From Pseudomonadales bacterium (GTDB lineage: Bacteria; Pseudomonadota; Gammaproteobacteria; Pseudomonadales; Ketobacteraceae), in NCBI GenBank assembly GCA_002708905.1, contig PAPM01000045.1:1-60778 (forward strand): 60,778 nt of DNA. The letters are read 5' to 3'. Below, in pieces: positions 1-60,778 of the stretch; position 1 is the first letter of the stretch; every line of letters starts with the position of its first letter. Both the position numbers and the translations under genes were made by a program. The notes under the pieces are model-generated. The model saw only the letters and a list, made by a program, of their open reading frames with translations. It made no database searches and had not been told where the DNA came from.

Positions 1-50
1 GCGGGACCGTCCTTGTTTTTTGGCTTAAGCACCTACATTATAAGGGTTAA

Positions 51-224
51 ACGGTTCCGCCTCCTTCTTTTAGTGAAATATCCGGGCTAGGCTTGGCGTT
101 GGTCAAAGAGCTGGTGGAATTGCACTCGGGTGTCGTGACTGTGTCGAGCCAGCTTGGCAAGGGGACAACGTTTTCTGTGTGGTTGCCGCAGTTTAACGGG
201 GGATTTGTTGCCAGGAACGGTTAA
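51..224 (+). pseudogene. C-terminal remnant of a sensor histidine kinase
   Basis: The reading frame ending at TAA 222-224 encodes the last ATP-binding boxes of a histidine kinase: SGLGLALVKELVELHSG is a G2 box and QLGKGTTFSVWLP the closing strand of the HATPase fold. The same frame meets a stop at 48-50, before any N, G1 or F box. A neighbouring frame is open from base 1 to 87 and contains VKRFR, which might continue the protein through a frameshift near 60-65. I therefore call it a decayed gene. The window edge prevents seeing more, so an intact gene with a sequencing error is also possible. Confidence 0.5.
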
Positions 225-254
225 GTCTGGCTGAGGCGGGGTAAGAGTAAGTGA

Positions 255-300
255 TGGTCGGAGTGAGAGGATTCGAACCTCCGACCCCTGCCTCCCGAAG
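255..300. repeat. Left attachment-site repeat (truncated tRNA-Pro 3' part)
   Basis: These 46 bases are identical to 10836-10881 and correspond to the 3' end of tRNA-Pro, including the encoded CCA (read on the minus strand), T arm, variable loop and part of the anticodon arm. The identity stops at 301, inside the anticodon loop, so this copy is not a functional tRNA. It is the scar expected from integration into the 3' half of a tRNA gene. Confidence 0.9.
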
Positions 301-421
301 AATAAAAAGCAATCAATTCAGTGTTTTTCAATAGATTTCATCTAATTGCAAAAATCCATTAAAATGCAGTAAAAACAGTTATTTAGTGTGTATTCTTTGC
401 TCTGCATTGGATTCAGTTCAT

Positions 422-520
422 TTCATTGCCTTTCATCTGTTTTCACGCTATTGTTGACCCAATCGTTAACCCGGCATTGGAGAAGGGGGTCGCACCCATT
501 TTCTACGGCCCGGTTAACCC
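422..520 (+). promoter_or_regulatory. Candidate integrase arm sites and excisionase sites, left end
   Basis: Between the left att repeat and the integrase there are GTTGACCC at 453, GTTAACCC at 465 (12 bp later) and GTTAACCC at 513. The same octamer occurs as a 12-bp-spaced pair at the other end of the element (10759 and 10771). Just upstream, TTCAT/TTCAC words start at 422, 432 and 442, one helical turn apart. Known tyrosine integrases bind short arm repeats near both attachment sites and excisionases bind phased direct repeats; the assignment here is inference. The 301-541 stretch has no gene that I can support. Confidence 0.5.
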
Positions 521-541
521 AGCTTAGGAAGGGGTCACAAA

Positions 542-1831
542 TTGGCGGAGATAGAGACAAAATTCGCTTTTACCGATAGGGCCATTAAGGCACTCAAACC
601 GGCAGAGGAACGCATAGATTACCGGGATCTGGGTTGCCCTGGCCTGACGCTCCGAGTGAGCAAAACGGGCATAAAGACCTTCCGCTGGATTTATCGCGGT
701 GTTGATGGAAAGCATAAGCTGCTGACCATTGGCAAATACCCGGATGTGGGACTGGCCAAAGCCCGGGGGGTGGTGGAAGAAGAAAAGCAGCTGCTCAAGC
801 AAAAGCGCTCTTTAGGCAGTGACCAGTACCGTCATATCAAGACGGTGGCCCAACTGGCTGAAGACTTCTACGAGCTGCTGGAATCCACCAGAAAGCGACC
901 CCAGGAAGCCCGTAGAATGCTCGATCTGGATATTATCCCCAGCTTGGGAAAGCTCCCTCTATCACCGCCGCCGCATCCTCCCGTTATAGGTGCCATGATC
1001 CGCAAGATCGTTAGGCGTGGTGCACCAGTGCACGCCGGCAAGGTGTTGAACCTGGTTAAGCAGATGTTTGACCACGGCTTGGGTAATGGGCATATCAAAT
1101 TCAATCCTGCAGCCCCATTAAAGGCGGTCAGCTTGGGGGTGCAGAAGTACCAGCCAAAAGACCGAGCACTGGATAGGGAGGAAATCATCGCTTTCTGGAA
1201 AGTGCTGCCCATGGTCCCACGTATGGATCAGCGCACCAGACTTGCGTTCAAGGTGCTGCTCTTGACTGGGGTCAGGACTCAGGAATTGTTATTGGCCAAG
1301 TGGTCAGACGTGGATCTGGAAGCAGGGAAGTGGACTATTCCGGTGGAAAACCAGAAATTGACCGTCGATAGGGCCCGATCAGCAAAGCCCTTTGTTATCC
1401 CGCTGGCACCTTTCGTAGTGGCTCAATTTGATGAACTGCTGGTGCTGTCCGAGGGCTCACCATGGGTGGTAAGCAGTGACAGCTCAGAATCAGGGCACTA
1501 TGACGACAAGGTGCTGGGTCGGGCTCTTCGCCGTATATTCGAGAAAGAGATTACCCTAGCCAATGGACGAAAAGAGCCGCTTTTGAATATCGAGCGGTTC
1601 ACCCCTCACGATCTGCGCCGGACCATGAGAACCCACTTGGGGGAAACCCTGAACATTGAGCCCCATATCGCTGAAAGGTGCCTGAATCACAGCATGGGTA
1701 AGCTGACGCAGACATACGACACAGGGAGATATTATGCGCAGCGTGAAGAGGCAATGACGCGTTGGGCAGAATTCGTCGAGCTGGCAGTAGAGCCGGTGAC
1801 CAACATCACACAGTTTACAAAGCGGGCATGA
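542..1831 (+). CDS. int: P4-type tyrosine site-specific integrase
   Basis: This 429-aa protein catalyses integration and excision of the element at the tRNA-Pro site. The N-terminal ~90 residues match the DUF4102 arm-binding domain (GCPGLTLRVSKTGIKTF, then LTIGKYPDVGLAKAR). A central SAM-like core-binding domain follows. The C-terminal catalytic domain shows R245 in LTGVRTQELL, H356 and R359 in HDLRR, and the nucleophile Y392 in TQTYD, so the active site looks complete. Length is usual for the family (about 400-430 aa). The start is TTG at 542, chosen because AGGAAGGGG lies about 7 bases upstream and no better ATG exists. The gene sits 241 bp inside the left att repeat and reads into the element. 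Confidence 0.95.
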   Translation: MAEIETKFAFTDRAIKALKPAEERIDYRDLGCPGLTLRVSKTGIKTFRWIYRGVDGKHKLLTIGKYPDVGLAKARGVVEEEKQLLKQKRSLGSDQYRHIKTVAQLAEDFYELLESTRKRPQEARRMLDLDIIPSLGKLPLSPPPHPPVIGAMIRKIVRRGAPVHAGKVLNLVKQMFDHGLGNGHIKFNPAAPLKAVSLGVQKYQPKDRALDREEIIAFWKVLPMVPRMDQRTRLAFKVLLLTGVRTQELLLAKWSDVDLEAGKWTIPVENQKLTVDRARSAKPFVIPLAPFVVAQFDELLVLSEGSPWVVSSDSSESGHYDDKVLGRALRRIFEKEITLANGRKEPLLNIERFTPHDLRRTMRTHLGETLNIEPHIAERCLNHSMGKLTQTYDTGRYYAQREEAMTRWAEFVELAVEPVTNITQFTKRA

Positions 1832-1889
1832 CTGGTGCAGCCACACCAGCCAGCCCTAACCACAAACAGCCTACACAGGAGGCTACCTT

Positions 1890-2228
1890 ATGGCTGATCA
1901 AAATAGTAACACATTGACAATCACTACCGAACCAAACGAGTTCTATGCTCCTGAATGCTTCTTTGGTGTCATACCTGATGCGCCAGCGCTGCAGGAGGGA
2001 GTTCTAGGCATTCACCTGCAAAGAGTTGAATGCCTAATCCTCGCAGCCAAAGACATGTTTGAGAGCAACCAAAAGGTTACTGGATACGTTCTATTAGAGA
2101 CTGCCCTCAATGTTCTAGACCAAGTTAACTCGCTTGTGATCCATGACGAACGAGTTAGGAAACAGACAGAAGGCAGCATGAATGACCAACATCCAACAAT
2201 TGAAGCCGAAGAGGGGCTCACACAATGA
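1890..2228 (+). CDS. Small acidic protein of unknown function
   Basis: A 112-aa protein with a good ribosome site (AGGAGG at 1877-1882, 7 bases before ATG). I do not recognise the family. The middle (about residues 40-85, LQRVECLILAAKDMFES then TGYVLLETALNVLDQV) looks amphipathic and helical; the rest is polar and acidic. There is no signal peptide or membrane segment. Its stop overlaps the next start by 4 bases (ATGA), so the two are translationally coupled. Position just after int suggests an accessory or regulatory role, which is only inference. Confidence 0.7.
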   Translation: MADQNSNTLTITTEPNEFYAPECFFGVIPDAPALQEGVLGIHLQRVECLILAAKDMFESNQKVTGYVLLETALNVLDQVNSLVIHDERVRKQTEGSMNDQHPTIEAEEGLTQ

Positions 2229-2461
2229 AAACCCAAACCAAAACAGTCGAAATGAAAAGCGGTGATTCTTTCTACTTTGTCCAAAAGGACAATGCACCCG
2301 GCTCGAAGATCGCTAAAGAAATACTGTCTGAAAGTGCAATTAACGAAGAGATTGTTGAACATTGGCTTGAAGAAATTCAAGCTGAAGAACCGGAAGCATA
2401 TATCGTTAAAACTGTTCTGTTTCGTGGTGGTGAAGTCACTGTTCATGTACCAGCGATTTAA
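2225..2461 (+). CDS. Small acidic protein of unknown function
   Basis: A 78-aa protein that overlaps the preceding gene by 4 bases (ATGA at 2225). The sequence is acidic in its second half (EEIVEHWLEEIQAEEPEAY) and ends with a likely beta hairpin (VLFRGGEVTVHVPAI). No motif is recognised. A terminator-like hairpin follows at 2475, so the 1890-2461 pair appears to be its own two-gene unit, possibly expressed with int. A toxin-antitoxin pair is conceivable from size and coupling alone, but no toxin fold can be named. Confidence 0.65.
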   Translation: MKTQTKTVEMKSGDSFYFVQKDNAPGSKIAKEILSESAINEEIVEHWLEEIQAEEPEAYIVKTVLFRGGEVTVHVPAI

Positions 2462-2474
2462 CTAAACCAACCCG

Positions 2475-2504
2475 CCCCAGGCTGCCCGTGTGGCTTGGGG
2501 TTTT
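2475..2504 (+). terminator. Rho-independent terminator after the two small genes
   Basis: CCCCAGGC and GCTTGGGG form an imperfect stem directly followed by TTTTC. It lies 14 bases after the stop at 2461. It also contains the GTG at 2488 that could extend the next gene, which argues that gene starts downstream at ATG 2518. Confidence 0.6.
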
Positions 2505-2517
2505 CTGTCGGTATCCC

Positions 2518-3387
2518 ATGAAATACCCGTACCCAATCAAGAACTGGCGCCAAAGTGATGAATACCCAACTGGCGGTAATGAGCTTAATGCCGATGAGTG
2601 GGCGTGGGAATTCACTCGAAGGAATCCTGATTACCAACAGCACTGGGACATATTCAAAAATCTACCTAACTCAAGTCCAGAAGTGGGAGTTAAAAATGGT
2701 AAATGGAAAGGGGATCCTTGGCTTAAGCAAGTTCTCGAAAACTACCATGGGTATGTTAGCCCCCCAGCTTTGAGAGGTGAGACCTACGAGCAGTATATTG
2801 AGCGTAACTCTGAGATCGAGTACTGTGTGGAGTCCTATCAAGACTTTTTTATCCGTAAATTTGGTGCTCATCCAACTGATCCTCAAGAAAGCAATCCTGA
2901 GTATGTTTTTGTACCTGAGTGTATGTCGGAGAACTATGAAGAGTATCCTAGGGAAATACACCTCCCCAGCAAATACGGCTTAGTTGCTCACCCCAAGACC
3001 ACTGATGAATTTGCAGATAAAGATGGATTTCTACATCAGTTTATTGACCTTGAAAACTTTGAGGTGCCTGTGGTTTTGGCTTTTGATCTTGGGAAAGAAA
3101 TTGGCCCTCAACTTAAGTTGGCCGAAGAAATATTAAAAAGCTATGAGCTAGCTCGAAAGGAATTTGGAAATCCAATCAAAAAGACCAGAACCCGCCGCCA
3201 AGAAGCTAATTTCGGCATGTATCTCAGAATTTTGGATGCGCGTGCAGTTGATGAGGACTGGGAAGCCATTGCCGCAGCGCTGTATCCACATGAAGACAAT
3301 GGTTACCCGAACTTCAGGGTGACCAAAAAACTAAAGAAAAATTTCAAAACAGCTATGCAGTACACCGCATGGTTTCCGCGAAACTAA
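2518..3387 (+). CDS. DUF6499-like regulator/replication-associated protein
   Basis: A 289-aa protein starting at ATG 2518; an upstream in-frame GTG (2488) falls inside a terminator hairpin and is unlikely. Near the N-terminus, DEWAWEFTRRNPDYQ matches the signature of the DUF6499 'transcriptional regulator' domain common in mobile elements. The C-terminal 60 residues (ILDARAVDEDWEAIAAALYP, then YPNFRVTKKLKKNFKTAM) resemble the DUF2285-type DNA-binding segment of the same proteins. The middle is variable. A role in replication or transcription of the element is inferred from the family and from the adjacent alpA-primase operon. The name comes from remembered motifs, not a search. Confidence 0.6.
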   Translation: MKYPYPIKNWRQSDEYPTGGNELNADEWAWEFTRRNPDYQQHWDIFKNLPNSSPEVGVKNGKWKGDPWLKQVLENYHGYVSPPALRGETYEQYIERNSEIEYCVESYQDFFIRKFGAHPTDPQESNPEYVFVPECMSENYEEYPREIHLPSKYGLVAHPKTTDEFADKDGFLHQFIDLENFEVPVVLAFDLGKEIGPQLKLAEEILKSYELARKEFGNPIKKTRTRRQEANFGMYLRILDARAVDEDWEAIAAALYPHEDNGYPNFRVTKKLKKNFKTAMQYTAWFPRN

Positions 3388-3389
3388 CA

Positions 3390-3422
3390 AGGAACTTATA
3401 ACTACACCCCTTATAAGTTCCT
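3390..3422 (+). terminator. Perfect 12-bp hairpin after the DUF6499 gene
   Basis: AGGAACTTATAA at 3390-3401 pairs perfectly with 3411-3422 around a 9-base loop and is followed by ATTTTGTT. It starts 2 bases after the stop, so it most likely terminates that gene. The A/T-rich symmetric stem could equally be an operator for the divergent or downstream promoter. Confidence 0.55.
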
Positions 3423-3450
3423 ATTTTGTTCGTTCGTAGCCATACAGACT

Positions 3451-3482
3451 TTGCACCTGTAACCCATAGCAAGCAGGTGCAA
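3451..3482 (+). promoter_or_regulatory. 9-bp inverted repeat over the alpA ribosome site
   Basis: TTGCACCTG (3451-3459) is perfectly complementary to CAGGTGCAA (3474-3482), with a 14-base loop, ending 4 bases before the ATG at 3487. The only Shine-Dalgarno-like bases (AGGTG, 3475-3479) are inside the 3' arm. In RNA the hairpin would hide the ribosome site; in DNA it could be a palindromic operator. Confidence 0.5.
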
Positions 3483-3486
3483 GCGA

Positions 3487-3708
3487 ATGACCCCAGAAGC
3501 AACGAGTATCCCCTCCCAAGCTCCCATTAATGATGAGCGGCTCTATACCATTAACGAATCAAAGCAGTATATCCCTGTTTCTGATGTCACATTCTGGCGT
3601 TGGGAAAAGAAAGGCTTGATTCAGTTCGTCAAGATTGGTGCTTCCAAGTTTCTTCCTGGTAGCACGCTCCGAAAGCTGGTTACTGAAGGGGCGGGGGGTG
3701 CCGCCTAA
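3487..3708 (+). CDS. alpA: AlpA-like helix-turn-helix regulator
   Basis: A 73-aa protein of the AlpA / excisionase (MerR-like winged helix) family: LYTINESKQYIPVSDVTFWRWEKKGLIQFVKIGASKFLPGSTLRKLV has the layout of an HTH followed by a wing. AlpA proteins act as excisionase or as activator of satellite genes in P4-like elements and Gram-negative PICIs. The stop overlaps the next start (TAATG at 3706-3710), so it heads a tightly coupled operon with the primase. A hairpin covers its ribosome site. Which of the two AlpA roles applies cannot be told from sequence. Confidence 0.8.
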   Translation: MTPEATSIPSQAPINDERLYTINESKQYIPVSDVTFWRWEKKGLIQFVKIGASKFLPGSTLRKLVTEGAGGAA

Positions 3709-4691
3709 TGAGCCAGACAAAGAAAAGCCCCGTATCAGCGGCAACTGATCGAGGCTCCAAATCAAATCAAATTCAACGCCAGCACTATAACACCAACGAT
3801 GCACTAGACCAATTCCGTTCAGTGGTAACTATTGCCGGAATCTTGCTACCTGATCACCTCCCCACTGGTGAAATTATCCGTTGTGACGTACAAGGCAAGA
3901 AACCCGGCAATAAGGCCGCCAGCGTATGCCTGCACCTGGATGGATGGCCCGCCGGTTGGTTTGAAAATTTCACTGATGGGCTGGGGCCCAGAAAGTGGCG
4001 CTACTCTCCCGATGGCTCTACACCTCCCCCTATCGACTTTGATTACAGAGCCCATGAAGTAAAGCTGAAAGTCCAACGGGAACGCCTGGAAAAAGCCCGC
4101 CAACACAAACAGGAACAGGCCTCCCAGAAAGCCCGTTATCAATATGGTGGAGCAACTGACAACGTTAACCACCCCTACCTTACCCAAAAGCAGATCCAGC
4201 ACCACGGATGCCGCCAGAGCGGTGAAGTATTGCTGATCCCCATAATCAACACCGACCTGAAATTGGTGAACCTGCAGCGCATCTATCCCGATGGTAGCAA
4301 GCGCTTTTTACCGGGTGGACAGATCAAGGGCTGCTTTTCCCCAATAGGGCGGGTTAATCCATTGGGCGTCATATACGTGTGCGAAGGCTTCGCCACCGGG
4401 GCCAGCATTCACGAATCAACAGGCAACCCTGTCGCCTGTGCAATGAACGCCGGAAATCTGCTACCGGTAGCCTCCTACGTTCGCACTACGTACCCAAGGG
4501 CAACCATTGTGATCGCCGGTGACGATGACAAGAACACGCCCAACAACCCAGGACGGACAAAGGCGAATGAAACCGCCGCCGCCATTAATGGCCTGGTGAC
4601 TTTTCCGGAATTCTGCTGCCCGGATTGTTCCTGTACTGATTTTAATGACGTGGCGTTATGCCGCTCCCGCAATAACGGGGGTGGCTCATGA
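3708..4691 (+). CDS. Toprim-domain primase of the element
   Basis: A 327-aa protein of the phage/plasmid primase type. Residues about 110-160 are a charged helical linker. From about residue 215 a Toprim fold is visible: YVCEGFATGASIHESTG carries the conserved glutamate and IAGDDDKNTPNNPGRTKANE carries the DxD-type acidic cluster that bind metal. The N-terminus has no clear zinc finger, but the C-terminus ends in a Cys-rich CCPDCSCTD. It overlaps its neighbours on both sides (TAATG and ATGA), and precedes the DUF927 helicase-like gene. In P4 these activities are fused in the alpha protein; here they are split. Confidence 0.8.
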   Translation: MSQTKKSPVSAATDRGSKSNQIQRQHYNTNDALDQFRSVVTIAGILLPDHLPTGEIIRCDVQGKKPGNKAASVCLHLDGWPAGWFENFTDGLGPRKWRYSPDGSTPPPIDFDYRAHEVKLKVQRERLEKARQHKQEQASQKARYQYGGATDNVNHPYLTQKQIQHHGCRQSGEVLLIPIINTDLKLVNLQRIYPDGSKRFLPGGQIKGCFSPIGRVNPLGVIYVCEGFATGASIHESTGNPVACAMNAGNLLPVASYVRTTYPRATIVIAGDDDKNTPNNPGRTKANETAAAINGLVTFPEFCCPDCSCTDFNDVALCRSRNNGGGS

Positions 4692-6529
4692 CCCACATAT
4701 CCAACCAAGGAAAAACCAGTGTAACCGGTGAAACTGATGTAACCGCCACGAATGACGGGGGCTGCAGCGATTACACCGCGAAAAGTAACCGGGTAACCAA
4801 GGTAACCGGGGCCGATATTGTGCCCCCTGCAGTCATGCCTGACGTTGAAAGGCCTTGTTATTTCGTGCTGGAAAGCAACGCCAAAACCAAAAAGGGTGAA
4901 TACCGCAAAGCCGGTGTGTATTACCTGTCTTCCGATGTGGTGGACGGGGTGAAGGTGGATATTGATGAATGGTATTGCGGCCCCCTTTTGGTGGATGCCA
5001 TTACCCGCAACGGAGATCAAAACAGCGACTATGGCCGCCTGCTGAGATTCAAAAATCTTGATGGCCATTGGATCACATGGGCCATGCCAGCCTGGATGAT
5101 GGCAGGCCGCAACGATCCTATTCTGGCTGAACTGCTCAACCAAGGCTTGGAGATCAGCCACCACCACCGGGCCAAGGTTATACAGTACCTGGCCAGCCGA
5201 CACCCCAAGGAACGGGTTATAGCGGCCACATCCACTGGCTGGGTTAATCCAAGCCTGTTCATTATGCCCGGTAAAAACATTGGCGAAGGCAACGCCGTTT
5301 TTCAAAGCGACTCACCCGCCGCCGATGATTACGGGCAGAAAGGGACGCTCAAAGGCTGGCAGGCTTCATTGGGTAGATACTGCGAGGGAAACCCACTTCT
5401 GATGTTGGCTGTGTGCGCATCCCTGGCAGGGCCGTTGTTGTTTCATGTTCGCCGTAGCGGTGGCGGCATTAACTTCTATGGTAAAAGCAGCACCGGCAAA
5501 ACCTCTGCCATTGAAGCTGCCAGCGCCACATGGGGCAACCCGGAGACCTTCAAGAAAACGTGGCGGGCTACTTCGAACGGGCTGGAAGGCATAGCTGCCC
5601 AGCACAACGATACTACCCTGATTCTGGATGAGCTTGGCCAGAGCTCCCCGTTTGACGTGGGAAACACAGTTTACATGGTCGATCAAGGCACCGGAAAAAC
5701 TCGGGCTAATCGATCTGGAGCTACCCGAAAGGCAAAGCGCTGGCGTGTGGTGTTGTTATCAAGCGGTGAAATCAAACTCACTACCCACATGCAGGAAGCC
5801 GGGAAACGGGCAAAAGCAGGCCAAGAAATACGCCTATTAGACGTGGCCGCCAATCGCACCTACGGCGCATGGGATCACCTGCACGGGCTACCCGATGGCC
5901 GTACATTTTCCGATACCATCCAAAAAGCCGCCCGCCAACACTATGGGCATGCCGGACCAGTCTTCATTGAAAAACTGATCCAATCAGGTGAAGCCGATCA
6001 ACTGGACACTGCTCTCGCCGCCATTACCGAACAATTCCCCGCAACCACCGGGCAGGAATGCAGAGCCGCCGAACGCTTCGCATTGGCAGCCCTGGCGGGT
6101 GAACTGGCTATTGAATGGGAAATCTTGCCCACTGCCCCAGGCTCCGCCCTTGAGCACATCAAAAGCCTATACCTTGAATGGGCTGCAGAGCGTGGAACCG
6201 GTCCCGCTGAAGATACCCACATCATGCAATCAATCACTGAATTCGTAGAGCGCAATGGTGATGCGTTATTCAGTGAAGTGAACGACTTTGAAAAACCAGT
6301 GCGCGACCGCGCCGGATGGTGGAAAGACTGCGATCAAGGCAGGGTTTGGTACTTCACCAGTGAAGGCCTGAAGCGTGCCACCACCGGGCATGAAATCAAG
6401 CATGTCTTGGATGCCCTGGACTCAGCAGGTTGGATTGCAGAGAGAACCGCAGACGGTAAACGCCGCAAAGTGATGAAGATTGGCGGGCGAACATTAAGCC
6501 TTTACGCAATCAATGCGGGGGTGAACTAA
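4688..6529 (+). CDS. DUF927-domain replication ATPase/helicase-like protein
   Basis: A 613-aa protein of the DUF927 family, usually found beside a Toprim primase in satellites and plasmids. A P-loop, FYGKSSTGKTSAIEAA (around residues 262-277), and a Walker B strand, TTLILDELGQ, are clear. The C-terminal third (LEHIKSLYLEWAAERG onwards) looks like a wedge or winged-helix region. The N-terminal ~45 residues are low-complexity and rich in V-T pairs because the DNA there carries GTAACC repeats (4721-4807). It overlaps both neighbours by ATGA or TAATG. The likely job is unwinding at the element's origin; helicase activity is inferred from family and context. Confidence 0.8.
   Translation: MTHISNQGKTSVTGETDVTATNDGGCSDYTAKSNRVTKVTGADIVPPAVMPDVERPCYFVLESNAKTKKGEYRKAGVYYLSSDVVDGVKVDIDEWYCGPLLVDAITRNGDQNSDYGRLLRFKNLDGHWITWAMPAWMMAGRNDPILAELLNQGLEISHHHRAKVIQYLASRHPKERVIAATSTGWVNPSLFIMPGKNIGEGNAVFQSDSPAADDYGQKGTLKGWQASLGRYCEGNPLLMLAVCASLAGPLLFHVRRSGGGINFYGKSSTGKTSAIEAASATWGNPETFKKTWRATSNGLEGIAAQHNDTTLILDELGQSSPFDVGNTVYMVDQGTGKTRANRSGATRKAKRWRVVLLSSGEIKLTTHMQEAGKRAKAGQEIRLLDVAANRTYGAWDHLHGLPDGRTFSDTIQKAARQHYGHAGPVFIEKLIQSGEADQLDTALAAITEQFPATTGQECRAAERFALAALAGELAIEWEILPTAPGSALEHIKSLYLEWAAERGTGPAEDTHIMQSITEFVERNGDALFSEVNDFEKPVRDRAGWWKDCDQGRVWYFTSEGLKRATTGHEIKHVLDALDSAGWIAERTADGKRRKVMKIGGRTLSLYAINAGVN
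4721..4807 (+). repeat. GTAACC iteron-like repeats inside the DUF927 gene
   Basis: GTAACC occurs at 4721, 4739, 4785, 4793 and 4802. The last three are spaced 8 and 9 bases apart. They encode the V-T-rich N-terminus of the DUF927 protein. The reverse complement, GGTTAC, is the core of the repeats at 6565-6650 and 10606-10691. Confidence 0.6.
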
Positions 6530-6822
6530 TGGGCGCAATATCTGAAATTCTGGAACGCCTGAAAGTTACACGGGTTACCCACTGCAAAAAATTGGGTAAC
6601 CGTCTGCAGACCACGTACGGCGAGACTGTTACACGAGTTACACCAGTTACCCGCCCGGTTCGATTAGTGCTAAAGCTGCAGGTAGATGACCGCACCATTA
6701 CCGCCATTGACTGCACATCCAAAAGCCTGGATGAATCCCTGAAAAAGGAATTATACCGATGGGGACCCAGGCTGCAGGCGGTGTGGCACCAAGGACAAAA
6801 AATATATGGGGGTGAGTCATGA
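6529..6822 (+). CDS. Small protein with VTRVT repeats, unknown function
   Basis: A 97-aa protein that starts on the last base of the previous stop (TAATG at 6527-6531) and overlaps the next gene (ATGA). Residues about 12-16 (VTRVT) and 33-40 (VTRVTPVT) are direct products of 9-base-spaced GTTAC repeats in the DNA. The rest (VRLVLKLQVDDRTITAIDC, then a C-terminal amphipathic helix) looks like a small beta-alpha domain. I do not recognise the family. The odd N-terminus suggests that codon choice here is constrained by a DNA signal. Confidence 0.7.
   Translation: MGAISEILERLKVTRVTHCKKLGNRLQTTYGETVTRVTPVTRPVRLVLKLQVDDRTITAIDCTSKSLDESLKKELYRWGPRLQAVWHQGQKIYGGES
6565..6650 (+). repeat. GTTAC iteron-like repeats inside the 97-aa gene
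   Basis: GTTAC starts at 6565, 6574, 6628, 6637 and 6646, with one inverted copy (GTAAC) at 6596. Spacing is 9 bases within each run. The repeat phase matches three codons, giving V-T-R or V-T-P units in the protein. This spacing equals that of the non-coding array at 10606-10691. Confidence 0.65.
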
Positions 6823-7286
6823 CCCCCACCGAAGCCTTTTTGACTGCGCTGCAGCAACTGGAGAACAGCGAACAATTAACCCCAGATATAGCCCAATGGC
6901 TGGCCCAAGGATTCAGGTCCTTTGTGAGTGGTGAGCCCTCCCTGGAAAAAGCCTTGCTTGTGGATGGGGGCGCCGGTGGTGCCCACTTCCGCTTAAACCG
7001 GGTGATTGCCCAGGCCGAACAAAACGCCCTGATTCACTACCTTGCCCGCGAATTGAAACCAACCTACCAAGGCAGCACCAACGCACTGGCCCGACTAATA
7101 GCCGCAGGCCTGAGCGATCCTGACGCCGCCGACGATTGGCCCCGCAAAGCCCAGCGCATTTTGGCAACGATCCAGAACAACCACCCAGGCTGCCCGAAGT
7201 CAGGAAAACAGATCTACAGGATTCTAAAGCGGGAAACCGCAGCCCACCGGATGGACATCAACGCGCCGGTATATGTCCCTGACTGA
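6819..7286 (+). CDS. Conserved-looking satellite protein of unknown function
   Basis: A 155-aa, probably mostly helical, soluble protein that overlaps the preceding gene by 4 bases. The centre, RLNRVIAQAEQNALIHYLARE followed by a Gly/Ser segment and RLIAAGLSDPDAADDWPRKAQRIL, looks like a compact helical bundle; the C-terminal KSGKQIYRILKRE could contact nucleic acid. No known motif is seen. As the last member of the alpA-primase-DUF927 operon it probably takes part in replication or its control, which is inference from position only. Confidence 0.65.
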   Translation: MTPTEAFLTALQQLENSEQLTPDIAQWLAQGFRSFVSGEPSLEKALLVDGGAGGAHFRLNRVIAQAEQNALIHYLARELKPTYQGSTNALARLIAAGLSDPDAADDWPRKAQRILATIQNNHPGCPKSGKQIYRILKRETAAHRMDINAPVYVPD

Positions 7287-7332
7287 TTCGCCAATAGCCT
7301 GATACTGGCCTAACCAATATGGAGCCCACGAA

Positions 7333-7767
7333 ATGAACTTACCGAATAAAGCCGCCCGCAAGCATTTTGTTTTTGAATGCCTGAAAGATTCGGGCGTGAG
7401 TGAAGAAAAAGCACTGAGCGCTTCACGCCTGGTGCCAGATTGCATTCTGGTACATGCCATTGCACATGAAAAACCATTTGATGTGAGGGTGGTGGATACC
7501 GATCACCTGTTTTTCAAGTACGGCGACCATGAGCCCATTATCCTTGGTCACTTGCTGGATTCCGGCTATGTTCGCGCCTACAACTTTTGGTGTGAACTGG
7601 ACTTTATCAACATGACCGCCGAAGAAGCCGCCGAGTATGATTTTGATTGTGTGCTTGGTGATATTGATCGTAGCAAGTGGCAGTACGACTACGCTTGCCT
7701 TACCAATCCGGAATCAGTTTTGACTGTGAACGTAGCTTCCACCCTTCGAGAATTTGCGGGGGTGTAA
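7333..7767 (+). CDS. Unknown acidic protein preceding the capsid gene
   Basis: A 144-aa acidic, soluble protein with no recognised family. It is rich in aromatic and acidic residues in its second half (YNFWCELDFINMTAEEAAEYDFDC). It is separated from the upstream operon by 46 bases and from the capsid gene by 1 base, so it is probably co-translated with the latter. It may be a structural accessory or chaperone, but the sequence gives no proof. Confidence 0.65.
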   Translation: MNLPNKAARKHFVFECLKDSGVSEEKALSASRLVPDCILVHAIAHEKPFDVRVVDTDHLFFKYGDHEPIILGHLLDSGYVRAYNFWCELDFINMTAEEAAEYDFDCVLGDIDRSKWQYDYACLTNPESVLTVNVASTLREFAGV

Positions 7768-7768
7768 G

Positions 7769-9598
7769 GTGGGCGAAATATTACTATACGAAAGCATCAA
7801 GGCAGGAGACGCGGGACCGTTCATTGAAGGCTTAAATGCCATCGAGAAAGGCCAACCCGTTGTGTTACGGATCAACTCCAATGGCGGTGAAGTCTTTGCA
7901 GCCATGGCCATGTATAACGCTCTTGCAAAGCTGGACAATGTTACGATTTATATTGATGGCTTAGCCGCTTCAATGGCGACGGTGATAGCCATGTCGAGCA
8001 AAAGAGTCATTATGTCCAGCAATGCTTTGATGATGATTCATAAGCCTTGGGGAACACCCCAGGGCAATGCTAACGATCTGCTGGAATACGTTGAAATTCT
8101 CGATAAAGCAGAAGCCCAGATGGTCAAAGCATACGTAAGCAAAACGGGACTGCCTGAAAAGCAGATTAAAGAAATGCTGGCAAAGGAAACCTGGCTGGAT
8201 TCCGATGAAGCTCTGAAGCTGGGCTTTATAGATGAAATCAGCGAACCCCACCAGATAGCAGCAAGCATTGATCTTTCAATTTTCAACGAAGTGCCGGAAA
8301 AAATCACCGCAGTTTTCGAAGCCAACAAGCAACGAGTGACCGAGATCAAAAACTTGGTTGCATTCACAAACCTTCCCAGCGACTTCACGGCAAGCCTGAT
8401 CAATGATCCCAGCATTAACGTAGAAGCCGCACGCACAAAAATTTTGAACGAACTTGGAAAAGACACCACCCCTTGTGGTGGAGCTCCAATAATCGAGGTA
8501 ACAGGAATGGAACAGAACCAAAACTTTATCAACGATGCCCGTGACGCCCTGCTGATTCGTGGGGGTGTTGCAATCAAAGACATTTCCACCGGTGCCCGTG
8601 ACATGGCGAAGTATTCTATTGTGAATATCGCTGAACAGTATTTGAAACTGAACGGCACCAACACCCTGGGCCTCAGCAACGATCAGATTATTTCTCAGGC
8701 CTACAATATTCGCGCCAGCCACTCCACCAGCGACTTCCCCAGCTTGTTGGAGAATGTGGCCAGTAAGTCTATGCGGATTGCTTACATGGAAGAACCGGCT
8801 TCCCATATCGCTTGGACCGGTGAAGCTGAAGTTAAAGACTTCAAACAGAACAGTTTGGTTCAGATTTCTGAAGCCCCTGATTTGGAGCTGGTGTTAGAAA
8901 ATGGGGAATACAAACACGGCACCCTTGGCGATCAGGCCGAGAAATTCAGCATTCTGACTTATGGCAAAATGTTCAAGATCAGCCGCCAAGCTTTGATCAA
9001 TGATGATTTGAATGCCTTCACCAGACTGCCCCAAGCTTTTGGACAATCCGCTCGACGCAAAGAAGCGGATCTGGTTTACCAAGTGCTAACCAGTAACCCG
9101 GCTTTATCCGATGGCAAAGCACTGTTCCACACTGACCATAACAACATTGTTGCGGTAACTGGATCACTGACCATTGATGTATTGGGCCAAGCGCGGGCGA
9201 AGATGCGAAAACAGAAAGGCCCTGCAGGCCTTCAGACCTTGAACGTGGTGCCTAAATTCTTGATCGTACCGGCTGCCCTTGAAACCGTGGCAGAACAGCT
9301 GCTGGCCAGCCTGGTGGACCCAAGCAAGAACAACGACACCCCGAACATTGAATTTATCCGCAGCCTGACACTGGTGGTAGATAGCCGCTTGGATGAAGAC
9401 AGCGAAACCAAGTGTTATCTGGCAGCCAGCCCGGGACAGATCGACACTATCACCAAAGTCTATTTGATGGGTGAAGGCCGCCCCTTCATTGAAACCCAGC
9501 AAGGTTGGGAGGTCGATGGTACGTCACTGAAGTGCCGCATGGACTTTGCCGCTGTGCCGGTAGATTTCCGGGGCCTGGTGCAGGTGGATCTGTCTTAA
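7769..9598 (+). CDS. ClpP-like head protease fused to Mu gpT-like major capsid protein
   Basis: A 609-aa fusion. Residues 1-175 form a ClpP-type phage head-maturation protease: INSNGGEV oxyanion strand, nucleophile S68 in GLAASMA, H91 in MMIHKPWG, and the usual KETWLDSDEALKLGFID segment. About residues 180-245 form a helical linker like the scaffold of such fusions. From about residue 247 the sequence matches Mu gpT-like major head subunits (AWTGEAEVKDF, KADLVYQ-type helix, ALFHTDHNN). Start GTG 7769 was chosen because it directly follows the upstream stop and gives a normal ClpP N-terminus. An internal ATG at 8507 with GAGG upstream could give free capsid protein (363 aa). No portal or terminase accompanies it. 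Confidence 0.8.
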   Translation: MGEILLYESIKAGDAGPFIEGLNAIEKGQPVVLRINSNGGEVFAAMAMYNALAKLDNVTIYIDGLAASMATVIAMSSKRVIMSSNALMMIHKPWGTPQGNANDLLEYVEILDKAEAQMVKAYVSKTGLPEKQIKEMLAKETWLDSDEALKLGFIDEISEPHQIAASIDLSIFNEVPEKITAVFEANKQRVTEIKNLVAFTNLPSDFTASLINDPSINVEAARTKILNELGKDTTPCGGAPIIEVTGMEQNQNFINDARDALLIRGGVAIKDISTGARDMAKYSIVNIAEQYLKLNGTNTLGLSNDQIISQAYNIRASHSTSDFPSLLENVASKSMRIAYMEEPASHIAWTGEAEVKDFKQNSLVQISEAPDLELVLENGEYKHGTLGDQAEKFSILTYGKMFKISRQALINDDLNAFTRLPQAFGQSARRKEADLVYQVLTSNPALSDGKALFHTDHNNIVAVTGSLTIDVLGQARAKMRKQKGPAGLQTLNVVPKFLIVPAALETVAEQLLASLVDPSKNNDTPNIEFIRSLTLVVDSRLDEDSETKCYLAASPGQIDTITKVYLMGEGRPFIETQQGWEVDGTSLKCRMDFAAVPVDFRGLVQVDLS

Positions 9599-9608
9599 TG
9601 ATCTCCTA

Positions 9609-9800
9609 CTGAGTGGGCTGGTACAGGCATGCTGGCCCGTGTGCTACTCGGGGTTTGAGTTGGGTTTCTGGTTTCCCTCTTCGGTTGCTCAGACTGCACG
9701 GCACACACTTCTTTCTGCTGAGTGGGTCTACTGGCCCTCGTGTGTTACTCAGGGCTTGGCTGGGGTTGCTCTAGCTGCACGGCACACAATCCTTCCGCTT
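9609..9800 (+). repeat. Imperfect ~100-bp tandem duplication downstream of the capsid gene
   Basis: Two diverged copies begin with CTGAGTGGG at 9609 and 9718. They share CTGGCCC (9632/9731), a CGTGTG word and an identical 14-mer CTGCACGGCACACA (9694/9775). The 9599-10078 stretch has no gene I can firmly support. An open frame 9639-9962 (107 aa, GTG start) crosses the repeats, giving a repeated ARHT-containing peptide, but lacks family features. A 9-bp inverted repeat (CCTTCCAAG, 9849-9857 / 9876-9884) follows. Origin of the duplication is unknown; a packaging site is one possibility. Confidence 0.5.
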
Positions 9801-10032
9801 GATTGGCAATCGGGCATCTACCCCACCACCTGGCAGCGTAGGGCTGCCCCTTCCAAGCGGGAAACAAAAAAGGTACTTGGAAGGTCTCCGCCCACTGAGG
9901 GTATTTCGAACCCCGAACGCTCGCTATTTATGAAAAATTTCAGATTGCCGGTTGCCGTTTAGATGTCCAACCGATTATTCAGTTAAGCTATTGAATATAT
10001 TTGGTTTTTCTCAATCACACACGAACACACTT

Positions 10033-10070
10033 AACAACCAAACCGGAAATAGATGCAGGCTTTGGTTGTT
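10033..10070 (-). terminator. 10-bp inverted repeat downstream of the coiled-coil gene
   Basis: AACAACCAAA at 10033-10042 pairs perfectly with TTTGGTTGTT at 10061-10070 around an 18-base loop. It starts 8 bases past the stop of the minus-strand gene. There is no clear T tract after it on the minus strand, so termination is likely but not certain. Confidence 0.4.
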
Positions 10071-10078
10071 GTATCGGC

Positions 10079-10549
10079 TCAGAAAACAGTTGGAAGTTTC
10101 ATAGAACCTTTATCTGTGCCCATGGGATTTATCGGATACTCAGCTTCACAATTCACACACTTGAAGTTGCCTGAAAAGGTTCTAGTGTCCTGCAGGAACT
10201 GGATTTGCTTTTTATTGAAACAATTAGGGCATGCAAAATGCGCTGGTTCCCCAATGTATTGGTAGACGATTGCGCCACCATCGGTTTTTACCAGCTGGTA
10301 GGGTTGCTTGGTGGTTTCCCACCCTTCAATTTCTTTTAGCTGATTCTTGAGCCTGTTATTTTCCTCCTGAAGAGTGAACAGCTCTTCTCTGGCTGAGAAC
10401 AAAGTGTCCTGAACCTCTCCCAACCTACCCATTATTTCTTGGATTAATGCTTTTGCATCGGCTTCTACCTTCAAGTCATACAACATCTTCAACGCATTCT
10501 TGCCAAGTTTCAGGCCTTCATAAGCTGCAGATATCGAAGCCATATCCAT
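10079..10549 (-). CDS. Coiled-coil plus zinc-ribbon protein, mobile-element cargo
   Basis: A 156-aa protein read against the rest of the element. The start is ATG 10549, with GAGGAA 6 bases upstream, in preference to TTG 10579. An N-terminal helical segment (ISAAYEGLKLGKNALKML) is followed by a coiled coil (LGEVQDTLFSAREELFTLQEENNRLKNQL in two parts), the motif GWETTKQPYQLV, and a zinc ribbon with CPNC and CVNC pairs. I recall this layout from a widespread family of unknown function in phages and islands. Its opposite orientation and position near the end suggest an accessory gene, possibly defence; that is inference. Confidence 0.7.
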   Translation of the reverse strand: MDMASISAAYEGLKLGKNALKMLYDLKVEADAKALIQEIMGRLGEVQDTLFSAREELFTLQEENNRLKNQLKEIEGWETTKQPYQLVKTDGGAIVYQYIGEPAHFACPNCFNKKQIQFLQDTRTFSGNFKCVNCEAEYPINPMGTDKGSMKLPTVF

Positions 10550-10605
10550 AGGTAATTCCTCAGTGGTCAAATTCTTCAAGATGTGATCAAAGCAGGTTTG
10601 AGGTG

Positions 10606-10691
10606 GTTACACAAGTTACCCGGTTACCTGCAGCCGGGTAACCTCTGCAGCCCTTGCGCAATAGGCCTGTTACACGGGTTACCCTGGTTAC
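10606..10691 (+). repeat. Non-coding GTTAC iteron array, candidate replication origin
   Basis: GTTAC starts at 10606, 10615, 10623, 10669, 10678 and 10687, and an inverted copy (GTAAC) at 10638. Runs are spaced 8-9 bases. GGTTACC at 10622 and GGTAACC at 10637 form an inverted pair around CTGCAG-containing DNA. The region lies between the coiled-coil gene and the right integration arm sites and has no supported gene. With a primase and helicase-like protein in the same element, an iteron-type origin is a reasonable inference. Confidence 0.6.
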
Positions 10692-10758
10692 CTTCACAAT
10701 GCATTGAAAGCCGAATCGTTCGAGGATGGAGAGGGGTAATTGCTGGCAAATATAGGTT

Positions 10759-10778
10759 GTTAACCCATTTGTTAACCC
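10759..10778 (+). promoter_or_regulatory. Candidate integrase arm sites, right end
   Basis: GTTAACCC occurs at 10759 and 10771, the same octamer and the same 12-bp spacing as the GTTGACCC/GTTAACCC pair at 453/465 near the left end. The pair lies 58 bp inside the right att repeat. Symmetric placement at both ends fits arm-type integrase binding. Confidence 0.5.
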
Positions 10779-10835
10779 AGGCAAGATTTTTGTATGTTTT
10801 GTGAGTGGGGTATGTTTGTAAGTTGTTGATTTGGC

Positions 10836-10881
10836 TGGTCGGAGTGAGAGGATTCGAACCTCCGACCCCTGCCTCCCGAAG
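10836..10881. repeat. Right attachment-site repeat within tRNA-Pro
   Basis: Identical over 46 bases to 255-300. It forms the 3' 46 bases of the intact tRNA-Pro gene. Identity ends at 10882, in the anticodon loop, the usual crossover region for tRNA-integrating elements. Confidence 0.9.
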
Positions 10882-10912
10882 GCAGTGCTCTACCAAGCTG
10901 AGCTACACTCCG
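10836..10912 (-). tRNA. tRNA-Pro (anticodon CGG)
   Basis: Read on the minus strand, a 77-base tRNA folds well: 7-bp acceptor CGGAGTG/CACTCCG, D arm GCTC/GAGC, anticodon stem CTGCC/GGCAG with loop TTCGGGA (anticodon CGG, proline codon CCG), T arm with TTCGAATCC, discriminator A and an encoded CCA. The 3' 46 bases are supplied by the integrated element, so integration leaves the gene functional. Confidence 0.95.
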
Positions 10913-10926
10913 ACTGAACTGACAGT

Positions 10927-11895
10927 TTAATGATTACGGGCAACCGCCAAATCGCATAGCGCTAACAGGGCTTCTTTATATACGGAATTTTCAATTTCGC
11001 CAAGTGCTTCTTTGGCAAAACGTGCCTGGTCGTTGGCTTTCTCGATGGTGTAGTCAATGGCGCCGCAGCTCCGCACCGCTGCAGTGATCCCATCAATTTG
11101 GTCCAGGCCACCGGTTTGGATCGAGGTCCGAATCATAGCCTGTTCCGCTTCGGTGGCGTGCTGCAAAGCATAAATTAGCGGCAGGGTGGGTTTGCCTTCC
11201 GCCAGATCATCGCCGACATTTTTGCCCATCTCTTCAGCGCTGCCGGTGTAGTCCAGCACATCATCAATCAGTTGGAAGGCCGATCCCAAGTGGTCGGCAT
11301 AGCGGGCAAAGGCCAGCTCCACTGCTTCGGATGGAGCAGCCAGCACGGCACCGGACTGAGCCGAGGCCTCAAACATCTTGGCCGTCTTATAACGAATCAC
11401 TTCCATGTACTGGGCTTCAGTGGTGTCCGGGTTCTTGCAGTTGATCAACTGCAACACTTCCCCTTCTGCAATCAGATTGGTGGCGTTGGAGAGGATCTGC
11501 AAAATGCGCATGTTGCCCACATTCACCACCATCTGAAAGGCGCGGGAGATCAGGAAATCACCCACCAGCACGCTGGGGGCATTGCCCCACACCTCATTGG
11601 CGCTGGGTTTGCCGCGGCGCAGGGAGGACTCGTCCACTACATCATCGTGCAACAGGGTGGCGGTGTGCAGGAACTCCACCACGGCGGCTATTTCCACATG
11701 CTTGTGCCCTTCATACCCCAGGGCTCTGGCGCTCAGCAGGCATACCAGCGGGCGCAAACGCTTGCCGCCGCTGTCAATAATGTAGTTACCGATTTCCTTG
11801 ATAAGCGGTACATGGGTATGTAACTGCTTGAAAATAAAGTCGTTAACCTGTTGAAAGTCGGTTCCGACCGCACCGGAAATGGCTTTAAAATCCAT
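10927..11895 (-). CDS. ispB: Octaprenyl diphosphate synthase
   Basis: Condenses farnesyl diphosphate with isopentenyl diphosphates to make the side chain of ubiquinone. The trans-polyprenyl synthase motifs are present: GGKRLRPLVCLL, the first aspartate-rich motif in LLHDDVVDES and the second in QLIDDVLDYTG. Start ATG 11895 gives 322 aa, the family length; upstream TTG 11925 would add ten residues not typical of the family. It is divergent from rplU-rpmA, the usual arrangement in gammaproteobacteria. The 295-bp gap between them must hold both promoters; no convincing -35/-10 pair stands out. Confidence 0.95.
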   Translation of the reverse strand: MDFKAISGAVGTDFQQVNDFIFKQLHTHVPLIKEIGNYIIDSGGKRLRPLVCLLSARALGYEGHKHVEIAAVVEFLHTATLLHDDVVDESSLRRGKPSANEVWGNAPSVLVGDFLISRAFQMVVNVGNMRILQILSNATNLIAEGEVLQLINCKNPDTTEAQYMEVIRYKTAKMFEASAQSGAVLAAPSEAVELAFARYADHLGSAFQLIDDVLDYTGSAEEMGKNVGDDLAEGKPTLPLIYALQHATEAEQAMIRTSIQTGGLDQIDGITAAVRSCGAIDYTIEKANDQARFAKEALGEIENSVYKEALLALCDLAVARNH

Positions 11896-12190
11896 ACGAA
11901 GAGCAACCTGGACAGGGCGCGACAATCGACCGCACCAAAAAGAACATGAAATTGTCTCGAATGCTATGGCGGGGTCCGGGGGGTGTCAAGCTAAAGACTT
12001 GATTTTGCTTGCTGTAAGGCCGGCCGGTAGGGCTGGAAAAATGAGCTGAGCTTTAGGCTTGCGTGCGTTATCCGATTCCCTTACAATTGCGCCCCCTGTG
12101 ACCTGACGCCAACAAAGCAAGAGCGTCGGTTGGTCAGTCGGAACAAGACACACTATTCTGATGCTTTTGAAGCGGTTGGAGTCAGCAGCT

Positions 12191-12502
12191 ATGTACGCGG
12201 TATTTGTAAGTGGTGGCAAACAGCACCGAGTCGCAGAAGGCGACGTGGTTAAGCTGGAATTATTGGAAGCCGAACCCGGCTCTGCCATCGAGTTTGATCA
12301 AGTTCTATTGGTAGCCAACGGTGACGACGTTAAGATCGGCGCACCTGTTGTAGAAGGCGGTAAAGTGACTGGTGAGGTGGTAACCCACGGTCGTGGTGAG
12401 AAAATCAAGATCATCAAGTTCCGTCGTCGTAAGCACCATCGTAAGCAAATGGGCCATCGTCAGTACTTCACAGAAGTGAAGATCACTGGTATCAGCGCCT
12501 AA
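12191..12502 (+). CDS. rplU: 50S ribosomal protein L21
   Basis: A 103-aa protein with the full L21 pattern: [14 protein letters not shown] start, [10 protein letters not shown], and the basic [19 protein letters not shown] segment that binds 23S rRNA. The ATG at 12191 is chosen over in-frame upstream starts because the family begins MYAV. It is followed 20 bases later by rpmA, forming the common rplU-rpmA operon. Confidence 0.97.
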
Positions 12503-12522
12503 GTTAGTTAAGGAGAAGCACA

Positions 12523-12783
12523 ATGGCTCACAAGAAGGCTGGTGGTAGTACCCGTAACGGTCGCGACTCAGAGAGTAAACGCCTTGGTGTTAAGCGCTTT
12601 GGCGGCCAGGTTGTTAAGGCCGGTAATATTATTGTTCGTCAGCGTGGCACTCAGTTCCACCCTGGTCTGAACACTGGCTTGGGCAAAGACCACACTATCT
12701 ATGCGAAGGCCGATGGCGTGGTTAAGTTTGAAGTGAAAGGCCCTAAAAACCGTAAATTCATTTCAATCGAGCCTGTAGCCTAA
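12523..12783 (+). CDS. rpmA: 50S ribosomal protein L27
   Basis: An 86-aa L27 beginning [17 protein letters not shown], whose flexible N-terminus reaches the peptidyl-transferase centre. [18 protein letters not shown] and [14 protein letters not shown] are family signatures. AAGGAGAAG lies before the ATG. There is no N-terminal cleavable extension of the kind found in Firmicutes. A terminator follows at 12813. Confidence 0.97.
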
Positions 12784-12812
12784 ACGACACTGCTGTCGTC
12801 CAGGATCGCTTA

Positions 12813-14115
<1,303 letters not shown>

Positions 14116-14138
14116 TCGTTCTGGAGCACAAGAATTCT

Positions 14139-15281
14139 ATGTCAGGTGAGGACAGTCAGAAATTGCGGGCTGAAGCCGCGGCAGCCAGGCGCTGGGTGGT
14201 GAAAATCGGCAGCGCCCTGTTGACCAATGACGGTCAGGGTTTGGATAAGGTTGCTATTGCCGGTTGGGTGCAGCAGATCGTGCAGCTGCGCCGGCAAGGA
14301 ATAGAGGTGGTCCTGGTGTCCTCCGGCTCTGTGGCGGAGGGTATGGCGCGTCTGGGTTGGAAGCAGCGTCCGAAAGCCATGCATGACTTGCAGGCGGCCG
14401 CGGCAGTGGGTCAGATGGGGTTGGTGCAAACCTGGGAGCAGTCCTTTCAGGCCCATGGCGTTCATTCCGCCCAGGTGCTGGTTACTCACGATGACCTGTC
14501 TGACCGCACGCGCTATCTTAATGCCCGCAGCACGTTGTTGGCTCTAATTTCCCATGGTGTGGTGCCGGTGGTGAATGAAAACGATACCGTGGTCACCGAT
14601 GAGATCCGGTTTGGTGATAACGATACCCTGGGGGCTTTGATCACCAATCTGGTGGAGGCCGATCTGCTGGTCATTATGACGGACCAGCAGGGGATGTTTG
14701 ATTCTGATCCCCGCACCAATCCGCAAGCTGCTTTGATTTCCCACGCCAGAGCATCCGATCCGGCGCTGGTGGCCATGGCCGGTGGAACCGGGGGCGCTTT
14801 GGGCAAGGGCGGTATGGCCACCAAATTGCGCGCGGCTCAGCTGGCAGCCCGTTCAGGGGCTTCAAGCATTATTGTGGGTGGCCGCTTGCCGGAGGTGTTG
14901 TCCCGAATTTATCAGGCTGAAGCGGTGGGCACTCTGCTGACGGCCGATGAATCCCCTATGGCGGCCCGCAAGCAGTGGTTGGCTGGGCATTTGCAGATGC
15001 GCGGGGTGCTCACCCTTGATGAGGGTGCTGCCAGAGCGGTACGTGAAAGAGGCGTCAGCCTGCTGCCGGTGGGGGTGCGTGATGTGACCGGTAATTTCTC
15101 CCGGGGCGAGATGGTGTCCTGTGTGGGTCCGGATAATCAGCGGGTGGCCTGTGGTTTGGTGAATTACTCGGCGGAAGAGGCGCGCCGCATCATGGGTAAG
15201 AGCTCTGATGCCATTGCTTCCATTCTCGGGTACGCAGATGAGAAAGAGTTGATCCACCGGGACAATATGGTTGTGTTCTGA
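14139..15281 (+). CDS. proB: Glutamate 5-kinase
   Basis: First enzyme of proline synthesis. The amino-acid kinase domain has [33 protein letters not shown] and a [15 protein letters not shown] loop. The C-terminal ~75 residues form a PUA domain ([23 protein letters not shown] in two parts). At 380 aa it is normal length. It follows obgE by 23 bases and is likely co-transcribed with it. The final codons for MVVF and the stop are tandemly repeated downstream (see repeat). Confidence 0.95.
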
Positions 15282-15311
15282 ATGGTTGTGTTCTGAATGG
15301 TTGTGTTCTGA
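15267..15311 (+). repeat. Perfect 15-bp tandem triplication at the proB stop
   Basis: ATGGTTGTGTTCTGA occurs three times without gaps at 15267, 15282 and 15297. The first copy is the last four codons of proB plus its stop; the other two copies each restate M-V-V-F-stop in the same frame. Replication slippage is the likely origin. Confidence 0.95.
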
Positions 15312-15343
15312 GGCTCCGAATCTTTTTCCGGAAAAACAGGCAT

Positions 15344-15372
15344 AAAAAAACCGGCTCAAAGCCGGTTTTTTT
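15344..15372. terminator. Bidirectional terminator between proB and rpsT
   Basis: A7-CCGGCT-CAA-AGCCGG-T7 is a perfect GC stem flanked by A and T tracts, so it can end transcripts from both proB (plus) and rpsT (minus). Confidence 0.9.
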
Positions 15373-15388
15373 GCATCCGCAGAAGCTC

Positions 15389-15655
15389 TTAAGCCGCCAG
15401 ATCCTTGATCTGAGCGCTCAGGCGGCTCTTGTGGCGAGCGGCCTTGTTCTTGTGGATGATGCCTTTGCTTACCATGCGGTCGATAACAGGCACCGCTTCC
15501 AGGTAGGCTTTCTGGGCATTGTCTTTGTTGCCAGTGGCGATTTCGTTAACCACTTTCTTGATGTATGTGCGAACCATGGAGCGCAGACCGGCATTGTGTC
15601 TGCGACGCTTTTCAGCCTGGCGTGCACGCTTCTTAGCTGATTTGATGTTAGCCAA
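15389..15655 (-). CDS. rpsT: 30S ribosomal protein S20
   Basis: An 88-aa, highly basic helical protein matching S20 throughout ([20 protein letters not shown] start, then [12 protein letters not shown]). The start codon is TTG at 15655, preceded by AAGGAG with a 7-base gap. E. coli rpsT also starts with UUG, which contributes to S20 autoregulation; the same could apply here. It is convergent with proB and has its own promoter at 15812-15840. Confidence 0.97.
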
Positions 15656-15700
15656 GGTCTAGCTCCTTATCTTTACGATAATCAGTATATTGCTGAAACT

Positions 15701-15757
15701 TGAACGTCTAACTTAATTCTGAACGTCTGATTTAATCTTGAACGTCTAATCAGGTTA
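15701..15757 (-). repeat. Three 19-bp repeats in the rpsT leader
   Basis: TGAACGTCT starts at 15701, 15720 and 15739, exactly 19 bp apart. The first two units match at 15 of 19 positions; the third matches over about the first 11. They lie in the untranslated leader between the rpsT promoter and its start codon. Confidence 0.8.
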
Positions 15758-15811
15758 GTAACTTTTTGTCGAATAATCAGACGCAAAGCGACTTGAATTC
15801 GAGGACGCAAG

Positions 15812-15840
15812 ATTATTCCCACCCAGACCCTCACTGTCAA
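15812..15840 (-). promoter_or_regulatory. Sigma-70 promoter of rpsT
   Basis: On the minus strand TTGACA (15840-15835) and AATAAT (15817-15812) are separated by exactly 17 bp. Transcription would start near 15805, giving a leader of about 150 bases before the TTG start of rpsT. Confidence 0.7.
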
Positions 15841-15866
15841 GGCCTCTGGCCTATTTATCTGTAAGG

Positions 15867-15895
15867 ATACGGATTTTCTTGTGTATCCGTATAAT
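15867..15895 (+). promoter_or_regulatory. murJ promoter -10 overlapped by an 8-bp palindrome
   Basis: TATAAT lies at 15890-15895, 29 bp before the murJ start. ATACGGAT (15867-15874) and ATCCGTAT (15885-15892) are perfect inverted copies whose right arm overlaps the -10. No good -35 is present at the right spacing, so an activator or repressor site is plausible. Confidence 0.5.
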
Positions 15896-15923
15896 GGCCG
15901 CCTTGATTGGAGAACGCGCATTA

Positions 15924-17492
15924 ATGAAAGACGAAAAATCAGGCAATAAGCAGGGTGGTTTGCTGCGGTCCACGGGGGTGGTGAGCCTTTTTACCATGCT
16001 GTCCCGGGTGCTGGGCTTGGTGCGGGATGTGGTGGTGGCCCATGTGTTCGGGGCGGGCGGTGGCGCTGATGCGTTCTTTGTGGCCTTCAAAATTCCCAAT
16101 TTTTTCAGACGCTTGTTCGCAGAGGGTGCGTTTTCCCAGGCATTCGTGCCGGTGCTGTCAGAGTACCGGGCCCAGCGGGAGCATGCGGAAGTGCGCCTGT
16201 TGGTCAGCTACACCCTGGGGTCGCTTGGGGGTGTCCTGATGGTGGTGACCCTGCTCTGCGTGACCTTTGCCCCGGCGGTGACCTTTCTGTTCGCGCCCGG
16301 TTTCCATGATATGCCGGAGAAGTTCGGGCTGGCCTCGGACATGCTGCGGCTCACCTTTCCCTATTTGCTGCTGATTTCCCTCACCGCCATGCTGGGCAGT
16401 GTGTTGAACAGCTATGGCAAGTTCGCCATGCCGGCATTTACCCCGGTGCTGTTGAATATCTGCCTGATTTCCTCGGCGCTGGTGGTGGCGCCCATGATGG
16501 AAATTCCGGTGATGGCGCTGGCCTGGGGGGTGTTGGCCGCCGGTGTGGTCCAGCTGGTATTCCAGTTTCCCTTCATCAAACAGATCGATTTGCTGACGCC
16601 GCCGCGTTGGGGTTGGAAAGACCCGGGTGTCAAACGCATTCTCAAGCTGATGCTGCCGGCCATGTTCGGTGTGTCGGTGGCGCAGATTAACCTGTTGCTT
16701 GATACAGTGCTGGCGTCCTTCCTGGTGGATGGCAGTGTGTCCTGGCTTTACTATTCCGACCGCCTGATGGAATTGCCCCTGGGGGTGTTTGGTATTGCCA
16801 TTGCAACCGTGATTTTGCCCAGTTTGTCCCGCAAGCACGCCAGCCAATCGGCGGAAGCCTTTTCCCAGACCCTGGATTGGGCGGTGCGCATGGTATTGCT
16901 GATAGGTGTACCGGCGGCACTGGCCTTGGTGGTGCTGGCGTCGCCTTTGTTGGTCACACTGTTCCAGTATGGTGAGTTCAGCCCCAAAGATGTAGAGCGG
17001 GCCAGCCTGAGTCTGCAGGCGTACGGTGGTGGACTGGTGGGCTTTATGCTGGTGAAGGTGCTGGCGCCGGGCTACTTCGCCCGCCAGGACACCAAGACCC
17101 CGGTTAAAGTGGGTATTAAGGCCATGGTGACCAACATGGTGTTCAATCTGGCCTTAATCGTCCCGTTAGCCCATGTGGGTCTGGCGTTGGCCACCACGTT
17201 GTCGGCGGCGGTGAATGCAGGTCTGCTCTGGATGGGATTGCGGCGGGAAGGGGTGTATCGCGCTCAGGCTGGATGGTGGTTGTTCCTGCTTCGGCTTGGT
17301 GCTGCATCAGTGCTGATGGTCGGCGTGATTATAGTGTTGAATAAGGATCTGGAGCAGTGGCTGGCCTGGGGCTGGCAGCAACGCTGTGCCCATCTGGCGC
17401 TGTTGGTGGTAGCCGGCGTGGCTGCCTATTTCGGTGCCTTACTGGCTTCGGGCATGCGGTTACGGGATCTGGTGTCGCGCCATGGCGAATAG
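15924..17492 (+). CDS. murJ: Lipid II flippase MurJ
   Basis: A 522-aa inner-membrane protein of the MOP superfamily that moves lipid II across the membrane for peptidoglycan synthesis. It has the N-terminal GLLRSTGVVSLFTMLSRVLGLVRD motif, PNFFRRLFAEGAFSQAF, and about 14 hydrophobic segments to the end. Start ATG 15924 (MKDEKSG) is chosen over the upstream in-frame 15879 because GGAGA lies before it and 522 aa is close to the usual ~511. It is followed by ribF, the standard neighbour in this class. Confidence 0.95.
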   Translation: MKDEKSGNKQGGLLRSTGVVSLFTMLSRVLGLVRDVVVAHVFGAGGGADAFFVAFKIPNFFRRLFAEGAFSQAFVPVLSEYRAQREHAEVRLLVSYTLGSLGGVLMVVTLLCVTFAPAVTFLFAPGFHDMPEKFGLASDMLRLTFPYLLLISLTAMLGSVLNSYGKFAMPAFTPVLLNICLISSALVVAPMMEIPVMALAWGVLAAGVVQLVFQFPFIKQIDLLTPPRWGWKDPGVKRILKLMLPAMFGVSVAQINLLLDTVLASFLVDGSVSWLYYSDRLMELPLGVFGIAIATVILPSLSRKHASQSAEAFSQTLDWAVRMVLLIGVPAALALVVLASPLLVTLFQYGEFSPKDVERASLSLQAYGGGLVGFMLVKVLAPGYFARQDTKTPVKVGIKAMVTNMVFNLALIVPLAHVGLALATTLSAAVNAGLLWMGLRREGVYRAQAGWWLFLLRLGAASVLMVGVIIVLNKDLEQWLAWGWQQRCAHLALLVVAGVAAYFGALLASGMRLRDLVSRHGE

Positions 17493-17565
17493 GGGCTGGG
17501 GATTAACTTATATCCCGCGCCCAAGTCCGTTATAATGCTCGCCTTTTTGGCATGATGGCAGAACT

Positions 17566-18507
17566 ATGGAGCTGATTCGCGGCGTTCACAATTTACGGGA
17601 CCGACACCGGGGCTGTGTGGCTACCATTGGCAACTTCGACGGCATTCATCTTGGTCATCGTGCCATCATCCGTCAGGTCACGGCGAAAGCCAAAGCATTG
17701 GGCCTGCCTTCCGCCGTCATGGTGTTTGAGCCTCAGCCGCGGGAATTTTTTGCTCCGGATGAAGCGCCGGCCCGGCTGATGACCTTTCGGGAAAAGGTAG
17801 AGATCCTTACCGAACTGGGCATAGACCGGGTGTTGTGCGTCAAGTTTGACCGCCGTTTCTGCAGTCAGTCGGCGCGGGAATTCTGCGAGAACATCCTGAT
17901 TCAGGGCATGGGCATTCGCCACCTGGTGGTGGGGGACGATTTTCGCTTCGGCAATGACCGGGCCGGGGACTTCCGCTTCCTGCAGGCCATGGGTGAGGAA
18001 AACGGTTACACCGTGGAAAACACCCACACCTTTGAATGGCACGGGGAACGGGTCAGCAGCACGCGGGTCAGAGAATGTCTGGAGCACAGCGATTTCGATT
18101 CGGCTTCGGTGATGCTGTGTCGGCCGTTTTTCATGTCCGGACGGGTGATCCATGGTCAGAAGCTGGGCCGCACTATTGGCGTTCCCACGGCGAACCTGTT
18201 GCCCAAGCGGGTACGTACTCCGGTAACCGGTGTCTTTGCGGTGGAAGTGCGGGGCCTGGATAAGATTGAGCAGGGCGTTGCCAACCTGGGTACCCGTCCC
18301 ACCTTGGGTGGTGAGCAGGTTCGGCTGGAAGTGCACCTGCTGAATTTCCAGGGTGACCTCTATGGCAAGCACCTGCGGGTGATGTTCCGACACAAGATTC
18401 GGGACGAGAAAAAATTTGATGGATTGGAGGCGTTAACCGACGCCATCCGCCAGGATATCGAAACAGCAAAGCAGTTTTTTGCAAAACCAAAAGCGAAGGG
18501 CAGTTAA
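17566..18507 (+). CDS. ribF: Bifunctional riboflavin kinase/FMN adenylyltransferase
   Basis: Makes FMN and then FAD from riboflavin. The N-terminal adenylyltransferase domain has [14 protein letters not shown] and [15 protein letters not shown] plus [10 protein letters not shown]; the C-terminal kinase domain has [14 protein letters not shown], with [10 protein letters not shown] and NLGTRPT. Its 313 aa is the expected length. TATAAT at 17531-17536 suggests a promoter of its own after murJ, though the -35 is weak. ileS starts 5 bases after the stop. Confidence 0.95.
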
Positions 18508-18512
18508 ACTCC

Positions 18513-21326
18513 ATGGCCGATTACAAAGCGACATTGAATCTACCGGATACCGCTTTCCCCATGCGCGGCAACCTGGCTCAGCGCGAGCCGGAATTGCTGG
18601 CGCGTTGGAAGCAAATGGATCTGTACAGAAAGGTACAGGAAACCACCGCCGGGCGGCCACAGTTTATTTTGCACGATGGCCCTCCCTATGCGAATGGCGA
18701 AATTCATATCGGCCATGCGGTGAATAAGATTCTGAAAGACACCATCATGCGCTCCAAGCGCCTGAGTGGTTTTGATGTGCCCTATGTGCCAGGTTGGGAC
18801 TGTCATGGTCTGCCTATCGAGCACAATGTGGAGAAGAAAATCGGCAAGGCCGGGGTGAAGGTGCCTTACTCCGAGTTTCGTGCCAAGTGCCGTCAGTACG
18901 CCATGCAGCAAGTGAACGGCCAGCGTGAGGATTTTATTCGCCTGGGTGTGTTGGGTGACTGGGAAAACCCCTACCTGACCATGGATTTCAAAACCGAGGC
19001 GGACATCATCCGTTCTTTGGGTCGCATCGCTGACAACGGCCACTTGGTAAAAGGCTTCAAGCCGGTTTACTGGAGTGTGGTGGGTGGCTCTGCTTTGGCG
19101 GAAGCGGAAGTGGAATATCAGGACAAGACCTCCACCCAGGTGGACGTGCGTTTTGCCCCCGTGGATACGGCTGGCTTTGTTGATAAGTTCGGTTTGGATG
19201 GTACTGATCTGCCGGTGTCTGTGGTGATCTGGACCACCACACCCTGGACCTTGCCTGCCAACCAGGCAGTGGCTTTGGCCAAGGATCTGGAATACAGCCT
19301 GGTAAAACTCGATGCCGGTAATGGTAGCGAGCTTGTCCTGCTGGCCAGTGACTTGGTGGAAACTGTGTGCAAGCGTTATGACGTGGAGTCCTATGAAGTG
19401 GTGGGTACCACCCTGGGCTCTTCTTTGGAAAACCTGCTGCTGAAACATCCCTTTATCACCGAGCGCGAAGTGCCAGTGGTGATGGGCGATCACGTTACCA
19501 CGGATGCGGGTACCGGCGCGGTGCATATTGCCCCCGACCATGGTCTGGACGACTTTAACGTTGGCCTGAAATACGGCATCAAAACCCTGAACTACGTGGG
19601 TGCGGATGGTACCTATGTGGAAGCAACACCGCTGGTTGCGGGTGAACATGTCTACAAGGTTGAGCCGAAAATCCTGGAACTGTTGCAGGAAAATAACGCC
19701 CTGCTGAAACAGGCGAAACTGACCCACAGTTACCCCCATTGCTGGCGTACCAAAACACCGCTGATCTTCCGCGCCACGCCGCAATGGTTCATCAGCATGA
19801 CCAAGAATGGTTTGCTGGATGCCTGTAAAAAAGCCGCCAATAAAGTGGAGTGGCTGCCGGAGTGGGGCAAGGCCCGCATCGACGGCATGCTGGATCAGAG
19901 CCCGGATTTGTGTATCTCCCGTCAGCGCACCTGGGGTGTGCCCATTGCGTTGTTTGTGCACAAGGAGACATCCGAGCTGCATCCCAATACTTCTGAGCTG
20001 ATCGAAGCGGTCGCGAAAAAAGTGGAAGAGAAGGGGATGGATGCTTGGTTCGATCTGGAACCTGCTGAACTGCTGGGTGATGACGCTGCCAGTTACGACA
20101 AGGTTACTGATACTTTAGATGTATGGTTCGATTCCGGTGTGACGCACTTTTCGGTGTTGGAACAGCGTGAAGATTTGCGCGTGCCTGCAGATCTGTATCT
20201 GGAAGGTTCCGATCAGCATCGTGGCTGGTTCCAGTCGTCGCTGAAAACCAGTCTGGCGATCCGTGGTGAAGCACCTTACAAAACCGTATTGACCCATGGC
20301 TTTACCGTGGACTCCAACGGTAAGAAGATGTCCAAATCGTTGGGCAATGTGGTGTCCCCGCAGAAAGTCATGAAGTCCCTGGGGGCTGATATCATCCGCC
20401 TGTGGGTAGCCGCTACCGATTACCGCGGTGAGATGACCGTATCCGATGAAATCCTCAAGCGAACCGCGGACTCCTATCGCCGTATCCGTAACACCGCCCG
20501 TTTCCTGTTATCCAACCTCAATGGCTTCGATCCCAAAGTGCACGCAGTTGCGCCGGAAGAGATGCTGGCTCTGGACAAGTACGCGGTGCATCGTGCGGCC
20601 AAATTGCAGCAGGAAATCAAAGAGTGTTACGACGAGTACCTGTTCCATTCCATCTATCAGAAACTGCATAACTACTGTGTGGTGGATCTGGGCGCGTTCT
20701 ATCTGGATGTGATCAAGGACCGCCAGTACACCTGTCAGCAGGACAGTGTGGCCAGGCGCTCTGCACAAACCGCCTTGTATCATATTGCCGAAGCATTGGT
20801 GCGCTGGATTGCCCCTATCCTGAGTTTCACCGCCGATGAGCTCTGGGAGTTTATGCCGGGGCAGCGCAGTGAGTCCGTGCATCTGGAAACCTGGTACGAC
20901 GGCTTGTTCGAACTGCCAATGGGCGAGGCCATGAACGGTGATTTCTGGCAGACCATCCAGGGAGTGAAAGTGGCGGTCAACAAACAGCTGGAAGATGCAC
21001 GCAAGAATGGCTTGGTAGGCGGCAGCCTGGAAGCGGAAGTGGATATCTATTGCAGCACGGACCTGAAGGAAGATCTGGACCGTTTGGGAGATGAGCTGCG
21101 TTTTGCCATGATTACCAGTGCTGTGCGGGTGCATCAATGGAATCAGGGTGGCGACATCACGGAAGTAGATGGCCTGCGGGTGGAAGTGAAGAAGAGCGTG
21201 CACCAGAAATGTGTGCGCTGCTGGCACCTGCGGGAAGACGTGGGCGCTAACTCGGAGCATCCGGAATTGTGTCTGCGCTGCGTGGATAACGTGGAAGGCG
21301 GCGGTGAACCCCGCAGCTTTTGTTAA
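18513..21326 (+). CDS. ileS: Isoleucyl-tRNA synthetase
   Basis: A 937-aa class I synthetase charging tRNA-Ile. The HIGH motif is H65-I-G-H68 in [12 protein letters not shown], and KMSKS is at 605-609. The editing domain contains [14 protein letters not shown]. The C-terminus carries a zinc site, CVRCWHLR with CLRC about 20 residues later. It sits in the ribF-ileS-lspA-fkpB-ispH run that is conserved in many gammaproteobacteria. Confidence 0.97.
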
Positions 21327-21344
21327 AGGCAGTGTTAAAAGGCA

Positions 21345-21869
21345 TTGGTGAACGTGAACGGCATGACAGAAGCAATTAATGAAAAAACCGACCAGGCCGT
21401 AGGTATGCTGAAATGGTTATGGCTGACGGCGGTGGTGGTTATCATCGATCAGATCACCAAGCTGGCGGTAGATGGCAGTTTTGAAAAATATGAACGCCTG
21501 GAAATCCTGCCGTTCTTCAATCTGACGCTGGCCTATAACGAAGGCGCAGCCTTCAGCTTTCTGGCTGGTGCCGGTGGCTGGCAGCGTTGGTTTTTTACCG
21601 CCATTGCGGTAGCAGTCAGCATTATGCTGACGCTGTGGTTACGCAAGATGCCGAAAACGGATTGGTGGTCGGCCATGTCGGTTTCCCTGATCCTGGGTGG
21701 GGCGTTGGGTAACCTGTATGATCGGGTGGTGTATGGGCATGTGGTGGACTTTCTGGATTTCCACTGGCAGGGCTATCATTTTCCCGCATTCAATATTGCA
21801 GACAGCGGCATTACCGTGGGCGCGGCCATGATGATTCTTGATATGTTGCGTAATCCGGGTAAGCATTGA
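21345..21869 (+). CDS. lspA: Prolipoprotein signal peptidase II
   Basis: A 174-aa membrane aspartyl protease that cleaves signal peptides of lipoproteins such as BamD. Four hydrophobic segments are visible. Signature motifs are YNEGAAFSFLAG, GGALGNLYDR (first catalytic Asp) and VVDFLDF followed by FNIADSGI (second). Start is GTG 21345; ATG 21363 would also give a plausible protein, shorter by six residues. The stop overlaps the fkpB start (TGATG). Confidence 0.95.
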   Translation: MVNVNGMTEAINEKTDQAVGMLKWLWLTAVVVIIDQITKLAVDGSFEKYERLEILPFFNLTLAYNEGAAFSFLAGAGGWQRWFFTAIAVAVSIMLTLWLRKMPKTDWWSAMSVSLILGGALGNLYDRVVYGHVVDFLDFHWQGYHFPAFNIADSGITVGAAMMILDMLRNPGKH

Positions 21870-22333
21870 TGAGTGAACAGCGAATAGGCCCCGGCAAGCG
21901 GGTAACCCTGCATTTTTCAGTGTTGTTGATGGACGGCTCCCTAGTGGACTCCACCAAGGAGAGGGCACCGGCCACCTTTAGCGTGGGTGATGGCAATTTA
22001 TTACCCGGCTTTGAACAAAGTATCTTTGGACTTAAGGCCGGCGATAAACGCTCCATTGTTTTGGATGCGGAAAACGCCTTCGGCCCCCATAATCCCGAAA
22101 ATGTGCAAACCATGCGTCGGGGTTTGTTCCAACGGGACATGAATCTGGAGCCCGGAGTGGTAGTGTCATTTGCAGACAAAAGCAAAGCGGAATTACCGGG
22201 GGTTATACAATCTGTCACGGATGATCAGGTGATCGTGGATTTCAATCATCCTCTGGCGGGCAAGGATCTCACTTTTCAGGTGGAGATCATTAATGTAGTG
22301 GATGCTGATTCCCAAGCAGTCACTTTGCAATAA
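21869..22333 (+). CDS. fkpB: FKBP-type peptidyl-prolyl cis-trans isomerase (SlpA-like)
   Basis: A 154-aa small FKBP with an inserted-flap domain. It has VTLHFSVLLMDGSLVDST at the start, GDGNLLPGFEQSIFGLKAGDK, and the insert DAENAFGPHNPE. It probably assists folding in the cytoplasm. ATG 21869 overlaps the lspA stop by one base. The lspA-fkpB-ispH order is conserved in Enterobacteria and Pseudomonas. Confidence 0.9.
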   Translation: MSEQRIGPGKRVTLHFSVLLMDGSLVDSTKERAPATFSVGDGNLLPGFEQSIFGLKAGDKRSIVLDAENAFGPHNPENVQTMRRGLFQRDMNLEPGVVVSFADKSKAELPGVIQSVTDDQVIVDFNHPLAGKDLTFQVEIINVVDADSQAVTLQ

Positions 22334-22360
22334 CTTACAACTCCAAGTACGAGGTTCAAC

Positions 22361-23293
22361 ATGGAAATCAAAATGGCAAACCCCCGAGGATTCTGCGCCG
22401 GTGTGGATCGCGCCATTGCCATCGTGAATCGTGCACTGGATGTGTTTGGTGCGCCTATTTATGTCCGTCATGAAGTGGTGCATAACAAGTTTGTGGTGGA
22501 CGGTCTGCGGGAACGGGGCGCGGTGTTTGTGGATGAGCTGCACGAAGTGCCGGATGATGCCATCGTGATTTTCAGCGCCCATGGCGTTTCCAAACAGGTG
22601 CAAAACGAAGCGGCCAGCCGTGGCTTGAAAGTGTTTGATGCCACCTGCCCTTTGGTGACCAAGGTGCATATGGAAGTGATGAAGTATTCCCGCGACGGTA
22701 TGGAATGTGTGCTTATCGGACACGAAGGTCATCCTGAAGTGGAAGGCACCATGGGGCAGTACGATGCATCCTTTGGCGGTGCCATTCATCTGGTGGAAAC
22801 CGTGGAGGACGTGGCCCGCCTGCAGGTACGCGATGAAAACAAGCTGGCTTATGTGACCCAAACCACGCTGTCTGTGGATGACACCTCTGCCATTATTGAT
22901 GCTTTACGGCAGCACTTCCCCGCCATTCAGGGGCCGCGCAAGGATGACATCTGTTACGCCACCCAGAACCGGCAGGATGCGGTCAAGACCCTGGCGCTGG
23001 AAACCGATGTCGTGTTTGTGGTTGGCTCCCCCAACAGCTCCAATTCCAATCGCCTGCGGGAGCTGGCAGAACGCTGTGGCGCCAGGGCCTTTCTGGTGGA
23101 TGCACCGGAGCAATTAGACAAATCCTGGCTGGATGGCGTCAGAACCATAGGTGTCACCGCCGGCGCCAGTGCCCCTGAGGAATTGGTGTCTCAGGTGGTC
23201 GATCAGTTGAAGGCCTGGGGCGGGGCCACACCGGATGAACTGGTGGGGCGGGAAGAGAACATCGTCTTCTCAATGCCTAAGGAACTTCGTTAA
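22361..23293 (+). CDS. ispH: 4-hydroxy-3-methylbut-2-enyl diphosphate reductase
   Basis: The last enzyme of the MEP isoprenoid pathway, an iron-sulfur protein. The three cluster cysteines lie in [21 protein letters not shown] and [11 protein letters not shown]; the substrate loop [13 protein letters not shown] is present. It is 310 aa, standard length. It shares a pathway with ispB, which uses its product. No terminator is obvious in the 221-bp gap that follows. Confidence 0.96.
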
Positions 23294-23514
23294 TCCCGAC
23301 TCTAAGTTATTGTAATAAAAAACACTTTTCCCTCGCTTATTTGGTTATTAGTTGATTTGAACTGTTGCGTATATAAAACGGGCATCAGTTCACAATTTGA
23401 CCGTTTGTTAACCCATTGATCCCCAAAAGCTACCGATAGTCGCCACCTCCCGGCAGGTTCCCGCACGCCTCCTATGCTTAGATTGATTAAAAACCATTCA
23501 AGTGGAAGTGCGAA

Positions 23515-24060
23515 ATGCGTCAGCAAGGTTTCACAATAATTGAACTCATGATCACGGTTGCCCTGATCGCGATTATTGCCGCGATTGGCATTCCTTCCTT
23601 CCAGAAGGTGGTGGCAAGTAACCGTGTTATCTCATCCATCAATGAATTGCATGCCGGTTTGCGTTTGGCGCGGTTGGAAGCAGTAAAGCGTAATGATTCA
23701 GTGGTTTTTTGCGCGACCGCTGATTCCGCCAGCTGCAACGGAGCCTGGGGTGATGGCTGGTTGATCTTTCACGACGCGGATGGCGACGGCGCAGTGGATG
23801 CTGATGAATTAATTCGTGTGGGCGATGGCGTGCAAAGCGGTTACAGCCTCACCTTCAGTGGCGGTGGTTCCAGCATTACATTCGTTGCCAGGGGGATGAC
23901 CAGCGGAGCGAGCGGTACCTTCAAGTTGTGCGACTCAGAAGCTGACGCCGGTTTGGCGCGGGGCATCATTTTACTTTCAACCGGAGCTACCAGACGGTCT
24001 CTGGATACAGATAGTTCAGGTATTCATGAAGATAACGGAGGCACTGATTTCTCATGTTAA
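23515..24060 (+). CDS. fimT: GspH/FimT-type minor pseudopilin, cluster A
   Basis: A 181-aa type IV pilus minor pilin. The class III leader is MRQQG, cleaved before FTIIELMITVALIAIIAAIGIP, with E5 present. The C-terminal domain has two cysteine pairs (CATADSASC and CDSEAD...FSC). Members of this family (FimT/FimU) prime pilus assembly. It opens the first minor-pilin cluster; the 221-bp upstream region should contain its promoter, but I could not find a confident sigma-54 or sigma-70 site. Confidence 0.85.
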   Translation: MRQQGFTIIELMITVALIAIIAAIGIPSFQKVVASNRVISSINELHAGLRLARLEAVKRNDSVVFCATADSASCNGAWGDGWLIFHDADGDGAVDADELIRVGDGVQSGYSLTFSGGGSSITFVARGMTSGASGTFKLCDSEADAGLARGIILLSTGATRRSLDTDSSGIHEDNGGTDFSC

Positions 24061-24551
24061 TGAATAATCAGATTTCAAATCGACAGACAGGTGTTGGGCT
24101 TATCGAAGTTTTGGTGGCTGTGCTGGTGCTGACCATCGGTATTCTGGGTATGGTCGCGCTGCAGACGAAGGCGTTGCAGTTCAATCAGGAGTCTGTGTAT
24201 ACCTCCCAGGCCCTGATGATGGCTTATGAAATGACGGACCGCATGCGAGCCAATAAAGGCAGTCAACTCGACTACTTGGTCGACTATGGCTCGAATGTCA
24301 TTGCAAACGCTGATTGCGAGAGTTCGGATTGTTCACCCTCGCAAATGGCAAAGTTTGATGCGGCAGCCTGGAAAAGTGCAATAGAAGTTAATCTGCCATC
24401 GGGAGATGGACAAATTGCCGTAGATAATTCCGGTACCCGGCCTTTCTACACTATTTCTGTGCGCTTTAGCGATCAGAGGCTGGATAGCGCGCTGGAAGGT
24501 GGAACAGCTGGCGCCAGTCTGCGTGAAGTAAGCGTGAGGACTGAAATATGA
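24054..24551 (+). CDS. pilV: Type IV pilus minor pilin PilV, cluster A
   Basis: A 165-aa PilV-family protein. The leader ends in G before VGLIEVLVAVLVLTIGILGMVALQ, the usual PilV membrane helix, with E5 present. A cysteine pair (CESSDC) follows. It overlaps fimT by 7 bases; GGAGG 12 bases upstream favours ATG 24054 over 24060. It is coupled to pilW by ATGA. Confidence 0.85.
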   Translation: MLMNNQISNRQTGVGLIEVLVAVLVLTIGILGMVALQTKALQFNQESVYTSQALMMAYEMTDRMRANKGSQLDYLVDYGSNVIANADCESSDCSPSQMAKFDAAAWKSAIEVNLPSGDGQIAVDNSGTRPFYTISVRFSDQRLDSALEGGTAGASLREVSVRTEI

Positions 24552-25630
24552 GTTTGCGGCAAAGCTATTTGAAGAATTCTTCACAGCGGGGATTCAGCAT
24601 TGTTGAGCTGATGATTGCTATGGTGCTGGGCCTGGTGTTGATGGGTGGTGTGATTCAAGCGTTTATTTCTACAAAACAAACCTACAACCTAAATGAAGAA
24701 ATGGCCTGGATACAAGAAAACGCTCGTTTCTCAGTGGGTTTCATGGCAGAAGACTTGAGGATGGCTGGATATTATGGATGCGCATCCAGAGCCTCTAGCA
24801 TCGCTAACGTCTTGAAAGATCCGGATACAAGCTGGGTGACTGATTTTGGTAAAGGCATTCATGGCTATGACGGTGATTCGACATCGTTTCCGAACACTGT
24901 ATTTCCCCGGCCTGTAACGGCCAGCTTGCCTAATTCGTTGCCGAAAACAGATGTGTTTACCATCCATAAAGCGGACTTGGATAATGCCTTTCAGGTGGTA
25001 AGTCACAATGCGAATTCATCGGTTATTGGTTTGCAGTCTCCCCATAACTTTCCAGATGGCACGATTCTGATTGTGAGTGATTGTCACCATTCTGCGGTGT
25101 TCCAATCAACCGCACCTCAACAGAACAAGGTTAATCATAACCCTGGTAACTCTGTATCACCGGGGAATTGTACCAAAGGCTTGGGATTACCAGTGGTGTG
25201 CTCCGCCAATGGTACCGGTTATACCTACAAAGAAGATGCGTTTGTCATGCGAGCTATAGGACACGCCTATTATATAGATACGGCATCCAATGGTGTTCCA
25301 TCGTTATTTCGAGAAAGTCTTGATACCGGAGGCTCCACAACCACCGCTGAAGAAATGGTGCAGGGCGTGGAGAACATGCAGATCCAGTATGGATTGGACA
25401 AAGATGGAGATTCCATTCCCGATCGCTATGTCGATGCAAGCGACGTAGGGGACGACGATTGGGAAACCAATGTAGTGAGCGCCAGAATAACCCTGCTGTT
25501 ACGATCCCTCACCGAGCTTGCCAGTACGCCCCAAGCATTTAGTTACCTGGGAACAAGTTACACACCCACGGATAATTATGTGCGCAGGGTTTATTCCACC
25601 ACTGTGAAGCTCAGGAATCGAGGAGTGTGA
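24548..25630 (+). CDS. pilW: Type IV pilus minor pilin PilW, cluster A
   Basis: A 360-aa PilW-family protein with the leader SSQRG cleaved before FSIVELMIAMVLGLVLMGGV. The large C-terminal domain includes CTKGLG... and an acidic loop DKDGDSIPDRY that resembles a calcium-binding motif. Its family forms part of the PilVWX-FimU-PilE-PilY1 priming complex at the pilus tip. It overlaps pilV by 4 bases. Confidence 0.85.
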   Translation: MSLRQSYLKNSSQRGFSIVELMIAMVLGLVLMGGVIQAFISTKQTYNLNEEMAWIQENARFSVGFMAEDLRMAGYYGCASRASSIANVLKDPDTSWVTDFGKGIHGYDGDSTSFPNTVFPRPVTASLPNSLPKTDVFTIHKADLDNAFQVVSHNANSSVIGLQSPHNFPDGTILIVSDCHHSAVFQSTAPQQNKVNHNPGNSVSPGNCTKGLGLPVVCSANGTGYTYKEDAFVMRAIGHAYYIDTASNGVPSLFRESLDTGGSTTTAEEMVQGVENMQIQYGLDKDGDSIPDRYVDASDVGDDDWETNVVSARITLLLRSLTELASTPQAFSYLGTSYTPTDNYVRRVYSTTVKLRNRGV

Positions 25631-25632
25631 TT

Positions 25633-26208
25633 ATGAAACGTCAAAATGGGAGCGTTTTGCTAATCAGTCTGGTGATGTTGTTGATTCTTACATTGGTGGG
25701 TATTGCCTCAATCAGTGGTGTATCGATGACAGAGAAAATGACCAACAGTCAGCGCGATTACGATATTGCTTTTGAAATGGCAGAAGCCGCGCTGGTGCAG
25801 GGTGAAAAGTGGCTGGATGATTATGACGGTGGTTGGAGTCATTCGCACATCGGCTGCTCTTCAGGCACGACATGCTGGACACAAAACTGCACCGGTGGTT
25901 TGTGCTTCCGTGGCAGCTATCCTTCCGCATCCAACTCGATTTGTGAAGTGGATTCTTCAGGAACACCAGTTTGGCAGGACGAGGCTATCTGGAACGCGGG
26001 TGCGGCCACCTATTCGGTTTCAATCCCGGCCGTAGAGCCGCCTAAATATCTGATCGAGTTTCTGTGCTACACGCCCAGAGACCCCACTAGTTTTACAGAA
26101 CCGCCGAACTATACCAGTTGGGTCCGTATCTATCGGGTTACCGCCTTGGCGTATGGAACCCATCCTGAAACACGCGTTATGTTGCAGTCAACCTATAGAA
26201 TTGACTGA
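25633..26208 (+). CDS. pilX: Type IV pilus assembly protein PilX, cluster A
   Basis: A 191-aa PilX. The N-terminus KRQNGSVLLISLVMLLILTLVGIASI is the PilX helix, which lacks the E5 of other pilins; MTNSQRDYDIAFEMAEAAL follows as in the family. Several cysteines are in the C-terminal domain. ATG 25633 is preferred to GTG 25627 because GAGGA lies 8 bases before it. Confidence 0.85.
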   Translation: MKRQNGSVLLISLVMLLILTLVGIASISGVSMTEKMTNSQRDYDIAFEMAEAALVQGEKWLDDYDGGWSHSHIGCSSGTTCWTQNCTGGLCFRGSYPSASNSICEVDSSGTPVWQDEAIWNAGAATYSVSIPAVEPPKYLIEFLCYTPRDPTSFTEPPNYTSWVRIYRVTALAYGTHPETRVMLQSTYRID

Positions 26209-26222
26209 GCCCGGAGGTTGTT

Positions 26223-26552
26223 ATGAATATTTATTTGCGCGTACTTAAGCCATTTATTGTTGTGCTGTCACTTGTTTCGACGCCGGCTCTACTAGCAGCC
26301 CAGGAGGGAAGGCCTCCGCTGCTGGAGGTGGGAAAGTCAGTAGAGTCTGATGAAGTGTCCAAAACGATGGTGCTGCATCAGCGCGTTGCTGAACGTACGT
26401 TAAATACAGAAGCCGGCATTCGGGAAATTCCCTTTAGTGTAGAGCTTTTGGATACGCGCCCTGTCGATCAGTGGTACGAAGCAAAAGATGCAAGTGTAAC
26501 TTTCCATTTTTCTAACGATCTGAAACTGCAGCGTGTTGTTATCAGTGAGTAG
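26223..26552 (+). CDS. Small exported protein of unknown function in the pilus cluster
   Basis: A 109-aa protein with a Sec signal peptide (hydrophobic FIVVLSLVSTPALLAA, cleavage likely before QEGRP). The mature ~80 residues have a mixed beta-type pattern, ending SVTFHFSNDLKLQRVVISE. I do not recognise a family. GGAGG precedes the ATG, and the gene sits 14 bases after pilX and 27 bases before pilY1, so it is surely co-expressed with them. It may act in the periplasm with PilY1; that is inferred from position only. Confidence 0.75.
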   Translation: MNIYLRVLKPFIVVLSLVSTPALLAAQEGRPPLLEVGKSVESDEVSKTMVLHQRVAERTLNTEAGIREIPFSVELLDTRPVDQWYEAKDASVTFHFSNDLKLQRVVISE

Positions 26553-26579
26553 TTCTAGTAAAAGAGCAGGAGAACAGCT

Positions 26580-29500
26580 ATGAAGCAGAATGAGAGTAAG
26601 GCAAATTTAAAAAATGTTTTTGCGCTGTGCTCCCTCTTCTTGGGGGTGGCGATGCCTACGCAGTGGACGCAAGCAGATGGTCTGGCGACTGACTATGATT
26701 CAGTTCCTCCGCTGTTGAGTTCGTCGATAAATACATCGCAGCCCAAAGTTTTGTTGATATTGGATACATCAGGCAGTATGCGCTGGGATATTGGTGGTAC
26801 TGGTTATAATCAGAATTATGCGGAATCACGATCAGTAATTGCGCGGCAGGCCATTGCCAAATTGATGGACGCATATGCAGACAATGTCGACATGGGGCTG
26901 ATGACGTTCCAGCCGGATCCATCCGGTGACTATTATCGCGCAGGCTCATCCCCCAATCTATATTGGGAGTCTTCCAATACGTTTGTCCCGAATACCAATT
27001 ATCGACAGATTCGGATGGATCGTGGTTATCTGCAAGTACCCATTGGTGGTGTGGACAGTACCTCGACTGACACCGGGGTTCTTGCCAGGATTGCGAAGTT
27101 GGCAACCAAGCTCAGCCTTAACGAAGTGACGCAAACCGCTCCTGACACTGGTTACTACGATTTGTTTAAGTATGATGATAGTGATTACGATAATAGTTCG
27201 GACCGTTCTAATGGCCGTATCATTGATACCGGTGGAACACCGTTAGCCGGTGCATTGGATACGGCCTTAAATTATTACAACGGTACAATGACTAGTGGTA
27301 CCTATGATCCTGCCATCAGCGCAAGCGACTTACAGTGGCCGCAAGATAACAACCAGTGCAGCAATTCCAGCTATGCCATTCTGATTACCGATGGTTTGCC
27401 CTCTGTGAGTATGGAATCGGATAGGTTGAGGGTTGGAGGCAATAACTATAACTGGTGCAGCAGCAGTTCAAGTGCATCGAACTATTGCTCGGATGCGGTT
27501 ATTTCTGATTTGACTCAGGAAGTCAGGCAAAAAGCGGAGGCACTTCTGGCTGCCGGGGTGGAAACCTTTGTTATCGGTTTTGGAACAGGTTCAGGCGCAA
27601 CTGCCTATCTTGATGAAATTGCAAAAGGTGGCGCAGGTGATGAGAGCGCGACTGCCTATTCAGCTAACAATCTGTCGTCGCTGACTATAGAGTTAAATAA
27701 GATCTTTAATGAGATTGTGAATAAAAGCGCTTCAGGTACGGGTGCTGCCGTGGTAGCAAACCGGGGGAATGGATTGTCTGCTGACTTCCAGGCTCTGTAT
27801 ACGCCTTCACGTAGCAAGGATGATGATACCGTTACCTGGGTCGGTACACTGCATGGTTTCTTTATCGATGAAAACCGACTACTGCGTGAAGATACCAATC
27901 AGGACGGCCTGTTGGGTGACTATGTTACAGACCGGATCATCGAATTCGAATACGATCCAAATCAAAAAGCGACATTAGTCAATCGCATGTTTGCTACCTT
28001 GGATACTGCTAATGCTACGTCTGCAGACGAAATCACGATTGATACCAGCAGTGTATTAACCTCGGCTATTGAGGATATTAAATCCATTTGGAACGCGAGG
28101 GATGAACTTGCGGCATTGTCCAATGTGACGACTCAACGATTATACAGCGCGCTAGTGGATGGCAGTGCAAATGGTGGGCGCCGGATTTACACCAGCGTTG
28201 ACGGATCCACTTTGCAGGATTTTGTGGCGGTTGATGAAGCCGGATTCACAAACAATATTAATGTTGAACTTGCTGGCTTGGGTAAGATTGATGCGGATCA
28301 GCAAACGGTCGACGACGCTTTGGCAGCTCTTGATAGCAACGTAGCAGACTATCTTTCTGGTTTGGGTGCGATAACCGCAGCCATTCAGGATGCACTTGCA
28401 AAGTTGTCAGAACAACACGGCACTCTGGTATCGGACCTGGATGCGGGCACCTTGACGCTGAGTGGTGCGCAAGCGGCAGAGGAATCGGCGGGTCTGGTGC
28501 AGGGTTCTGCGCAGAGTACCCGTGATACCGCGGAGGGCACGTTAACAGCGGCCGTAGGTGCACAAACCACTGCACAGCAGGAATTTAACGACGCAGATAC
28601 GGCTCTCAATGAGGAAAAACAGGATGTGGCCGATGCAGAGATTGTTGTGCAGGAAAAGCAAGATATATTCGATCCGGCTGATCAGGCCCTGAAGGACGCG
28701 ATCCAAGCTGTGCAGGATCTGCAAACGCCCTGGAATACTGCGAAAGAGGATAAGGATGCTGCAGACGCTGCAGTGATCACGGCCACAAAGGAGAGAGACG
28801 ATGCTGTGATTGCTCGCGATACCGCCCAAGGAAAGTTGGATGCCGCCCAGCAAGCCTTTGATGATGTCATCGCTGACGGCTTTCCGCCTAGCAGCCAGAT
28901 CTACCTGAATGCCGAATCTGATCGTGATGCTGCGCTGCAGGAACGGGATGACATGCAGGGCATTCTGAATACCAAGCAGGGTGTACTTAATACAGCGTTG
29001 TCCACGCAGACCACAGAAACCAATGAGTTCAACACGATAGATGGTCAGCTGCAGACAGCAGTAGGAGATCAGTCAACGGCTCAGGGCATTTATAATACGG
29101 CATTGGGTGAATTGAATACGGCCAAATCCAATCTAACAACCCAAGAGAAAGAAGAAGCCGAGGCTCAAAAGACATATGACGAAAAGTACCAGGCGTTGAC
29201 CGATGCCAACCAGGATGTCACGGACGCGACCACTGCGTTGAATAACGCAGAAACGGCCTTAACTGCTGCCAAGACTGCATATGATGCAGCTGAGCTTACC
29301 TTGGAGGTGGCGCGCGCCTACGATTTTATAAAACAGATCGAAGCATTTGTCGCGGCCTACGCCACTATGTTGACCAGTACGGACAACGTTTCTTTATCCC
29401 TGATAGAAAACCTGGGCTCCACAGAACGCTTTGATTTGTTGGGGGCTATTATGGATCTGTTCACTGGCGCACCCAATACTACCGTGCCTGTTGTTCCAAA

Positions 29501-31583
29501 TGCAGATACAGATGGTTTGCTGCAGGGCTTGTTGGATGCACTCGGCAATATTTACGCCAGTAACGGCAAAGGCACTGTTTATGTTAGCGATGCCACTACC
29601 AACTCTCTGTATGAATATGGATCGGCCTATCATAACGCCAAAATCGAGTTAGATGCTTCGAAATCGTCTACCACGCTGGCGCAGGCAACGGCCTACATCA
29701 ACAAGAGAAACTATATCAGCTTTATGGATGACAACATTCTTGGGCAAACAGGTGATCCTGACCTGTCATTCAGTGAGCGCAATGATGTTATTAACTGGAT
29801 TCGTGGACAGGAAGTGACAGGGCTGCGTAATCGCACCATTGATTTTGATGGCGATGGCACTAAAGAAGTGTGGCGACTGGCGGACATTGTACACTCTACG
29901 CCGGTGGTGGTTGGTCGTCCGTCTGAATTGTATTACAGCCGCTACGGTGATGATACCTACAGTAATTACATGACTGAGAAATTCAATCGCAGACAGGTAG
30001 TGTATGTCGGTAGTAATGACGGGATGTTGCACGCATTCAATGCAGGATTCTGGAGCGATTCCCAGCGCGGCTATGTTACCCAGTTAAGCGGGGATAGCGC
30101 GGTGGCTCATCCGTTGGGGGCTGAGTTGTGGTCCTTTATTCCCAAGGCGGCACTTCCTCATCTGCAATTTGTGGCCGATAAAGATTATACCCACATGGCA
30201 TTGATGGACGGTGCGCCGCAGGCGTTCGACGTAAACATCTTCCCGGATGATGATGTGCATCCGGGTGGCTGGGGTACGATTCTGGTGGTGACGATGCGCC
30301 TGGGTGGTGGTCCGTTTACGGTGAGCGTGGATGAGGACGGCAACAATGTTCGGGACGGCGTCGCTGAAAATACGGTAATACGCCCCAGTGTCATGGTGTT
30401 TGATGTGACTGACCCGGAAGATGAGCCTACTTTGTTGGCAGAAATTTCCAGCCCCAGCTTGGGCTTCACGTTAGGCAAGCCAGCTTTAATTAAGCACCGG
30501 GTTGCCTCCGCTTCGGGTTCCTGGGCTAACCCTTCGGTTAATCGTTGGTTGTTGGTGTTTGGCTCCGGGCCAACCGACCTGGATACCGCCACCAGCAACC
30601 AAAACGCTAGTCTATTTACATTTGACCTGGCGCTGGACGTGCTGGACTGGACAGAAACGCCTATCAATCTGGAAGGTAATGCCTTTACTGGTGACTTTAG
30701 TTCGGTGGATTGGGATCGGGATTATATCGATGATGCTGTTTACTTCGGGGTCAACAGCGGCGGCAGTGCTGCGCCTGATGGACAATTAGCTCGATTAAAG
30801 CTTAATAGTTCAGGTACCGGTACAACTTGGTTGTCGAACGCGTCAATCCAAAGCTTTATGGATATCCAACGTAGCATCATGGGAGCGCCTCTTCCCAAGT
30901 CAGATGTTTATGGCCGGCGTTGGGTGTACTTTGGTACCGGCCGTATGCTGGTCAATGCGGATGGTGCCAGTACCCAGCAGGAATACTTTGCCGGGGTTAA
31001 AGAACCTATTGATTCTAATTTTGAGTTGACCTTTGGCTCAGTCAATACGAGTGAGTTGCTGGATGTCAGTAATATAGAAGTGTACGCAAGTGGACTAATC
31101 GAAAACGGCCCCACCGGCGTAAATACTACCACTGGGCTGACTTCTAGAATTAATGAGTCTCACGCTGGCTGGATCCGCCGACTTTACGATAATAGTACGA
31201 ACCCCAGTGGTCGCTCTGATACCAAAGCAACGACCTATCTCGATGCTATTGCGTTCTCTGAGTACATTCCAAGCTCAGATGTATGTACCCCGGAAGGCAC
31301 TTCCAACGGATGGGCTGTAGATTCCACCAACGGGGTGGCATCGGCGAAGTACTATCTTGATTCGACTGAAGTAACTGATCCGAATAATAGTGGGCAAACC
31401 ATTACGAAGATTCTACCGTCCCTGGATTTGGGAGCAGGAAAAGTGGGTGATATGACCAATCTTCCTGATGGTAATCTGGTGCTGCACGATTCTACCGGCC
31501 GCGTGCGGGTGATTGAGCCCTACCAGACCACGGTGTCTCTGCGCAGACAGTCCTGGCGCCAGATCTTTGATATAGACTTTTAA
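26580..31583 (+). CDS. pilY1: PilY1-type pilus tip adhesin with long coiled-coil insert
   Basis: A 1667-aa PilY1. After a signal peptide, a von Willebrand A domain starts with the metal site motif DTSGSM (D62-M67) and runs to about residue 380. The C-terminal beta-propeller (about 1060-1667) has [17 protein letters not shown] and a calcium loop [11 protein letters not shown] at D1088. Between them, about residues 577-927 are a long Ala/Asp/Gln/Thr-rich stretch of repeated AA, AQ and EKQD units, predicted by eye as coiled coil. This is not part of ordinary PilY1 (about 1160 aa). It is expected at the pilus tip in adhesion and surface sensing. Confidence 0.9.
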
Positions 31584-31600
31584 TAAAGGGCCATGATTTT

Positions 31601-32029
31601 ATGAAAATAAATAAAGGATTTACGTTAGTCGAGCTGATGATCGTGGTGGCGATCATCGGCATCATCGCTGCCTTTGCCTTACCGGCTTACAATCAGCATG
31701 TGCAGAAAACCCGGCGCGCGGATGCGCGCTCGGCGCTGCAGGAAGCGGCAGCCCGTCAGGAGCGAATCTATACGGAAAGCAACTCCTATACCGGCGACCT
31801 TACCAAACTGGTCACCAATGCGGATGGGCAAAGTTCTCCGGAAGGGTATTATGATATCTCCGTGGCATTAAGTTGCAGTCGCACGGTGGGTGGCACCAGC
31901 TACTCATCCTGCTTCACCCTGACTGCGACGGCGAAAGGCCAGCAGGCCAATGACACTCAGTGTGCCACTTTTACCTTGACTCATGCCGGCGTCAAGTCTT
32001 CAACGCCGGCCGGTGGAGACTGCTGGTAA
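31601..32029 (+). CDS. pilE: PilE-type minor pilin, cluster A
   Basis: A 142-aa type IV pilin with leader MKINKG cleaved before [23 protein letters not shown]5 present. It continues with [30 protein letters not shown], a PilE-family hallmark, and has a C-terminal pair of cysteines forming the D-region. It lies 17 bases after pilY1 and is followed by a terminator, ending cluster A. Confidence 0.88.
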
Positions 32030-32035
32030 GCTCAT

Positions 32036-32060
32036 GGCCCTCAACAGGGCCTTTCCCTTT
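32036..32060 (+). terminator. Terminator after pilE of cluster A
   Basis: GGCCCT and AGGGCC form a stem with a CAAC loop followed by TTTCCCTTTT. The T tract is interrupted, so strength is uncertain, but it marks the boundary between the two minor-pilin clusters. Confidence 0.6.
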
Positions 32061-32143
32061 TGAGTTCTCATCAATATTCGAGTTGGTCCCCAAGTCTTAT
32101 CTATATTACCCTAGCCCCCTAAATCAGGAACGGGGGGCTAACT

Positions 32144-32566
32144 ATGCAAAGCCATCAAAGAACGGTTTTAGGCTTCACTCTTATAGAGTTATTGATCGTA
32201 ATAATGATCGTCGCGATTCTGGCGGTCGTTGCCTATCCACGCTACAGCGACCATGTCAGAAGCTCTGCCCGCAAAGCGGCCATCGGCAAAGCGCTGGAAA
32301 TTGCCAGCCGCGTTGAGCAGTTTCGTACCCAGCGTTTTACATATCCCTCATCAGAAGCTGACCTGGCTGGCTTTGAGTTGGCTGAAGTTAAATATGAATA
32401 CGAAGTGGCGCCTGTTTTGACGGATGGCGGTGTGACCGGCTACACAATAACGGTTACCCCTGTCACCGGCACAGACCAGGTGAATGATTTGTGTGGCACG
32501 CTCACCTATTCCAGCGCGGGCACCTGGACATCCAGCACAGGCGTGGCTGAAGAAGATTGCCTATAG
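32144..32566 (+). CDS. pilE: Second PilE-type minor pilin
   Basis: A 140-aa pilin with leader MQSHQRTVLG cleaved before FTLIELLIVIMIVAILAVVAYP. The following YSDHVRSSARKAAIGKALEIASRVEQ is the usual helix, and two cysteines (DLCGTL and EEDC at the end) form the D-region. It is distinct from the upstream PilE, so it is a paralogue rather than a recent copy. GGGGG-rich sequence before ATG provides a ribosome site. Confidence 0.85.
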   Translation: MQSHQRTVLGFTLIELLIVIMIVAILAVVAYPRYSDHVRSSARKAAIGKALEIASRVEQFRTQRFTYPSSEADLAGFELAEVKYEYEVAPVLTDGGVTGYTITVTPVTGTDQVNDLCGTLTYSSAGTWTSSTGVAEEDCL

Positions 32567-32625
32567 CTCATGTTTTGATCATATCCAGTCAGTTGGTGTT
32601 TGATTATCAACCGTTCGTCGAGTTT

Positions 32626-32686
32626 CCACTGGATGGTTCAGCCTCCCTTGATAAGATGCCTCCCTAATTAGAATAAGATCCAGTGG
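32626..32686. promoter_or_regulatory. Widely spaced 9-bp inverted repeat upstream of the second pilV
   Basis: CCACTGGAT at 32626-32634 is inverted as ATCCAGTGG at 32678-32686, with 43 bases between. The right arm ends 17 bases before the pilV ATG at 32704. It may be a long stem covering the leader or a pair of protein-binding half-sites. Confidence 0.35.
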
Positions 32687-32703
32687 TGTTGTCGGGGGGC
32701 AGC

Positions 32704-33216
32704 ATGAACAAATCAAAAGGGATGTCGCTAATAGAAGTGTTGGTGGCGATTCTTGTCTTTGCCGTGGGTATCGTTGGGTTTGCTGCGCTTCAGCTCAAGT
32801 CTGTCAGGCAGGTTGAGGAAACCTACAGCCGAAGCCAGGCCATGTCCATTGCCCATGATTTTATTGAGCGGGCAAGAGCGAACTTTTCTGAAGAATCCAA
32901 AGCCTATTATGAAACGGCTTCCAGCTGGAGCGGTCAGCTAAATGATCCAGGTAGCTGTGTTGTCACTGGGGAAACCCCAGAGAATGCCGATGCCTGTACG
33001 TCCCGAAAAATGGCCGAGGCGGACGTCTATGAAGTCCGCACCAGTGCTTCCAATCTGTTGTTGAATGGCAGCATCGGCTTTGCTGAGTGCGATAGCGTTT
33101 ATTGCGTTACCGTTGCCTGGGGCGAAACTTCCTTAGCTGATTGTGACCAAGATTCGTTTGCGGACGGAGAACGTCAGTCCGATTCCCACTGCATCAAAGT
33201 GGAATTCATTCCTTAG
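32704..33216 (+). CDS. pilV: Type IV pilus minor pilin PilV, cluster B
   Basis: A 170-aa PilV paralogue: leader MNKSKG then MSLIEVLVAILVFAVGIVGFAALQ, E5 present. ATG 32704 is chosen because GGGGGGC precedes it and it gives a short standard leader; the in-frame GTG 32683 would lengthen the leader unusually. Several cysteines follow in the globular part. It starts the second pilVWX-pilY1 cluster. Confidence 0.85.
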   Translation: MNKSKGMSLIEVLVAILVFAVGIVGFAALQLKSVRQVEETYSRSQAMSIAHDFIERARANFSEESKAYYETASSWSGQLNDPGSCVVTGETPENADACTSRKMAEADVYEVRTSASNLLLNGSIGFAECDSVYCVTVAWGETSLADCDQDSFADGERQSDSHCIKVEFIP

Positions 33217-33224
33217 GTGATTCT

Positions 33225-34055
33225 ATGTTCCATCAAAAAGGCCTCTCCCTTATTGAGTTGATGATCGCCCTGGTGTTGGGGAGTCTATTGACTATTGCGG
33301 CCACCCAGCTCTTTCTGGTTGGCCGCCAAACCGATAATTTACAGACGGGTATCGCTGCGGTGCAGGATAACGGGCGATTTGCGTTTGATTATGTCAGTCG
33401 TTCACTGATGGAGGCAGGCATGGGGATAGACGAACCCATAGTTCCATTTGCGTTGGATGGCGAGGGCCAATTCAACTCGAGCGATGCTGAAATTGCAGAT
33501 GGGGATAAATTCGACACGGTGGTATATGAAGTAGTGGGCGGCAAGGACTGCCTCGGCAACGATCTGACCGGCTATAAGCGCTTTTACGTGAATGATGATG
33601 CCGATGGCAAACGGCTGATGTGCGGATCGTATGAGCACAGTGACACGGATGCTGACGGCAATACCGTCGACACCTGGACGCCTGATGATAGCGGGACCCT
33701 GATTGATAACGTGGAATCCTTTCAGGTGCTGTATGGCTTGGATTTCGATACTGCGGACAATGCGGGCTATGGTGCTGCGGATGTGTATACCAATGCTACC
33801 CAGCTTAAGGCGCTGAAGGACGACGTTGATAAAGGGAATGTTCGAATCGTCAGCGTACGTTTTTCCGTACTGTTGGCCAGTGATGAAAAGGTGACTCTTG
33901 ATCCTGAACTGGCACCGGAGGCCATTGACGTTTTGGACCAGCGTTACATACAAGGAGACGTTACAGAAGGCAATACCATCAACTTTAGAGATGGCCGGCT
34001 GTATCGCACTTATGGTTCCACGGTTGCTATACGTAATCTGATAGGTGGTCTATGA
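33225..34055 (+). CDS. pilW: Type IV pilus minor pilin PilW, cluster B
   Basis: A 276-aa PilW paralogue, shorter than the cluster A copy (360 aa). Leader MFHQKG is cut before LSLIELMIALVLGSLLTIAATQLF, E5 present; DNLQTGIAAVQDNGRFAFDYVSR is the family helix. Acidic D-x-D loops (DTDADGNTVD) may bind calcium. It is coupled to pilX by ATGA. Confidence 0.85.
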   Translation: MFHQKGLSLIELMIALVLGSLLTIAATQLFLVGRQTDNLQTGIAAVQDNGRFAFDYVSRSLMEAGMGIDEPIVPFALDGEGQFNSSDAEIADGDKFDTVVYEVVGGKDCLGNDLTGYKRFYVNDDADGKRLMCGSYEHSDTDADGNTVDTWTPDDSGTLIDNVESFQVLYGLDFDTADNAGYGAADVYTNATQLKALKDDVDKGNVRIVSVRFSVLLASDEKVTLDPELAPEAIDVLDQRYIQGDVTEGNTINFRDGRLYRTYGSTVAIRNLIGGL

Positions 34056-34588
34056 CGGATAATAATCAACAGGGCGCGGCGCTCTTGGTGGCACTGATCA
34101 TATTGTTGATGGTCACATTGATGGGAGTTTCCGCTATCAAGTCCGGGCTGTTCCATGAGCGGATGGCATTCAATGCGCAGGCGGAAGAGCTTTCATTCCA
34201 CGCGGCTGAGACCGCAATCGGTGGAGTGGTAGCCGAAGCGCGCGGCAATAGCGCTTTGGTTAACGATCTGGTTGATAGCGGCGCGGACACAATCCACTGC
34301 ATCAGCAAGGCTAATGGTCTGGCTGATGATGCCTGCAGTAACTCAGATACTATTGATGAGCGGGGCAGCATTCTTTCCCAGGCAACATCCCGCTTCGTTA
34401 CCAAGAAACCGCTGCTGGCTTCCGATGTTGAGTACTTCAAGGATTATGTTTTTGAGTCGGAAGGTAACGGCCGTTTTATTGCGGCTTCGATGCCGTTTGA
34501 CAGCACCAATTTACAGGAATGGCGCAAAGTTGGGCCAAGTTCCGGGCAGTTCTCCGATGAGAACGGTTTGATTGATTACAGTAATTAG
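34052..34588 (+). CDS. pilX: Type IV pilus assembly protein PilX, cluster B
   Basis: A 178-aa PilX paralogue: NNQQGAALLVALIILLMVTLMGVSAI is the PilX membrane helix without E5, followed by HERMAFNAQAEELSFHAAETAI. One cysteine pair (CISKANGLADDAC) is visible. It overlaps pilW by 4 bases and precedes the second pilY1 by 24 bases. Confidence 0.85.
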   Translation: MTDNNQQGAALLVALIILLMVTLMGVSAIKSGLFHERMAFNAQAEELSFHAAETAIGGVVAEARGNSALVNDLVDSGADTIHCISKANGLADDACSNSDTIDERGSILSQATSRFVTKKPLLASDVEYFKDYVFESEGNGRFIAASMPFDSTNLQEWRKVGPSSGQFSDENGLIDYSN

Positions 34589-34612
34589 ATCGCAGCTGAG
34601 TAATAAAAGAAC

Positions 34613-37600
34613 ATGGATATCAAGTTGATGGCTATTGGATCGAAAGTAGTAAGGCTTGCTGTGTTGATCATGGCATACCTGATGTTCTCAAGCACTTTGC
34701 TGGCTGTTCCGGATGATACGGATCTGTTTGACGTAGACGCGAGTATATCCTCACCGGCCCGCATTATGCTGGTGGTGGATACGTCCACCTCCATGGCTCG
34801 GTTGGAGGGGGATAGGGTGCGGTTGTCCGGCTCTTATACTGGGGATTGTACCGGCAACATTGACGGTGTGTTGGATACCGACGGCGCGGCGATACCCAAT
34901 GCGGATCGGAAAATCTGTATTGTGAAGCAGGTGCTGCTGGACTTTTTGCAAGGTGAGTCTGCTTGGCCTGACAATTTTGAGGTAGGGCTTGCGCGTTATG
35001 GTGAGCCTGGGGCGATCATCGAAGAGCCGATAGGCAGGCTGGGAAGCAATAACAATGCTGCATCAAAGCGCAACCAGTTAATCGAAGCTATCCATTCATT
35101 GGGCGCTAACGGTAGAACCCCACTGGTGGGTAGTTATCTGGAGGTTATGGAGTATTTGACCGGTGGCACTGCAGTAACCCAATCGTATATATACAGCGAT
35201 AACAATGTCTGGGCCTCGGAGGCACAATATGCCGGAGTGGAGCTGGGTCCACAATGCGGTCAAACCAATGATCACATCATCTTTCTCACTGACGGGGAAT
35301 CCACCTGCGAAAAGGGGGCGAGTTTTACACCCAGCGAAAGAACCAATAATGGTGTGCTGCGCTGTGGCTCTGAATCCAGTAATTTGTACAGGGATGATTT
35401 GAGCCCTCGTGTGGAAGAATTCATCCAAAGAGAAGCCTATGGCACTTTTGATAGGGGTGGCGATACCTGCCCCGCGAATTTCTTCTCTTTCTATGAAGAA
35501 TTAGGTGATCCACCCTACACAAGCTATTGGGGCTGTTTGAGTCTAATGTCCCGGGTTATTGCGGGTGAGCCCACAACGGTTGTAGGAGAAGATGACCAGA
35601 TTGAAACGGTTTATGAAAACGGCGTTCTGACTCATGTGATTGCATATGATCTGGATAGTGCTAGCGAGGATACCAACAACGGCATGATGGCCTGGGCTAC
35701 CGGCGTACACGTAAAAGCAAGCTCGAGAGAACAATTGCAGGACGCGTTCCTGACTATCAACGACAAAGCCGTGATGCCGGGCACCTTCGTGATTGCCTCC
35801 GGTGGGGTAGGCGTGAGTAACCTCAACCGTTTTTCCCATCTTGATGAATTCTATTTCTCCAAGTTCATGCCTTCCAGCAAGCCGTTCTGGTATGGAAATT
35901 TAAAGAAATACTTTTTCCAGATTAGTGACGAAGGTGAGTTGGGTATATATACAGATGAAGCCAAGACTTCGTCTGCGGTTGATGAAAGTGGATCCTTCCT
36001 TCCTGACGTGACAAGTGAATGGTCTGAGGTTGAGGATGGCAATATCGCCCTGACTGGTGGTGCGGCGGGAAAGATCAATGATCCGAATGCCAATCCCGGA
36101 CGTAACTTGTTTGTGTACTACGGCGGTACTCGATATCAGCTCGAACCTGATAATGCTGCTGAAGGTGAAGACATAGACCGCTTAAAGGCTGAGATGTTGT
36201 CGACTTATCGAGGCCTTCATCCGGACCCCGATGCTACAGAAACCAACACAGCCATCGCTACCTACAACACTGAAATTTTGGAACCTTCCCTGGAATGGCT
36301 ATCGGGTATTGACGTCAACAACGAGTGGGCACGAATAGATGCACAGATCGAAAGCCTCGATTTGTCGGCACAGGTAAACGCCGGTGTAAGGAGCCTCTAC
36401 GGCGCACCTTTGCATTCCTCTCCTGTGTTGGTGAATTATGAAAGTCGTGACTCTGACGGTGTTCCTCTGGATGACCCGCAGAACGTTGTGTTTGTCAGTA
36501 CCAATGACGGCAAGCTCTACGCAGTGGATTCCGCAAATGGTGAGGAGCTTTTGGCCTATATGCCGGAAGCCATGCTCAAGCGGCCTGGTCTGACTGAGTC
36601 CTCTCTGGTGGAAAAGATGTATGAAGCCACCAAGCCGGATGCAGCGGATGGATCGCTGATCTATGGCTTGGATTCAACCTGGACTGTGTGGCGGCAGGAT
36701 GTGGATGGCAACGGTAATATAGATGAGGGTGATGACAGCCTGGACTTTGTCTATCTGTATGGTGGCATGCGCCGGGGTGGACGTAATTACTACATTCTTG
36801 ATGCTACCAAGGTACAGGGCTCTCAGGAAATAGCGGAGCTGGCAGTGATTGAGGGGGGCCAGGGGGCGTTCCTTAATAATGGTCAGAGCTGGTCCGAGCC
36901 CCGGTTAGCGATTATCAAATACAATGGTGTCGCAACCGCGGTGTTTATCGTCGGTGGTGGATATGATGATCGTTATGATGGATCACGCTTGGCTCAGGCT
37001 GACTTGCCCGCCAAGGGGGCGCAGGTTTACATCATCGCCGCCCGCAACAGCTCTGCCCATAATGCCGGTGATGTGCTGTGGTGGGCATCGTCAGAATCCA
37101 ATTTAAGCGACCCTACTCACGTTCAGATTGAGGGCCTCCAATACAGCATTCCCTCCAGCATGAAGACTGTGGACATTGACGGCGATGGTTATCTGGATTT
37201 CTTCTACGTGGGGGATATGGGCGGTCAGATCCATCGCTTTGATATCAATAATGCCAACACCGGTGCGGGTAACCTGATCAGGAACGTGAATGTTAATAAT
37301 GTTGAGACCGACGACCGCACGGTGGTGGCTCAACTGGGTGTGGCAGGCTCAACGGTATCCACCGAGAACGACCGTCGTTTCTTCTATCCACCCAGTGTTG
37401 CCAAGATGCGCTGCCCTGAGGGTTTTTGTATGGCGTTGGCTATTGGCTCTGGTTGGCGTTCCAACCCAACCGATGTTGCGGTGCAGGAGAAATTTTATTT
37501 CCTGATGGATTACGAGCCGTTCTCCACAAATGATGAGCCAATTATCACCGAAGCAGCGACCACTGGAGAAGGTACAGACAAGGTTGTGTTGCAATTGACG

Positions 37601-38065
37601 AAAACGGATGACGCCGAAACGCCCATAGAAAAAGCAGCAAGCTATTCCGGGGTTCGAGGCTACAGCCTGTCTTTGGGTGGTACAGATTACGAGGCAGAGA
37701 AGCTGTTAGGTTCGCCTCTGATTGTGGGTGGCACCGCTTATTTTTCCACGTATTACCGACCCGCGGTATCCATTTCACGTGAGACTTGCGAGGTAAGCGA
37801 AGGTGCTTCTGCTCTTTACGAGTTTGTACCGGGGGATTCCAAGGCGCTCACGCTGCAGGATGGGCTCAGCCAGAATGTAGCCGGTTCCATTCAAACCCTG
37901 ATTTCCATATTGCCCGAGTATATTGATACGGATGGGGATCACATACCTGATCAGGAAGGTCCGGGCAGATTGCAAGGTGGTGTGGTCTCGGGAACGGGTT
38001 CTGTTGGGCCGGCTCCTTTGAGCCTGGATCATATTCGCAGAACCCGTTGGAGCCAGCAGGATTAG
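34613..38065 (+). CDS. pilY1: PilY1-type pilus tip protein, cluster B
   Basis: An 1150-aa PilY1 of ordinary length. After a signal peptide, the von Willebrand A domain carries DTSTSM at D56-M61. The beta-propeller includes VVFVSTNDGKLYAVDSANG. Calcium-type loops are at D696 (DVDGNGNIDEGD), D854 (DIDGDGYLDF) and D1105 (DTDGDHIPD). It lacks the long coiled-coil insert of its neighbour. It probably forms an alternative pilus tip with the cluster B minor pilins. Confidence 0.9.
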   Translation: MDIKLMAIGSKVVRLAVLIMAYLMFSSTLLAVPDDTDLFDVDASISSPARIMLVVDTSTSMARLEGDRVRLSGSYTGDCTGNIDGVLDTDGAAIPNADRKICIVKQVLLDFLQGESAWPDNFEVGLARYGEPGAIIEEPIGRLGSNNNAASKRNQLIEAIHSLGANGRTPLVGSYLEVMEYLTGGTAVTQSYIYSDNNVWASEAQYAGVELGPQCGQTNDHIIFLTDGESTCEKGASFTPSERTNNGVLRCGSESSNLYRDDLSPRVEEFIQREAYGTFDRGGDTCPANFFSFYEELGDPPYTSYWGCLSLMSRVIAGEPTTVVGEDDQIETVYENGVLTHVIAYDLDSASEDTNNGMMAWATGVHVKASSREQLQDAFLTINDKAVMPGTFVIASGGVGVSNLNRFSHLDEFYFSKFMPSSKPFWYGNLKKYFFQISDEGELGIYTDEAKTSSAVDESGSFLPDVTSEWSEVEDGNIALTGGAAGKINDPNANPGRNLFVYYGGTRYQLEPDNAAEGEDIDRLKAEMLSTYRGLHPDPDATETNTAIATYNTEILEPSLEWLSGIDVNNEWARIDAQIESLDLSAQVNAGVRSLYGAPLHSSPVLVNYESRDSDGVPLDDPQNVVFVSTNDGKLYAVDSANGEELLAYMPEAMLKRPGLTESSLVEKMYEATKPDAADGSLIYGLDSTWTVWRQDVDGNGNIDEGDDSLDFVYLYGGMRRGGRNYYILDATKVQGSQEIAELAVIEGGQGAFLNNGQSWSEPRLAIIKYNGVATAVFIVGGGYDDRYDGSRLAQADLPAKGAQVYIIAARNSSAHNAGDVLWWASSESNLSDPTHVQIEGLQYSIPSSMKTVDIDGDGYLDFFYVGDMGGQIHRFDINNANTGAGNLIRNVNVNNVETDDRTVVAQLGVAGSTVSTENDRRFFYPPSVAKMRCPEGFCMALAIGSGWRSNPTDVAVQEKFYFLMDYEPFSTNDEPIITEAATTGEGTDKVVLQLTKTDDAETPIEKAASYSGVRGYSLSLGGTDYEAEKLLGSPLIVGGTAYFSTYYRPAVSISRETCEVSEGASALYEFVPGDSKALTLQDGLSQNVAGSIQTLISILPEYIDTDGDHIPDQEGPGRLQGGVVSGTGSVGPAPLSLDHIRRTRWSQQD

Positions 38066-38116
38066 GCGGATCGTATAAAGGATACAAGGTCATCGTCGGA
38101 GGTTTTTACATAGTTT

Positions 38117-38148
38117 GATCCTGTAGCCCGCGGTAAAAATACAGGATC
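38117..38148. other. Perfect 9-bp inverted repeat after the second pilY1
   Basis: GATCCTGTA (38117-38125) and TACAGGATC (38140-38148) flank a 14-base loop. It lies 51 bases after pilY1 and 76 bases before the next start. Without a T tract it is more likely an operator or attenuating hairpin than a simple terminator. Confidence 0.45.
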
Positions 38149-38224
38149 AGTTATTTCAGTGACTTATGCTCTTCGGTGTAAGTTTTGCATCCCAAATGAT
38201 CATATTGGAATAGGGTGTTTGGGT

Positions 38225-38560
38225 ATGTCTTTGCGTAGGGCGGTAGTCACTGCTGCTGTTGTTGTGCTATCTACCAGTTTATCGCCTGGCGTTAGCGGGT
38301 CTGCCTTGGAATCACGGTTGGCGGCGGAGGCTCAGCCGTTCGGCGGAGCCTCAGAACCGGGACAGATTGTGGACTGGTTGCCCACAACGACGGTTCTAAA
38401 CAAGGCGAAGGTTAAAGCGGACCCAGAAGTGGCCAGCGATCCTCCGCGGTACGAAATGGACCACGAATCCGGTGTCGGCGTTCCCGGCCACCTGATCTTA
38501 TCCCTGTTTGGTGTGGCACTCATCACCATTGGTTTGTTGCGCGGTAAGAGCCGGGTTTAA
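38225..38560 (+). CDS. Small exported protein with C-terminal membrane anchor
   Basis: A 111-aa protein of unknown family. ATG 38225 gives MSLRRAVVTAAVVVLSTSLSPGVSGS, a normal signal peptide; the upstream in-frame start at 38159 would put 22 residues ahead of it. The middle is polar. The C-terminus is a membrane helix (HLILSLFGVALITIGLL) followed by basic RGKSR. This tripartite ending resembles sorting signals such as PEP-CTERM but lacks a PEP motif. Its 3' end overlaps the convergent fimT by 4 bases. Confidence 0.6.
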   Translation: MSLRRAVVTAAVVVLSTSLSPGVSGSALESRLAAEAQPFGGASEPGQIVDWLPTTTVLNKAKVKADPEVASDPPRYEMDHESGVGVPGHLILSLFGVALITIGLLRGKSRV

Positions 38561-39060
38561 CACCAGGACTCGTTATCCGTGTTGGCTTGCATCCTCACCT
38601 TTCCGGAAAATCGGACAATGACTTTGTAGGCGTTGCGTTGATCACCATCTACAGGGCAGATGGTGATTGTTGAGCTGTCTCCAGGTGCCCACCCGCTTTC
38701 TCGAAACTCGACCTCTGGGTGAGTGCCGTTTTTACTAACGGACACCTTGCTGCTTATATTTAACGTACCTAAGACTTCATCCACACTGTCCCCTTTCTTT
38801 ATCGAGAGTATGGAGCTATCCCAGTCATCGTCGCAATTTGTGTTGTCGGAGCTGCCGCACACAGAAACTCTTAACCTCTGTTCCACTGCTACCACTCGGG
38901 ATAAGCGAAATAGATCTGTTAATTGCTCTGCAGTTGACCTCACCCGGTTCTTCTCCATCAGGTCAAGGAACGACGGTGTAGCCAACGCCAGGATGATCGC
39001 CGCAATCGCGAGCGTAATCAACAGCTCTACCATGGTAAATCCCTTTGATCGCCGTTGCAT
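38557..39060 (-). CDS. fimT: GspH/FimT-type pseudopilin on the opposite strand
   Basis: A 167-aa minor pseudopilin: leader MQRRSKG cut before FTMVELLITLAIAAIILALATPSF, E5 present. The rest follows FimT (RSTAEQLTDLFRLSRVVAVEQ, then CGSSDNTNC and a C-terminal Cys). It is convergent to cluster B, which otherwise lacks a FimT, so it may supply that role. Its promoter must be in the 112-bp gap it shares with divergent thiO. Confidence 0.85.
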   Translation of the reverse strand: MQRRSKGFTMVELLITLAIAAIILALATPSFLDLMEKNRVRSTAEQLTDLFRLSRVVAVEQRLRVSVCGSSDNTNCDDDWDSSILSIKKGDSVDEVLGTLNISSKVSVSKNGTHPEVEFRESGWAPGDSSTITICPVDGDQRNAYKVIVRFSGKVRMQANTDNESWC

Positions 39061-39172
39061 GCTGCCCCCCTTTCTTCAATCGGTCCATAATTTTAAATCG
39101 GTTCATTTAGAATGCTCGTTAGATTACCATTTCGCTGTTGGACACTGAACAGTTTTGAGACGCAAGGTAGTT

Positions 39173-40282
39173 ATGACGGACGTATTGATCGTAGGAGGTG
39201 GTGTAATCGGGCTTTTGTTGGCAAAAGACCTGGTGCAGCGCTCGGTAACTGTAAAACTGGTTGAGCAAGGTGAAATAGGGGCTGAAGCCTCCTGGGCAGG
39301 GGGTGGCATCGTATCACCCCTCTATCCCTGGACCTATTCTGATCCCATTACGGCACTCGCCAGTTGGGCACAAAATGCCTATCCCGAGTTGGCTCAGGAG
39401 TTAAAGGGCGCGACGGGCGTTGATCCGGAATTCAATCCCTGTGGGTTGCTGATGCTTGATCCTCCAGAGAAGGATAGGATTGTTGATTGGGCGGATTCCA
39501 ACCAAAAGCAGTTTGGTGTTTTGAATCGATCTACTACCTTGCAGAAAGAGCCGGCGCTGGAAAAAAAGTTTAGTGAAGCGGTGTGGTGGCCGCAGATAGG
39601 CAACATCCGTAACCCGCGCTTGCTGCAGAGTCTGGTGGTTTACCTGCAGGGACAGCGTTTGTGCTCGCTGGAACCGCACAGTCGGGTAACCGGTATCCAG
39701 CGGTTGGACAGTGGCCGCGTACAGGTGTCTACGCCGTCAAAAACACTGAGTGCGGATAAGGTGGTCGTCTGTGCCGGCGCATGGGCTGGTGATTTGCTTG
39801 CGGGCATGGGAATCGACGTTGCCATTCAGCCGGTGAAGGGCCAGATGATGGTGTTCGAGCCGCGACCTGGCCTGATCAACAGCATTATTCTGCACGAAGG
39901 TCGCTACCTGATCCCCAGGCTGGATGGGCGCATCGTGGTGGGTAGTACACTGGAACATACAGGTTACGACAAGACGACTACCAACGAAGCGAGAGACTCA
40001 CTGTTGGAAAAGGCTTGTGAGTTGGTGCCGGCATTGCGCTCAGTTCCGGTAGAGGCCCATTGGGCGGGATTGCGGCCCGGCGCGCCGCACGGTATTCCCT
40101 ACATTGGTTCGTTGCCGGGTTGGGACAATGTGTTTGTCAACGCGGGACATTTTCGCAACGGGTTGGTGCTGGCGCCGGCTTCTGTGCGGCTGATGACCAA
40201 CATACTGTTGGGGGAGGAGCCGATCGTTGATCCTTCACCTTATCATCCCCTGAGTCCAAGACCTTCAGGGGAAATGTTCTGA
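39173..40282 (+). CDS. thiO: Glycine oxidase ThiO
   Basis: A 369-aa FAD-dependent amine oxidase (DAO family) that makes the glycine imine for the thiamine thiazole ring. The Rossmann motif VLIVGGGVIGLLLAKDL is at the start; EASWAGGGIVSPLYPW and the C-terminal WAGLRPGAPHGIPYIG with GHFRNGLVLAP are ThiO signatures. ATG 39173 with AAGGTAG upstream is preferred to 39155. It lies between the pilin genes and pilR, as in Pseudomonas. It is convergent with pilR, with no bases between the two stops. Confidence 0.9.
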   Translation: MTDVLIVGGGVIGLLLAKDLVQRSVTVKLVEQGEIGAEASWAGGGIVSPLYPWTYSDPITALASWAQNAYPELAQELKGATGVDPEFNPCGLLMLDPPEKDRIVDWADSNQKQFGVLNRSTTLQKEPALEKKFSEAVWWPQIGNIRNPRLLQSLVVYLQGQRLCSLEPHSRVTGIQRLDSGRVQVSTPSKTLSADKVVVCAGAWAGDLLAGMGIDVAIQPVKGQMMVFEPRPGLINSIILHEGRYLIPRLDGRIVVGSTLEHTGYDKTTTNEARDSLLEKACELVPALRSVPVEAHWAGLRPGAPHGIPYIGSLPGWDNVFVNAGHFRNGLVLAPASVRLMTNILLGEEPIVDPSPYHPLSPRPSGEMF

Positions 40283-41662
40283 TCAGTCGTCGGTATCCAG
40301 CCCCAGTTTTTTCAGGCGATAGCGCAGGGAACGGAAACTCATTCCCAGCTTTTTAGCGGCGGCAGTGCGGTTCCAGCGGGTTTCATCCAGAGCCTTGAGG
40401 ATCGCCTGTTTCTCGATATCGGTGAGGTATTCTTCCAGGGAGTCACCTTCCACGAAATCCGGAATGGCATGCTCACTTTGTGCTGCCGCAGAAGGCTTTT
40501 GCACCGGAACACCATCGGTGGGTAACTGCAGGTGCTCCGGGGTAATCACTTCATCGTCGCACAACGTGACGGCGCGCTCCAGAATGTTTTCCAATTCCCG
40601 CACGTTACCCGGAAACTGGTAACTGCGCAGCGCCTGCTCGGCTTTGGGGCTGAGTTTGGGCAGGTCCATATCCCAATCCTTGGCGAGGGATTGCAGGACA
40701 TAAGTGGCGAGCAGGGCGATGTCGTCACCCCGTTCCCGCAGTGGCGGAACGCTCACCTGAATGACATTGATGCGATAGAACAGATCCTGCCGGAAATCGC
40801 CATTTTCCACCAACTTGGTCAGATCCTTGTGGGTCGCGCTGAGGATGCGGATGTCGGTGGCGATTTCCTTTTGTGAGCCTACCGGGCGCACGGCCTTTTC
40901 CTGAATCGCCCGCAACAATTTAACCTGCATTTGCATGGGCAGGTCGGCCACTTCATCCAGGAACAGAGTGCCGCCTTTGGCCGCCTGGAATAGGCCCATC
41001 TTATCTTCATAGGCGCCGGTGAAACTGCCTTTGCGGTGGCCGAAGAATTCGCTTTCCATCAGCTCGCTGGGTATCGCGCCGCAGTTCACCGGCACAAATG
41101 GGCCCTCCGCACGGGGGCCAAGTCGATGGATCTCCCGGGCTACCAATTCCTTACCGCTACCGGATTCTCCGCTGATGTAGACGGGCGCCTGGCTTCTGGC
41201 GAGTTTCTTGATCTGTACCTGCAGTTTCTTGATTTGCGCTGATTGTCCCAGGATCGGGGAATCACTTGGTTCCGCGACAGGTTCCTGCTTCTCAAACTTG
41301 AGTTTCAGGGCGGTGTTGACCAGATCTCTCAGACGCTGGAGATCCACTGGTTTGGAGACAAAGTCGAATGCGCCGGCCTTCAGTGCGCTGATGGCCGTTT
41401 CCATGCTGCCGTAAGCGGTTAGCACGGCGACCGGCAGGCTGGGGTGATTAGCCTGAATGTGTTTTACCAGATCAATACCGTTGCCATCCGGCAGGTTCAT
41501 ATCCGTAATACAGAGATCAAAGTTTTCCTGCTCCAGGGATACGTGGGCTGAATCCAGATTCGCTGCGGTGAAGGTTTCTATATCCATGCGTGACAACGTC
41601 AGGTCCAACAGTTCACGGATATCAGGTTCATCATCGACGATTAGTGCTTTGTATTGGCTCAT
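40283..41662 (-). CDS. pilR: Sigma-54-dependent response regulator PilR
   Basis: A 459-aa NtrC-type activator of pilin genes. The receiver domain has D10/D11 and the phospho-acceptor D54 in CITDMNLPDGNG. The AAA+ domain has SGESGSGKELVA, the sigma-54 contact loop GSFTGA (in place of GAFTGA), and GGTLFLDEVADLP. A Fis-type HTH (RTAAAKKLGMSFRSLRYRLKKLG) ends it. ATG 41662 (MSQYKAL) is chosen over 41713. It is 2 bases after pilS and transcribed with it. Confidence 0.93.
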   Translation of the reverse strand: MSQYKALIVDDEPDIRELLDLTLSRMDIETFTAANLDSAHVSLEQENFDLCITDMNLPDGNGIDLVKHIQANHPSLPVAVLTAYGSMETAISALKAGAFDFVSKPVDLQRLRDLVNTALKLKFEKQEPVAEPSDSPILGQSAQIKKLQVQIKKLARSQAPVYISGESGSGKELVAREIHRLGPRAEGPFVPVNCGAIPSELMESEFFGHRKGSFTGAYEDKMGLFQAAKGGTLFLDEVADLPMQMQVKLLRAIQEKAVRPVGSQKEIATDIRILSATHKDLTKLVENGDFRQDLFYRINVIQVSVPPLRERGDDIALLATYVLQSLAKDWDMDLPKLSPKAEQALRSYQFPGNVRELENILERAVTLCDDEVITPEHLQLPTDGVPVQKPSAAAQSEHAIPDFVEGDSLEEYLTDIEKQAILKALDETRWNRTAAAKKLGMSFRSLRYRLKKLGLDTDD

Positions 41663-41664
41663 TG

Positions 41665-43293
41665 TTATATGGTCACTATTCTGGATGGGTGAGAAAAGGT
41701 AATACGGAAGCAACTGCCGCTGGTAACAGGATGGTAGTCAAGGCGAGCCTGGTTGGCTTCACACAGTTCCCGGGCGATATAGAGGCCAAGGCCGGTACCA
41801 CTCTTCTCTGAAGTGTAGAACGGTTCGAAGATTTTATCCTGTTGATCTGCCGGAACGCCGGGGCCCTGATCGATGATGTCCAGGGTGGGTTGTTCGGACT
41901 GAATATTGAAATCGGCGATCACGATCAGGGTCCGTTTACCGGTATTCTGTTCGCTGTAACGAATACCGTTTTGAAACAGATTAGTGAGCACTTGCTGGAT
42001 CTGTGACGGGTCGATCCGAAATTTGAGATCCTTGGTCTTGCAGACGAACTTGATCTTGCACTGTTGATCCTGATTGGCCTGGAAGTCACTGATAAAATTC
42101 TGTAACCACTCCCGCATATTCAGCAATTCCGGTTCGACCTGCTTGCGTCGCGACAGCTGCAGTACGTTCTCGATTACCTTGTTGGCCCGGATGGTATGTT
42201 GATGGATGATCTCGCAGAGGCGGGCGTCACCTTTACTCAGCTCGGTCGACTCCTGCAGCAGTTGGGCAGCATGGCTGATGGCCCCCAGGGGGTTTCTTAT
42301 TTCATGGGCGATGCTGGCGGTCAACCCTCCGAGGGAGGCCAGTTTCAATTGCTGCGCCTGTTGCGCCATGCGGGTGTTATCGTCCACAAAGATCAGAATA
42401 TTGGCCTGTTCACCGGCTTCCATCAGGGTGAAGTTGGATTGCACCTCCGGCCCGGTGGCATGGGACCGGAACGGCTTCGGGCGTTTATAAGGGTCCTGGC
42501 GCCAGGCACTAAGCTGCGCCGTGAGTTGGGGAGAGAAATTCTCCAGTGACTGGTGTTTGCTCATGCTGGGCATGCCAAACATTTTCCAGCAGGCTTCGTT
42601 AATCAACACGATATGGTTTTCCTGATTAACCACCACGATGCCGGTGCGCATGCGCTGGATAATCAGGTGATTCAGTTCTTCCAGATTGGCCAGGTCTTCG
42701 GCCTGCCGACCCGCCAGGGCAGCGCTTTCCCTTAATCGGCGTGAAATCTGTTGTGCCAGTATGGACGTGGCGAAACAGGCGATGCCGATAATGGCGCTTT
42801 GCAGGAAATCGTCCTGTTTAAAGTTGCCGTGGAGGATGCCGTTCAATATTTGTTTGTAGAGAATGGCCAGGGTGGCGACGGCGGCAAAAAAGGTGGCCAG
42901 CTTGCCTTCCACCAGAATTCCTCCGGCGGCAACCGTGACAATCAACAGGATGGTGAGGTTGCTGTTGGTCTCCCCGTTGGCGTACTCCAGCAGCGCAATG
43001 CTGATAATGTCGATGAGGATGACAATAAAGATCTGGATTCCGATCCGGCCGGTTTTCAACCGGTTAATCAGGAGCCCCAGAACAGACAGGACAAAGTAGG
43101 TTGATATAGTCGTAAAGTATAAGCGTTCATCCAGTCCGGTGGTTCTTGAACTCTGGCTGGTTTCGAGAAAATAAGCCCCCACCAGGCTGACAGCCAGAAC
43201 CAGCCGATAGTAAAGGTAAACCTGGAGCAGGCGCCACTGGTTCTGGCGCACATCCTCTAGGGTCGATTCGTGTTGTTTTTCTATCTCAGTCAT
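41665..43293 (-). CDS. pilS: Sensor histidine kinase PilS
   Basis: A 542-aa membrane kinase paired with PilR. The N-terminal ~190 residues contain about six membrane helices. A PAS domain (MRTGIVVVNQENHIVLINEACW in two parts) follows. H330 in ASIAHEIRNPLGAISHAAQLL is the phosphorylated histidine, and the HATPase boxes are NLFQNGIRYS, DQGPGVP and GTGLGLYIARELCEANQ. It overlaps the small upstream gene by 8 bases. In Pseudomonas PilS senses pilin levels in the membrane. Confidence 0.92.
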   Translation of the reverse strand: MTEIEKQHESTLEDVRQNQWRLLQVYLYYRLVLAVSLVGAYFLETSQSSRTTGLDERLYFTTISTYFVLSVLGLLINRLKTGRIGIQIFIVILIDIISIALLEYANGETNSNLTILLIVTVAAGGILVEGKLATFFAAVATLAILYKQILNGILHGNFKQDDFLQSAIIGIACFATSILAQQISRRLRESAALAGRQAEDLANLEELNHLIIQRMRTGIVVVNQENHIVLINEACWKMFGMPSMSKHQSLENFSPQLTAQLSAWRQDPYKRPKPFRSHATGPEVQSNFTLMEAGEQANILIFVDDNTRMAQQAQQLKLASLGGLTASIAHEIRNPLGAISHAAQLLQESTELSKGDARLCEIIHQHTIRANKVIENVLQLSRRKQVEPELLNMREWLQNFISDFQANQDQQCKIKFVCKTKDLKFRIDPSQIQQVLTNLFQNGIRYSEQNTGKRTLIVIADFNIQSEQPTLDIIDQGPGVPADQQDKIFEPFYTSEKSGTGLGLYIARELCEANQARLDYHPVTSGSCFRITFSHPSRIVTI

Positions 43294-43525
43294 CTGGGTG
43301 CTGTTCTAGATAGGCACGGCGGTGTTCTTCGCTGCAAAAAAAGTGATCATCTTTGCGGCAGGCCTCTGCCTCTGGTAAATGCACGCCACAGTGTTCGCAC
43401 TTACGCATGGTGTTGGGCAGGCTCTCTTCTTTTTTGGCAGGTTGGTTGCTGCCGGTGAGTTTGCGATAAGCGAAGATCAGTAAACTCACCAGGGCGATTA
43501 AAATTATTAAACGAATGATCATCAT
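43286..43525 (-). CDS. PP0621-family small membrane protein
   Basis: A 79-aa protein with an N-terminal membrane helix (MMIIRLIILIALVSLLIFAY) and a cytoplasmic CEHCGVHLPEAEAC...FCSEEHRRAYLEQH zinc-type segment (TRASH-like). This pattern fits the PP0621 family that precedes pilS in Pseudomonas and relatives. It is co-transcribed with pilSR, overlapping pilS by 8 bases. A function in pilus signalling has not been shown to my knowledge. Confidence 0.85.
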   Translation of the reverse strand: MMIIRLIILIALVSLLIFAYRKLTGSNQPAKKEESLPNTMRKCEHCGVHLPEAEACRKDDHFFCSEEHRRAYLEQHPDD

Positions 43526-43634
43526 ATAGGCTCCTCAATGCTATTGGCCTTTGCGCGGCGGTCCGATTTGGCCCAAAATACGCGCTTATTTTGCCAGAGC
43601 CGGGCAGTGTTTTGATTGTTAGGGTGTAAAATTC

Positions 43635-45275
43635 ATGAAAAACAATGATTTACAGATCATTATAGCGCAGTTGGATTTTATGGTAGGGGATATTGACGGG
43701 AATACCACACAAATATTGGAAGCGGTCCGTCGAGCACACCAGGAATTCAAAGCTGATATCGTTGTTTTTCCAGAGCTTACACTGACTGGATACCCACCGG
43801 AAGACCTGTTGTTTAGGGCCAGTATCCGCATAAGGGTCGAGAAAGCCCTCGCGCGCCTGTGCTCGGAATTGCCCTCTGACATCTACACCCTGATCGGATA
43901 TCCCCGGCGGGAAGACGGCGGGCTTTACAATACAGCGGGGCTGATCCATGACGGCAAAATCGTTGCCGAATACCACAAGCAGGAACTGCCTAATTATCTT
44001 GTATTTGATGAGAAACGATACTTCCAGGCTGGACGCGAACCCTGTGTAGTGAATATCAAAGGCCATCCCGTTGGCATCACCATTTGCGAGGATATCTGGC
44101 ATGAGGGCCCCATGTCCCAGGCACGGAATGCCGGTGCGCGGATCATGTTGAACCTGAACGCATCTCCCTTCCATTTGGGTAAGGAGAAAGTGCGGCAGGA
44201 TCTGTTGGAAAAGCGGGCGTTGGAAGGCAATATGCCCATCGTCTATGCCAATTTGGTGGGTGGTCAGGACGAGCTCGTATTTGATGGCGGCTCCATGGTC
44301 GTGGATGCTGCAGGCAAGATGTGCTTCCGCGCACCGGCCTTCGAAGCCGGGCTCTATGAAGTCCGCTTCCAGGGCAATGGTTTGCTGCCGGTGACGTCCA
44401 CCATTGCCGCTGACCAAACTCCGGAGGAGAGCGCTTACAAGGCCCTGGTTCTCGCGGTGAAAGATTATGTGAATAAGAATGGCTTCAAGGGCGCGGTGTT
44501 GGGATTGTCCGGTGGTGTGGATTCTGCGCTGACTCTGGCGGTGGCAGTGGATGCACTGGGGGCCGAGCGGGTGGAAGCGGTGATGATGCCGTTCCGGTAC
44601 ACCTCCCAAATGAGTCTTGAGGATGCAGAGGAGGAAGCGGTAGCCCTTGGTGTCAGCTACAAGATTCGCCCAATCGAACCCATGTATGAAGCCTTTATGC
44701 AGACATTGGCCCCGGATTTTGCAGGTACCGCCCGCGATACCACCGAGGAGAATCTGCAGGCGCGCTGCCGTGGGGTCATGCTGATGGCGCTCTCCAACAA
44801 AAAACGCTACATCGTTCTTACTACCGGTAACAAGAGTGAGATGGCGGTGGGTTACGCCACGCTCTATGGTGATATGGCCGGTGGTTTTGACGTGCTGAAA
44901 GATGTTCCGAAAACCCTGGTGTTCCGGCTCTGTGAATACCGAAACCGTCTTACCCCCGACAACCCTCCGATCCCGCAACGGGTCATCGACCGCCCGCCGT
45001 CGGCTGAACTGGCTCCGGATCAGAAAGACGAAGACAGCCTGCCTCCTTACCCGGAGCTGGATGCGATTCTTGAAATGTACGTTGAGCGGGATTTCAGCGC
45101 CGATGCCATTGTGGCGGAAGGTTACGATGCAGAGGTGGTGCGGAAGGTGATCCGCCTGGTGGACTTGAACGAATACAAGCGTCGCCAGGCAGCGGTGGGT
45201 GCCCGTATTACGTCACGGGCTTTTGGTCGTGACCGCCGTTATCCGATTACGTGCAAATGGCCCGCCGGGGAGTGA
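43635..45275 (+). CDS. nadE: Glutamine-dependent NAD+ synthetase
   Basis: A 546-aa two-domain enzyme for the last step of NAD synthesis. The N-terminal glutaminase (nitrilase type) has PELTLTGYPPEDLL and the nucleophile C151 in TICEDIWHEG. The C-terminal synthetase has the ATP loop LGLSGGVDSALTL (S292). KNKSEMAVGYATLYGDMAGGF-type sequence is present. Start ATG 43635. It is divergent from the pilSR unit and convergent with bamD. Confidence 0.95.
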   Translation: MKNNDLQIIIAQLDFMVGDIDGNTTQILEAVRRAHQEFKADIVVFPELTLTGYPPEDLLFRASIRIRVEKALARLCSELPSDIYTLIGYPRREDGGLYNTAGLIHDGKIVAEYHKQELPNYLVFDEKRYFQAGREPCVVNIKGHPVGITICEDIWHEGPMSQARNAGARIMLNLNASPFHLGKEKVRQDLLEKRALEGNMPIVYANLVGGQDELVFDGGSMVVDAAGKMCFRAPAFEAGLYEVRFQGNGLLPVTSTIAADQTPEESAYKALVLAVKDYVNKNGFKGAVLGLSGGVDSALTLAVAVDALGAERVEAVMMPFRYTSQMSLEDAEEEAVALGVSYKIRPIEPMYEAFMQTLAPDFAGTARDTTEENLQARCRGVMLMALSNKKRYIVLTTGNKSEMAVGYATLYGDMAGGFDVLKDVPKTLVFRLCEYRNRLTPDNPPIPQRVIDRPPSAELAPDQKDEDSLPPYPELDAILEMYVERDFSADAIVAEGYDAEVVRKVIRLVDLNEYKRRQAAVGARITSRAFGRDRRYPITCKWPAGE

Positions 45276-45306
45276 GGTTCTTCCCAGCGGCCTGATATTT
45301 CCCGAT

Positions 45307-46146
45307 TTAATCCAGCAGTCCAAAGGACAGGATGTTAGCCCAGGAGCGTCGGCCCCTTGGGCTTTTTTCGTATTGGAACTCGCCGGATTTCAAGCGTGGG
45401 TGCTGGGGATAGTTGGCTTTCAGCACTTTCACAGTCGTATCCTTCAGCTCCGGCTGATCCAGCTCGACATAGGCTTCTGCCATGATCACCAGGGCATCGG
45501 CAACGGATGGGCTGGTGTCAAAGTTCTCCACCACATACCGTCCACGGTTGGCGGCAGCCACAAAGGCACCACGACGCATATAAAACTCTGCCGCTCTCAG
45601 CTCGTAGGCGGCCAGCAGGTTACGCAGATAGACCATCCGCTGCTGTGCATCGGCGGCATAGGGGCTGTCGGGAAAGCGGTTGATCAGACGGTTGAAGTCC
45701 TCAAAGGATTCCCGGGCCGGTCCCATATCCCGCTCGGTAAAGTCGCTGGGAATAAAGCGCTCCAACAGACCCCGGTCCACACTGTAGGACGCCAGCCCCT
45801 TCATGTAATAGGCATAATCCAGTTGCGGATGATCCGGATGGGTGTTGATGAATCGCTCTGCAGTGGCGGCAGAGGCTTCGTAATCCAGGGCGCGATAATG
45901 ACAGTAGATCAGGTCCAGCTTGGCTTGCGAGGCGTAACGACCAAATGGATAGCGGGACTCCAGTCCCTGCAGGCGTTCAATGGCCAGGGTCATATTGTTG
46001 GCTTCAATCGCCTTCTGGGCATCTTCATAGAACTGTCGCTCGGACAGTTGTGGTGTTTTCGGGCTGGAAGCACAACCCGCCATCAGGGCCAGGGTGCCGA
46101 TCAACAGGAAAAGGCGTTGAGTAAAAGGGTTTCGCCAAATCAACAT
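45307..46146 (-). CDS. bamD: Outer membrane assembly lipoprotein BamD
   Basis: A 279-aa lipoprotein of the BAM complex, anchored to the inner face of the outer membrane. The signal ends in the lipobox LMAGC. TPR-like repeats follow (FYEDAQKAIEANNMTLAIERLQGLESRYPFG in parts, then LDLIYCHYRALDYEASAATAERFI). ATG 46146 is the only start giving a lipoprotein signal; the upstream in-frame start would add 47 residues. It depends on LspA for maturation. It is divergent from rluD. Confidence 0.93.
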   Translation of the reverse strand: MLIWRNPFTQRLFLLIGTLALMAGCASSPKTPQLSERQFYEDAQKAIEANNMTLAIERLQGLESRYPFGRYASQAKLDLIYCHYRALDYEASAATAERFINTHPDHPQLDYAYYMKGLASYSVDRGLLERFIPSDFTERDMGPARESFEDFNRLINRFPDSPYAADAQQRMVYLRNLLAAYELRAAEFYMRRGAFVAAANRGRYVVENFDTSPSVADALVIMAEAYVELDQPELKDTTVKVLKANYPQHPRLKSGEFQYEKSPRGRRSWANILSFGLLD

Positions 46147-46280
46147 AGGGTCGTTGTATCCACTATTAGAATTCTTGAAGCAGGGCATTATAGCCACATT
46201 GGACGGAGAGAGCAGCAAAGTCAGGCTTCCCCATTCAATATGAGGTAAAATATCCGACCCACACGCCATGAGAGAGTTCC

Positions 46281-47237
46281 ATGTCACAGCAAATACAACT
46301 CAGTGCCCAGGTTTCCGATCAGCAGGCCGGTCAGCGCCTGGATCAGGTGGCGGCCGAGCTGTTCCCTGATTTTTCCCGTTCCCGGCTGCAGACCTGGATC
46401 AAAAGCGGTGAGCTTACGGTGGATGGTAAGGCCTGCAAGCCTCGGGAGAAGGTCATTGGCGGTGAACAGCTGGCTATAGACGCTGAGTTGGAAGCAGAGC
46501 AAAGCTGGGTGGCGCAGCCCATTGACCTGGATATTGTCTATGAGGACGATCATTTGCTGGTCATCAACAAGCCTGCCGGGTTGGTGGTGCATCCGGCGGC
46601 GGGCAATCGCGACAGCACCTTGCTCAATGCCCTGCTGCACCACTCCCCGGAGCTGGCCACCATACCGAGGGCGGGTATTGTGCATCGCATCGATAAGGAC
46701 ACCACCGGTTTGCTGGTGGTGGCCAAAACACTGAAGGCTCATGCCTCCCTGGTGGATCAGTTGCAGAAAAAAACCGCTTTCCGGGAATATGAAGCTATTG
46801 TCCAGGGCGTGATGACCGGTGGCGGCATGGTGGATGAACCCATCGGGCGTCACCCGAGCCAGCGGACCAAACAAGCGGTAACGCACTCCGGCAAACCTGC
46901 GGTAACCCATTATCGACTGATTGAGCGTTTCCGGGCCCATACCCATATTCGGGTGCAACTGGAAACCGGACGTACCCACCAGATTCGGGTGCATATGGCC
47001 CATATTCAGTATCCACTGTTAGGCGATCCCACTTATGGCGGCCGTCTGCGCTTACCGAAAGGGGCGACACCGGAGCTGATCGAGGCGTTGCGCCTGTTCA
47101 AACGCCAGGCCCTGCATGCCAAAAAACTCGGTGTGGAGCATCCGGAAACCGGCGAATATTGTGAGTGGGAAGTCCCCCTGCCGGAGGACTTTCGCTCCAT
47201 GATCAAGGTCCTGCGTGACGATGCCGCCGCTGATTAA
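46281..47237 (+). CDS. rluD: 23S rRNA pseudouridine synthase RluD
   Basis: A 318-aa enzyme that modifies helix 69 of 23S rRNA (1911/1915/1917 in E. coli). An S4 domain covers the first ~75 residues (QRLDQVAAELFPDFSRSRLQTWIKSG). The catalytic motif is GIVHRIDKDTTGLLVVAKT, with Ile in place of the common Leu after HR. TGRTHQIRVHM and GDPTYGG follow. The divergent bamD, downstream pgeF and clpB order is standard for the class. It overlaps pgeF by 17 bases. Confidence 0.95.
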   Translation: MSQQIQLSAQVSDQQAGQRLDQVAAELFPDFSRSRLQTWIKSGELTVDGKACKPREKVIGGEQLAIDAELEAEQSWVAQPIDLDIVYEDDHLLVINKPAGLVVHPAAGNRDSTLLNALLHHSPELATIPRAGIVHRIDKDTTGLLVVAKTLKAHASLVDQLQKKTAFREYEAIVQGVMTGGGMVDEPIGRHPSQRTKQAVTHSGKPAVTHYRLIERFRAHTHIRVQLETGRTHQIRVHMAHIQYPLLGDPTYGGRLRLPKGATPELIEALRLFKRQALHAKKLGVEHPETGEYCEWEVPLPEDFRSMIKVLRDDAAAD

Positions 47238-47982
47238 CGCTGACTATCCGGCGCATTGGCTGCAACCGCAGTGGGATGTTCCGGGGGTGAGGGCCTGGTG
47301 CACTACCCGTTATGGCCAGCTTGCTAAAGCGCCTTATGATGGCTTTAACACCGCCAATCATGTGGGGGATGATCCCGTATCGGTAGCCAGGTGCCGCCAG
47401 GCGCTGGCCGATTACTTTCAATGGCAGAGCGAGCCCCAGTGGTTGCGGCAGGTACATCGCACCCAGGTGGTGCAGGCCCGGTCCGATGGTGTCGAGCGGG
47501 AAGCCGATGGGATTTATACCCGTGAGCCTGGTCAAGTGTGCACCCTGCACACTGCGGACTGTCTGCCGGTGTTTTTTGCTGGCGAAGATGGCAAAGAGGT
47601 GGCTCTGGCCCATGCCGGCTGGCGTGGACTGGCAGCGGGCGTTTTGGAAGCCACCCTTGAAAAGCTTCAGTCTGAGTCCCATTTCATTAAGGTATGGCTG
47701 GGACCGGCTATCAGTCAGGCCGCCTATGAAGTGGGCGACGATGTGAGGGATGTCTTTCTGCGACATTCCCAGGGTAATGCTGCCTTTTTCCAAGCCAACA
47801 CCAATCATCGCTGGCAGTGTGATCTGTTTGGTCTGGCTCGCGCCAGACTGCATGATGCCGGGATTCAACACATCTCCGGAGGAGATCACTGCACCTACCG
47901 GGACCACCGCTTTTTCTCATTTCGCCGCCAGCCCGTCACTGGGCGATTGCTGTCCCTCATCTGGATTGACCCAGCTCAATAA
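47221..47982 (+). CDS. pgeF: Purine nucleoside phosphorylase LACC1-type / YfiH laccase-domain protein
   Basis: A 253-aa protein of the DUF152/YfiH family. Conserved zinc ligands and motifs are visible: HRTQVV, TLHTADCLPVFF, ALAHAGWRGLAAGV and GPAISQAAYEVGDDV, ending with YRDHRFFSFRR. Bacterial members were linked to peptidoglycan editing (PgeF) and adenosine/inosine phosphorolysis; which applies here is not clear. ATG 47221 lies inside the end of rluD; GTG 47215 is an alternative. Confidence 0.9.
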   Translation: MPPLINADYPAHWLQPQWDVPGVRAWCTTRYGQLAKAPYDGFNTANHVGDDPVSVARCRQALADYFQWQSEPQWLRQVHRTQVVQARSDGVEREADGIYTREPGQVCTLHTADCLPVFFAGEDGKEVALAHAGWRGLAAGVLEATLEKLQSESHFIKVWLGPAISQAAYEVGDDVRDVFLRHSQGNAAFFQANTNHRWQCDLFGLARARLHDAGIQHISGGDHCTYRDHRFFSFRRQPVTGRLLSLIWIDPAQ

Positions 47983-48019
47983 TTTCTGTCAATTAACCCC
48001 CTTAAAATTTGATCTACCG

Positions 48020-48047
48020 TTGAAAAAGCCGGGTATTGCCCCCAAAT
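48020..48047 (+). promoter_or_regulatory. Sigma-32 (heat-shock) type promoter of clpB
   Basis: TTGAAA (48020-48025) and CCCCCAAAT (48039-48047) are separated by 13 bp, close to the sigma-32 consensus CTTGAAA / CCCCATNT. It lies about 60 bp before the clpB start. Heat-shock control of clpB is established in other gammaproteobacteria. Confidence 0.75.
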
Positions 48048-48106
48048 TGTAAAGCAGTTTAAAGGGGCGTTTGTCGACGCCGCAAAGTAGATTACGAGGG
48101 TATTTC

Positions 48107-50680
<2,574 letters not shown>

Positions 50681-50709
50681 TTGTATTTACATGCTTTAAT
50701 CTGCACTCA

Positions 50710-50738
50710 AATGGCCTGGGATCGACCAGGCCATTTTC
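50710..50738 (+). terminator. Terminator after clpB
   Basis: AATGGCCTGG and CCAGGCCATT form a perfect 10-bp stem with a 6-base loop, followed by TTTC. It lies 29 bases after the clpB stop. Confidence 0.85.
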
Positions 50739-50836
50739 ATTTCATGGCTTATCAGGCTTTCCCCTTTGATTCATACTATTCTTTATAGGTCTGCATTCGG
50801 TTTTGAGCGGGCAATGAAGCTAAGTGACTTAAAATA

Positions 50837-53557
50837 ATGTTTGCTTCGCGGTTCACCGGTTGTAAATCCACGATGTGGTGTGTGTTTTTGCGTTCAATAC
50901 TTTTTTTGTTCTTTGTGCTGCCAACAATGTGTCTATCCATGGCGCAGGCGTCCCCGATGATGACGGATGGAGGCGGTGGCTTCGACTATGGGCGGCTTGA
51001 GTATGTGCTGGTGGATGAATCGGTGCAGTCTGACGCCATCCCTTTGCAAAGTGAGTGGCGCCAGCACGATGATAAGGTGCCGAACTTCGGCTTCTCCCAC
51101 GCCACGCTCTGGTTGCGTTTTTCAGTAGCCAATCCTGAAGCTGTTTCTTTGGAGCGCTTTCTGGAAGTGGGGTATCCGCTGCTAAGTCGGGTTGAAGTGA
51201 TTCACATGCTGGACGGGCGAAAATTGGACTCGTTGGTGCTGGGGAACAGCATCGACTACCGCACCCGACCCATTGATCATCGTGACTTGATATTTCCCTT
51301 GTCCTTCCCCCCGGATTCTATTTCCACCGTTTACCTGAAAGTGCAAGGCGGTAACGGCCTGCAGGTGCCTTTGGCGTTGTGGGAAGCGTCCCGTTTCTGG
51401 CAAGCCGATCAAAGCCGGTTATCCTGGATTAACCTGTACTATGGTTTGATGTTGGCCATGATTCTCTATAATCTGTTTTTGGTGTGGGGAATTCGGGATG
51501 TTGCCTATCTTTATTATGTCTGTGCCATGGCATCAGTATTGATTTTTCAAACCATTCTCCATGGGACTGCTTTTCAGTTCCTGTGGCCTGACAGCCCGCA
51601 ATGGAACGCGGTGAGCATCGCCTTCTTTATCCCGATCGTCACCGGTTGCGCCAACCTGTTTTCCAACAAAATGCTTCGTATTCAGCAGGTGTCCCCCGGA
51701 TTATACCGTTTGGTTTTGCTGCAGATTTTTTCGGCTCCGGTTTTGGCCATCGCCAGCCTGGTTTTTCCATACCAGTATGTGGTCCCTGTCTCTACGTTTA
51801 TGACCGCCATCAGTGCCACCACCATAGCTTATCTGGGGATAAGGCACTGGGCTCAGTACGCCATGGATGCGCGAATATTTACCGTTGCCTGGAATATATT
51901 TCTGCTCGGAACGGTGGGGATGGCGCTGAGCAAATTTTCCCTGCTGCCCTACAACTGGTTTACGCATAATCTGGTGCAGATCGGCTCAGCCATCGAAACA
52001 GTGCTGTTGTCTCTGGCTCTGGCTGCCCGCATCAATCGGTTGCGGGAAGACCGCCTGACGCTGGAGAAAAATCAATTGCTGGCGCGGGAAAATGAGATCA
52101 AGTCTGAAAAGGAATTAATGGAGGCCAAGTACGAGAGTAAAGCCAAGAGTGATTTTCTGGCCGTCATGAGCCACGAGATTCGAACACCGATGAACGGCGT
52201 GCTGGGCGTCCTGGACTTGATGAAGGACACGCCGCTCAACCCGGAACAATCCCGTATGATCGGAACCATCGAAAGTTCAGGCCGACTGCTGCTTAATATT
52301 CTCAATGATATTCTGGATATCAGTAAGATTGAATCGGGTCATCTGGATCTCGAAACCATTCCCATGTCCTTACACCAAATTATCAATGATGCAGTGACGA
52401 TCTATGATGCTTCCGCGCGACAAAAGCAACTGGTGGTGGCTTCATTTGTAAGCCCATCCATCAGGAGTCCGCTGTTAGGGGACCCCACCCGCATCAAGCA
52501 GGTGATTTTCAACCTGGTGGGTAATGCGATCAAGTTCACCGAGCAAGGTCATGTCTTTGTACGAGTCAACTGCGTGGCGGAAGGCGGCGATTATCAAAAA
52601 ATCCGTATTGAAGTGCTGGACTCCGGGATTGGCATGTCCGAAATCCAGCAGAGCAAGCTGTTTCAATCATTCAGTCAGGGTGATAGCTCCACCAGTAGAA
52701 AATTCGGAGGTACCGGACTGGGTTTGGCGATCAGCAAACGGTTGGTGGAGGCCATGGGGGGCCAAATCGGTGTCACCAGTCAACCCGGCAATGGTAGTGC
52801 GTTTTGGCTTGAACTGACTCTGGGGGTGGCTCAGAACGCCGCCGCTATTCAGGTTGAAGCTAAAGAGAGTGTATCCGCTTTGATTGACTATGGCCCTTTG
52901 GCGTCATTTCTGCGTGAGTGCCTCAACGGGGAAGGCGTACCGGTGGACACGTTGTCGGTGTCAGGGCACCACCAAAGCAATTCCGTCAGGGTGGTTTGCG
53001 AGAACGGCAGTGCGGTCTGTTCGGTTGGTCAGGAGTCCGCTTCACGCTCCTTTGATTCGCCGTTTAACATCAACGCCTGGCTCGGTTGGGAGCCCGCTCC
53101 CGCGGTTTCACCGGTTGCTCATCAATCAGCAGGTTCGTCAGTGCGGGTGAAAAATCTGCGGGTGCTGGTGGCAGAAGATAATGCCGTGAACCAAATGGTG
53201 ATCAGAGAGCTTCTGAAACCTTTGGTCGCCCATCTGGACTTGGCCAGTAACGGGGTGGAGGCCATTCACCTTTTCAGTAAATCCGGCGCTTCCTATGATT
53301 ATGTGCTGATGGATTGTGAGATGCCTGAAATGGATGGTTATGAGGCCACGCGACGCATTCGGGCGTATGAGAGGAAGCATGGTATGCGCCCGGTAAAAAT
53401 TGTGGCACTTACCGCCCATGCATTCGAAGAATTCAAAGACAAAGCTTTCAAGGCCGGTATGAATGCGCACCTGCCCAAACCCCTGACCAGGGCTCTGCTG
53501 ACGTCTTTTTTCATCGAGGATGATTTGATCGGGGCGGGTCAGAAGCAGGCGGGTTGA
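50837..53557 (+). CDS. 7TMR-DISM hybrid sensor histidine kinase
   Basis: A 906-aa hybrid kinase. After a signal peptide, an extracytoplasmic 7TMR-DISMED2 domain (about 45-180, with FSHATLWLRFSVAN) precedes seven membrane helices (about 195-395). Then come HisKA with H446 in MSHEIRTPMNGVLGVLD, HATPase (NLVGNAIKFTEQGHV, DSGIGMS, GGTGLGLAISKRLVEAMGG), a degenerate ~80-residue spacer, and a receiver with D826 in VLMDCEMPEMDGYEA. There is no HPt domain. DISMED2 domains are thought to bind carbohydrate-like ligands. No cognate regulator lies next to it, so its signal and output are unknown. Confidence 0.9.
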   Translation: MFASRFTGCKSTMWCVFLRSILFLFFVLPTMCLSMAQASPMMTDGGGGFDYGRLEYVLVDESVQSDAIPLQSEWRQHDDKVPNFGFSHATLWLRFSVANPEAVSLERFLEVGYPLLSRVEVIHMLDGRKLDSLVLGNSIDYRTRPIDHRDLIFPLSFPPDSISTVYLKVQGGNGLQVPLALWEASRFWQADQSRLSWINLYYGLMLAMILYNLFLVWGIRDVAYLYYVCAMASVLIFQTILHGTAFQFLWPDSPQWNAVSIAFFIPIVTGCANLFSNKMLRIQQVSPGLYRLVLLQIFSAPVLAIASLVFPYQYVVPVSTFMTAISATTIAYLGIRHWAQYAMDARIFTVAWNIFLLGTVGMALSKFSLLPYNWFTHNLVQIGSAIETVLLSLALAARINRLREDRLTLEKNQLLARENEIKSEKELMEAKYESKAKSDFLAVMSHEIRTPMNGVLGVLDLMKDTPLNPEQSRMIGTIESSGRLLLNILNDILDISKIESGHLDLETIPMSLHQIINDAVTIYDASARQKQLVVASFVSPSIRSPLLGDPTRIKQVIFNLVGNAIKFTEQGHVFVRVNCVAEGGDYQKIRIEVLDSGIGMSEIQQSKLFQSFSQGDSSTSRKFGGTGLGLAISKRLVEAMGGQIGVTSQPGNGSAFWLELTLGVAQNAAAIQVEAKESVSALIDYGPLASFLRECLNGEGVPVDTLSVSGHHQSNSVRVVCENGSAVCSVGQESASRSFDSPFNINAWLGWEPAPAVSPVAHQSAGSSVRVKNLRVLVAEDNAVNQMVIRELLKPLVAHLDLASNGVEAIHLFSKSGASYDYVLMDCEMPEMDGYEATRRIRAYERKHGMRPVKIVALTAHAFEEFKDKAFKAGMNAHLPKPLTRALLTSFFIEDDLIGAGQKQAG

Positions 53558-53561
53558 TACG

Positions 53562-53583
53562 AAAAGCCCCACGTTTGTGGGGC
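53562..53583 (-). terminator. Terminator for the DUF4124 gene
   Basis: On the minus strand GCCCCAC and GTGGGGC form a perfect 7-bp stem with an AAAC loop, followed by TTTT. It lies 12 bases past the stop at 53596 and close to the end of the convergent sensor kinase gene. Confidence 0.75.
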
Positions 53584-53595
53584 ATGAGCATTGTT

Positions 53596-54054
53596 TCAGA
53601 GATCTTTGCAGTTTTCAGAAATGTACTTTTCCACTTCTTTCATCCTGGCCTTGATCTCTTCTTCGCCCAGATAGCGAATTTCGCCGTCGGCGCCGGTTTC
53701 CTTAACCCGGCGATTGGCTTTTAACTGCGCAAGGTTTTGGCGCTGGATTTTACAGTTGTTGGCCATGATTTCTCGATTCTTCTGATCCAGCTCTGCTTCT
53801 TCTTTGGGTGCCTGCCCGGCGGCCTCCGCTGCTTTACGTTTTTCCTCGAGCTTTTCAATGGCCTGTTCCTGGTCGCTGGATGCGCCGGTTTTTACATTCA
53901 CCACAGCTGCCGTTTCGGTATCCGGTGGGTTCTCCCCATAATGAGTCACGCCCTGCGAGTCTACCCATTTATAGAATTTACCCGCGTGGCTGGCTGGTGA
54001 GAGCAGCAGGGTCAAGCACAGTGCTGACAGCAGCAGTAATGGTTTTTTTATCAT
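53596..54054 (-). CDS. DUF4124-domain exported protein
   Basis: A 152-aa protein with a Sec signal (LLLLSALCLTLLLSPASHA, cleavage before GKFYK). GKFYKWVDSQGVTHYGENPP is the DUF4124 signature. The rest is a charged helical segment (about 60-152) ending in ISENCKDL; two cysteines (one in NNCKI) may pair. The family is common in gammaproteobacteria, exported and of unknown function. Confidence 0.88.
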   Translation of the reverse strand: MIKKPLLLLSALCLTLLLSPASHAGKFYKWVDSQGVTHYGENPPDTETAAVVNVKTGASSDQEQAIEKLEEKRKAAEAAGQAPKEEAELDQKNREIMANNCKIQRQNLAQLKANRRVKETGADGEIRYLGEEEIKARMKEVEKYISENCKDL

Positions 54055-54115
54055 GGCGTTGCTCTAATCTGTGAAGTAACTACTCTAACTATAGCTGGTT
54101 AGGCGCCGTGTTCGC

Positions 54116-54144
54116 ATGAATTCGCGCTCATTTTGTGAATTCAT
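54116..54144. other. 8-bp inverted repeat upstream of the ilv promoter
   Basis: ATGAATTC (54116-54123) and GAATTCAT (54137-54144) are perfect inverted copies separated by 13 bases, centred about 82 bp upstream of the candidate -35 at 54212. This spacing fits an activator site, such as for a LysR- or Lrp-type regulator, but no regulator is identified. Confidence 0.35.
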
Positions 54145-54211
54145 CAACGCTATTGGGGAAGTATAGGTGAATCCGCTCTAAGTTCATGGTTTTCCACATA
54201 AAGATACTCTA

Positions 54212-54240
54212 TTGACAAAAATTACATCCGTCGTCAAGAT
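54212..54240 (+). promoter_or_regulatory. Sigma-70 promoter of the ilvIHC operon
   Basis: TTGACA at 54212-54217 is followed after 17 bp by CAAGAT at 54235-54240. Transcription would start near 54247, leaving a leader of about 340 bases before the ilvI GTG at 54587. Confidence 0.6.
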
Positions 54241-54246
54241 ATGCGG

Positions 54247-54586
54247 CTCACTGAGGTGGGTGCAGATCGCCGGGAGATACCTGACCGATCTGCGCTAGAG
54301 CGAGAGTATCGCCACATTTAGGCAGGCCCCGCGTACCGGCTTTCCTGCCATACCCCGTCGATCTCGCTAGATAAATCATAGGCTTAACAGCGTATGAGGT
54401 AATTGGGCCAAAACCCCCGTGCCCTGATTGCCAAGCTAGCTTTGACCCACAGGCCGCTCCGATTGATGAGTAAATCAATGGGGTGGAACTGACATTCATG
54501 ACTTTAATTGGTTTGTAACAGGCTTGGGCAAGGGCGGATCAGCCATTGGGGCTGATGCTGATTGCTCAGGATTAAGGTGTGAGATC
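54247..54586 (+). promoter_or_regulatory. Long structured leader before ilvI
   Basis: The leader has no supported gene on the plus strand. It contains GCAGATCG/CGATCTGC (54262-54269 / 54286-54293), then a nested pair: outer AGCGAGA/TCTCGCT (54299-54305 / 54362-54368) and inner GGCAGG/CCTGCC (54321-54326 / 54344-54349), and further TTGAT/ATCAA near 54463. No branched-chain-codon-rich leader peptide is apparent, so classical attenuation is not supported. On the minus strand an 83-codon frame (54248-54499) is open but unlike any family I know. It may be a regulatory RNA or a remnant insertion. Confidence 0.4.
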
Positions 54587-56308
54587 GTGGAACTTCTTTC
54601 TGGTGCAGAAATGCTCGTCCGGGCTTTAAAGGACGAGGGAGTAGAGACAGTTTTCGGCTACCCAGGTGGTGCCGTACTGCATATATATGACGCGCTATTT
54701 CAGCAAAAAAGCATCAGCCACGTGTTGGTCCGCCACGAGCAGGCGGCAGCCCACATGGCGGATGCGTTTTCCCGAACCAGCGGTAAAACCGGCGTCTGCC
54801 TGGCTACCTCCGGCCCCGGCGCTACCAACACTGTGACCGGTATTGCCACCGCTTATATGGATTCCATTCCGATGGTAGTCATTACTGGCCAGGTCCAGTC
54901 GGACTGGATTGGCGATGACGCTTTCCAGGAAACCGATATTGTTGGGTGTACTCGTCCGATCGTGAAGCACAGCTTTATGGTCAAGAAGACCGAGGACATT
55001 CCGGCGACCATTAAAAAAGCCTTCTATATTGCCAGTACCGGACGACCTGGTCCTGTGCTGGTGGATATCCCCAAGGATCTGACTAACCCTGCGGTTACCT
55101 ATGAGTACAATTACCCGTCCAAGGTGAAATTGCGCTCTTATAACGTGGTATCAAAAGGTCATTCGGGGCAGATTAAAAAAGCAGTTGATTTGCTGATGGC
55201 GGCCAAACGTCCCATTTTTTACACCGGTGGTGGTGTTATCCAGGGTAACTCAGCGGCGGAATTGACCGAGCTGGTGCGCAAGATGGGGTTCCCCTGTACC
55301 AATACCCTGATGGGGCTGGGTGGCTTCCCCGGCGATGATCCCTTGTTCCTCGGTATGCTGGGTATGCACGGTACCTATGAGGCCAACATGGCCATGCACC
55401 ATGCAGATGTGGTGATGGCGATTGGTGCTCGCTTCGATGACCGCGTAACCAACCATACTTCCAAGTTCTGCCCTAACGCCAAAATTATCCACGTAGATGT
55501 GGATCCGGCGTCCATAGCCAAGAACATCCCGGTGGATATTCCCATCGTAGGTCCCGTTGACCAGGTTCTGAAAGAAATGCTGGAACAGCTGGAAAAAACC
55601 GATGAGAAGCCGGACCAGCAGGCCCTTGAAGCCTGGTGGAAACAGATTGATGCCTGGCGTGCTTATCATGGCCTGCGCTATGAAACCAAGCCCGACATTT
55701 TGAAACCGCAGGGCGTTATTGAGGAGCTGTATCGGGTTACCAATGGTGAAGCGATCATTACCTCCGACGTGGGCCAGCATCAGATGTTCGCGGCCCAGTA
55801 TTACAAGTTCAAATATCCGCGCCAATGGATCAACTCCGGTGGTTTGGGCACCATGGGCTTCGGCCTGCCTGCGGCCATGGGCTGTCTGGTGGCTCGGCCC
55901 GATGCCACCGTCGCCTGCGTCACCGGTGAGGGCAGTATCCAGATGAACATCCAGGAGTTGTCCACCTGCCTGCAGTACAACTTCCCGGTGAAAATCATCA
56001 ACCTCAATAACCAGTCCCTGGGTATGGTTCGCCAGTGGCAGGATATGCAGTATCAGGGCCGTCATTCCAGCTCCACTTATGAGGAATCCCTGCCGGACTT
56101 TATCAAGCTGGCGGAAGCGTACGGTCATGTGGGCATGCGTGTCACCAAGCCTGAAGAGTTGGAAGGTGCCATGAAAGAAGCCTTCGCTCTCAAGGATCGA
56201 CTGGTGTTCATGGATATCTCGGTGGATCCCTCCGAGCACGTATACCCAATGCAGATTAAAGATGGCTCCATGCGCGACATGTGGCTGAGCAAAACGGAGC
56301 GTACCTGA
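54587..56308 (+). CDS. ilvI: Acetolactate synthase large subunit
   Basis: The 573-aa catalytic subunit that makes acetolactate or acetohydroxybutyrate for valine, leucine and isoleucine. The ThDP-activating glutamate is E51 in [16 protein letters not shown]; the ThDP-Mg motif starts at G447 ([15 protein letters not shown] ... [14 protein letters not shown]). FAD-binding GxGxP-type sequence is in the middle. Start GTG 54587 gives the family N-terminus ([13 protein letters not shown]) with AAGGTG upstream; longer in-frame starts extend into the leader. The product works with ilvH, 2 bases downstream. Confidence 0.95.
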
Positions 56309-56310
56309 TC

Positions 56311-57883
<1,573 letters not shown>

Positions 57884-57906
57884 TCGATCGTTGGTATGAC
57901 AAAAGG

Positions 57907-57928
57907 CGCGGCATTAGCCGCGTTTTTT
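57907..57928 (+). terminator. Terminator after ilvC
   Basis: CGCGGC-ATTA-GCCGCG is a perfect 6-bp stem followed by TTTTTT, 23 bases after the ilvC stop. Confidence 0.85.
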
Positions 57929-58021
57929 GTTTCTGGTCATCAAAATATTGTAATGTGGTTGCAAAATGGGCATTGGAACTCCACATTTAGCGGATAACGG
58001 AGCGAATCCTAAGGTGCGAAC

Positions 58022-58897
58022 ATGGTAGAGAAGGCCAACCAGAAGAAAGAACCGGAAGCAAAACCAGTTCAGTCGTCGGCGGGGAAAACAGAAGTGGAAA
58101 CACCGCCCCACCAGGCTGAGCACGCAGAACAGTCTGAGTTCGAAGATTATGGCGTCACCTTTGAAGTCGTCGAAGGCGAAGAGTTGGTGGGTGGGAAAAA
58201 AATCCGCCGCAAGGGGGTGTACCTGTTGCCCAATCTGTTTACCACAGGGGCATTGTTCTCAGGGTTTTATGCCATCGTTGCCGCAATGAACGGCTTGTTT
58301 GAGCAATCTGCTATTGCCGTTTTTGTCGCGATGATTCTGGATGGTCTGGATGGCCGTGTCGCCCGTATGACCAATACCCAGAGCGAATTCGGCGCGCAAT
58401 ATGACAGCTTGTCGGACTGTATTTCCTTTGGCGTAGCACCTGCGCTCGTATCCTACGCTTGGTCACTTTCCAATCTTGGAAAAATTGGCTGGATGGTGGC
58501 GTTTGTATTTGCGGCCTGTGCTGCACTGCGTCTTGCCCGCTTCAATGTTCAGATTGATACTGCGGATAAGCGTTATTTCACCGGCTTGCCCAGTCCCGCT
58601 GCAGCTGCTGTGGTAGCGGGTATGGTGTGGTTCGGAACAGAAAATGGCTTTGATGGCAAAGCCGTAGCGGGAATTGCTGCATTGCTGACAGCCTTTGCTG
58701 CCGTCATGATGGTAAGCAATGTAAAGTACAACAGTTTCAAAGAGTTGGACTTTAAAGGCCGGGTACCCTTTGTTGCGATTCTGGTGGTGGTGTTGGTGCT
58801 GGCGGTAGTGGCCTCCTATCCTGCTGGCATGCTGCTGGCCATATTTCTGATTTACGCTCTCAGTGGGCCACTTTTGATCTTCAAACGAAAAAAATGA
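58022..58897 (+). CDS. pssA: CDP-diacylglycerol-serine O-phosphatidyltransferase
   Basis: A 291-aa membrane enzyme making phosphatidylserine. The CDP-alcohol transferase motif is complete: DGLDGRVAR, then eight residues, GAQYDSLSD. About seven hydrophobic segments follow residue 65. The first ~65 residues are charged, cytoplasmic and variable, as in other Pseudomonas-type PssA. Adjacency to ilvC is the common order in this group of bacteria. Confidence 0.92.
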   Translation: MVEKANQKKEPEAKPVQSSAGKTEVETPPHQAEHAEQSEFEDYGVTFEVVEGEELVGGKKIRRKGVYLLPNLFTTGALFSGFYAIVAAMNGLFEQSAIAVFVAMILDGLDGRVARMTNTQSEFGAQYDSLSDCISFGVAPALVSYAWSLSNLGKIGWMVAFVFAACAALRLARFNVQIDTADKRYFTGLPSPAAAAVVAGMVWFGTENGFDGKAVAGIAALLTAFAAVMMVSNVKYNSFKELDFKGRVPFVAILVVVLVLAVVASYPAGMLLAIFLIYALSGPLLIFKRKK

Positions 58898-58951
58898 AAC
58901 ATCCCCGGAGCTGCGGCATCTAATCTTTAACGGATAGATGAGGGTTCCAAG

Positions 58952-59947
58952 ATGTTGATCAAGTCTCAGGATAAAACCGAGCCAAAATCCTATGAAATTA
59001 CCCCCGAGACCCGCTATTGGTCTCGGCGAGACTGGCTGAAATCAGTAGGAATCATGGGGGCCGGGTTGGCTGCTCTGAACGCTGCCCCATCATTCGCGCT
59101 TGCGCAGGATCCCAATTGGCAGGCGATGCTATTGGATAAGTTGTCCAACCGCAGCAAGTGGCCTCATTCCACAAAGGAAACCCCAACGCCCTACAAAGAT
59201 GTTGTTACCTACAACAATTTCTATGAATTCGGCACCGGCAAAGATGACCCGGTCAAGAACAGCCAGGATTTCAGGGTGGACCCCTGGCGGGTCAAGGTGG
59301 AAGGTGAAGTCGGTAAGCCTGGGAACTACACCCTTGAGGACATTTTTCGCCCCCATGCTCTTGAAGACAGAATCTACCGCTTTCGTTGTGTTGAGGCCTG
59401 GTCGATGGTGGTCCCCTGGGTTGGGTTTCCACTGGCAGATCTGTTGAAGCGATTTGAACCTACCTCCAAAGCCAAATATGTTCGCTTTGAAACGCTGGTG
59501 GATCCGGATCGTTTTCCCGCGCAACGCTTTGGGCGCTCTACCATCCCTTGGCCCTACGTGGAAGGCCTGCGCATGGACGAAGCCATGCACCCGCTGACCC
59601 TGATGGTGGTTGGGGTTTACGGTAAAGCCTTGTTGCCGCAGAGCGGCGCCCCGCTGCGCTTAATGGTTCCATGGAAATACGGCTTCAAGAGCATTAAATC
59701 CATTGTCAAAATTCAATTTGTTGAGAAAGAACCCAAGTCCACCTGGCAGCAGTTGGCCTCTCAGGAGTACGGTTTCTTTGCCAACGTGAATCCGGAAGTG
59801 GATCATCCGCGCTGGAGCCAGAAGCGGGAGCGACGCCTGCCCAACAGCATCTGGGATCCGAACTGGATGCCAACCCAGAAATTCAATGGCTACGAAGAGC
59901 AGGTCGCGCCACTTTACGCTGGAATGAATCTGCGTACTAACTATTAA
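58952..59947 (+). CDS. msrP: Methionine sulfoxide reductase catalytic subunit MsrP
   Basis: A 331-aa periplasmic molybdenum enzyme that repairs oxidised methionines in envelope proteins. The Tat signal has SRRDWLKSVGIMGAG (R25, R26). The Mo-cofactor ligand is C146 in YRFRCVEAWSMVVPWVG, and PQSGAPLRLMVPWKYGFKSIKSI is the family signature. It ends 14 bases before msrQ, its membrane electron donor. Confidence 0.94.
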   Translation: MLIKSQDKTEPKSYEITPETRYWSRRDWLKSVGIMGAGLAALNAAPSFALAQDPNWQAMLLDKLSNRSKWPHSTKETPTPYKDVVTYNNFYEFGTGKDDPVKNSQDFRVDPWRVKVEGEVGKPGNYTLEDIFRPHALEDRIYRFRCVEAWSMVVPWVGFPLADLLKRFEPTSKAKYVRFETLVDPDRFPAQRFGRSTIPWPYVEGLRMDEAMHPLTLMVVGVYGKALLPQSGAPLRLMVPWKYGFKSIKSIVKIQFVEKEPKSTWQQLASQEYGFFANVNPEVDHPRWSQKRERRLPNSIWDPNWMPTQKFNGYEEQVAPLYAGMNLRTNY

Positions 59948-59961
59948 CCGAGAGCCAAACC

Positions 59962-60522
59962 ATGCTTCGAATTTTCGTCCACGTGGGCTCCTTATTGCCA
60001 CTGGCTTGGTTGAGCTATTTGGTATTCAGCGGACATATCGGGGCTGATCCCGCTGAGAAAATTGTCAGGGAGTTGGGCCTTTACGGCGCGTGTTTCCTGT
60101 GGGGCAGTCTCGCTATGACGCCATTGCGCTTGTTGACGGGGAAACCTCAATGGATAGCCTATCGGCGAGCGCTTGGTCTGTGGGCGTTTGCCTATCTGAG
60201 TCTGCATTTGTTGGCGTTTGTTGTGATTTGGGCCGGGTTGGATTGGGGGATTGTGGTTGAGGAAGTCACCAAGCGCCCTTACGTTTACATTGGATTGCTT
60301 GGTTGGCTGCTGCTGGTGCCACTTGCTTTTACCTCAACCCGAGCTACTCGACGCCGGCTTGGTCGGCGTTGGTTGACCCTGCATAAGCTGGTTTACCTTG
60401 TCGCCGTGTTGGGCTTGATCCATATGGCCTGGATTGCCAAGCTGGACTACCTGCAAGTATTGGTGTTCGCCCTGATATTGTCGTTGCTCTTTATCTGCCG
60501 CCGAATCTTCAAATCAAAATAA
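59962..60522 (+). CDS. msrQ: Heme-binding membrane subunit MsrQ
   Basis: A 186-aa inner-membrane protein with about five to six helices, in the ferric-reductase-like YedZ family. Histidines in LSLHLLAF, TLHKLVYLVAVLGLIHMAW provide heme ligands. It passes electrons from the quinone pool to MsrP. ATG 59962 follows msrP by 14 bases with GAGAGCC upstream. Confidence 0.93.
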   Translation: MLRIFVHVGSLLPLAWLSYLVFSGHIGADPAEKIVRELGLYGACFLWGSLAMTPLRLLTGKPQWIAYRRALGLWAFAYLSLHLLAFVVIWAGLDWGIVVEEVTKRPYVYIGLLGWLLLVPLAFTSTRATRRRLGRRWLTLHKLVYLVAVLGLIHMAWIAKLDYLQVLVFALILSLLFICRRIFKSK

Positions 60523-60688
60523 TTCGGCAAAATTCAGACAGCGTTCTACACTCATTCTCACCCCTGCAAATTATGCTTGATTTTCCTGCAGATGAGGTTT
60601 TCTGCGGGCTGCAGGCGAGGGCTTTCTCCGGGCTTGAATGGCTCTGGAAATGCAAGCATAAGATGTTGAAATTTTGATGAAAAAAGCG

Positions 60689-60716
60689 TTGACGTAGTAA
60701 TTGAGATGCCTATAAT
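60689..60716 (+). promoter_or_regulatory. Strong promoter, probably of an rRNA operon
   Basis: TTGACG (60689-60694) and TATAAT (60711-60716) are 16 bp apart, followed by GCGC, the GC-rich discriminator typical of rrn promoters. A/T-rich DNA (AAATTTTGATGAAAAAA) lies just upstream as an UP-like element. No gene fits in 60523-60778. An rRNA operon beyond the window edge is inferred, and the same neighbour is found after msrPQ in Pseudomonas. Confidence 0.6.
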
Positions 60717-60778
60717 GCGCACCACTTCGACGGGATAGGCGCTCAGAGATGAGGCAGCCAGGCTGTAGAAGGACGCAA

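Follow-up and report, generated by a model that had tools for sequence, protein, structure and literature searches.

Spaced GTTAC iteron modules as candidate replication origin elements of a DUF927 satellite-like element

The window, a stretch of 60,778 nucleotides from a Pseudomonadales bacterium, contains an element bounded by a 46-base identical repeat (255-300 and 10836-10881), the right-hand copy of which lies within a tRNA-Pro gene (10836-10912, minus strand). On the plus strand of the element are found genes for a tyrosine integrase, identified by family match (542-1831), a Toprim primase (3708-4691; Pfam Toprim_3, PHROG DNA primase), a DUF927 helicase (4688-6529; Pfam DUF927, E 2.5e-75), here proposed as the initiator, and a fused ClpP-type protease/major capsid protein (7754-9598), the lone capsid gene of what looks like a satellite-like element. 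In the window's genome the helicase has no match but its own gene. It is followed by a small plus-strand ORF (6529-6822) that found no family match in Pfam, PHROG and NCBIfam-type scans. Besides further small ORFs, the element encodes a protein that matches Trans_reg_dom and an AlpA-like protein whose match is weak. The gene order and the attachment repeat are compatible with a PICI, a kind of element marked by an integrase, an AlpA-like gene and a primase/rep in this order, a specific attachment site and induction by a helper phage; the HTH_17 match lies below the Pfam cut-off, and the 12 ORFs scanned with Pfam gave no match to a partition, terminase or portal family. Five GTTAACCC/GTTGACCC words are present near the two ends of the element (at 453, 465, 513, 10759 and 10771); these words (453-520 and 10759-10778) are candidate integrase arm sites, distinct from the iterons described below.

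The segment from 10606 to 10691 (module A) carries six direct GTTAC copies on the plus strand, starting at 10606, 10615, 10623, 10669, 10678 and 10687 (offsets 0, 9, 17, 63, 72 and 81), and one inverted copy on the minus strand at 10638 (offset 32). A recount thus confirmed the place and the copy numbers given in the original prediction, which had read this array as a candidate origin. The 8-9 base spacing assigned to the array holds within each triplet but not between the triplets, where 46 bases separate the start at 10623 from that at 10669 and the inverted copy falls in the gap. The stretch had also been described as gene-free and near the right end; it does lie between the start of the minus-strand ORF 10079-10579 and the tRNA-Pro gene, but three ORFs of 65-90 amino acids each overlap it. 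The density of the word is well above that of shuffled sequence: in comparison with 300 dinucleotide shuffles, the densest 90 bases of the element hold seven GTTAC/GTAAC copies against a shuffle maximum of three, and the element as a whole has 31 sites against 11.9 +/- 3.4 (maximum 21). The pattern GTTACN4GTTAC occurs seven times in the window, versus 0.04 expected, and the triple pattern GTTACN4GTTACN4GTTAC twice in the window's own genome, both times within the element.

The word and its spacing were said to recur at two other places, and these were located at 6565-6650 (module B) and 4721-4806 (module C). The three modules have a common layout of 86 bases, with direct copies at 0, 9, 17 and 63, 72, 81 and an inverted copy at 31-32, modules B and C being degenerate at one or two of these positions. 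Module B, on the plus strand, has GTTAC at 0, 9, 63, 72 and 81 and the inverted copy at 31; it starts 35 bases past the DUF927 stop codon, within the ORF at 6529-6822. Module C has the opposite orientation (minus strand), with GTTAC at 0, 9, 17, 63 and 81 counted from 4806 and with degenerate copies at 72 and at the inverted position, and covers codons 12-40 at the 5' end of the DUF927 gene. It was identified by eye through the shared offsets; the word-agnostic detector described below does not call it. The same detector found no module in the 48.8 kb of host DNA of the window. The spacers of the window's modules are GC-rich (37-39% AT, versus 50% for the element), and an AT-rich 50-base stretch (70%) is found at 10783, outside module A. 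All three modules have CTGCAG after the inverted copy. As a general module feature this sequence was rejected, since among the other modules compared it stands at that place only in L186.

A relative of the DUF927 helicase (E <= 1e-20) is encoded by 22 of the 274 genomes of the class and the triple GTTAC pattern is present in nine, the window's own genome being included in both counts. In three of the eight other genomes with the pattern (G009, G074 and G149) it lies within about 1 kb of a DUF927 gene, and in five it does not; in one of these five, G101, it is a plain 9-base tandem repeat. At the contig end of locus L077 (18865-18977), a plain 9-base tandem repeat of about 13 copies, GTTACTGAG, matches the triple pattern and not the module layout. 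In relatives of the element, the same layout is spelled with other words. A detector indifferent to the word, and strict in demanding the same 5-mer in two pairs spaced by 8-11 bases together with an inverted copy, was positive at 72 of 103 loci, P4 among them, as compared with 5 of 515 shuffles, and at 24 of the 44 loci from named genomes against 3 of 220. In the interval from 700 bases ahead of the DUF927 gene to 1500 past it, a module was present at 43 of the 94 non-redundant loci, compared to none of 94 shuffled regions, and the detector gave no call at the other 51. This interval holds 0.162 modules per kb, and the sequence more than 2 kb from the gene 0.020 per kb. The original prediction was to fall if the arrays were not conserved in relatives sharing the replication genes; it survives at these 43 loci in the layout and the position, not in the word.

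The 119 distinct modules, of which a few are noise, contain 325 steps from one copy to the next; 250 of these steps measure 9 bases, the detector itself seeding only on spacings of 8-11. The outer distances fall at 80-84 (64 modules), 92-96 (15), 101-107 (23), 113-118 (6) and 71-74 (9), with two modules elsewhere. The inverted copy stands mostly at 31-37 and in one orientation, and at 42-50 in some modules, that of P4 ori1 included. A Rayleigh test for helical phasing gave R = 0.70 at 10.5 bases, the maximum among six periods tried being 0.82 at 11.5; because the loci are related and the 80-84 class is dominant, the p-values are too optimistic, and only clustering is claimed. By eye, the sequence from the inverted copy to the iterons on its right seemed to have a conserved core; this idea was discarded in view of the low column information in the 81-84 class, a test from which ten loci were left out (one L181 module being kept).

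Modules that belong to one element tend to use the same word. This was the case in 26 of 31 pairs, versus a mean of 4.1 and a maximum of 11 in 2000 shuffles, the count being confined to modules with at least four copies of one G[TA]NNC word, and hence dependent on word shape, with seven noisy loci (L058, L179, L073, L190, L194, L109 and L106) and ten redundant ones left out. Duplication could be another source of this sharing. The exceptions are L054, L180 and L112. At L180 (11806-13622) and L054 (6673-7573), which come from Kushneria and a relative of the window's order, two or three modules that differ in their word (GTACC, GTTGC, GTTCC) lie within a few kb, possibly as stacked replicons or as word turnover in progress. 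In five relatives (L052/L172, L171, L175, L163 and L185), the helicase gene is flanked by two modules of opposite orientation, the first within its 5' end and the second just past its stop codon. A change of word is accompanied by a change in the peptide encoded over the 5' module (VT.VT, HGTHGT, VSRVS, RDTRDT); since the peptide varies with the word, the constraint appears to be on the DNA.

Among the small plasmids pTAO100, pHS87b and pMNOD05, clear modules were called only on pMNOD05, a circular molecule of 20 kb with a pair of them, one beside its DUF927 gene. On pHS87b and vB_Pae_U10 (helicases 37% identical), the detector gave no call with an inverted copy; on pTAO100, which has a RepM gene, its single call was weak and lay 0.65 kb away from the gene for the helicase. 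At L205, two face-to-face GTTAC modules (9641-9828) lie between the DUF927 gene and an ogr-like gene, and among 5426 complete E. coli genomes, 452 have a DNA match to the query region of this family. In genome G074, a module with the GTTAC layout (L079:10708-10818) belongs to an element with a DUF3987 helicase, a separate Toprim gene and ClpP/capsid genes; it lies about 2 kb from the helicase gene and adjoins an integrase gene. The layout was thus seen with three helicase families, DUF927, D5 (two loci) and DUF3987 (one locus), which may reflect either convergence or a binding domain of shared ancestry. In the literature, mostly outside subscription journals and the original P4 and SaPI origin papers, no description of this spacing across helicase families was found.

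Profile and fold searches with the DUF927 helicase of the element led to SCCmec Cch (5dgk) and SaPIbov1 Rep (8tch) as the closest solved folds, the match spanning most of the protein; the match to NCBIfam SCCmet_Cch1 scores 69 bits, far below the cut-off of 700. A structure model built from 62 sequences, which replaced a single-sequence model with a pLDDT of 38, has a mean pLDDT of 89. Residues 1-45 have pLDDT values below 50 and are predicted to be disordered, which suggests that module C is written in a tail that the fold does not need. Passages of PMC7581432 describe Cch as containing DUF927 and being related to SaPIbov1 Rep, and the C-terminal domain of SaPI Rep as recognising iterons directly downstream of its own gene. 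Profile comparison of the C-terminal domain of the element's helicase with the C-termini of the P4 and EcCICFT073 proteins detected no relation, and a PDB sequence search with this domain alone returned no convincing match. Covariation between iteron word and protein sequence (57 proteins labelled by hand, 48 after removal of redundancy, 474 columns) showed no enrichment of C-terminal columns (p = 0.43), although the single top column, residue 595, falls within the final strands predicted for the C-terminal domain. From the modelled fold, the best reading is that the initiator would be SaPIbov1-Rep/Cch-like rather than similar to P4 alpha.

These features can be set beside those of characterised origins. 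Published PICI and SaPI origins sit just 3' of the helicase gene in the passages of PMC6092414 and PMC7581432 that deal with them, and an AT-rich stretch between two iteron sets is described for PICI origins. The iteron sets of module B likewise lie immediately 3' of the helicase gene, whereas its two sets are separated by GC-rich rather than AT-rich sequence. With SaPIbov1 Rep/Cch the element has in common the DUF927 helicase fold and the reported placement of iterons downstream of the rep gene, a comparison of position and not of spacing; unlike SaPIbov1 and SCCmec Cch, it resides in a Gram-negative host, has a separate Toprim primase and carries three modules with a GTTAC word, of which B and C fall within coding sequence. 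EcCICFT073 was located in E. coli CFT073 through its genes for an integrase, a D5-type primase, capsid and head decoration. Here the detector called modules at L207:8513-8615 and 8641-8734, with the word GGTAGACA, right past the replication gene ending at 8496. In the relevant passages of PMC6092414, a rep-ori segment of EcCICFT073 gives colonies and a rep mutant none, and a figure legend reports a significant loss upon deletion of the ori, in a region that contains iterons. The likeness between this island and the element, compared by region, lies in iteron sets that directly follow the replication gene on its 3' side; the initiators differ, D5_N/DUF5906/Pox_D5 in EcCICFT073 versus the DUF927 helicase in the element.

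In phage P4, the detector called ori1 and did not call crr, which is annotated in the record. The P4 iterons resemble those of the element in being about 9-10 bases apart, in two groups and with an inverted copy, and in occupying separate places, one by the 3' end of the initiator gene and one distant, as modules A, B and C do in the element. However, P4 alpha is a single protein combining Toprim with D5_N/DUF5906/Pox_D5, whereas the element encodes a Toprim protein followed by a separate DUF927 helicase, and the P4 word is GGTGAACA-like, not GTTAC. The suggestion of a plausible P4-type origin at module A therefore holds as to the kind of origin, one built of iterons, but not as to the initiator, which is not alpha-like, nor as to the place, the usual position being that of module B.

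Could the modules serve another purpose? They might act as operator sites for a transcription regulator that the element encodes; module A, which precedes the minus-strand gene 10079-10579 by 27 bases, would then control that gene, and the AlpA-like and Trans_reg_dom-matching proteins provide possible regulators. We consider this improbable, as modules B and C lie within genes, away from obvious promoters, and the modules of relatives adjoin the helicase gene and sit at a published origin. Autoregulation by the initiator from its module sites could be a second role. Direct repeats are typical of integrase arm sites and of partition sites, and module A is only 145 bases from the attachment site, so that a function in integration, partition or packaging, rather than in replication, might be envisaged. 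That function seems quite unlikely, given that the candidate arm words GTTAACCC/GTTGACCC differ from GTTAC, that modules in relatives adjoin the helicase gene and that the Pfam scan of the 12 ORFs found neither a partition nor a terminase family. Finally, GTT ACN and GTA ACN both encode Val-Thr and modules B and C are in frame, but the idea that the repeats are a by-product of Val-Thr protein repeats, module A being a decayed copy, is hardly credible when module A is the most complete copy and lies outside any convincing gene, when relatives with other words keep the layout and encode other peptides, and when the tail over module C is predicted to be disordered.

We favor the view, to which we assign a probability of about 0.82, that the modules are initiator-bound iteron origin elements of a DUF927 satellite-like element. 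By analogy with relatives and with the published PICI and SaPI origins, which place the origin just 3' of the helicase gene, module B would be the canonical copy and the likeliest start site, and module A a distal extra copy, in an arrangement comparable to the split ori1/crr of P4; that module A is itself a start site is somewhat doubtful. The element integrated at the tRNA gene would excise and circularise; the C-terminal domain of the DUF927 helicase would bind the iterons with their 9-base spacing, in the manner published for SaPI Rep; the helicase would assemble over both iteron groups of a module and melt the DNA, and the neighbouring Toprim protein would then prime. Module C would represent an oppositely oriented copy written into the disordered protein tail. 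Such an origin is known in kind; what is new is the GTTAC word, the three-copy plan and the overprinting of coding sequence.

More tentatively, and with slightly less than even confidence, we propose that a single origin architecture (a 9-base step between iterons, an inverted copy that usually stands at 31-37, and outer distances near 82, 94 and 105 bases, which differ by about one helical turn) may be common to replicons with unrelated helicases (DUF927, D5-type and DUF3987). Only the short variable part of the iteron (TGTNNC-like) would differ between lineages, as an address that stops co-resident satellites from firing each other's origins, and in one branch the module would overprint both a dispensable tail of the helicase and the gene that follows. 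The layout offers a word-independent signature for the origins of DUF927 satellites, by which origins may be proposed from DNA alone in many bacteria. It also raises the questions of which initiator residues recognise the variable bases and of whether satellites with different words can replicate independently of one another within a single cell. The use of the same layout by three helicase families raises the further question of which of the two, the DNA module or the binding domain, passes from one replicon to another.
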